DNA of 34,243 nt, taken from assembly GCA_016870515.1 (NCBI GenBank), contig VGBL01000023.1:1-34243 (forward strand), given 5' to 3'. The translations under genes and the position numbers were made by a program. This DNA comes from Actinomycetota bacterium (lineage in GTDB: Bacteria > Actinomycetota > Actinomycetes > S36-B12). Below the pieces are notes generated by a model. The model ran no database searches. It had not been told where the DNA came from and was given only the letters and a program-made list of their open reading frames with translations. Shown here one piece after another: positions 1-34,243 of this stretch (positions within the stretch are counted from its first letter, which is position 1; the number at the start of each line of letters is the position of its first letter).

Positions 1-487
1 ATTCCGCGGTGGCCTGGTCGGCGGCGGATGGACCATCGGTCGTCTCCACTGAGCCGTCGGTAGCGACCCCGTCAAGATCGCCCTGGCGGAGCTTCTTCCA
101 GACCGGAAGGACGGTGCTCAGGACCAGGAACACCTGGAAGATCGCGAGTCCGAAGAGAACACCGAAGCCGTAGGGCCGAAAGACGAATGCCACGACCAGG
201 GCAATGACCGTGATGATGACGAGACGGACGGCCGAATTGAGGGCCATTCGCCGCTTGAGTGGGTGCTCCTCGCCCGTGATCGACGACACCGACCACTTGA
301 CGAGGAGGGCATTGAGCAGGCCAAGGGCGAGCCCGATCGACAGGTAGACGCCGAACATGATGGCGCCGGCCATCGCGGACAGCCCAACGGCTGCGGCCGC
401 GATCAGACCGCAGAGAATCGATAGTCGAACGGGGCGGAAGACCACGGACGGCAGAACAAACGGCGCCTCTTGGAGTGGCGTCGCCAT
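1..487 (-). CDS. atpI: AtpI-like ATP synthase subunit I, C-terminus cut by window edge
   Basis: The reading frame opens with ATG at 487, preceded by the ribosome site GGGAGGTG, and is still open at base 1, so at least 162 residues are visible. The protein has about four hydrophobic segments between residues 15 and 120, with a short basic loop (KRR) in the middle, then a polar acidic tail. This is the layout of the small AtpI-like proteins that precede atpB in actinobacterial ATP synthase operons; AtpI assists assembly of the c-ring. The assignment rests on topology and on position after a wecA-like gene, which is the usual neighbour, because sequence identity in this family is low. The atp structural genes would lie just beyond the left edge. 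Otherwise it is an uncharacterised membrane protein. Confidence 0.75.
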   Translation of the reverse strand, partial: MATPLQEAPFVLPSVVFRPVRLSILCGLIAAAAVGLSAMAGAIMFGVYLSIGLALGLLNALLVKWSVSSITGEEHPLKRRMALNSAVRLVIITVIALVVAFVFRPYGFGVLFGLAIFQVFLVLSTVLPVWKKLRQGDLDGVATDGSVETTDGPSAADQATAE

Positions 488-591
488 TGCACCTCCCACC
501 ATCGATACGGCCGGGAGACTGCTCCTCGAAAACCGCCTCTGTCACGCTACCACGGGGTCGAATGAGGGGACTTGGGAGGTGGGAAGGGGGT

Positions 592-1719
592 CTAACTGCC
601 GGTGCGAGACATCTGCTTGGCGCGGGCCTGTCGCGACTTGTCCCACCGCGGCCGGAGGGCAACCGTCGCGACGACGAGGGTGCCCACAACGAGAATCCCC
701 AGGCCGAAGACAACCGGGACGAATGCCATCGTGAGGGCTGCCGCAGCAACCACAGCAGTCCACCCGTACATCAGCAGCACCGTACGTCGCTGAGAGTGCC
801 CCATCTCCAGCAGACGGTGGTGCAAGTGCTGCTTGTCAGGGGCGAAGGGCGAGCGGCGCTTTCGAGTGCGCCGCAGCACGGCCAGCGCCAAGTCGAGGAA
901 GGGCAGCACGAGGACGGCCAGAGGCAGCAGGATCGGCAGGAGCGCGGGCAGGAGCGTGCCGCCCTCGATCGCATTGGGATCGATCTGGCCGGAGAGCGTG
1001 ATGATGGCGGCGGCCATGAGGAACCCCAGCAGCATCGAGCCGGTATCGCCCATGAAGATGCGTGCGGGAAAGACGTTGTACGGCAGGAAGCCGGCGCACA
1101 TGCCGACGAGGAGGGCGCAGGTGAGGGTCGCCAGGGTCGCGCGCTCGAACCCGACCTCCACGGACAGCAGGTAGGAGTAGGCGAAGAAGGCGGCAGCCGC
1201 CACCGCCACGATGCCGGCCGCCAGCCCGTCGAGGCCGTCGACCATGTTTATGGCGTTGATGCACACGAGCACGACGAGGACCGTCAGCAGGACGCTGGTG
1301 ACCGGGTCGAGGACGAGCGTGCCCCCGAAGGGCAGCCAGATGATGGAGATGCCCTGCAGGGCCATGACAGAGGCGGCGAGGACCTGGCCGGCAAGCTTGC
1401 TGGGCGCCGCAAGACCCCAGCGGTCGTCGACGAGGCCAAGGGCCACAATGATCGCCACACCGCCGAGCAGCGCGATGGGCGCGCGGCCATCGCCGCTGAA
1501 GACAGAGCTCATCTGCGGAAGCTTGCTGGCCAGGAGCAATCCCGCCAGGAGTCCGGCGAGCATGGCCAGACCACCGAGCCGAGGAGTGGGCTCGTCATGG
1601 ACGTCGCGGTCGCGCACCTTCGCCAAGGCCCCCCACCGCAGCGCCAGCGCGCGCGCGAGCGGCACGGTGAGGTAGGTGACCGCCGCGGCAGCCGCCAGGC
1701 ACAGCAGGTATTCCCGCAC
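592..1719 (-). CDS. wecA: WecA/MraY-family polyprenyl-phosphate sugar-1-phosphate transferase
   Basis: 375 residues from a GTG start with GGGAGGG just upstream. It belongs to glycosyltransferase family 4, integral membrane enzymes that move a UDP-sugar phosphate (normally GlcNAc-1-P) onto a polyprenyl phosphate carrier. Visible hallmarks are the cytoplasmic motif DVHDEPTPRLGG (39-50), the Asp pair VDDR (97-100), NAINMVDGLDGL (155-166) with the metal and catalytic Asp cluster, RIFMGDTGS (220-228) and the C-terminal HLHHR (298-302). About ten or eleven membrane segments are predicted by eye. In mycobacteria the gene at this position (rfe/wecA) makes decaprenyl-P-P-GlcNAc, the arabinogalactan linker precursor. 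Which polymer it starts here is inferred only. It lies between glyA and the atpI-like gene. Confidence 0.9.
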   Translation of the reverse strand: MREYLLCLAAAAAVTYLTVPLARALALRWGALAKVRDRDVHDEPTPRLGGLAMLAGLLAGLLLASKLPQMSSVFSGDGRAPIALLGGVAIIVALGLVDDRWGLAAPSKLAGQVLAASVMALQGISIIWLPFGGTLVLDPVTSVLLTVLVVLVCINAINMVDGLDGLAAGIVAVAAAAFFAYSYLLSVEVGFERATLATLTCALLVGMCAGFLPYNVFPARIFMGDTGSMLLGFLMAAAIITLSGQIDPNAIEGGTLLPALLPILLPLAVLVLPFLDLALAVLRRTRKRRSPFAPDKQHLHHRLLEMGHSQRRTVLLMYGWTAVVAAAALTMAFVPVVFGLGILVVGTLVVATVALRPRWDKSRQARAKQMSRTGS

Positions 1720-1744
1720 GTCCCTCCCTAGACGCCCGCGGGCG

Positions 1745-3022
1745 TCAGACGCCCACCGGCGTCTGCGCGTAGGCGGGAAATCGCGCGACGAGCTCCGACA
1801 CCTCGGCGGAAACAGCCAGTGCGGATGTGGGATCGGTCACCGCTGTGCCGATAAGGCGCCCGATGATGGCCATCTCGGCCTCGCCCATGCCCTGGGTGGT
1901 GACCGAGGGCGTGCCCACGCGGATGCCCGAACCCACCGTCGGGGGCTGCGGATCATAGGGAATGGCGTTCTTGTTGAGCGTGATGCGCGCCGCGTCGCAG
2001 CTCACCTCGGCATCGGCTCCCGTGGTCCCCACGCCGCGGAGGTCGATCAGGGCCAGGTGGGTGTCGGTGCCGCCGCTAACCGGTCGCATGCCCTGGGCGG
2101 CCAGCGACGCGCTCAGCGCCTGCGCATTGCGGATAACCTGGGCCGCATAGGACTGGTAGTCCGGCGACATTGCCTCCTTGAGCGCGACGGCCTTGGCAGC
2201 GACGGCGTGCATCAGCGGACCGCCCTGCATCATCGGGAAGACGGCCTTGTCGATGGCCGCGGCATGCTCGGCCTTACACAGCACCATGCCGCCGCGCGGA
2301 CCACGCAGGACCTTGTGAGTTGTGAAGGTGACCACGTCGGCATGGGGGACCGGACTCGGTATGGCCTTGCCCGCGACCAGCCCGATGAAGTGGGCCGCGT
2401 CGACCATGAGGATCGCGCCCACCTCGTCGGCGATATGGCGGAAGGCAGCGAAGTCGATGAGCCGGGGGTATGCCGTCGCCCCGCAGATGATGAGCCTGGG
2501 CTTGTGCTGCAGCGCGATGCTGCGCACCTCGTCGTAGTCGATCGTCTCGGTGTCCTTGCGTACGCCGTAGGAGACGACCTCGAACCACTTCCCCGAGAAG
2601 TTGACCTTCGAGCCGTGGGTGAGGTGTCCGCCGTGAGACAAGCTCATCGCGAGCACGGTCTCCCCCGGCTTGACGAAGGCACCGTAGGCGGCGAGGTTGG
2701 CGCTCGCGCCGCTGTGCGGCTGGAGGTTGGCGTGCTCGGCCCCGAAGAGCTGCTTGGCTCGCTCGATGCCGATCACCTCGGCTTTATCTACCTCGGCGCA
2801 ACCGCCGTAGTAGCGCCTGCCCGGGTATCCCTCGGCGTACTTGTTGCTCAGGGTGGATCCCAGGGCGGCCAGCACGGCGGGCGAGGTGAAGTTCTCGCTC
2901 GCAATCAGCTGCAGGCCACCACGGGCTCGATCAAGCTCGGACAGCAAGATGCCCGCGATCTGCGGGTCCTCGGACTGCAGTTGATCGAAATCAGGGCCCC
3001 AGAACGGCGTATCCATGGTCAT
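1745..3022 (-). CDS. glyA: Serine hydroxymethyltransferase
   Basis: 425 residues. It converts serine and tetrahydrofolate to glycine and 5,10-methylene-THF in the cytosol, using PLP. The PLP-binding lysine is K237 in VTFTTHKVLRGPRGG, and D208/H211 in MVDAAHFIG match the residues that hold the cofactor ring. The N-terminus shows the folate-site signatures LIASENF and KYAEGYPGRRYYGGC. An upstream in-frame ATG at 3076 would add 18 basic residues, but the chosen ATG at 3022 follows GAGGGAG at good spacing and gives the usual family N-terminus. It sits between sua5 and the wecA-like gene. The 84-base gap to sua5 suggests its own ribosome loading but probably the same transcript. Confidence 0.96.
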   Translation of the reverse strand: MTMDTPFWGPDFDQLQSEDPQIAGILLSELDRARGGLQLIASENFTSPAVLAALGSTLSNKYAEGYPGRRYYGGCAEVDKAEVIGIERAKQLFGAEHANLQPHSGASANLAAYGAFVKPGETVLAMSLSHGGHLTHGSKVNFSGKWFEVVSYGVRKDTETIDYDEVRSIALQHKPRLIICGATAYPRLIDFAAFRHIADEVGAILMVDAAHFIGLVAGKAIPSPVPHADVVTFTTHKVLRGPRGGMVLCKAEHAAAIDKAVFPMMQGGPLMHAVAAKAVALKEAMSPDYQSYAAQVIRNAQALSASLAAQGMRPVSGGTDTHLALIDLRGVGTTGADAEVSCDAARITLNKNAIPYDPQPPTVGSGIRVGTPSVTTQGMGEAEMAIIGRLIGTAVTDPTSALAVSAEVSELVARFPAYAQTPVGV

Positions 3023-3106
3023 TGCACTCCCTCGCTTGCCTGCGAGCAGTCTACGGGGTCGATCTGGGATTGCCACCCGCCTTCAGCGCCAGAGGGTGCG
3101 ATGCCG

Positions 3107-3763
3107 TCAGGCCTCGGGCCCGACGAGGTCGGGGCACACCGCGCGAAGCGTTGCCGCGTCGTAGCCGCCCTCGCGAAGAAGGGCGGGCGGATCGGAAGCG
3201 AGGTCGACGATCGCGCTCGGCAGGTCGACCGGGCAGGGGCCCGCATCAACGTAGAGGGCGGCGGTGTCGCCGAGCTGCGCCTGCGCCTCATCGCAGGTGC
3301 GCACCGCTGGCTCGCCCGCGCGCTGGGCCCCCGTGACGGCCAGCGGCCCGGTCGCGGCAAGCAGGTCGAGAAGCACCGGATGAAGCGGCATGCGCACCGA
3401 GATCACCCCCAAGTCGCCGCCGAGGTCCCAGGCCAGGGTCGGCTGCTCGCGCACGATCAGCGTCAGGGGTCCGGGCCAGAAGGCCGCTATCAGGTCGCGG
3501 CCATGCTGCGTGATGCCGCGCGCCAGGCCGTCGACGGCTCGGACCGAGCCGACCAGCACGCCCACTGGCAGGGCCGAATCCCGCCCCTTCGCCTCGCGTA
3601 ACGCGGACATGCCCCGTGCTGAGAACGGGTCTGCGGCAAGCCCATACATGGACTCCGTGGGGACGACGATGAGCTCGCCGCGGCGGACCGCAGCACTCGC
3701 CGCGGTGATGCCTCGACTGCGCGCGGACGACGGCCGCGTGCCGACATCGATCCGCAGTGTCAC
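3107..3763 (-). CDS. Threonylcarbamoyl-AMP synthase (Sua5/YrdC family)
   Basis: 218 residues, GTG start one base after the prmC stop (TGA-G-GTG), so translation is coupled. The family makes L-threonylcarbamoyl-AMP from threonine, bicarbonate and ATP, the first step of the t6A37 tRNA modification. Seen: the N-terminal substrate loop PTESMYGLAADP (family consensus PTDTVYGL), the basic KGR motif, and PGPLTLIV. The usual SANxSG motif is changed to TGAQRAGEP, keeping only the GEP end. There is no long Sua5 C-terminal domain, so it is the short YrdC-like form. Clustering with prfA and prmC is standard. Function is very likely conserved, but the altered SAN motif deserves attention. Confidence 0.88.
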   Translation of the reverse strand: MTLRIDVGTRPSSARSRGITAASAAVRRGELIVVPTESMYGLAADPFSARGMSALREAKGRDSALPVGVLVGSVRAVDGLARGITQHGRDLIAAFWPGPLTLIVREQPTLAWDLGGDLGVISVRMPLHPVLLDLLAATGPLAVTGAQRAGEPAVRTCDEAQAQLGDTAALYVDAGPCPVDLPSAIVDLASDPPALLREGGYDAATLRAVCPDLVGPEA

Positions 3764-3764
3764 C

Positions 3765-4721
3765 TCAGACCGCCCGCGTCGCCGTCGTGAACCGCGGGCG
3801 TCGAGCCAGATCGAGATGGTCGGTCACGTCGCGCCAACGCGAGTCCATGCGGAGAACGCCGGGCACGCCGCTCTCGCCCGCTGACTCACCCTGCTCGTCG
3901 GAGTGCTCGATGACCACCTGGCCTCCTGTGCGAAGCAGGATCGCGGCCGTATCGATGGCGCCGCGGATCACGCGGAGGCCATCAGTGCCGCCATACAGCG
4001 CCCGCGCCGGATCATGGTCGCGCACCTCCGGATCGCGCACGACGGTCCCTTCGGGGACATAGGGAGGATTCATGACGACCACGGCCGCGGCGCCAGCGAG
4101 CTCGGCGAGCTGCCCACCCACACCCGCGCATCGCGTCGCATCAGCCTGGACGATGCGCACCGAGCCACTCCGCGTCGCCACGGCGTCTGCATAGCGCTCC
4201 GCATTGGTGCGCGCCCAGCGCGCCGCTGCCGGATCGACCTCGACGCCCGTCACCGAGCAGCCGTCGATTTCCACGGCCATGGCAATGGCGATGGCGCCAG
4301 AACCAGTGCACAGGTCGACAGCGATGCGGTCGGATGCCGGGAGTGCGCGCAGTGCGTCAATGGCGGTGCCTGCCACGAGTTCGGTCTCCGGACGCGGTAC
4401 GAAGACTCCTGGCCCCACGGAGAGTTCGATCGTGCGAAAGGGAGCGCTGCCCAGGAGGTGCTGCAGCGGCACGCGAGCGACGCGACGGGTGAGCAGGCGC
4501 TCGAAGGCCATGCGCTGCTCGCCTGGCATCGGGTCCTGCAGGTAGAGGCGCCCCCGCGGGACGCCGAGGACGTGCGCGGCCAAGAGCGAGGCGTCAACCT
4601 CCGGCGACGGCACCCCGGCGGCCATGAGCCGTCGCTGGGCATCGGCCAGCACGTCGCGCAAGGACTGCCAGCCGCCCATCACGCGATCGGGTGGGCCCCC
4701 CGTCGGCGTCGAGGACGTCAC
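3765..4721 (-). CDS. prmC: Peptide chain release factor N5-glutamine methyltransferase
   Basis: 318 residues. It methylates the glutamine of the GGQ motif in RF1/RF2 using S-adenosylmethionine, and its substrate gene prfA lies immediately upstream. Seen: a helical N-terminal domain that docks the release factor (about 18-95), the SAM-binding [13 protein letters not shown] (135-147) and the catalytic NPPY (218-221). The start GTG at 4721 overlaps the prfA stop by four bases (GTGA), the classic coupling arrangement. A later ATG at 4679 (residue 15, MGGWQSL) is an alternative. The next gene, sua5, starts one base after its stop. Confidence 0.95.
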
Positions 4722-5794
4722 CCGCCCTCCCCGGGTGCCAGCGCGGCAGCGGCGCTGGCATCGAGGCAGGCCTGGATCACGTCGTCGAGATTGCCCTCGA
4801 GCACCTGGTCGAGGTTGTAGGCCTTGAACCCCACCCGGTGGTCGCTGATCCGGTTCTCGGGGAAGTTGTAGGTGCGGATGCGCTCGCTGCGATCCACGGT
4901 GCGCACCTGCGCACGTCGACTGTCGGAGGCCTCCTGCGCAGCCTGCTCCTCAGCCAGGGCCAGCAGACGCGCGCGCAGGATGCGCATCGCCTGCTCGCGG
5001 TTTTGCAGTTGGCTCTTCTCATTTTGGCACGACACCACGGTGCCGGTCGGGGTGTGCGTGATGCGCACCGCCGAGTCGGTGGTGTTGACGCTCTGGCCGC
5101 CCGGTCCTGACGAGCGGTAGACGTCGATACGCAGGTCGTTGGAATCGATCGTGACATCGACCTCCTCGGCCTCCGGGAGCACGAGCACGCCGGCGGCAGA
5201 CGTGTGGATGCGGCCCTGCGACTCGGTGACCGGCACGCGCTGGACGCGGTGAACGCCGCCTTCGAACTTCAGCCGGGCGTAGGGAGCCTCGCCGGGCTCG
5301 GGCACGCCTCGCGCCTTCACGGCCACGGCAACGTCACGGTAGCCGCCGAGGTCGGATTCCTCGGCCTCGATCACCTCGGTGCTCCAGCCGCGCTGGTCGG
5401 CGTAGCGAAGGTACATCCGCAGCAGGTCTCCGGCGAAGAGCGCCGACTCCTCGCCGCCCTCCCCCGCCTTGATCTCGAGGATGACGTCCTTGCCATCGAG
5501 TGGATCGCGTGGGACGAGCAGCGAACGCAGGCGCTCGGCGACCTCGTCGCGCTGCACCTCGAGCGCATCCGCCTCGGTGCCGAACGTCGGTTCCGTCGCG
5601 GCGAGTTCCCGGGCCGCGGCGATGTCGTCGCCCACTTTGCGCCAGGTGCGGTAGGACTCGATGATCGGCCGCAGTTCCGCGTGCCGACGGGCGAGGCGAC
5701 GAGCCTCGGCCGGGTCGGCGTGAACCGCGGGATCGGCGAGCCGCCGCTCGATGCCGTCGTATTCGGACGACAGGTCGACGCAGGCGTCGAACAT
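4718..5794 (-). CDS. prfA: Peptide chain release factor 1
   Basis: 358 residues, the usual RF1 length. It recognises UAA and UAG in the ribosomal A site and triggers peptide release. The codon-reading tripeptide is PVT (188-190), an RF1-type PxT motif rather than the RF2 SPF, and the catalytic GGQ is at 232-234 within [15 protein letters not shown]. The N-terminal coiled domain and the C-terminal basic segment ([16 protein letters not shown]) are present. The ATG start at 5794 lies 29 bases after the rpmE stop. It has no convincing Shine-Dalgarno; TAGGCC sits six bases upstream and is only a weak match to the leaderless box seen elsewhere in the window. It is coupled to prmC downstream. Confidence 0.97.
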
Positions 5795-5823
5795 CGAGGC
5801 GGCCTACCTAGTGGCGGAGCGGA

Positions 5824-6063
5824 TCACTCCGCCGCGGCTGCGGCGGAGTCGTTGGCGGCCTTGCCGCCGAAGCGCTTCTCGAACTTCGCGACGCGACCGC
5901 CCGAGTCGAGGATCTTCTGGCGCCCGGTGTAGAAGGGGTGGCAGTGCGAACAGACATCGGCGTGGATGACGCCGTTCTTCGCGGTGCTGCGCGTGGTGAA
6001 CGTGGATCCGCAGCTGCAGGTGACCTGCGTCTCGACGTACTCGGGGTGGATTCCCGACTTCAT
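5824..6063 (-). CDS. rpmE: 50S ribosomal protein L31, zinc-binding type
   Basis: 79 residues, from an ATG preceded by GAGAGGAG. The protein begins MKSGIHPEY and has four cysteines (C16, C18, C38, C41) in CSC and CSHC motifs, so it is the zinc-ribbon form rather than the zinc-independent paralogue made under zinc starvation. [10 protein letters not shown] and the basic KFEKRFG segment are typical. The C-terminus ends in an Ala/Glu tail. It lies between rho and prfA, the common actinobacterial arrangement, behind a 124-base leader with a UUCG-capped hairpin (see the separate entry). Very short genes like this are easily missed, but the family match is clear. Confidence 0.97.
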
Positions 6064-6187
6064 GATTGCTCCTCTCTGGCCCGCCGTCGCGACGGCCAAG
6101 CGGCCGCCCTCGGCGGGCGTGTCCGGGTCCGCCGAAGCGGTGAACCGGACCTGGGAAGGGTACGGCATTGAGGGACCGTTGCCCCAA
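6064..6187 (-). promoter_or_regulatory. Candidate rpmE leader with promoter and two hairpins
   Basis: On the minus strand a -10-like TACCCT (6157-6162) would start a transcript near 6150. Directly downstream is a hairpin (6122-6149) whose apical stem CCGC/GCGG is closed by a UUCG tetraloop and whose base pairs TCCGG with CCGGA. A second inverted repeat pairs 6079-6086 with 6111-6118, just before the L31 ribosome site. Ribosomal-protein leaders that bind L31 are known in actinobacteria, so autogenous control by L31 is a reasonable inference. No good -35 is visible. Confidence 0.45.
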
Positions 6188-7744
6188 TCAGTCCTCACTG
6201 ACCGAGGCCGTGACGGACGGGGTCGTCTTTTGCACCTGGAGGAGGAACTCGAGGTTGCTCTGGGTATCGCGGAGCTTGGTGAGGAGCAGCTCGATGGCCT
6301 GCTGCTGGTCGAGGGCATGGAGCACGCGACGCAGCTTCCAGACGATCTTGAGCTCGTCCTGGGCCATGAGGAGTTCTTCCTTGCGCGTGCCCGAAGCGTC
6401 GACGTCGACGCTCGGGAAGATGCGCTTGTCGGCAAGCTTGCGATCGAGCTTGAGCTCCATATTGCCCGTGCCCTTGAACTCCTCGAAGATCACCTCGTCC
6501 ATGCGCGATCCGGTCTCGACGAGCGCGGTGGCTAGGATCGTCAGCGATCCGCCGTTTTCGATGTTGCGGGCCGCGCCGAAGAACTTCTTGGGCGGATACA
6601 GGGCCGTGGAGTCCACGCCGCCCGACAGGATGCGACCGGACGCGGGAGCCGCGAGGTTGTAGGCGCGGCCGAGTCGGGTCATGGAGTCGAGCAGGACGAC
6701 CACGTCGTGCCCGAGTTCGACCAGGCGCTTGGCTCGCTCGATCGCCAGCTCGGCGACGATCGTGTGATCCTCGGCCGGGCGGTCGAAGGTGGAGGCGATG
6801 ACCTCGCCCTTGACCGAGCGCTGCATGTCGGTGACCTCTTCGGGTCGCTCGTCGACCAGCACGACCATCAGGTGGCACTCCGGGTTATTGGCCGTGATGG
6901 CGTTGGCAATCGACTGCAGAACCATCGTCTTGCCCGCCTTGGGGGGGCTCACGATGAGGCCGCGCTGGCCCTTGCCGATGGGTGCGACGAGATCGATCAC
7001 GCGGGTGGTGAGGTTGGCCGGATCGGTCTCGAGACGCAGCCGCTCCTGCGGGTAGAGGGGCGTCAACTTGGAGAAGTCGGGTCGCTGGCGCGCCGACTCT
7101 GGGTCGGTGCCGTTGACGGTGTCGATGCGGACCAGGGGATTGAACTTCTCGCGACGCTCGCCGTCGCGCGGCTGGCGCACGGCACCGGTAACGGCGTCAC
7201 CCTTGCGTAGGCCATGCCTCTTGACCATCGATAGCGAGACGTAGACGTCGTTGGGACTGGGGAGATAGCCGGCGGTGCGGACGAAGGCGTAGTTGTCGAG
7301 GACGTCGAGGATGCCGGCGACCGGCACGACCACATCGTCTTCGGCGAGCTCGATCTCCTGATCGCCCCCGAAGCCTCCCGGGCGCCGGTCGCGGCGGTCA
7401 CGGAAGCGATCGCGGCCGCGACGCCGACGGCGGCGCGAGTTGCCGTCGCCGTCGTCGTCAAAGGAGCGGTCGTCGCGATCGGAGCTCTGCTCGCGGTCAC
7501 CGCGGTCTTCGCGCTGCTCGCGGTTGCCGCGGTCTTGGCGCTGCTCGCGGTTGCCCGACGAGCCGTTGCGGCCCCCAGATCCTGATCCTCCGGACTGCTT
7601 GGCGGAGATGGCCGCCACGAGATCGCTCTTGCGCATCGCGTTCGCCCCGGAGATGCCGAGGGAGGAAGCGAGCTGCTTGAGTTCGGGAAGGAGCATGCTG
7701 GACAGGCCATTGCCGCCCTTGGCGGCGGTGGTGGTGTCAGTCAC
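6188..7744 (-). CDS. rho: Transcription termination factor Rho
   Basis: 518 residues, GTG start, with AAGGA seven bases upstream. It is a hexameric RNA-dependent ATPase that ends transcription. Domains in order: an N-terminal helical Rho-N segment (about 12-50), a disordered Gly/Asp/Arg insert (about 51-125, with repeated NREQR-DRG units and a run of six arginines), the cold-shock-like RNA-binding domain (about 130-210) and the RecA-type motor. The motor shows Walker A SPPKAGKT (266-273) and Walker [11 protein letters not shown] (348-357). The C-terminal [15 protein letters not shown] is the highly conserved family stretch. It is about 100 residues longer than the E. coli protein because of the insert, as is usual in actinobacteria. 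It is preceded by its own promoter and leader hairpin. Confidence 0.97.
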
Positions 7745-7765
7745 CTAGTGATCCTTAGTTGCCTG

Positions 7766-7786
7766 CCCGGTCCACGGTGGACCGGG
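7766..7786 (-). promoter_or_regulatory. Perfect 9-bp hairpin in the rho leader
   Basis: Bases 7766-7774 and 7778-7786 are exact reverse complements around a three-base loop. In the rho transcript this stem ends about ten bases before the AAGGA ribosome site. No T-run follows it, so it is not an ordinary terminator for thrB. It could mask translation initiation or slow elongation in the leader. Its function is inferred. Confidence 0.5.
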
Positions 7787-7902
7787 TCGTTCGGCGCGGT
7801 CGAAGCCAGTAAGGGGAATCGGGACCTGCGCCGCCCGCCACCACCGGACCTGGAGAGGTTTGCGGGGAGCGGGGATTTCATTATCCGAAGGGGGACGCTT
7901 GA

Positions 7903-7908
7903 AGTATA
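7903..7908 (-). promoter_or_regulatory. -10 box of the probable rho promoter
   Basis: TATACT on the minus strand is a near-perfect -10 hexamer in the 198-base gap between thrB and rho. A weak -35 candidate (TTCCTC) lies 16 bases further upstream. It would give an untranslated leader of roughly 150 bases, long enough for attenuation of the kind known for rho in other bacteria. Confidence 0.5.
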
Positions 7909-7942
7909 GCACGGTGCCGGGGCGGAGGAAGGGCGGCCCGGG

Positions 7943-8875
7943 TCAGGCACCTCGGATGTGGATGCGCGCCCCCGCAGGATCAGCGTCGACCACGAGGGCA
8001 GTCCATCCCTGCGGTGCACGTTCGGTGACCAAGGCCACGGTGCCCTCATCGGCAAACGCCAGCACCGACGGACCCGCACCGGAGATCACCGCGGGAACGC
8101 CTTCGCCGCGGAGCTCCACGACGAGGGCGTGCGACTGCGCATACGCCCCTGACCGGGCGTCCTGGTGCAGTCGATCTTCGGTCGCAGCCATGAGATGCGC
8201 AGGCTCGGCGGTCAATGCATGGATGAGCAGGGCGACGCGACCCAGGTTGAAGACCGCGTCATCGCGTGAGACCTGATCGACGAGCATGCGCCGCGCGCTT
8301 GCCGTCGACATTCCCGAAGGGGCCACCAGCACGACGGGGACGACCGACTCGTGGACATCCCGGCGTACGGCACCGGCATGCATGTCGTCGGCTCCCGGGG
8401 TGGCCACCCACGCTGTCGTGAAGCCGCCGAGGAGCGTTGCGGCCACATTGTCGGGATGGCCTTCCATCGACGCGGCCAGATCGAGAACGGCCTCATCGGG
8501 CAGGCGCTGGGCCCCGTCGGTGACCAGTCCTCGCGCCAGAAGGATTCCACCGACGATCGCCGCGGCCGACGAACCCAGGCCTCGCGACTGCGGGATGGTG
8601 TTGTCGCACTTGACGATGACACCGGGCGCCTCGATGCCCATGGCGTCCCAAGCGCGGGCCATCGCGCGGGCTACCAGGTGTCGCTCATCGCGCGGGAGGT
8701 ACTCCGCCCCCTCGCCCTCGACATGAACGAGCACGCCCGGGTCTTCGGTCACCATGGCCGCCAGATGATCGTGAATGCCGAGGGCAAGGCCGAGGCAGTC
8801 GAATCCGGGGCCGAGATTGGCGCTCGTGGCAGGAACCACGACCTCGACGCCAACTGAGCGAAACGTCGCGCCCAT
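7943..8875 (-). CDS. thrB: Homoserine kinase
   Basis: 310 residues. It phosphorylates homoserine with ATP to O-phosphohomoserine, the substrate of ThrC encoded just upstream. It is a GHMP-fold kinase: the N-terminal VPATSANLGPGFDCLG matches the family start, and the nucleotide loop is PQSRGLGSSAA (95-105). The C-terminal ISGAGPSVLAF is the third GHMP motif. The open frame extends far upstream, but the chosen ATG at 8875 lies two bases after the thrC stop and gives a standard N-terminus. It is the last gene of the hom-thrC-thrB group; rho follows with its own promoter. Confidence 0.96.
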   Translation of the reverse strand: MGATFRSVGVEVVVPATSANLGPGFDCLGLALGIHDHLAAMVTEDPGVLVHVEGEGAEYLPRDERHLVARAMARAWDAMGIEAPGVIVKCDNTIPQSRGLGSSAAAIVGGILLARGLVTDGAQRLPDEAVLDLAASMEGHPDNVAATLLGGFTTAWVATPGADDMHAGAVRRDVHESVVPVVLVAPSGMSTASARRMLVDQVSRDDAVFNLGRVALLIHALTAEPAHLMAATEDRLHQDARSGAYAQSHALVVELRGEGVPAVISGAGPSVLAFADEGTVALVTERAPQGWTALVVDADPAGARIHIRGA

Positions 8876-8877
8876 GA

Positions 8878-9942
8878 CTAGTGCCGAAGCCCCAGGGCGA
8901 CAGCAGCGACGTCGGCGTCGATGGGCACGACGATCGGATCGGGGGCACCCTCGAGTGCCCAGTGCGGATCCTTCAGTCCGTTGCCGGTGAGCGTGCACAC
9001 GACCGTCTGACCCGGATCGAGCGATCCCCGCTCCTTCGCTTGCAGGAGGCCAGCCACGCTCGCTGCACTGGCCGGCTCGCAGAACAGGCCCTCCTTCTCG
9101 GCCAGCAGGTGGTAGGCGGCCAAGATCTGCTCGTCGGTGACGCTGTCGATCAGGCCGCCGGAGTCGTCGCGGGCGGCGATGGCGAGGTCCCACGACGCGG
9201 GATTACCGATGCGGATGGCCGTGGCGATCGTCTCGGGCGAGCCGACCGGAGCTCCCAACACCAGCGGCGCAGCGCCGGCCGCCTGGAACCCCCACATGCG
9301 CGGGAGATGCGTGGCAAGGCCGTCGGCGGCGTACTCGACGTAGCCCTTCCAATAGGCGGTGATGTTACCGGCATTGCCGACCGGCAGGCAGTGGATGTCG
9401 GGGGCGTCGCCGAGGAGATCTACCACTTCGAAACTGGCGGTCTTCTGCCCCTCGATGCGATCGGGGTTGACGCTGTTGACCAGGGACACGGGGTAGCTAT
9501 CAGCGAGCGCCCTGGCCAGCGTCAAGCAATCATCGAAGTTGCCCTGCACCTGCAGGAGCTTTGCTCCGTGCACGACTGCCTGGGCAAGCTTGCCCATCGC
9601 GATCTTCCCCTCTGGCACGAGAACGGCGCACACCATGCCGGCTTTGACGGCGTAGGCGGCGGCGCTCGCCGACGTGTTGCCCGTGCTGGCACAGATGACC
9701 GCGCACGCACCACCTTCGGCCGCCTTGCTGATGGCCATGGTCATGCCACGGTCCTTGAATGAGCCGGTCGGGTTGGCGCCTTCGTACTTGAGCCACACCT
9801 GGCATCCGGTCATCTCGCTGAGGACGCAGGCATAGACCAGCGGCGTGCCGCCCTCTCGGAGCGTGACCACGGGAGTGCTCGCGCGCACCGGCAGCCGATC
9901 GCGGTACTCCTCGATCAGGCCGCGCCACTGCGGAGCGGTCAC
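8878..9942 (-). CDS. thrC: Threonine synthase
   Basis: 354 residues, a compact actinobacterial-type threonine synthase. It is a PLP enzyme converting O-phosphohomoserine to threonine and phosphate. The cofactor lysine is K63 in [11 protein letters not shown]; the phosphate-binding loop appears as [12 protein letters not shown], and [13 protein letters not shown] is also typical. The GTG start at 9942 overlaps the hom stop by four bases (GTGA), so it is translationally coupled. thrB follows two bases after its stop. Confidence 0.97.
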
Positions 9943-11243
9943 GGCCCGGCCTCCCCCTCGACTCGCATGACGCCCACGACATTCTTGACGGCATCAAGCA
10001 TGCGGAGGTTGTCGACGGTGCGACGCAGCGAGCCCTCGGTCGCCAGGTGGGTGCGGACGATGAGGCCGGCATCGTCACCGTGACCGTCCTGTCGGACGAC
10101 CTGGATGCTAACGCCGTTGTCGGCGAACGCCTGGGCGATAGCGGCGAGAACGCCGGGGCGGTCGGCGACGTCGAGGTTGACGTAGTAGCGGGTGCGCGCC
10201 TCGTCGATGGAACGCACGTGCAGGCCGGCATAGGTCGACTCGCCGGGCCCGCGGCCTCCCGAAATCCGATTGCGCGCCACGGCGACCAGGTCGCCGAGCA
10301 CGGCGCTGGCCGTGGGTGCGCCACCGGCGCCCCGGCCGTAGAACATCATCGCCCCGGCGGACTCCGCCTCGACGAAGACGGCATTGAAGGCGTTGCGAAC
10401 GCTTGCGAGCGGATGGTCGTTGGGCACCATCGCCGGGTGAACGCGGACGATCACACCCGAGTCGTCCAGCGTGCGCTCGGCGACAGCGAGGAGCTTGATG
10501 ACGAACCCCATGTCGCGAGCCGCCTCGACATCCGCTGCGGTTACCCCGGTGATGCCCTCGCACGACACGTCGTCGGCGGTGACCCGGGTGTGGAATGCCA
10601 GCTCGGCGAGAATCGCGGCCTTGGCAGCAGCGTCATGGCCGCCGACGTCGGCGGTCGGATCAGCCTCGGCATAGCCGAGCGCCTGCGCCTCGGCCAGCGC
10701 GACGGAGTAGTCGGCTCCCTCCGACTCCATCTTGGTCAGGATGAAGTTGGTGGTGCCGTTGACAATGCCCAGCACCTTCTCGACCCGGTCACCGGCGAGA
10801 GACTCGCGCAGCGGCCTCAGGAGCGGGATGGCGCCCGCGACGGAGGCCTCGAAGTAGAGATCGACGCCGTTGTCGGCGGCGGCCCGGTAGAGGGTGCCTC
10901 CATCAGCCGCGAGAAGAGCCTTGTTGGCGGTCACCACGCTCGAGCCCGCAGCCATGGCGGACAGGATCAGGGATCGGGCCGGCTCGATGCCACCCATGAC
11001 CTCGACGACGATGTCCGCCCCCCGCGCCGTGAGCGAAGCAGCATCGTCGGTCACAAGGTGGGCGGGCACCCCATCGCGGGCACGCGAAGCGTCGCGCACC
11101 GCGACACCGATGAGCTGAAGAGGCGCTCCCACGCGCGCGGCCAGGTCGGCGGCGTTGTCAACCAGCAGCCGAGCGACCTGCGATCCCACGGTGCCGCCGC
11201 CGAGCAGGGCCACGGTGATGGGCGCGGGCGACGACGCGGACAT
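9939..11243 (-). CDS. hom: Homoserine dehydrogenase with C-terminal ACT domain
   Basis: 434 residues. It reduces aspartate semialdehyde to homoserine with NAD(P)H, the branch point toward threonine and methionine. Seen: the Rossmann loop LLGGGTVGS (13-21), TANKALLA (105-112), NGTTNFILT (162-170) and the catalytic stretch [19 protein letters not shown] (190-208). The C-terminal part (about 350-430) reads as an ACT domain ([19 protein letters not shown]), the usual site of threonine feedback inhibition. The ATG at 11243 follows GAGGAG. It is the first gene of the coupled hom-thrC-thrB set; lysA ends 71 bases upstream. Confidence 0.97.
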
Positions 11244-11314
11244 GTGACTCCTCGTGGAACGACTGGTGCGTGCGGCCTAAGCCTGTCAGATCGCGGTGCT
11301 CCGCGAACGCACGC

Positions 11315-12727
11315 CTAACTGGGGGCTCCGGGGTCGAGGGCAAGCAGGTCGGCCTGGGTCTCGCGTCTGAGGATAGTCGTGGTGGCACCCTCGCGCACGG
11401 AGACAACCGCGGGCCTCGGCACGTAGTTGTACTGGGAGGCCATCGATCGGCAGTAGGCGCCCGTGGCCGCAACGGCGAGCAGGTCGCCCGGCGCCAGATC
11501 GGAGGGTAGCCAGGCGTCGCGGACCACCACATCACCGCTCTCGCAGTGCTTGCCGACCACACGACAAAGTTGCGGGGGTGCAGATGACTCGCGCGAGGCG
11601 AGCACGACGGTGTAGTCCGCGTCGTAGAGCGCCGTGCGGATGTTGTCGCTCATGCCGCCGTCGACAGACACATAGGTGCGCACCAGGCCATTGTCTAGCT
11701 CGACGGGTTTGACGATCCCCACCTGGTAGAGGGTGATACCCGCGGGCCCGACGATGGCCCGGCCCGGTTCGAAGGACAGGCGCGGTATGTCGACCCCTGC
11801 ACGCTCACAGGACTTGACGACGATCCTCTCGAGCGCTGCTGCCATGTCAGGCACACCCAGGGGGTCATCGAGCGAGGTGTAGGCGATGCCCATGCCACCC
11901 CCGAGATTGAGTTCCTCGATCGAGGCGCCGTCCGACGCGATCTTCGCGGCAAGGTCGGCGATGCGCGAGGTGGCTATCTCGAAGCCCGAGGCATCGAAGA
12001 TCTGCGAGCCGATATGCGAGTGCAGTCCGGCGAAGTGGAGTGCGGGCGCCGATCGGACGCGGGCCACAGCGTCGCGGGCCTCGCCCGTGGCCAGCGACAG
12101 GCCGAACTTCTGGTCCTCGTGGGCCGTGGCGATGAACTCGTGGGTGTGGGCCTCGACGCCCACGGTGACGCGCACGAGCACGCGAGCGGTGACCCCAAGA
12201 CGCAGGGCGACCGCGGACACCATGTCGATCTCCGGCACGGAGTCGATCACGAGCGTGCCGACCCCCGACCGAAGGGCAGTCTCGATCTCTTCCAGCGACT
12301 TGTTGTTGCCGTGCATGATGATGCGATCGGGGGGGAAGTCGGCCGCGAGGGCGACGGCGAGCTCGCCGCCCGTGGCGACGTCGAGCCCGAGGCCCTCTTG
12401 CTCGACCCAGCGGGCGATGGTGGTGGCGAGAAACGCCTTCGCCGCGTAGTAGACGGTGGCTGGCGCCGGGCCTCGCGCGTAGGAATCACGGAAATCGGCC
12501 GCGCGCCCGCGGAAGTCGACCTCGTCGATGACGAAGAGCGGAGTCGAGTAGTCGGCGGCGAGTCGTCGCACGTCGCAGCCGCCGACGACGAGACTGCCGC
12601 CGGACGCGCGGTGCGAACTGGTCGGCCATATCCCCGGCTCCAAGGCATTTACGCCGGCCGGCATCCGGGGCACGGCACCGGGCGTGAACACATCGCCATG
12701 GCGAGGGCCGGCAGGGTGCGCGCGCAT
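11315..12727 (-). CDS. lysA: Diaminopimelate decarboxylase
   Basis: 470 residues. It decarboxylates meso-diaminopimelate to lysine, the last step of lysine synthesis. It is a fold-III PLP enzyme: the Schiff-base lysine is K97 in YYAAKAFL, the glycine-rich phosphate loop is NLGGGMGI, and the active-site cysteine is in VGKHCESGD. The first 45 residues are an extension rich in Pro and Gly before the recognisable fold; actinobacterial LysA proteins often have one. The ATG at 12727 has no Shine-Dalgarno, but TACTCT lies seven bases upstream, so it may be leaderless. It is followed by hom in the same direction. Confidence 0.95.
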   Translation of the reverse strand: MRAHPAGPRHGDVFTPGAVPRMPAGVNALEPGIWPTSSHRASGGSLVVGGCDVRRLAADYSTPLFVIDEVDFRGRAADFRDSYARGPAPATVYYAAKAFLATTIARWVEQEGLGLDVATGGELAVALAADFPPDRIIMHGNNKSLEEIETALRSGVGTLVIDSVPEIDMVSAVALRLGVTARVLVRVTVGVEAHTHEFIATAHEDQKFGLSLATGEARDAVARVRSAPALHFAGLHSHIGSQIFDASGFEIATSRIADLAAKIASDGASIEELNLGGGMGIAYTSLDDPLGVPDMAAALERIVVKSCERAGVDIPRLSFEPGRAIVGPAGITLYQVGIVKPVELDNGLVRTYVSVDGGMSDNIRTALYDADYTVVLASRESSAPPQLCRVVGKHCESGDVVVRDAWLPSDLAPGDLLAVAATGAYCRSMASQYNYVPRPAVVSVREGATTTILRRETQADLLALDPGAPS

Positions 12728-12734
12728 GGCCCGC

Positions 12735-12740
12735 AGAGTA
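12735..12740 (-). promoter_or_regulatory. TANNNT box seven bases before lysA
   Basis: TACTCT on the minus strand is placed so that transcription would begin at or next to the lysA ATG. There is no ribosome site. It fits the leaderless pattern seen at several other genes in this window. Confidence 0.4.
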
Positions 12741-12779
12741 TCGACGGCCGGTCAGCAAGCGAGCAGTGGCGCGTCTGAA

Positions 12780-12796
12780 GGGCGCTGACAGCGCCC
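12780..12796 (-). terminator. Short hairpin between argS and lysA
   Basis: GGGCGCT and AGCGCCC (7 bp) pair around a three-base loop in the 144-base gap after argS. On the minus strand only TTC follows, so it is at best a weak terminator or a processing hairpin. Confidence 0.35.
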
Positions 12797-12871
12797 GGCG
12801 TGCCTACCGTCGAGTCACGGATCACGAGCGGGCGGGATGCCATGGACTCGATCCCCGCGACCGAGCCGAAG

Positions 12872-14530
12872 TCACATGCGGTCGGGGGCTGAGACGCCGC
12901 ACAGGTCGAGGCCGTTAGCCAGGACCTGCCGGGTCGCGGCGCACAGCCAGAGTCGGGCGATCTGCTGATCGCTCACGACTTCGTCGCCGCGGGGCAACAC
13001 CCGGCAGTTGTCGTAGAAGCGGTGGTACGCCGTGGCCAACGACTCCAGGTAGCGCGGGACGCGATGCGGCTCGCGCAGTTCGGCGGCCGATGACACCACG
13101 GCCGGGAACTCCACGAGGGCCCGCAGGAGTTCACCTTCTCTCTCGTGCTCGAGCACTGCGGGGTCGTATCCGGCACCCCGCCAATCGATGCCGAGCTCGG
13201 CGGCGTTGCGCAGGACCGAGCACACGCGAGCGTGCGCGTATTGCACGTAGAAGACGGGATTGTCATTGGAGCGCTGCACGAGGAGATCGAGGTCGAGGGT
13301 CATGGGCGAGTCGACCGGGTAGCGGATAAGCGAGTAGCGCGCCGCGTCAACACCCACCTCCTCAATCAACTCCTTGAGGGTGATGAGCGTGCCGGCGCGC
13401 TTGGAGAGCCTGACCTCTTGGCCATCGCGCATCATCTTCACGAGTTGACCGATGAGCACTTCGACACTCACGTCCATGTCATCACCCGCGCAGGCTGCAA
13501 CAGCTCGCAGGCGACTGGCGTAGCCGTGGTGATCCGCCCCCAGCAGGTAGATCGACGTCGTGAAGCCCCGCGAGCGCTTATCGACGTAGTAGGCGGTGTC
13601 GGAGGCGAAATAGGTCATCTCGCCATCAGCCTTGACGAGCACCCGGTCCTTGTCGTCGCCGAAGTCGGTCGTGCGCAGCCACGTGGCCCCGTCGAGTTCG
13701 AAGACATGACCCTGCCCGCGCAAGCGCTCCATACCCCGCTCCACGGCCCCCGAGTCATGCAGCGAGCGCTCGGAATACCACGTGTCGAAGTGCGTCCGGA
13801 AGAGGTCGAGCACCCGCTGCTGCTCGGCGAGTTGGAGCGCATAGGCAGCCTCGCGGAAGGCCACGAGCTGATCGTCCTCGGGCAGGGAGAGGAAGTCAGG
13901 ATGCTCGGCGACGATCGCGGCGGCGAGGTCGGTGATGTAGGCCCCGTGGTAGCCGTCCTCGGGCACCGGGCGTCCGTGAGCAACAGCCATGACCGAGGCA
14001 CCGAAGCGATCCATCTGCACGCCTCGGTCGTTGATATAGAACTCGGTGGCGACCTCTGCCCCTGCGGCAGCGAGCACGCGTGCGAGGGCGTCTCCCACCG
14101 CCGCCCAGCGCGTGTGACCGAGATGGATCGGCCCAGTCGGATTCGCGGAGATGAACTCCACATTGATGCGACGTCCGGCCAGTTCGCCGCCGCGGCCGTA
14201 GTCGGCACATGCGCGCACGATGTCGCCGGCCAACCGGCCCTGGGCGTCAGTCGCCAGGCGCAGATTGACGAACCCCGGGCCGGCAACCTCGGCAGCAGCA
14301 ATGCCCGGAACCTCAAAAAGGCGCTCGCTGACCAGGGCTGCGATCTCGCGCGGTGGACGACCTGTCGACTTGGCGAGCGCCAGCGCGACGGGGGTGGCGT
14401 AGTCGCCGTGCTCCTTCTGCCGCGGCCGTTCGACGACAATCTCGTGCGGGACCGGACCCGCGAGCGCCCCCTCGGCCACCAGGGCATCCACCACCCCGCG
14501 AATCGCGTCAGCGAGTTGCTCGGGCGTCAT
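12872..14530 (-). CDS. argS: Arginyl-tRNA synthetase
   Basis: 552 residues from ATG at 14530. It is a class I synthetase that charges tRNA-Arg. The HIGH signature is HLGH (136-139) within NPTGPIHLGHTRW. The KMSKS equivalent appears as RLSKRAG, which is normal for this enzyme. The C-terminal DALR anticodon-binding domain ends in the typical APDRM. The open frame extends 86 codons further upstream, but that part is unlike the family. The chosen ATG has TACGCT six bases before it and no Shine-Dalgarno, so the mRNA is probably leaderless. It is the first gene of the minus-strand housekeeping block and is divergent from cspA. Confidence 0.97.
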   Translation of the reverse strand: MTPEQLADAIRGVVDALVAEGALAGPVPHEIVVERPRQKEHGDYATPVALALAKSTGRPPREIAALVSERLFEVPGIAAAEVAGPGFVNLRLATDAQGRLAGDIVRACADYGRGGELAGRRINVEFISANPTGPIHLGHTRWAAVGDALARVLAAAGAEVATEFYINDRGVQMDRFGASVMAVAHGRPVPEDGYHGAYITDLAAAIVAEHPDFLSLPEDDQLVAFREAAYALQLAEQQRVLDLFRTHFDTWYSERSLHDSGAVERGMERLRGQGHVFELDGATWLRTTDFGDDKDRVLVKADGEMTYFASDTAYYVDKRSRGFTTSIYLLGADHHGYASRLRAVAACAGDDMDVSVEVLIGQLVKMMRDGQEVRLSKRAGTLITLKELIEEVGVDAARYSLIRYPVDSPMTLDLDLLVQRSNDNPVFYVQYAHARVCSVLRNAAELGIDWRGAGYDPAVLEHEREGELLRALVEFPAVVSSAAELREPHRVPRYLESLATAYHRFYDNCRVLPRGDEVVSDQQIARLWLCAATRQVLANGLDLCGVSAPDRM

Positions 14531-14536
14531 GGCCGG

Positions 14537-14542
14537 AGCGTA
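14537..14542 (-). promoter_or_regulatory. -10 box for leaderless argS
   Basis: TACGCT on the minus strand lies six bases before the argS ATG, putting the transcription start on the start codon. No ribosome site is present between them. Confidence 0.5.
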
Positions 14543-14602
14543 GTCGCCGCTCTGACCGGCCCCTGTCCACGGATCACGCCCCGGGCCGTCAAGCCCGCGT
14601 GC

Positions 14603-14827
14603 TACGGTCTTCGCGGCTGTGCTGCACAAGGACCACCGTTCGAGGAACGCCCGCCCCCGCAATTCGGCGGGCGTTTCGGCTACCTGGGGCAAGACCCAAG
14701 GCCGGGACGTCGGCTCAGCCCGGCACGGCGGCACGGCCGTCGTATCGGGCAGCACCACCAGCCCGCCGGGCAACCGCCCGGCGACCACGTATCCGCACTT
14801 GGGATCTATCGCTAGGAGTCACCCCGC
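14603..14827 (+). promoter_or_regulatory. Long structured leader of the cspA-type gene
   Basis: A TACGGT -10-like box (14603-14608) would give a leader of about 210 bases. It contains two perfect stems: 10 bp pairing 14646-14655 with 14666-14675 around a ten-base loop, and 8 bp pairing 14764-14771 with 14776-14783 around AACC. AGGAG (14814-14818) is the ribosome site, nine bases before ATG. Cold-shock mRNAs in other bacteria have long leaders whose folding changes with temperature; the same role here is inferred. The first hairpin is followed by TTT and could also end a short transcript. The rest of the argS-cspA gap holds only the argS promoter. Confidence 0.45.
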
Positions 14828-15031
14828 ATGGCACAGGGAACTGTGAAGTGGTTCAACGCCGAGAAGGGCTTCGGTTTCATCGCTCAGGCTGACGGAGGTG
14901 CCGACGTGTTCGTGCACTTCAGCGCCATTCAGGCCGATGGCTACCGCAGCCTCGACGAGAACCAGCGCGTCGAGTTCGACATCGTCCAGGGCCCGAAGGG
15001 CCCCCAGGCCGACAACGTCCGCATCGTCTGA
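14828..15031 (+). CDS. Cold-shock domain protein (CspA family)
   Basis: 67 residues, a single OB-fold cold-shock domain that binds single-stranded RNA and DNA and acts as an RNA chaperone. RNP1 is KGFGFI (13-18) and RNP2 is VFVHF (27-31); the protein begins [16 protein letters not shown], almost the family consensus. The ATG at 14828 follows AGGAG. It is monocistronic, with its own long leader and a strong terminator immediately downstream. Actinobacteria often have several paralogues, so I do not assign a specific csp letter. Confidence 0.96.
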
Positions 15032-15041
15032 CGCGCGACGC

Positions 15042-15079
15042 CAGAACGGCCCGGCCTTCAAGGGGGCCGGGCCGTTCTG
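15042..15079 (+). terminator. Terminator hairpin after the cspA-type gene
   Basis: A perfect 15-bp inverted repeat (15042-15056 with 15065-15079) encloses an eight-base loop, starting ten bases after the stop codon. The following bases are only modestly T-rich, as is common for intrinsic terminators in high-GC actinobacteria. Confidence 0.85.
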
Positions 15080-15213
15080 CATTCCGGGCCCACTCCCCCG
15101 ACCACGGCCCGGTGCCCTGCCACGCTGCCCCGAAATCGCGTGATTCGCCAACCCGTCAACCCGCGATCAATTCCAGACTGGACGCCCGCCGGCCCATGCC
15201 GCACGATGGAGGC

Positions 15214-15501
15214 ATGAGCGATGACATCGAGCGCCTCCTGGCCGAGGTCTCCGGCACGCCGAGCGGTTCCGGTGCCGTCGAGAAGAACGCCGCGTCGCCG
15301 GCCAAGCGCGGTAGCGACAAGCCCGGCGGGCGCCTCGCCTTCGCGATCGTCATGGCGCTCGCCTTCGGAGTCATCGCCTTCGTCATCGGCTGGCTGTTCA
15401 CGCCGTTCGTCCTAAGTGGCACATCGCTCGGCCTAGGCGCCGCGGTCGGTTCTTTCATTACCGCGCTCATAGCGGGGCCACCGCGCTGGTTCTCCTCGTA
15501 G
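15214..15501 (+). CDS. Small membrane protein, function unknown
   Basis: 95 residues if it starts at ATG 15214 (MSDDIERLLAEVSG). An acidic N-terminal helix and a Ser/Pro/Lys-rich linker (about 15-42) are followed by two hydrophobic segments (about 45-67 and 72-90), so it probably sits in the cytoplasmic membrane with a cytosolic N-terminus. I do not recognise the family. GGAGG lies only one base before this ATG, which is too close to be a normal ribosome site; ATG 15196 (MPHDGG) or 15112 in the same frame are alternatives. It lies between the cspA terminator and tRNA-Arg and is probably transcribed alone. Coding is supported by the strong GC bias at third positions. Confidence 0.65.
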   Translation: MSDDIERLLAEVSGTPSGSGAVEKNAASPAKRGSDKPGGRLAFAIVMALAFGVIAFVIGWLFTPFVLSGTSLGLGAAVGSFITALIAGPPRWFSS

Positions 15502-15526
15502 CGCGCCCGTGCCCGCGCGTTGCGAC

Positions 15527-15535
15527 TGTTACCCT
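15527..15535 (+). promoter_or_regulatory. Extended -10 promoter for tRNA-Arg
   Basis: TGTTACCCT contains TACCCT preceded by the extended-10 TGN. It would start transcription near 15542, a few bases before the mature tRNA 5' end at 15549. No clear -35 is visible. Confidence 0.45.
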
Positions 15536-15548
15536 TCTGGACGCCCCG

Positions 15549-15624
15549 GCCCCCGTAGCTCAGGGGATAGAGCGCCGGTTTCCGGTACCGAAGGTCGCAG
15601 GTTCGAATCCTGCCGGGGGCGCCA
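15549..15624 (+). tRNA. tRNA-Arg (anticodon CCG)
   Basis: 76 bases with CCA encoded. The acceptor stem GCCCCCG pairs with CGGGGGC (seven perfect pairs); the D arm is GCTC/GAGC and the T arm is GCAGG-TTCGAAT-CCTGC. The anticodon loop TTCCGGT carries CCG at positions 34-36, reading CGG arginine codons. The top pair of the anticodon stem (27-43) is a C-A mismatch; the other four pairs are intact. The discriminator base is G73. A transporter remnant begins two bases after the CCA. Confidence 0.95.
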
Positions 15625-15626
15625 CC

Positions 15627-15885
15627 GTCGACCTCATTCTCACCTTCGCGACCTTCGCGGTGGACTAGATCGCTCGCCCCATCGGCGGCCTGGTCATCGG
15701 CCGCCTCGGCGACATGAAGGGGCGCAAGTACGCACTGGTGCTGTCGACGACGCTCATGCGACTCATGCAGGGCTTCTCCGTCGGCGGCGAGTACTCCGGC
15801 GCGCTCACGGCGCTCAGCGAGTCCGCCGGACAGCAGGGGCGCGGGCGAAGCGTCTGGCTCGGACTGGCCACCGTGTCGCGTCACC
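15627..15885 (+). pseudogene. Remnant of an MFS metabolite:H+ symporter
   Basis: Read in one frame, this stretch encodes a recognisable piece of a metabolite-H+-symporter type MFS transporter. FATFAV, an in-frame TAG at 15666, then ARPIGGLVIGRLGD and KGRKYALVLSTTLM match the TM2-loop-TM3 region. RLMQGFSVGGEYSGA, the conserved TM4 motif, follows directly. The roughly 35-50 residues that normally separate these parts are missing, as are the start and everything after GRSVWLGLATVS. It is therefore disrupted by a stop codon, an internal deletion and loss of both ends. Its left boundary is two bases from the CCA of tRNA-Arg. No ribosome site or usable start is present. Confidence 0.85.
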
Positions 15886-15899
15886 GGTTGCCTGAAGCC

Positions 15900-15928
15900 C
15901 TGACAGGTGCGAGGGCTTGCCCTAGCGT
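15900..15928 (+). promoter_or_regulatory. Promoter for the HSL-type hydrolase
   Basis: CTGACA (15900-15905) and TAGCGT (15923-15928) are separated by 17 bases, a good -35/-10 pair. Transcription would start near 15935, giving a leader of about 30 bases that contains the ribosome site AGGGAG. Confidence 0.55.
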
Positions 15929-15963
15929 TTCCCCAGTCGTTTCGCCACCGAAGGGAGCGCCCT

Positions 15964-16929
15964 GTGTCGGCCCAGCGAGATCGCCTCGATGCTGCCTCGC
16001 GCGAGCCCCTGGAGGCGCTTCTTCAGGCCATCCCCGGCGGCTTCAACTCCATCCCCGACATCGTCGAACGCCGTGCCCTGGTGGACGGCCTTCTCGCCGC
16101 GCAAATGGCGGAGGTGCCACCCACTGATCGCGTGGTGGCGGAGGACCGCGTGATTGCGGGACCGCAGGGCGCACCCGACCTGCGAGTGCGCGTCTACACC
16201 CCTGTCGACGGCACGGGCGTAGTGCTGCCCGGCATCCTGTACATCCATGGCGGCGGGATGATCATGGGCAGCCTCGAGGCCAATGAACTCACGTGCGCCA
16301 TGCTGTGCGAGGCCGTCAATGCCGTGGTCGTCTCCACCGACTACCGCAAGGCTCCCGAAAACCCCCATCCTGCGCCCTCCCATGACTGCTACGCCGCGCT
16401 CGCATGGACCGTCGAGCACGCGTCCGCCCTGGGCATCGACACCGACCGGCTGGGCGTCTTCGGTGGCAGCGCGGGAGGCAACCTCGCTATTGCCCTGTCC
16501 CTGATGGCCCGCGACCGCGGCGCCCCGGCCATCACCTACGTCATGGCCCCCTACCCCATGATCGACGACCGTAACCAGACGCCGTCGAGCAGGGAGATCA
16601 CCGAGGTCGGCATCTGGGACCGGGCGGGCAACATCGAGGCATGGGCGTGGTTCCTCGGTGGCGCCGCGGCCGACGCATACGCCGCGCCTGCTCGCGCCAC
16701 CGACCTTCGCGGTCTGCCCCCGATGTTCATCGACGTGGGCGACATGGACCTCTTCCGCGACGAGGACGTCGACTTCGCGGGCCGGCTCCTGCAGGCGGGC
16801 AATCCCCTCGAGTTCCACGTCTACCCCGGCGCCTACCACGCCTCAGAGATCTTCGCGCCCACGGCGGAGCTGAGCCAACGCATCTGGGACACGCGCATTG
16901 CCGCCCTAACGCGCGCTCTGCACGGCTGA
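15964..16929 (+). CDS. Alpha/beta hydrolase, hormone-sensitive lipase type esterase
   Basis: 321 residues from GTG 15964, with AGGGAG six bases upstream; the open frame reaches back to 15907 but lacks a ribosome site there. It has the HSL/GDXG layout: oxyanion motif HGGG (95-98), nucleophile S169 in GGSAGG, probable acid D262 in GDMDLFRDE and H292 in GAYHAS. About 45 N-terminal residues form the cap region. Members hydrolyse short-chain acyl esters or lactones, and the substrate cannot be read from sequence. There is no signal peptide, so it is cytosolic. It is single, with its own promoter, and is followed by a 19-codon ORF one base after its stop. Confidence 0.9.
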   Translation: MSAQRDRLDAASREPLEALLQAIPGGFNSIPDIVERRALVDGLLAAQMAEVPPTDRVVAEDRVIAGPQGAPDLRVRVYTPVDGTGVVLPGILYIHGGGMIMGSLEANELTCAMLCEAVNAVVVSTDYRKAPENPHPAPSHDCYAALAWTVEHASALGIDTDRLGVFGGSAGGNLAIALSLMARDRGAPAITYVMAPYPMIDDRNQTPSSREITEVGIWDRAGNIEAWAWFLGGAAADAYAAPARATDLRGLPPMFIDVGDMDLFRDEDVDFAGRLLQAGNPLEFHVYPGAYHASEIFAPTAELSQRIWDTRIAALTRALHG

Positions 16930-16930
16930 C

Positions 16931-16990
16931 ATGAAGGCCACAATCTTCGACGGCACGACCGTCAAGCCCTACGACCCGGGGGGCGGCTGA
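16931..16990 (+). CDS. Possible 19-residue ORF, perhaps a truncated gene start
   Basis: ATG at 16931 lies one base after the esterase stop and the frame ends at TGA 16988. The peptide MKATIFDGTTVKPYDPGGG begins like the MKA-type N-terminus of zinc-dependent alcohol dehydrogenases, so it may be what is left of a deleted downstream gene, or a short coupled peptide. Nothing else supports translation. Confidence 0.3.
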   Translation: MKATIFDGTTVKPYDPGGG

Positions 16991-17073
16991 TCCACCCACG
17001 TTGAGGGCGAGCGTCCTGCTGGCGGGGCTTTTGCGCAGCAACACCCCGCAATTCGCCCAGCGGAAACGGCGTT

Positions 17074-17091
17074 ACGCCCGGCCGGGGGCGT
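17074..17091. terminator. Bidirectional hairpin between convergent genes
   Basis: ACGCCC (17074-17079) pairs with GGGCGT (17086-17091) around GGCCGG. It starts directly after the stop of the minus-strand phosphotransferase and about 84 bases after the plus-strand 19-codon ORF, so it could end both transcripts. No T-run on either side. Confidence 0.45.
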
Positions 17092-18027
17092 TCACCGGCC
17101 GGCTACCGACTCCAGGAGACCGACGAGGTCGGGGCCCTCGAGGGTGGCCACGGCGCGGTCGTACTTCTCCATCCCCCAGCCCCAGAAGTCGAAGTCGATG
17201 GGGCTGATGGAGTCCTGGATGGCCGCCCACAGGGTCCACCCGTACTGCGACATGACCGCCCAAAGGCGCGCCCTCGCGACCTTGGCCGGATCGTGCGCAC
17301 CCCAGTAGCTGGCCACCAGAGGCTCGAGGAGCTCCAGCGGGAGCGTGGACTCGCTCCAGATGTTGGCGATCTCGAAACTTGCCTCGTTGTTGCCCGAGTA
17401 CTCGTAGTCGATGATCCAGATCCGACTGCCGTCGTCGATGAAGTTGCGGGCGAGTAGGTCGTTGTTGCAGGGCACCGTGGGCTCGGGCCGAGCCTGCATC
17501 GCTGCGCGCATGCGCTCGATGACCGGAAGGAACTCCTCGTAGCGATCAGGCAGCCGGAAGCCCCGCTCGTGCACCACCTCCAGATAGCGGGCCTGTATGT
17601 CGAACATGTTGAAGTCGGAAGCGAATCGCGGGCCGGCGTGCAGCCGCCGGCAGGCCTCGGCGATACGCGGAAGGTTTTCGGGTCGCCGTACGTCGTCCTC
17701 GACGAAGGTGCGCCCCTCGAGGAATCCGACGACGAGGACACCCTGGCCGTGCAGGTAGTCGACCACGGGTGCACCGGCGCCTGCGTAAGCAGCCGCAAGC
17801 GAGTTGCGATGCTCGTTGTCACGATCGACAGCCAGGAGCGACGACTGCGCATCCGACACTCGAATCACGAAGGTGCCTCGCGGTGTGACGGCCTTGTAGT
17901 TGCGATTGGTGATTCCCCCTGGAAGCGCCTCGAGTGCAGTGGCGCCATCCAGGCAGGGCAGGTTGTCGAGCCGACCGGCGTCCTGGGCGGCGAGCTGGGG
18001 CATCAGCGTGCGCAATGCGGACCCCAC
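17092..18027 (-). CDS. Choline-kinase/APH-like phosphotransferase
   Basis: 311 residues with the protein-kinase-like fold of the LicA/choline kinase and aminoglycoside phosphotransferase group. The N-lobe shows GGITNRNYKAVTPRGTFVIRV, typical of choline/ethanolamine kinases. The Brenner-type catalytic motif reads CNNDLLARNF with Asp and Asn intact, but Asn where His is most usual, and the metal-binding motif is IIDYEYSGNN. The likely reaction is ATP-dependent phosphorylation of a small alcohol such as choline; this is inferred from family. The GTG at 18027 has TACGCT six bases before it and no Shine-Dalgarno, so the gene appears leaderless. It is divergent from the CPBP-type gene, with a 59-base shared promoter region. 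Confidence 0.85.
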   Translation of the reverse strand: MGSALRTLMPQLAAQDAGRLDNLPCLDGATALEALPGGITNRNYKAVTPRGTFVIRVSDAQSSLLAVDRDNEHRNSLAAAYAGAGAPVVDYLHGQGVLVVGFLEGRTFVEDDVRRPENLPRIAEACRRLHAGPRFASDFNMFDIQARYLEVVHERGFRLPDRYEEFLPVIERMRAAMQARPEPTVPCNNDLLARNFIDDGSRIWIIDYEYSGNNEASFEIANIWSESTLPLELLEPLVASYWGAHDPAKVARARLWAVMSQYGWTLWAAIQDSISPIDFDFWGWGMEKYDRAVATLEGPDLVGLLESVAGR

Positions 18028-18033
18028 ACTGCG

Positions 18034-18039
18034 AGCGTA
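18034..18039 (-). promoter_or_regulatory. -10 box for the leaderless phosphotransferase gene
   Basis: TACGCT on the minus strand lies six bases from GTG 18027, the same hexamer and spacing as at argS. It supports the long start over the internal ATG at 18003. Confidence 0.5.
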
Positions 18040-18074
18040 GCCGCCGACGGCTGCCCGCGCGGGCGGTCCGCGGA

Positions 18075-18080
18075 TAGGGT
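18075..18080 (+). promoter_or_regulatory. -10 box for the leaderless CPBP-type gene
   Basis: TAGGGT lies six bases before GTG 18087, with no ribosome site between. Together with the opposite box at 18034-18039 it makes a compact back-to-back promoter pair. Confidence 0.5.
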
Positions 18081-18086
18081 CGGCCG

Positions 18087-19034
18087 GTGCTCGCTGCCTG
18101 GCAGGTCATGGTCATCGCCATCGCAGCCGTGGCCGCCATCACCGCGTGGGTCTGGAGAGCGCATGGTCGACGCACCGCGCTGGCCATGCTGGCCTTCGCG
18201 GCTGTGGCTCTCACGTGTGTCTGGATCTCCTACGAGGTCGCCCCCGTCGAGGCCTGGCGACGCGGCAGCCTCGCGCGGAGCCTCGCGGTGTTCGCGCTGC
18301 CGGGTGCGGCTGCGATGGGTCTTGCTATCGCCCTAGCCTTGCGGGGGTCCACGTCGCGCGGTCGCCTGCTGCTGCCCTGGCGGGCGTGGCTCTACCTCGC
18401 CTGCCTGTGGGCCTCTCCCGCCCTGCTCCTGTGGGCCTCGCAGCTCGCGCCCTTCACCTCAGCCGACGTCGGCGACGTGTCGTTCGCCAACTCGCTGTGG
18501 TGGGCGGGCACGAGCATCAGCGTCTACGTTGCCATCCCCGTGCTCTACGCGGTCACGGTTCGGCAGCGCGTGCGAAGCTACGGGCTGTCCTTGGGCTTCG
18601 TGAAGTCAGAGGGCATCCTCATCGCTCTCATCGCTCCCGTTATGCTGGTCGTGGTCTGGCTGGTCTCTGCCGACGAGCGCTTCCAAGTCGTCTATCCCTT
18701 CTACGACTACGAAAGCGGCGTAGACAGCACGTTCGTCAAGCTCCTGGTCTTCGAGGCCGCCTACGGCGCGACGTTCATCGCCCTGGAGTTCTTCTTCCGT
18801 GGCTTTCTTGTCTTCGCGGGCATTCCGATCCTGGGCGTTCATGCGGTGCCGGCGATGGCGTTCGCGTATTGCCTGCTCCACCTCGGCAAGCCGATGCCCG
18901 AGTGCGCTTCGAGCCTCATCGGCGGCCTGGTCCTCGGCTACGTTGCCCTGCAACTACGGTCAATCGCGGCCGGCGTGGTCACGCACCTGACGATCGCCTG
19001 GGGGATGGATGCCTTCGTCATCTCTCGCGCGTAA
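18087..19034 (+). CDS. CPBP-type intramembrane protease-like membrane protein
   Basis: 315 residues with about eight hydrophobic segments. The C-terminal part resembles the CPBP/Rce1 (Abi) intramembrane metalloprotease family. Motif 1 appears as LEFFFRGF (E234, R238), motif 2 as YCLLH (H265) and motif 3 around H300 in VVTHLTIAW. The first Glu of the usual EExxxR is Leu here and motif 2 has Tyr for Phe, so activity is uncertain although the putative catalytic E/H/H set is present. Bacterial members process or protect against peptides, or have unknown roles. The long N-terminal membrane part (1-190) is unlike the core family. The GTG start is supported by a TAGGGT box six bases upstream. It ends six bases from the convergent DUF2252 gene. 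Confidence 0.75.
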   Translation: MLAAWQVMVIAIAAVAAITAWVWRAHGRRTALAMLAFAAVALTCVWISYEVAPVEAWRRGSLARSLAVFALPGAAAMGLAIALALRGSTSRGRLLLPWRAWLYLACLWASPALLLWASQLAPFTSADVGDVSFANSLWWAGTSISVYVAIPVLYAVTVRQRVRSYGLSLGFVKSEGILIALIAPVMLVVVWLVSADERFQVVYPFYDYESGVDSTFVKLLVFEAAYGATFIALEFFFRGFLVFAGIPILGVHAVPAMAFAYCLLHLGKPMPECASSLIGGLVLGYVALQLRSIAAGVVTHLTIAWGMDAFVISRA

Positions 19035-19040
19035 GAGATC

Positions 19041-20087
19041 TCAGGCCGCCGGCCGAACGGCGTCGACCAAGGCGTCGGCAAAGCGTCCGGAGCGTCCGAG
19101 ATAGCCCGACAGCATGCCCGCATCTCCGCCCAGGGCGTGCACGAGTCCGAGCAGCACTCCAGCGTCGTGGGCTCGTCGCCGGGTGCCCGAGCCCTTCGCA
19201 TCGCGCTTCGACCGGTCGGATCCGCGCGCGCGCGACCATACGCGTGAGACCGCTCCATCCGGACTCGTCGACCACCCCAGCATGGTGAGCGGGGCAAGTG
19301 GCACCGTCTCTCGTGCCAGCAGGACACGCTGCACGTCGGATCCGGCGCGCCAGGCTCCTGCGCGAGGCTCCCAGGTCGATGCGCTGACCGGTAGAGCTTC
19401 GAGCAGCACGACATCGCGCTGACCGCGAGCTAGGAGAACCATGAGCCGCCCGTCTTCGGAGACCAGGGCGTCGGTGACCCGGTAGTTGCCCAGGAGAGCC
19501 GCGACAGACTCACTTACTGTTTCCCGGTACTGAGCGAACTCGCGCGCCAGATCGCTCGGCGGCGGACGTCCGCTGACCGGTTGGTGCCACCGCGCAGCGA
19601 CCCGGTCCGCACGCAGTTCGGGCTGCGCTCCCTTGCCCACGAGTCGGCGGACGCCATCGGGATAGGACAGGGCATCCTCGCCGCGGGCCATTCGCCCGGC
19701 TATCGCCAGCGCGCGTCCCCTCGCCGAGTGCAACGGCTCCCGGCCGATCGCTGCCACGCCCTGCTGGTAGCCCTCGGCCAGCGCCCGGATGGCCCGCTCC
19801 CCCAGGGATCCGGCCAGCCCCACGACATCCCACTCCCAGGGTCCGGGAAGCGCGTCGTCGACGTCGAGGACGTCGAGGACCAGGGCGCTGGCACCGCCAT
19901 CGACCGCGCCAACACCGCCGATGTCGCTGATCCCGATGAGCGGCACGACGATTCCGGTCGGCACGCCCGTGAGTGCATCGCTGAAGGTGACCGAGTCGCG
20001 CAGCGTGCGTCCGGCGAACACCTGCTCGTCAGCGGATCGCTGCGAATCGATGACTGCAGGATCGGCGTAGGTGCGCCACGGAGTCAC
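19041..20087 (-). CDS. DUF2252-family protein
   Basis: 348 residues from GTG 20087, which overlaps the stop of the upstream hydrolase by four bases (GTGA). The open frame continues upstream to 20375, but that part is the shadow of the hydrolase. Family hallmarks are LDVLDVDDALPGPWEWDVVGLAGSL (about 90-114), equivalent to the D-hN-D-F-D-E-x-x-P-G-P-W-E-W-D signature, and the C-terminal LLGLVHALGGDAGMLSGYLG. DUF2252 has a kinase-like fold, and its role is unknown. The usual N-terminal GDAHLENFG segment is not evident: VPLIGISDIGGVGAVDGG occupies its place, so this member may be divergent or inactive. Co-translation with the hydrolase suggests a shared task. Confidence 0.75.
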   Translation of the reverse strand: MTPWRTYADPAVIDSQRSADEQVFAGRTLRDSVTFSDALTGVPTGIVVPLIGISDIGGVGAVDGGASALVLDVLDVDDALPGPWEWDVVGLAGSLGERAIRALAEGYQQGVAAIGREPLHSARGRALAIAGRMARGEDALSYPDGVRRLVGKGAQPELRADRVAARWHQPVSGRPPPSDLAREFAQYRETVSESVAALLGNYRVTDALVSEDGRLMVLLARGQRDVVLLEALPVSASTWEPRAGAWRAGSDVQRVLLARETVPLAPLTMLGWSTSPDGAVSRVWSRARGSDRSKRDAKGSGTRRRAHDAGVLLGLVHALGGDAGMLSGYLGRSGRFADALVDAVRPAA

Positions 20088-20983
20088 GCCGCCACCGCCT
20101 GCCCATCGAGCGCGTAGTCGATCATGGCGTGCATCGTGTGCGTGGAGAGGTAGGTCGTCTCGAGGTGCGCGGTTGCCGCGCGGGCAATGCCCTGCGTGAT
20201 CCACGGCACTGCACTGAGGGCCTCCGGCCATCCGGGCGATGGCACCGCTCGCATCGCCGAACGCGCGCTGAGGCCGGCGAGAACCGGCAGATAGACGTCG
20301 TGGGCGGCGGGAAAACGATCGGCGACACCCCGGCCGAACGGCACCGGATCGAGGAGGTGGACGAGATTGGCCCACCAGCCCACCCGGTCGTAGGGGAAGG
20401 GCCCGGGGGCGAGGGCGCCGGCCACCGCCTCATGGCCGAGCGGGCTGCCGATGGTCACGAGGGCGGCCACCTCGCAGGGAAGGTCATCGAGCACGTCGAG
20501 CATCACCACTGACCCGAGTGAGTGCGCGATGACGACGACGGGGGCTTGCGCTCGCATGAGCTGGCCACGCACTCGGTCGACGACCGCGGCACGCCGTGAC
20601 GAATCGTCGAGGTAGCGCCCGACTTGATCGATGCCGAACAAAGGAGTGCGCAGCACCTGCGGGAGAGGCAGGCGGTCAGGCAGTCGTGCAGGATGCGGGA
20701 GTGCTGCAGGCCACGACGCACCCGGCGGCATTGCCTCGCCAACATCCTGCACCATCTGCGCTACCTGCCGCTGACGCGCCAGGTAGCGCGCACGATGCGC
20801 AGCGTCCGGCGTGCGCGACTCGTCACGTGACCGTACGCGCGGTGCGGCGTACACGTCGCGCGACAGATTTAGGAGGTCGGAGTAGTCGGGCGCTATGACA
20901 TCGGCGCCACCGCGCAGCGCATCGGCCCAGCCCGGCCGGGAGCCGCCCGTCCCGTGGAGATAGACGACCGTTCCCGCAGTCAC
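20084..20983 (-). CDS. Alpha/beta hydrolase, lipase/esterase-like
   Basis: 299 residues from GTG 20983. It opens with TAGTVVYLHGTGGSRPGW, where HGTGG forms the oxyanion region; the nucleophile is S155 in VIAHSLGSVVMLD, and HDVYLP and related C-terminal segments may supply the acid and His. A 50-100 residue insert rich in Arg and Pro forms the lid. There is no signal peptide or membrane segment. The substrate is unknown. The start is favoured because TACCCT lies exactly six bases upstream and the protein begins at the first beta strand; the open frame extends to 21379 but runs antisense through the structured RNA. It is translationally coupled to the DUF2252 gene. Confidence 0.8.
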   Translation of the reverse strand: MTAGTVVYLHGTGGSRPGWADALRGGADVIAPDYSDLLNLSRDVYAAPRVRSRDESRTPDAAHRARYLARQRQVAQMVQDVGEAMPPGASWPAALPHPARLPDRLPLPQVLRTPLFGIDQVGRYLDDSSRRAAVVDRVRGQLMRAQAPVVVIAHSLGSVVMLDVLDDLPCEVAALVTIGSPLGHEAVAGALAPGPFPYDRVGWWANLVHLLDPVPFGRGVADRFPAAHDVYLPVLAGLSARSAMRAVPSPGWPEALSAVPWITQGIARAATAHLETTYLSTHTMHAMIDYALDGQAVAA

Positions 20984-20989
20984 CCCACG

Positions 20990-20995
20990 AGGGTA
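20990..20995 (-). promoter_or_regulatory. -10 box for the leaderless hydrolase/DUF2252 operon
   Basis: TACCCT on the minus strand lies six bases before GTG 20983. It matches the other leaderless starts in the window. Confidence 0.5.
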
Positions 20996-21126
20996 CGTCG
21001 ACCCGGAATCCGCCTTCGACGGACACACCAGTGTGGCGAGGGAGACGGTGGCAATGCAAACGAACCAGTGGGGCCAAAGAAACTGAGAAAATCCGCGACA
21101 CCCCCTTGTGCTGCTTGCTAAGGGCC

Positions 21127-21132
21127 TATACA
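21127..21132 (+). promoter_or_regulatory. Candidate -10 for the orphan structured RNA
   Basis: TATACA, with CTTGTG (21105-21110) 16 bases upstream as a possible -35. Both are imperfect. The position fits a transcript starting near 21138, at the first base-paired segment. Confidence 0.35.
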
Positions 21133-21135
21133 ACT

Positions 21136-21400
21136 GACTTGTCACGAGGGAAACCAAGTGATCGGGTTGAAGGTAAGACTCCCGAACCGCAAGGTGAGGG
21201 TGGAGGCAACTCCAGACCCCGCGTGTCTGCGGGGATCGGTCGGACGGAAAGCCCGGGATCCGAGATCGGACCGGCGGCGCCCCAGCAATGGGTGCGACGG
21301 ACGGAAGGGGAGACACCCCCGAGAAGCCAGCCCTCACGGGCGGTCGGCACCGAGCGGGTCTGAGCGAGGCCCCTCCCACTCATACTGGGAGGGGCCTCGT
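21136..21400 (+). ncRNA. Orphan structured RNA, family not recognised
   Basis: This stretch of about 265 bases has no coding signal but can fold almost end to end. Stems that can be read directly: 21137-21141 with 21155-21159; 21201-21205 with 21210-21214, capped by a GCAA (GNRA) tetraloop; 21217-21222 with 21229-21234; 21237-21241 with 21269-21273; 21277-21282 with 21290-21295; 21307-21310 with 21316-21319; 21330-21333 with 21338-21341; and 21341-21344 with 21349-21352, before the 14-bp terminator. Purine-rich joints such as GGGAAACC and GGTAAGA lie between them. No plus-strand gene follows, so it is not a cis leader. It lacks the signatures of tmRNA, SRP RNA and RNase P RNA, and the riboswitch classes I compared do not fit. 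It could be a raiA-type RNA, a 6S/Ms1-like regulator, or something new. Confidence 0.6.
21365..21399 (+). terminator. Strong intrinsic terminator of the orphan RNA
   Basis: A perfect 14-bp stem (21365-21378 with 21386-21399) with a seven-base loop is followed by TCCTGTTAT. It faces the plus strand. The nearest plus-strand coding gene ends at 19034, so this terminator must serve a transcript arising in the gap itself. Confidence 0.8.
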
Positions 21401-21451
21401 CCTGTTATAGCCCTCGCCGGGCCCGGGGCCCGGAAGGCTCGCCGGGAGTAC

Positions 21452-22450
21452 TCACCCAGACCCGCCCAGGGCGACCGCGAGGCGGTCGAGCCCCTCGTCG
21501 AGGCTCACCCGTGGGTGCCACCCCAGCAGGAGCCGGGTCTGGCGCTGGTCGAACCAGTGGGCCGTAGCCAGCTGCTCGGCCAAGAACGCCGTGACGGGTG
21601 GCTCCCCCGAGCGCCCCGAGCGCTCCCAGAACTCCTCCAGCACGCGGCCGCCCGCACGCGCCACCGCGAAGGGAACTGACAGGCGAGGGCCCGGGGCACC
21701 GGCAGCTTCCGCAATGCGAGTCAGCATCTCGGTCACCGTGCGCGGCTCTCCGTTGGACACGACAAGCGGGTGCCCGTGCACGCCATCGTCGGCGGCGCGC
21801 TCGACAGCGCAGACGATAGCCTCGCCGGCATTGTCGACGTACGTCGTATCGATCAGTGCGGCACCAGAACCGATGGTGACCAGGCGCCCCGCCCTAGCGC
21901 GCTCGACGATGCGCGCGGTGAGCTGCGTGTCGCCGACGCCCCAGACCAGGTGTGGCCGTATCGCGGTGACCGCGAACCCGGGACGATCGCGTCCGAGAGC
22001 ATCGACCTCGGCCATCGCCTTGCTACGCGAGTAGTTGCCCCGCGCCATGTGGGAATCCGCGGGCTTCGCAACGGCCCCCACGAGCGACTCCCCCACGTGC
22101 GCGACCGAGGGCGAGGAGACGAACACCACGCGGGAGACACCCGCCCCCTCGGCGGCATCCAGCAGCGTGCGGGTGCCCCCGACATTGACGGCCGCGAAAT
22201 CCGACCACGGCCCGGTGATCTCGACCTTGGCGGCAGCATGGACGACCGCGTCGATCCCCTGCATGGCCTGCGCGACCGCGGCCGCATTGGTGATGTCACC
22301 CCGCGCCTCGACGACCCCCAGCGCAGCGAGCGGCACGGGAAGCGGGCTCCGCTGGAGCGAGACGACCTCGCGGCCGGTAGCCCGCAGCGCGCGGATCGTC
22401 GCCGAGCCGACGACCCCCGAACCGCCGGTGACCAGCACGCGCTCAGTCAT
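21452..22450 (-). CDS. oleD: OleD-type 2-alkyl-3-ketoalkanoic acid reductase
   Basis: 332 residues from ATG 22450, overlapping the end of oleBC by eight bases. It is an extended SDR (3-beta-HSD-like): NAD(P) loop TGGSGVVGSA at residues 8-17, SSPSVAHVG for the catalytic Ser region and NYSRSKAMAE with the YxxxK pair. In olefin synthesis OleD reduces the beta-keto acid made by OleA to the beta-hydroxy acid, which OleC then closes to a beta-lactone. The assignment rests mainly on its place in the oleA-oleBC-oleD operon, because the SDR fold alone would not distinguish it from sterol dehydrogenases. It is the last gene of the operon. A GC-rich inverted repeat (around 21419-21434) follows the stop. 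Confidence 0.9.
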   Translation of the reverse strand: MTERVLVTGGSGVVGSATIRALRATGREVVSLQRSPLPVPLAALGVVEARGDITNAAAVAQAMQGIDAVVHAAAKVEITGPWSDFAAVNVGGTRTLLDAAEGAGVSRVVFVSSPSVAHVGESLVGAVAKPADSHMARGNYSRSKAMAEVDALGRDRPGFAVTAIRPHLVWGVGDTQLTARIVERARAGRLVTIGSGAALIDTTYVDNAGEAIVCAVERAADDGVHGHPLVVSNGEPRTVTEMLTRIAEAAGAPGPRLSVPFAVARAGGRVLEEFWERSGRSGEPPVTAFLAEQLATAHWFDQRQTRLLLGWHPRVSLDEGLDRLAVALGGSG

Positions 22451-24983
22451 CGTCGCCCTGACCCGACAGGAACTTCGAGGCCTCCCGCGCGATGCGCGTG
22501 CGATCGATCTTCGAACGGTGACGCACATCGACCGGGAGCGCCCGCATGGTGAGCACCGCCGCGATCTCTAGGCCGGTGGCGTCGCGCACGGCCGCGCGCA
22601 CGCGACGCGTGAGATCGACGTTGGCCAGGCCTAGGGAGGGACCGGGAGCGAGCAGGACGATGACGGGCACCTGCACTCCCAGGGGTCCCACGCCGACCAG
22701 AGCCGCCAGTGTGGTGTCGGCGCAGCGCTGCGCCACGAGCTCGGCGGCTACCGGGGTGACCGGACCGCCGGGCGTGACGAGAATGTGCGCGAGGCGTCCC
22801 TCGATCCACAGGCGCCCCTGCCCGTCCAGGTGACCGACGTCGCCCGTGCGATGCCAGCCTTCCGGAGAGTCGGCGCGCCGCTGCGTGGCCCATCGCCGGT
22901 CGTAACGGTCGCGAATCCAGGCGCTGCGCACGACGATCTCACCCGTGACCTCCGGGGTCGTCACCAGGTCGGCGGAGGGTTCGGCATCGCGCGCCAGCGG
23001 CGCGATGCCCACGTCGACTCCCGGCAACGGACGGCCCACCAGCACGCCCAAGCCGCGTGCCTCGCGCAACTCCTCAATCGTCACCTCGGTGAGCGGGAGA
23101 GCTTCGGTCATGCCGTAGGGGGTCGCGAACTGCGCGCGGGGCATAAGGTGCGCCGCGGCGTCGAGCAACTCGGGTGGCACGGGTGCTCCTGCGGCGAGGA
23201 CCAGGCGCAGGTGCTCGAGGTCGGCGCGGCTTGATCCCGTGAGGTGATCGGCCGTGGCAACGATGGCACGCAGGGCGGTGGGTGACGTCCACATGAGCGT
23301 GCCGCCGACCGCGGCCGCTGCGGCCGCGGTCGTCTCGGCGGTCAGGCTCGACGCGTCGGTGATCTCCATGTCGGGGATTGCCGAGGCGATGCCCAGCGCC
23401 GGTCCGAGCACCGCCCAGGGAGCGAACGCCGCGACGAGCGCGTCCGGGGTCTCCCCGTCGTGACGGATGTCGTAGGCATCGCGCAGTGCGTCGCGCAGGG
23501 CCCATAGGCGTCGATGCGTGTAGACGACACCCTTCGCCGGCCCCGTCGCTCCCGACGTGAAGACCACGAGCGCATCGTCATCGGCGGCCGGGGCTGCCCC
23601 CGTGGACACGGCCGCGGCTCTGCCACGACGCGCCACCTCCGACAGCGTGGCGTCGGCGGCGAGAATGCGCGTGGCCGGGCCCGTGCGCCCAACCAGGATG
23701 CGGCGTCCCGGCAGACCCAGCGTGCGCGCGAGGCCGAGGCCTGCGGGGATGCCGATCACGTGCTGCGCTTCGGCACTGCGCAGTGCGCGCCGCATGCCGC
23801 GCACGCCGAGGCCGGAGTCGGCGACGACGACGACGGCACCGATGCGCCACGTCGCGTAGACGGCGGCGACAAGATCGGGCCCGGGAGGGACGAGCATGGC
23901 CACGCGGTCACCGGGGGCCACGCCGAGGTCTGACAGGCCCTCGGCAATCTCCGACGTCCGAGCGGCGAGTACCGACCAGTTCACGCGCAGCCCCGATCGC
24001 ATGTCGGCAATCGCGACGGAGGTGTCCGTCGCCCGCCCCAGGAGACGGGCATCCATCGAATCGATCGGGGCCGGAGGCGACGTCGTGGTGCGCGTCGGCT
24101 CCGCCAGGTGCCCGATCCACTCGATGATGTCGGGGATGCACGCGGGCGCGTCCTCGGTGACCAGGTGACGTGCCTTTTCGTATCGGTGCACGTCGGCGTG
24201 CGGCATGCGAGTGACTAGGTCGCGCAGGTAGCGGTCGGAGAAGACCGGGTCATCCGATCCCCAGGCCAGGAAGACCGGGACATCGGCCAGACTGCAGAGC
24301 TCATCGGCGATGGCGTCGAGCGTCGCGGCGCTGGGATGGTCGGGCTCGAGCGGGATATCGGCAACGAAGTCGCCAATGGCGCGCCGCGCGGCCACGCCGC
24401 GGTAGGGGGCTCGATAGGCAGCGATCACATCAGCGGGCATGTTGCGCGAGAGAAACGTCGCACCCCGCACGAATCCCGGCGTGCGCTCGGTCAGCGCGCG
24501 CAGCACCGGACGCCAGCGCGCGAATCGGATGAGTGTGGGTGCGGGGGCCCGCGGTGGCTGGTGGACGGCGGTATTGGTGAGCACGATGCCGCGCAGGGAG
24601 TCGCGATGGCGCAGGGCCCAGCCCAGCGAAATCGGACCGCCCCAGTCGTGAGCGACGATGACCACCGGCCCGCTCACCGCCAGTGCCTCGGTCAATGCGT
24701 CAAGGTCGTCGATCCGCACGGCAAGCCGGCGCACGCCATCGGTGCGCTCGGAGTAGCCCATGCCGAGATGATCGACGGCGATGACGCGCCACGTTGCCGG
24801 TGCCTGGGCGAGCAATCGGCGCCAGAGGTAGGACCAGGTGGGATTGCCGTGAACGGCGAGGACCGTGATCTCAGGGGCGCCCATCGCCGGACGCTCGAGC
24901 GCGTGGAAAGTGCCGCGGCCAGCGACGGTGATGTGATGCGACCACGCGGGGTCTAGCCCGGGGAGTGCTGGCGGAGCGATCAC
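22443..24983 (-). CDS. oleBC: OleBC fusion: beta-lactone decarboxylase plus beta-lactone synthetase
   Basis: 846 residues from GTG 24983, nine bases after the oleA stop. The N-terminal half (about 15-295) is a haloalkane-dehalogenase-like alpha/beta hydrolase: HGNPTWSYLW (45-54), nucleophile D113 in AHDWGG and H273 in EKARHLV. OleB uses this site to decarboxylate beta-lactones to cis-olefins. A Thr/Pro-rich linker (296-308) leads to the OleC half, an adenylate-forming domain with VFTSGATGPAKGVVYTH (474-490) and, near the end, RTGDVGHLDGQGRLWIEGR and TPGGPVTPV. OleC activates the beta-hydroxy acid with ATP and closes the lactone. Fused OleBC proteins are known in actinobacteria such as Micrococcus relatives. 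All signature residues look intact. Confidence 0.95.
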   Translation of the reverse strand: MIAPPALPGLDPAWSHHITVAGRGTFHALERPAMGAPEITVLAVHGNPTWSYLWRRLLAQAPATWRVIAVDHLGMGYSERTDGVRRLAVRIDDLDALTEALAVSGPVVIVAHDWGGPISLGWALRHRDSLRGIVLTNTAVHQPPRAPAPTLIRFARWRPVLRALTERTPGFVRGATFLSRNMPADVIAAYRAPYRGVAARRAIGDFVADIPLEPDHPSAATLDAIADELCSLADVPVFLAWGSDDPVFSDRYLRDLVTRMPHADVHRYEKARHLVTEDAPACIPDIIEWIGHLAEPTRTTTSPPAPIDSMDARLLGRATDTSVAIADMRSGLRVNWSVLAARTSEIAEGLSDLGVAPGDRVAMLVPPGPDLVAAVYATWRIGAVVVVADSGLGVRGMRRALRSAEAQHVIGIPAGLGLARTLGLPGRRILVGRTGPATRILAADATLSEVARRGRAAAVSTGAAPAADDDALVVFTSGATGPAKGVVYTHRRLWALRDALRDAYDIRHDGETPDALVAAFAPWAVLGPALGIASAIPDMEITDASSLTAETTAAAAAAVGGTLMWTSPTALRAIVATADHLTGSSRADLEHLRLVLAAGAPVPPELLDAAAHLMPRAQFATPYGMTEALPLTEVTIEELREARGLGVLVGRPLPGVDVGIAPLARDAEPSADLVTTPEVTGEIVVRSAWIRDRYDRRWATQRRADSPEGWHRTGDVGHLDGQGRLWIEGRLAHILVTPGGPVTPVAAELVAQRCADTTLAALVGVGPLGVQVPVIVLLAPGPSLGLANVDLTRRVRAAVRDATGLEIAAVLTMRALPVDVRHRSKIDRTRIAREASKFLSGQGDDD

Positions 24984-24992
24984 GCGCCGCTG

Positions 24993-26024
24993 CTACCAGG
25001 CGATCTCGATGACCGACGCGTTGAGCCCCGAGCCGATGCCGAGACAGCCGACACGGTCGCCTGCGCGGAGGTCGTCGGTCTGAAGTGCCAATGTGAAGGG
25101 GATCGACGCCGGACCGATATTGCCTTGCGTCGGGAAGGTGAGCGGCACTCGCGCGGAATCGATCTCCAGGGCAGCGGTGATGGCCTGGGTGTGGACGTTG
25201 GAGACCTGATGAATCACGTAGCAGTCGAGGTCGGACCAGTCGAAGTGCTCCCCAGCCTCCGTCCAGGTCTGCACGGAAAGGTCGAGTCCCGCCTCTAGCA
25301 GCGCCCGGGAGTCGGTGCGCATCTGCTGCATGTCGCCCACGCAGATGCGGTGGTGCTGAGTGGCTGCCCGCGAGACTCCCCCGACGAAGCGGTGCCCTTC
25401 GGGATGATCGCTCGCGCGGCCCAGGACCATGGCCGCGCCCCCCGAGCCGAGGGTGAGGGACGCGAAGTTCTCGAAGATGTCGTCAGCCGTCGCATCGTCG
25501 CGCTGCAGGCGGGCGATCGTGCGCTCCTGGAGTTCGCGCGAGCCCTCGCCGTCGACGACGATGGCGTAGTCGATCTGGCCGGCGTCGATCATCATGCCAG
25601 CCAGGTGCATGCCGTTGACGAAGCCGAGGCACGCGTTGGACACATCGTAATTCATGCACTTGGAGGGCATGCCCAATTGATGGTGCACGTCGACGGCAGC
25701 GGACGGCTCGAGGTGGGCACGCGACACCGAGGTGTCGACGAGGAGGCCCATCCGTCCGGGATCCACGCCAGCATCGGCCAGCGCCTTGGCACCGGCCATC
25801 GCCGCGGCGTCGGCAAACGACACATCCGCGGGCCACCAGCGGCGCTCGCGAATGCCGGCCAGTTCCTCGAGCAGGCCCGGGCGCACCCCGACCCGCTCGT
25901 AGGTGGCAGCAAGGGCCTCATCAATCTCCGCGGACGTCATCACCAGCGGCGCCTCGGCGATCGACACCGATAGGACGGCAGTATCGCGGAAGCGGAACGT
26001 GGAGTTGCCCGCGGCGGCCGTCAT
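24993..26024 (-). CDS. oleA: OleA, acyl-CoA head-to-head condensing thiolase
   Basis: 343 residues from ATG 26024, with AAGGGA upstream. It belongs to the thiolase superfamily (FabH/KASIII-like). The nucleophile is C132 in NYDVSNACLGF; the second motif VIHQVSNVHTQ supplies His and GNIGPASIP supplies Asn. The segment HLEPSAA (104-110) carries a Glu (E106) in the place of the OleA glutamate that acts across the dimer, which helps to separate OleA from FabH. OleA condenses two fatty acyl-CoAs to a 2-alkyl-3-keto acid. The open frame runs a further 253 codons upstream, but that is antisense shadow of the divergent peptidase gene. First gene of the ole operon. Confidence 0.93.
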   Translation of the reverse strand: MTAAAGNSTFRFRDTAVLSVSIAEAPLVMTSAEIDEALAATYERVGVRPGLLEELAGIRERRWWPADVSFADAAAMAGAKALADAGVDPGRMGLLVDTSVSRAHLEPSAAVDVHHQLGMPSKCMNYDVSNACLGFVNGMHLAGMMIDAGQIDYAIVVDGEGSRELQERTIARLQRDDATADDIFENFASLTLGSGGAAMVLGRASDHPEGHRFVGGVSRAATQHHRICVGDMQQMRTDSRALLEAGLDLSVQTWTEAGEHFDWSDLDCYVIHQVSNVHTQAITAALEIDSARVPLTFPTQGNIGPASIPFTLALQTDDLRAGDRVGCLGIGSGLNASVIEIAW

Positions 26025-26101
26025 AGGGATCCCTTCGTACGGGCGCCCTCCGGAGGCCTGCCCGGTCCATAAGTCTCCCACGCCCTCCGGGGTTAGCCCA
26101 C

Positions 26102-26140
26102 CGCTGCCCGATCGATGCTCACCGGGCAGCGCGGGCAGCG
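26102..26140. repeat. Three copies of a 9-bp motif in the oleA/peptidase spacer
   Basis: CGCTGCCCG (26102-26110) faces two head-to-tail copies of its complement CGGGCAGCG (26123-26131 and 26132-26140). The inverted pair is separated by 12 bases. The cluster ends eight bases before the -10-like box of the plus-strand peptidase and lies about 80 bases upstream of oleA. This is the layout of an operator for a dimeric repressor, but it could also be a hairpin. No regulator gene is adjacent. Confidence 0.5.
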
Positions 26141-26147
26141 CACAGTC

Positions 26148-26153
26148 TAGGTT
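26148..26153 (+). promoter_or_regulatory. -10 box for the leaderless secreted peptidase gene
   Basis: TAGGTT lies six bases before ATG 26160 and there is no Shine-Dalgarno between them. The -35 region would fall on the 9-bp repeat cluster. Confidence 0.5.
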
Positions 26154-26159
26154 CGACCC

Positions 26160-27647
26160 ATGAGGCGATCCGGGGTGCTCAGGCGGCTCCTTCTCACCGC
26201 TCTCAGCTGTGCGCTGGCCACCGCGGGTCCGGGAGGGCCAGCAGCCGCACAGGCCGGCGCCCCGGAGGCAGCGGGCGCCAATCAAGCCCCGCCCCTGGAG
26301 TGGGAGCCCTGTGGAGGCGACACCGAGTGCGCCGGCCTCATCGTCCCGCTCGACTACGCCGCACCCGACGGCGCCACCCTCACCATCGCCGTCAGCCGCG
26401 TTCGCGCATCGGGCGAACGTCGCGGAGCGATCATCGTCAACCCCGGCGGCCCGGGCATGCCCGGCACGTCCTATGCCGCGAACCTCTCCTCGGAACTGCC
26501 CCCCGAAATCGGTGAGGTCTATGACTTCGTCGGCTTCGATCCACGCGGCGTGGGAGACAGTTCGAAGATCGTCTGCATGACGCAGCGCGAGCTGCGCGCC
26601 TGGACGCGCCTCGATGCGACGCCCGACACCGTCGCGGAAGCACGTCGATTCGCGCGCATTGCGCGAAGCTTCGGAAGTCAATGCCTCGAGGCCGCGGGCG
26701 GACTCCTGCCCCATGTCGGCTCCCGCGACACGGCACGCGATATCGACATGCTTCGGGCCGCCCTCGGCGACGATCGGCTCCACTTCATCGGCGGGTCATA
26801 CGGCACCTACCTCGGCGTCATGTATGCCGATCAGTTCCCCGAACGCGTGGGGCATCTCGTGCTCGACGGGGCGATCGATCCGCGTGTCGACCAGGTAGGG
26901 CTGACCGATCGGCAGATCACCGGCTTCGACGAAGCCGCGGCGCGTATGGCGGCTTGGTGCGCCGCCCGCGGCTCGTGCCCGGTGCCCGGTCGGACGACAC
27001 AAGGCGTAATCAGGAACATCAACCGCCTGCTCGAGGACCTCGACGCAGGCGACCTGCCGGTCTCCAAGGGCCCATCCCTGCGACAGCAGGAGGCCATCGT
27101 TGGGATTCTCGCCGGGCTCTACGGTCGCAACAGCTGGCGCCTGACGATCTACGCGATCGGTCGCGCACTCGATGGCGACGGCACAGTGCTGGCCTCGATG
27201 AGCCGGTCCTTCCCGACGTCGCAACCGCCCTTCTACTCAGCGTTCCTCGCCGTATCCTGCGTTGACTCACCAGCGCCTCCCGGTCGTGGCCAGGTGTCGC
27301 GGTGGGCGCGCGAGCGAGCGGGCAACACGCGCGTGCCCGAGATCGCACGCTTCCTAGCGTGGGGGGTGCTGCCGTGCTCGACATGGCCGGTGCACGCCGA
27401 TGAGCCACCCGGGCCGGTGCGCGCCGTGGGTGCGCCTCCCATCCTCGTCATCGGGACCACTCACGATCCGGCGACGCCCATGAGGTGGGCGCGCAGCCTG
27501 GCTCGCCAACTCGACTCGGGGGCACTGCTCACGCACGCCAGCGATGTGCACACGGCCATCGGCTCAAGGTCCCCCTGCGTCACTCGTGCGGTGGCGGCTT
27601 ACCTGCTCGACGATCGGCTGCCCAGGCCTGGCACGGTCTGCCGATAG
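26160..27647 (+). CDS. Secreted tripeptidyl-aminopeptidase-like serine hydrolase (S33)
   Basis: 495 residues. The N-terminus (1-33) is a signal peptide with a basic start, a Leu/Ala-rich core and AAAQA as the likely cleavage zone, so the enzyme is exported. The oxyanion motif NPGGPGMPG (94-102) and nucleophile S213 in GGSYGTYLG match the SlpD/TAP family of alpha/beta hydrolases; the C-terminal TAP-like segment supplies Asp in GTTHDPATP and His in ASDVHTAI. Family members release tripeptides or single residues from peptide N-termini. Several cysteines could form disulphides, consistent with secretion. Divergent from oleA; it ends seven bases from the convergent PAC2 gene. Confidence 0.9.
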   Translation: MRRSGVLRRLLLTALSCALATAGPGGPAAAQAGAPEAAGANQAPPLEWEPCGGDTECAGLIVPLDYAAPDGATLTIAVSRVRASGERRGAIIVNPGGPGMPGTSYAANLSSELPPEIGEVYDFVGFDPRGVGDSSKIVCMTQRELRAWTRLDATPDTVAEARRFARIARSFGSQCLEAAGGLLPHVGSRDTARDIDMLRAALGDDRLHFIGGSYGTYLGVMYADQFPERVGHLVLDGAIDPRVDQVGLTDRQITGFDEAAARMAAWCAARGSCPVPGRTTQGVIRNINRLLEDLDAGDLPVSKGPSLRQQEAIVGILAGLYGRNSWRLTIYAIGRALDGDGTVLASMSRSFPTSQPPFYSAFLAVSCVDSPAPPGRGQVSRWARERAGNTRVPEIARFLAWGVLPCSTWPVHADEPPGPVRAVGAPPILVIGTTHDPATPMRWARSLARQLDSGALLTHASDVHTAIGSRSPCVTRAVAAYLLDDRLPRPGTVCR

Positions 27648-27654
27648 GCGGCGG

Positions 27655-28593
27655 CTACTCCTGCGGGTCGCCGGACTCGCGATCGTGCATCTGCGCGAGG
27701 AACTGCTCGACCTGCGCGGCGATCTCCTCGCCCGAGGGCACCTCGCCTCCCGGAGCGAGCTCGGATCCGGTGGCAGCCGTCGGCTGGGTCGCTCGAAGCG
27801 CGGCCATCTGGTCGTACTGCTGCTCTAGCGCTCGCACGATCGTGACGAACTCCTCGTTGCTCTGCAGCTGCGAGGCGATCTCGCCTTCAGCACGCGACGC
27901 GGGTGCGCGCAGGGAGTCGACCGGCAGGACGAGGCCGGTGACCGACGACAGTGCCTCGAGCGTGGCAATCGCCGCCGTGGGGTATTCGAACTGGGTGAGG
28001 TAGTGCGGTACATGCGTGGCGATCCCGATCGCCTGCTCGCCCGCCTGGCCGAGGGTGAGTTCAAGGAATCCGCCCATGTGCCCGGGCACCTGGATGTTGC
28101 CCGGCATCGGATGCGGGTTGGACACCAGCGACGGGACGTTCCCGTGCACCGTGACACCCAGCGGACGCGTGTGCGGTGCGGGCCACGGGATCGCCGACAG
28201 CCCGACGGTGAGTTCGGTGCCCGTCCGTCGGACGATGTCGAGGATGGCCGCCGAAAATCGCTGCCATTGGTAATCGGGCTCAGGACCGGTGAGGAGCAGG
28301 AACGGCGTACCGGAATCGTCGCTCACCTCGTGCAGGGCGATCTGCGGCATGTCGACGGCGGCGAAGTGATCGGTGACGTAGGTCAAGACGGGACGACGAG
28401 CGCGGTAGTCGAGGACCTCGTCTGGATCGAAGGTCGCGAGGAGTCGCGGCTCGCGCGACTGGAGGAGGCTGGCCGCCATGGCCGTCGAACCGGCGGCATC
28501 GAGGAATCCGGTGAAGGCGTGCACGAGCACCCGGCGCCCCTCCACGGGAGCGGGGTCGCCATGCCACGTGACGAGTTCGACGGGATCGCGCAT
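27655..28593 (-). CDS. PAC2-family protein
   Basis: 312 residues from ATG 28593, with AGGAGG four bases upstream. The N-terminal two thirds form a PAC2 domain: VLVHAFTGFLDAAGSTAMA near the start, a conserved LLLTGPEPDYQW, then VTVHGNVPSLVSNPHP and HVPHYLTQFEYPTAAIATLEAL. PAC2 proteins in actinobacteria are common and are related to proteasome assembly chaperones; their bacterial role is not settled. The C-terminal 80 residues are polar and predicted helical, ending in a Gln/Glu-rich tail. Downstream of the Ala/Lys-rich gene on the same strand, with a 146-base gap that shows no clear hairpin. Confidence 0.88.
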   Translation of the reverse strand: MRDPVELVTWHGDPAPVEGRRVLVHAFTGFLDAAGSTAMAASLLQSREPRLLATFDPDEVLDYRARRPVLTYVTDHFAAVDMPQIALHEVSDDSGTPFLLLTGPEPDYQWQRFSAAILDIVRRTGTELTVGLSAIPWPAPHTRPLGVTVHGNVPSLVSNPHPMPGNIQVPGHMGGFLELTLGQAGEQAIGIATHVPHYLTQFEYPTAAIATLEALSSVTGLVLPVDSLRAPASRAEGEIASQLQSNEEFVTIVRALEQQYDQMAALRATQPTAATGSELAPGGEVPSGEEIAAQVEQFLAQMHDRESGDPQE

Positions 28594-28739
28594 GATGCCT
28601 CCTGATCTATGGGTACCAGGTAGACGTAACGTCCGCGACTCCGGTTTCCTTCCCGGCCCCGGTCGGCCGCCCACCCCTTCTGCATGCCAACGGGCCCGCA
28701 GGCTGAGCGGTTGGGCACGGAGGACGACAAGACGCCCGG

Positions 28740-29303
28740 TCAGGACGCGGCCGGCTCCTCCGCGCGGTCGCTCTTGGCGGCCTTCTTGGCCGCCTTCTTG
28801 GGGCCCTTGTCGGCGGTGGCCTTCTTGGGAGCGGACTTCTTGGCGGCCCCGGCCTTCTTCGGGGTCTCGGCGGTCTCGTTGGCGCGCAGTTCCTCGGCGG
28901 CCGCGTCGGCGGCTCCCTTGGCCGCCTCGGCAGCCTCGGTCGCTGCGCTCTGGGTGGCCGCAGCAGCCGAGGCCGCCGCTACCGCAGTGGTCTGCGCCGC
29001 CTGCGAGACGGCCGCGCCGGCAACGGCCGCGGCTCCCGTCACGGTGTCGGCCACTTTGGGGGGCACGATCCCGGAGGAGTACGCCGCATCCGAAACGCCG
29101 CGGGCCGCCTTGTCGGCGAGTTCGGCAGTGGTCGACGCGGCAGTGGACACGCCGCCCGAGGTGCGGTCGGCAAACGTCGACACCGCATCGGCCCACGCGT
29201 CGGCGCGCTCAGCGACAGGCGAGGTGTTGTTGTAGCGCTTCCAGGCGGCGACGCCCGCGGCCGCACCGGCCACGGCGGCAAGGACGAGCAAGGACTTGCG
29301 CAT
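28740..29303 (-). CDS. Membrane-anchored Ala/Lys-rich protein with histone-H1-like tail
   Basis: 187 residues from ATG 29303, with GGGAGGAG five bases upstream. One N-terminal hydrophobic helix (about 4-20) is followed by KRY, suggesting a membrane anchor with the rest in the cytosol. The middle (25-135) is Ala/Thr/Ser-rich and probably helical. The C-terminus (about 145-187) is made of KKA/PKKA repeats like histone H1 tails and mycobacterial HupB/Lsr2-type basic tails, and may bind nucleic acid or polyanions. I do not recognise a family. A possible -10 TACGGT (29341-29346, minus strand) lies about 38 bases upstream of the start. The low-complexity composition makes homology calls unreliable. 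Confidence 0.75.
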   Translation of the reverse strand: MRKSLLVLAAVAGAAAGVAAWKRYNNTSPVAERADAWADAVSTFADRTSGGVSTAASTTAELADKAARGVSDAAYSSGIVPPKVADTVTGAAAVAGAAVSQAAQTTAVAAASAAAATQSAATEAAEAAKGAADAAAEELRANETAETPKKAGAAKKSAPKKATADKGPKKAAKKAAKSDRAEEPAAS

Positions 29304-29390
29304 GGGGACTCCTCCCGTTTCGCCCGGTAGGGCTTGCCTGACCGTAGCAATCCCCGGTGGATCCTGCGTCGCGGATGGACCAGCCGGGCG

Positions 29391-30560
29391 CTAGCGCCGT
29401 CCCCTGCCCTTGAAATAGGTCATGAAGAGCTCGGTCACGCCGGAGCCCGCGAGGAATCGGTCGCGCTCGGCGGGGGGAAGTCCCAGCGCGTATTCGCAGA
29501 CTCGGGACCAGGCCTCGCCGACGGCCCGCGTGAGCGAGCCGGCCACCGTGGCCGAGATGGCCGAGGTAGCCACCTGGCCGCCGGGGATCGCCTTGAGCAG
29601 GCTCGTCGCGATGTAGCGACCGGCCATCGTCGCGCCACCGGTGAGCACCACCGCGCCGGCTGCGGCCAGTGCGCGCGACCGGTCGGCCGGCAGGCCATAG
29701 GCCGCGGTCACGCGGGCGATCATCGTGACTTGCGTGGGAACCAGGAGGGCAGCGTCGGAGAAGGGAATGGGAGTCGCGCCGACACCCGCCGCCAAGGCAA
29801 CCGACTGGTTGATGATCTTGCGCGCCGCCTGTCTTTTCCGCTCCAGGTCGAGGATCTGGACGGCCGTCAACGCGGCAGTGGCAACCTCGGGCACGACCAG
29901 GTATGTCGCGTCGAGAAGGTCCTGCAATCCGAAGACGGGAGATCCGGTGAAGGGATCGGCGAGCGCATTGGTGAGGTAGGCGCGACCTTCGGGTCGCAAG
30001 GGCAGTCCCAGAGACTGGATGTAGTTCGCGAGTTCGACGGCCTCCGGATGAGGCACGCCCTCGCGACTGGGCACCTGCGTGATGACAAGCATGACGGGGA
30101 CGCCGATCTCGGCGAGGGCCCTGACGAAATCAGCCTGACGGTCTTCGAAGCGTCGGTCAGACCAGCGCACGAGGTACCACGCGGCGTGTATCTGCTGGTC
30201 GATCGGGAGCGCGCGGGAGTCCGAGACGAAGGTACGAAGGCCCGCCAGGATCTCGTCGCCGGAAGTGCCGGTCTCGAAGCCTTCCGAGTCGTAGAGCCCG
30301 AGCAGCCCGCCGGGGTGGCGGTAGTAGACCAGGCCGCGGGTGACTGGCTTGCCGAGGCCGGTCTCGGCAACCTCGGTGCCGAAGATGGCGTTGACCAGCG
30401 TGGACTTGCCGACTCCGGTCTTGCCGAAGACCGCGAGGTTGAAGCAGCCGAGTGCGGCGAATGCCTCGGAGAGCCGCTGGGCGAAGAGCGTCTCGAGCTC
30501 GGCGCGTCCGAGGTCTACGGCGGACTGGCTCGATGGGCCGTCGGGCCGCTGCACGGTCAT
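29391..30560 (-). CDS. P-loop GTPase with C-terminal DUF697-like membrane region
   Basis: 389 residues. The N-terminal GTPase domain (about 35-215) has G1 GKTGVGKST (46-54), a G2 Thr in KPVTRG, and G3 DSEGF (91-95). The G4 base-specificity motif, normally N/TKxD, reads ITQVPS, so nucleotide choice may be relaxed. The second half (about 240-370) has Ala/Gly-rich hydrophobic helices like the DUF697/YcjF-type region of Era-related GTPases, probably membrane associated. Its role is unknown; relatives act in stress response or membrane remodelling. The ATG at 30560 has TACGGT exactly six bases upstream and no ribosome site, so it looks leaderless. Divergent from the WS/DGAT gene. Confidence 0.82.
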   Translation of the reverse strand: MTVQRPDGPSSQSAVDLGRAELETLFAQRLSEAFAALGCFNLAVFGKTGVGKSTLVNAIFGTEVAETGLGKPVTRGLVYYRHPGGLLGLYDSEGFETGTSGDEILAGLRTFVSDSRALPIDQQIHAAWYLVRWSDRRFEDRQADFVRALAEIGVPVMLVITQVPSREGVPHPEAVELANYIQSLGLPLRPEGRAYLTNALADPFTGSPVFGLQDLLDATYLVVPEVATAALTAVQILDLERKRQAARKIINQSVALAAGVGATPIPFSDAALLVPTQVTMIARVTAAYGLPADRSRALAAAGAVVLTGGATMAGRYIATSLLKAIPGGQVATSAISATVAGSLTRAVGEAWSRVCEYALGLPPAERDRFLAGSGVTELFMTYFKGRGRR

Positions 30561-30566
30561 GGAAAC

Positions 30567-30572
30567 ACCGTA
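30567..30572 (-). promoter_or_regulatory. -10 box for the leaderless GTPase gene
   Basis: TACGGT on the minus strand lies six bases before ATG 30560. In the same 74-base spacer a plus-strand TACCGT (30601-30606) may serve the WS/DGAT gene. Confidence 0.5.
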
Positions 30573-30634
30573 AGCCCCCGCATGCCCTCGACGCGCGCAC
30601 TACCGTCGAGGCCGACAGGGATGGGAAGTGCCCG

Positions 30635-32035
30635 ATGAGCGACTCTGATGCTGACCGCATGGGGGCATTCGATGCCGTGATGTGGGGCATCGAGGACGAT
30701 CCGCTACTGCGATCGGTCATCGTTGCCCTGGTCACCCTCGAGACGGAGCCTGACCGGCAGCGCCTCACCGAGCGCGTCGAACGGCTCACGCGCGTCGTCC
30801 CCCAGCTCCGCCAGAGCGTCATCGGCAATCCCGTCTCCTTGATTCCGCCGCGCTGGGAGACCGATCCGCACTTCGACCTCGACTACCACCTGCGATGGAT
30901 CGCCCTGCCCGCCGGAGAGAACGGCTTGCACGGCGTGCTGCGCCTGGCGGAGATCACCGCGGAGCAGGACTTCGACCGAGACCGACCACTGTGGGAGATG
31001 ACCGTCGCCACCGGGCTCAGCGACGGCGGCGCGGCCATCATCATGAAACTGCACCATGCGATCGCAGACGGCGTTGGCGGCATGATGCTCGCCGCCACGA
31101 TGTTCGACCTGACGCCCGAGGGCGCCGATCTGGGGCCAATGCCCGACGCGCCACAGCCACGTCCGTCGCTCGATCCGCTCCAGCGCCTGTCGGCGGGTAT
31201 CGACTACGAGGTGACGGAGTCGCGCGGCCTCCTGCAGTCGGCGGTCGGCAGCGGCGTCGACGTGCTGCGCCGAGTCGTCACCGATCCGGCTGGATCACTG
31301 CAGGCCACCACTGAGTTTGCCTTGTCGGCAAGCCGGCTGCTCGCTCCCGCGAGCACGCCGCTGAGCCCGATCATGACCGAGCGATCCCTCGACGTGCGCT
31401 GCGCGCTCCTGCATACCCCGCTCGCATCGCTCAAGGCGGCCGGCAAGCAATCGGGGGGCACGCTCAATGACGCGTTCATGGCCATCGTCGCGCGCGGACT
31501 GCGCAGTTACCACGCGGCCATGGGCGCCGAGGTCGATGCGCTGCGCGTCAACATGCCGGTCAACATGCGCAAGGGCGATGACGCTGCAGTGCGCGGCAAC
31601 GCATGGGTGCCCGCACGATTCGCGCTGCCCCTCGGCGGTCGCACCGCCACCGACACCATGCGCGACCTGCACCCGGTGCTATTGGCCGCTCGCACCGAGC
31701 CGGCGCTGCCCGTGTCGACGGTGGTCTACCGCCTGCTGTGCACGCTGCCTAACCCGGTGGCCACGGTCATCGCCGGCGGCCTGATGAAAGGCACCGACGT
31801 CGCCGCCACCAACGTCCCCGGTCCGCCGTTCCCGATCTACGTCGCCGGCGCCAAGGCATCGCGGATCGTGCCGTTCGCGCCGAAGGGCGGAGCCTCGCTC
31901 AACGTTGCGCTGATGACCTACGACGGATCGGCGTACTTCGGCATCACGATGGACCCAGCCGCCGTCACCGACCCCGATCTCCTAGTGGGCTCCATCGCCG
32001 CCGCGATACACGAGGTCACCGACACCGACGCGTAG
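30635..32035 (+). CDS. Wax ester synthase/diacylglycerol acyltransferase (WS/DGAT)
   Basis: 466 residues from ATG 30635, with GGGAAG six bases upstream; the frame opens further back at 30452, but that part is antisense to the GTPase gene. The catalytic motif HHxxxDG is HHAIADG (140-146), the second conserved part is around VNMPVNMRKG, and the C-terminal domain has TNVPGPPFPIYVAGA. WS/DGAT enzymes transfer acyl groups from acyl-CoA to fatty alcohols or diacylglycerol, giving storage wax or triacylglycerol at the membrane surface. Actinobacteria usually have several copies with differing activity, so substrate is not assigned. With the ole operon it strengthens the lipid-storage and hydrocarbon theme of this end of the window. 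Confidence 0.93.
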   Translation: MSDSDADRMGAFDAVMWGIEDDPLLRSVIVALVTLETEPDRQRLTERVERLTRVVPQLRQSVIGNPVSLIPPRWETDPHFDLDYHLRWIALPAGENGLHGVLRLAEITAEQDFDRDRPLWEMTVATGLSDGGAAIIMKLHHAIADGVGGMMLAATMFDLTPEGADLGPMPDAPQPRPSLDPLQRLSAGIDYEVTESRGLLQSAVGSGVDVLRRVVTDPAGSLQATTEFALSASRLLAPASTPLSPIMTERSLDVRCALLHTPLASLKAAGKQSGGTLNDAFMAIVARGLRSYHAAMGAEVDALRVNMPVNMRKGDDAAVRGNAWVPARFALPLGGRTATDTMRDLHPVLLAARTEPALPVSTVVYRLLCTLPNPVATVIAGGLMKGTDVAATNVPGPPFPIYVAGAKASRIVPFAPKGGASLNVALMTYDGSAYFGITMDPAAVTDPDLLVGSIAAAIHEVTDTDA

Positions 32036-32057
32036 GGCTTCCCCTCGCTCGCCGGGT

Positions 32058-32063
32058 TACCGT
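32058..32063 (+). promoter_or_regulatory. -10 box for the leaderless transglycosylase gene
   Basis: TACCGT lies six bases before GTG 32070, within the 34-base gap after the WS/DGAT gene. It would make the transglycosylase independently transcribed. Confidence 0.5.
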
Positions 32064-32069
32064 TGACGA

Positions 32070-32621
32070 GTGAGCCGGACCTGGCGGGTGATTGCCATCG
32101 TGGCCGCCGCCGTCCTCGTCTTCGCAGTCTCGGCGGTCGGCGGCTTCGTCGCGCTCGGTGGCCTCGATCGTTGGCGAGACGCTCAGGCCATCGTCGTCCC
32201 CGAGCAATACCGACCGGTCATCAAGCAGGCCGCCAAGCGGTGCAAGGCGGTCCCTGCGCGCGTGCTCGCCGCTCAGTTGGCGTCGGAGAGTTCGTGGGAT
32301 CCGCGCGCGGTTAGTCCCGCCGGGGCACAGGGCATTGCGCAGTTCATGCCCGAGGTGTGGGCGGAGTACGGCGTTGACGGTGACGGCGACGGATCCGCCG
32401 ACGTCTGGAATCCGATCGATGCCATCCACTCGGCCGCCGAGCTCAATTGCCTCAACCACCTGCTCGTTGCCGATGTGCCGGGCGATGAGTTACGCAATGT
32501 GCTGGCGGCCTACAACGCCGGCTTCAACCAAGTCGTGAGATACCAGGGCGTCCCGCCGTTCCCCGAGACCCAGGAATACGTCGAGCGCGTCCTGCGTCGC
32601 GCCGAGCAGGTGGAGCTCTAG
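32070..32621 (+). CDS. Lytic transglycosylase, SLT domain
   Basis: 183 residues from GTG 32070. An N-terminal signal anchor (about 6-30) places the enzyme outside the membrane. The SLT-type lysozyme fold shows the catalytic E73 in LASESSWDPRAVSPAGAQGIAQFMP, and the C-terminal LAAYNAGFNQV is the conserved second motif. DGDGDGSADVWNP (103-115) looks like a calcium-binding EF-hand-type loop, as in the E. coli transglycosylase Slt35/MltB group. It cleaves the MurNAc-GlcNAc link of peptidoglycan with 1,6-anhydro ring formation. The stop shares its CTAG with the stop of the convergent SDR gene. One cysteine pair (C58, C127) could be bridged. Confidence 0.92.
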   Translation: MSRTWRVIAIVAAAVLVFAVSAVGGFVALGGLDRWRDAQAIVVPEQYRPVIKQAAKRCKAVPARVLAAQLASESSWDPRAVSPAGAQGIAQFMPEVWAEYGVDGDGDGSADVWNPIDAIHSAAELNCLNHLLVADVPGDELRNVLAAYNAGFNQVVRYQGVPPFPETQEYVERVLRRAEQVEL

Positions 32622-33544
32622 GCGCGCGGGTTGCCGCCCATGTCGGAGTTGCCGCGGGCGCGTGCCACGAGCCCGGGAACCACGTCGGTGAGTTCCGCTG
32701 GATCCCAGCGGCCGTCCCTCGATGCGGCTGGGCCCTTCACCCATGGCTCGGCCACGCCGATCTCGCCACCCATGACCGTGAACACGCGCCCGGTCACGCC
32801 TGCCGACAGCGGGCTGCCCAGCCACACGACGAGCGGGGAGATGTTGGCCGGGTCCATCGGGTGGTAGCCGCTGGCATCGCGCGGCGCGCCCTCGGTCTCA
32901 GCGAAGAGCGGCAGGCCCTCGGTCATGCGCGTCAGCGCGACCGGGGCGATCGCGTTGGCGGTGACACCGAGGCGACCCAGCTCATCGGCCAGGATGATCG
33001 TCATCGCGGCGATGCCCGCCTTGGCGGCACCGTAGTTGGCCTGGCCGATATTGCCGAAGATCCCCGAGGGCGACGACGTGGAGATGATGCGTGCGTCATT
33101 GGTCTCGCCCGCCTTGGCGCGGGCACGCCAGTAGTCAACGGCGTGCCGTGTGACCGCGAACGTCCCCCGCAGGTGCACGGCCAGGACGCTGTCGAACTCC
33201 TCCTCGGTCATGTTGACGAACATCCGATCGCGAAGGATACCGGCATTGTTGACAACGACGTCGAGGCCGCCGAAGGTGTCGATGGCGCTCCGCACGATGT
33301 GTCCGGCGGCGGCGTAGTCACTCACGCTGTCGGTGGTGGCGATGGCCTCCCCGCCCATGGCCCGGATCTCATCAACGACCTGCTGCGCGGGGCCGGCGTC
33401 CGCTCCGTCGCCGTCGACCGAGCCGCCCAGGTCGTTGACCACCACCTTGGCACCCTCGCGCGCGAAGGCGAGCGCGTGCTCGCGGCCGATTCCGCGGCCC
33501 GCTCCGGTGATGACGACGACGCGCCCCTCGCAGATCCCCGACAT
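32618..33544 (-). CDS. Short-chain dehydrogenase, hydroxyacyl/17-beta-HSD4-like
   Basis: 308 residues from ATG 33544, with AAGGGAG six bases upstream. It is a classical SDR: TGAGRGIG (13-20) for NAD(P), NNAG (99-102), Ser in ISTSSPSG and the catalytic Y171 and K175 in NYGAAKAG. The early VVVNDLGGSVDGDG segment is typical of the SDR domain of multifunctional peroxisomal enzyme type 2 and its bacterial relatives, which oxidise 3-hydroxyacyl-CoA or steroid-type substrates. The length, about 50 residues more than FabG, and the C-terminal substrate loop agree. It is probably cytosolic and involved in fatty acid or sterol breakdown; the substrate is inferred. It overlaps the transglycosylase tail-to-tail by four bases. 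Confidence 0.9.
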   Translation of the reverse strand: MSGICEGRVVVITGAGRGIGREHALAFAREGAKVVVNDLGGSVDGDGADAGPAQQVVDEIRAMGGEAIATTDSVSDYAAAGHIVRSAIDTFGGLDVVVNNAGILRDRMFVNMTEEEFDSVLAVHLRGTFAVTRHAVDYWRARAKAGETNDARIISTSSPSGIFGNIGQANYGAAKAGIAAMTIILADELGRLGVTANAIAPVALTRMTEGLPLFAETEGAPRDASGYHPMDPANISPLVVWLGSPLSAGVTGRVFTVMGGEIGVAEPWVKGPAASRDGRWDPAELTDVVPGLVARARGNSDMGGNPRA

Positions 33545-33618
33545 GGTGACTCCCTTCGAGCGGTGCCGCACCGCCCCGGGGAGGCTAGCGATCGGGCTCG
33601 TCCGTGGTAGGACGGGGT

Positions 33619-34122
33619 GTGGCCGCCCCCCGCTTGCTCTTCATCTGCACCGGCAATGCCACGCGATCGGTGATCGCCGAGGCCATCGTGCGCCGCGAGC
33701 GACCCGAGTGGCCGGTCTATTCCGCGGGCACGCGGGCAATCCCGGGCCTTCCGTCGAGCCGGCGCACCCTCGCCGCACTGGCCTCGGTCGACGTCAGTGC
33801 CCTGGGACACCGCAGTCGCACGCTGAACGCCGAGCACCTCAGCGATGCCGACCTCGTGATCGCCTTCGAGCGCGATCACGTTTCCTACATCCGCGCGCGC
33901 TTCCCTGAGGCTTCCGCCTACACGACCACGCTCCCGCGCCTGCTTCGCGACGACTCATGGCCCCTTCCCAACCTCGCTTTCGACCAGATCCACGACCTCC
34001 CCGAGGTCGACGACCCGGCCGGCGGCGACGTCGGGGACTTCATCGAGTGCGCCCGGGGCATTGCCTACGATTTGGCGACCCTGCTCCCGCGCCTCGATGG
34101 GTGGGCTCCACGCGCCGAGTGA
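33619..34122 (+). CDS. Low-molecular-weight protein-tyrosine-phosphatase-like protein
   Basis: 167 residues from GTG 33619, with AGGA about six bases upstream; GTG 33604 in the same frame is an alternative without a ribosome site. The phosphatase loop is CTGNATRS (C10 to R16, the CX5R motif; the family usually has CxGNxCRS), directly after the first beta strand. The general-acid region appears as EVDDPAGGD near residue 136. Actinobacterial members dephosphorylate protein tyrosines or low-molecular-weight substrates, or act as arsenate reductases; the Cys-less second half of the loop argues against the arsenate class. In other actinobacteria a similar gene lies near sua5 and glyA, but here it is separate. 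Divergent from the SDR gene. Confidence 0.85.
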   Translation: MAAPRLLFICTGNATRSVIAEAIVRRERPEWPVYSAGTRAIPGLPSSRRTLAALASVDVSALGHRSRTLNAEHLSDADLVIAFERDHVSYIRARFPEASAYTTTLPRLLRDDSWPLPNLAFDQIHDLPEVDDPAGGDVGDFIECARGIAYDLATLLPRLDGWAPRAE

Positions 34123-34196
34123 GCAGCTGTGCCGCGGCGCTCCCCAGAGGGACTCGCTCCGGCTGCACACTCGGCGAAGGATCGAAGCAGGTAGCG

Positions 34197-34243
34197 CTAC
34201 GAGATGACGCCGGCAGCGCAGAGGCGCTCGATGCGCGAGGCAT
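34197..34243 (-). CDS. C-terminal end of an unidentified gene cut by the right edge
   Basis: A minus-strand frame enters from the right edge and stops with TAG at 34197-34199, showing ASRIERLCAAGVIS. Thirteen of the 14 codons end in G or C, the coding bias of this genome, which is why I include it. Too short to assign. The 74 bases between it and the phosphatase stop contain no gene. Confidence 0.4.
   Translation of the reverse strand, partial: ASRIERLCAAGVIS

Follow-up and report, generated by a model that had tools for sequence, protein, structure and literature searches.

A structured RNA gene in an intergenic gap

The window, by which we mean the entire stretch of 34,243 nucleotides analyzed here (contig VGBL01000023.1 of assembly GCA_016870515.1), contains an intergenic gap of 468 bases between two minus-strand genes. 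Its limits at 20984 and 21451 give the length noted in the original prediction, provided that the GTG at 20983 is taken as the start codon of the left gene. Within this gap we place an RNA gene on the plus strand at 21141 to 21402, about 260 bases in length, comprising two multihelix domains and a terminator hairpin of 15 pairs.

In the predicted fold, the RNA opens with a 5' hairpin (P1, 21141 to 21162) carrying a GAAA tetraloop; its counterpart in the main family, helix 1, has changed on both sides in six of seven pairs. Domain I (21163 to 21255) is closed by a helix pairing 21163-21168 with 21250-21255 and holds two GCAA hairpins (21186-21195 and 21201-21214), as well as a hairpin at 21217-21234 whose loop takes part in the loop-loop pairing described below. 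The same plan is backed by covariation in alignment A3 of the main family. Domain II (21256 to 21361) starts directly after domain I and is closed by 21256-21262 pairing with 21355-21361, as placed by the fold and by the covariation count in the window's own group. It consists of a GCAA hairpin (21278-21296), the second loop-loop hairpin (21307-21320), and a further hairpin at 21330-21341, and is followed by the terminator. Adenine makes up 41% of the unpaired bases versus 9% of the paired positions.

Upstream of the RNA we observe a putative −35 element, TTGTGC (21106 to 21111), separated by 17 bp from a putative −10 element, TACAAC (21129 to 21134), on the plus strand. Nearly all relatives with upstream sequence carry TTG[C/T] at the same position and spacing, and the −10 element is likewise conserved, reading TAGAAA or TAGAAC in relatives. 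In the Nanopelagicales groups, this promoter type (TTGYG, 17 to 19 bases, TAGAAA) lies approximately 270 to 360 bases before the RNA end, and it is also readable in Kribbella and Frankiaceae-labelled loci. The transcription start near 21141 is inferred. At the other end, the terminator hairpin (21364 to 21400, plus strand) pairs 21364-21378 with 21386-21400, including one G-U pair, and its stem covaries. Its U-tract is weak, and a simple terminator scan made no call there. The functions of the sigma-70-type promoter and of the terminator are inferences from conserved sequence, without a measured transcript.

Several details of the original prediction can be refined at this point. The terminator does run in the plus direction, but with 15 pairs rather than the 14 bp proposed and with only a weak U-tract. 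Where a single GNRA (GCAA) loop had been noted, the fold has four, namely GAAA at 21150 and GCAA at 21189, 21206, and 21285. The absence of a convincing reading frame holds, since none of the open reading frames compared across homologues keeps its length. The promoter, the loop-loop pairing between the domains, and the conserved terminator loop had been missed.

The folding energy of the segment is −137.9 kcal/mol (z = −3.6), and none of 200 shuffled sequences folds as low. However, the minus strand also reaches z = −2.8, so folding energy alone decides neither the strand nor the case. It is conservation and covariation that settle the presence of an RNA gene.

Homologues in Candidatus Nanopelagicales and other Actinomycetes

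BLASTN against 99 genomes of the order recovered relatives at 91% identity within the same genus and a full-length match at 70% in another genus (G027), and three further genomes of the same genus matched in part. Once oriented, these relatives align at the promoter, the GNRA hairpins, and the terminator. The loop ACUCAU[A/G]CU is common to all of them, above a stem of changing sequence.

Using the loop pattern CCCCTNNNACTCATACTNNNAGGGG as a search handle, we obtained 117 stretches of GTDB genomes. Among the 80 matches listed, all those with a named group are actinobacterial except for one record titled Rubrivirga, the sequence of which is nearly identical to Nanopelagicales ones. The listed matches comprise Candidatus Nanopelagicales, many Kribbella species, bins of Nocardioidaceae, Propionibacteriaceae, and Frankiaceae-labelled organisms, and Phycicoccus, Knoellia, and Pedococcus. 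In nearly all loci with sufficient upstream sequence, a hairpin-rich stretch with many GNRA or UUCG loops precedes the terminator hairpin. The sequences fall into a main Nanopelagicales cluster (50), a Kribbella/Propionibacteriales cluster (30), a Frankiaceae-labelled cluster (11), and the group of the window RNA (8 to 10), and the RNA bodies of different groups cannot be aligned by sequence. A phylum-wide pattern search found no complementary hairpin of this kind outside the class. None of 14 matches in viral contigs represents the RNA family, and phage and plasmid sequences gave no match to the RNA.

Model R2 has matches in 84 of the 166 genomes of the order Candidatus Nanopelagicales (48 of the 80 good-quality ones). 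The terminator alone contributes about 46 bits of R2, and matches below about 50 bits lean on it. A covariance model of the 3' half of the main group gives 78 bits for L168 and 74 for L136, two RNAs of the window group, versus 46 bits for the terminator alone. Because such 3'-half models are dominated by the terminator, we built a body-only model, R3, from which both the terminator and the window group were left out. R3 finds the window RNA at 21213 to 21308 (E = 4.5e-4) and its nearest relative, L002, at E = 1.4e-4. The window RNA is therefore tied to the main group by the 3'-half scores, by the R3 matches, and by the same architecture, including the loop-loop pairing, although the cross-family scores for the window group are only weak to moderate. 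For the Kribbella, Frankiaceae-labelled, Nocardioidaceae/Propionibacteriaceae, and Intrasporangiaceae RNAs, kinship with the window RNA is an inference drawn from the shared plan, promoter, and terminator loop only, as their bodies are unalignable.

Many Nanopelagicales genomes carry two diverged copies, and the genome of the window shows one. In two genomes (G006 and G003), one contig encodes a main-type RNA and another a window-type RNA. The two diverged copies of L152 (3790 to 4400) stand in tandem; each has a promoter of its own, and the terminator hairpin is closed by U-A in one copy and by A-U in the other. The genes flanking the RNA differ between the families that carry it. Several loci of the main and window groups lie 2 to 6 kb downstream of a tRNA-Arg(CCG) gene, as is the case in the window, where this gene is found at 15549.

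Covariation supports the helices and a loop-loop pairing

Alignment A3 of 40 main-group RNAs, from which the window group was left out, contains 85 consensus pairs, 60 of which have changed on both sides. In this alignment 85.2% of cells pair, compared to 74% after shuffling of partners and 34 to 43% when partners are slid, and none of 500 shuffles reaches the observed value in any of five measures. For the window group, the full alignment A4 is poor in the 5' half and no pairs were counted on it. The count for this group thus rests on 10 sequences and the 3' half only, in which 96.3% of cells pair versus 35 to 50% when slid, and 13 of 35 pairs have changed on both sides. Since the shuffles ignore kinship and the pairs were counted on the alignment that had also served to predict the structure, the weight is carried by the sliding control and by the number of compensated pairs. 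By these counts, the fold is under selection.

The two domains also appear to contact each other. The loop GUGUCU of domain I (21223 to 21228) is a perfect complement of the loop AGACAC of domain II (21311 to 21316), both on the plus strand, and the pairing covaries in relatives, where we observe AUGUCG/CGACAU, GUGUCG/CGACGC, GUACC/GGUAC, GUGCC/GGCAC, AUGCUG/CAGCAU, and AUGUUG/CAACAU. The commonest pair in the main group, GUGCUG/CUGCAC, contains one U-U mismatch. Across 22 distinct loop pairs, a loop forms on average 5.41 of six pairs with its own partner versus 4.66 with swapped partners, and not one of 20,000 swaps scored as high; the window-group loops in this test were picked by eye from folds. 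In the Kribbella RNAs, GGUGACG faces CGUCACC by inspection. Covariation does not tell a contact inside one RNA molecule from one that joins two.

A nearly invariant terminator loop

The most conserved sequence of the family is the terminator loop, CUCAUAC in the window RNA (21379 to 21385, plus strand) and YUCAURC as family consensus. Most of the homologue set was retrieved with the loop pattern itself; among the body-only matches, which are independent of the terminator, CUCAU[A/G]C is nevertheless present in 30 of 30 examined loci. The closing pair varies among A-U, U-A, G-C, and C-G. Second copies found by R2 in a sister family keep CUCAUAC above a U-A, G-C, or C-G pair, with one UUCAUAC. 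Because the loop is kept while the closing pair swaps, the conserved unit is the seven-nucleotide loop YUCAURC. Rare variants occur only at the positions corresponding to Y32 (as U32) and R37 (as G37) of a tRNA anticodon loop. A nearly fixed terminator loop is unusual, as these loops are normally free to vary.

Comparison with known RNA families

At the gathering threshold, Rfam 15 identifies only a tRNA in the whole window. The segment itself yields only chance matches at E values up to 10, mostly of the miRNA type and to the terminator, and no match was obtained for 20 divergent relatives at the gathering threshold, nor anything relevant for ten relatives at E up to 1. A literature search, with most subscription journals outside its scope, found no description of the RNA. 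The hallmarks of tmRNA, SRP RNA, and RNase P RNA, previously reported as absent, remain so: ARAGORN finds only a tRNA-Arg in the window and Rfam gives no tmRNA match, no SRP RNA match is seen in the segment at E up to 10, and RNase P RNA (RF00010) is encoded elsewhere in the genome (G000:C7:20602-20998, 266 bits). The original prediction of a free-standing, highly structured RNA gene of no recognized family had proposed an Rfam search, homologues in related genomes, and covarying base pairs as checks, and is borne out by all three: no match in the segment at the gathering threshold, BLASTN relatives in Candidatus Nanopelagicales, and both-side changes in the main group and in the 3' half of the window group. 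We conclude that the RNA gene is real and belongs, within the limits of these tests, to an undescribed family of structured RNAs in Actinomycetes. The novelty lies in the family, which does not belong to any known family tested, while free-standing structured bacterial RNAs as a kind are already known.

The closest comparisons are with such RNAs. 6S RNA (RF00013) resembles the window RNA in being stand-alone and sometimes present as two paralogues per genome, yet it is a single long hairpin with a central bubble, whereas the window RNA has two multibranch domains supported by covariation. Ms1/scr3559 (RF02566) is likewise a stand-alone, structured actinobacterial RNA of about 300 nt with weakly conserved sequence, but the window RNA is multibranched with a loop-loop pairing. 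The Ms1 model gave no match in the segment (E up to 10) or in the genome; control genomes were also without a match, and the model is known to reach only relatives of Mycobacterium, which makes this negative weak. CoRP is another stand-alone structured actinobacterial RNA near tRNA genes; it measures 516 nt and has close homologues only in Corynebacterium (PMC11077062). The raiA motif RNA, of about 205 nt (PMC12286853), shares a compact ornate fold, and its model has no match in the segment (E up to 10), in 20 relatives (gathering threshold), or in ten relatives (E up to 1). OLE, ROOL, and GOLLD are ornate RNAs with kissing loops, like the window RNA, but are far longer, and their Rfam models match neither the segment nor the 20 relatives.

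Possible modes of action

A stand-alone gene of this kind would encode a trans-acting noncoding RNA of approximately 260 nt, transcribed from the sigma-70-type promoter and ended by the final hairpin. Two adjacent multihelix domains, capped by GNRA tetraloops, would be joined by the loop-loop (kissing) interaction; both the secondary structure and this pairing are supported by covariation. The resulting rigid body would present the 3' hairpin, whose loop YUCAURC stays near constant while most other positions drift. We infer that this loop is the contact surface for one conserved partner, in complex with which the RNA would work as a structured regulatory RNA. The loop is kept even between diverged paralogues of a single genome, which fits a shared partner. 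That the RNA acts through its 3' loop is probable, and a rigid body presenting the invariant loop to a single conserved partner is the reading toward which we lean, if only by a little, with the mechanism inferred rather than demonstrated. The conservation of the loop might also serve only termination or stability.

Another possibility, which we keep in play while thinking it unlikely, is a functional analogue of 6S, Ms1, and CoRP: the RNA would be abundant, bind RNA polymerase, and tune how much of the enzyme is available. The 6S model has no match in the whole genome, although it detected 6S RNA in five control genomes, and Ms1 and CoRP are examples of actinobacteria replacing 6S by unrelated RNAs (PMC9130861, PMC11077062). 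A stand-alone gene with its own promoter, high divergence, and often two copies is reminiscent of 6S, which Bacillus subtilis encodes as 6S-1 and 6S-2 (PMC11077062). However, two multibranch domains are found in place of the rod with a central bubble typical of 6S, Ms1, or CoRP. Ms1 loci are marked by an adjoining HAD hydrolase gene (PMC9130861). Kribbella has already been listed with an Ms1 candidate beside such a gene, whereas we recognized no HAD-like frame next to the window RNA or at the Kribbella loci read, flanking frames having been inspected by eye without a family search.

Single-stranded apical loops are common seeds of small RNAs, and the loop could instead pair with a 5'-GUAUGAG-3' target RNA, an explanation that we regard as doubtful. 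The rare variants U32 and G37 would both keep G-U pairing to such a target, but two transitions are weak evidence and no target was found. GUAUGAG is absent from the readable 23S parts of the genome, from its RNase P RNA, and from the Escherichia coli rRNA operon; a relative's rRNA was largely masked, and an SSU rRNA search gave no match.

Less plausible still is mimicry of the anticodon arm of a CAU tRNA (Met or Ile2), in which the loop Y32-U33-CAU-R37 would engage a tRNA-binding protein, an anticodon nuclease, or the ribosome. The loop is exactly seven nucleotides with any closing pair, and the restriction of its variants to Y32 and R37 is in line with this idea. The elongator tRNA-Met called in these genomes (ACTCATAAT) differs from the RNA loop by one base, reading A-CUCAUAA-U. 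That base is position 38, which is C in every member seen versus A in those tRNAs, so that the match is six of seven, and the stem has 15 pairs versus five in the tRNA. No tRNA body with acceptor, D, and T arms is seen around the hairpin; among all loci, ARAGORN made two tRNA-Met calls on it (L152 and L204), both lacking a convincing body. Retrieval of most of the set by the loop pattern weakens the argument further. We know of no tRNA-mimic mechanism described for a free-standing bacterial RNA of such kind. In its boldest form, and only as a long shot, the family would be a new ornate RNA class, often with two diverged copies per genome, in which kissing-locked domains hold an anticodon-like CAU hairpin that docks on and regulates the translation machinery or a tRNA-recognizing enzyme.

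Self-assembly into a homo-oligomer, as in OLE, ROOL, and GOLLD, whose complexes are held together by kissing loops and A-minor contacts (PMC12286853), would place the loop-loop pairing between molecules. The many GNRA loops and the conserved pairing are compatible with it, but the RNA, at about 260 nt, is much shorter, covariation is blind to the difference between intra- and intermolecular contacts, and nothing in this analysis points to oligomers, which leaves this idea improbable. Finally, the notion that only the terminator hairpin matters, or that the element acts as DNA, with an unconstrained body, draws on the terminator being by far the most conserved part but is barely tenable, contradicted as it is by the strong covariation of the body helices and by the homologues found with the body-only model.

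Few families of bacterial RNAs are transcribed independently and folded intricately, and a question of mechanism has come with each new one (6S, OLE, raiA, and Ms1). Given its presence in cultured genera such as Kribbella, the strong covariation, the predicted tertiary contact, and the nearly invariant seven-nucleotide loop, knockout, pulldown, and structure determination are directly feasible for this RNA.

Other features near the loci

At the Intrasporangiaceae loci L054, L110, L128, and L131, many short CACCTCGGTGG and GCTTCGGC hairpins occur in near repeat before the same end loop, as if the body had been rebuilt while the 3' end was kept. Terminator matches from one actinobacterial family (L026 to L028) were rejected because they look like ordinary gene terminators read on the other strand; in several genomes, the terminator of a minus-strand gene by a PAC2-like gene has the reverse complement of the family loop, AGCATGAGT. 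The viral contigs L219, L224, L225, L227, L231, and L232, which are large (about 340 kb) and low in GC, carry the intergenic element CTATTCCTTCCTCAGACTCATACTCATAGGAATGGTATATAAC several times over; it is probably a repeated promoter or operator and has no relation to the RNA.

In several families, the stretch before the RNA promoter holds clusters of TGTGGAY/TGTGCA, including the DnaA-box-like TTGTCCACA and TGTGCACAA, at 12 to 26 per kb versus 0 to 0.4 in the flanks. They were seen at L022, L031, L037, L042, L069, L206, L210 to L212, and Kribbella loci including L060, and are absent in the window group. Kribbella loci also have a palindrome, GTTATGCACAGGGGGTGTGCATAAC, upstream of the RNA promoter. 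In one genus (among loci L065, L090, L119, L148, L150, and L167), the RNA gene and a true tRNA-Met(CAU) gene are divergently oriented, some hundreds of bases apart.
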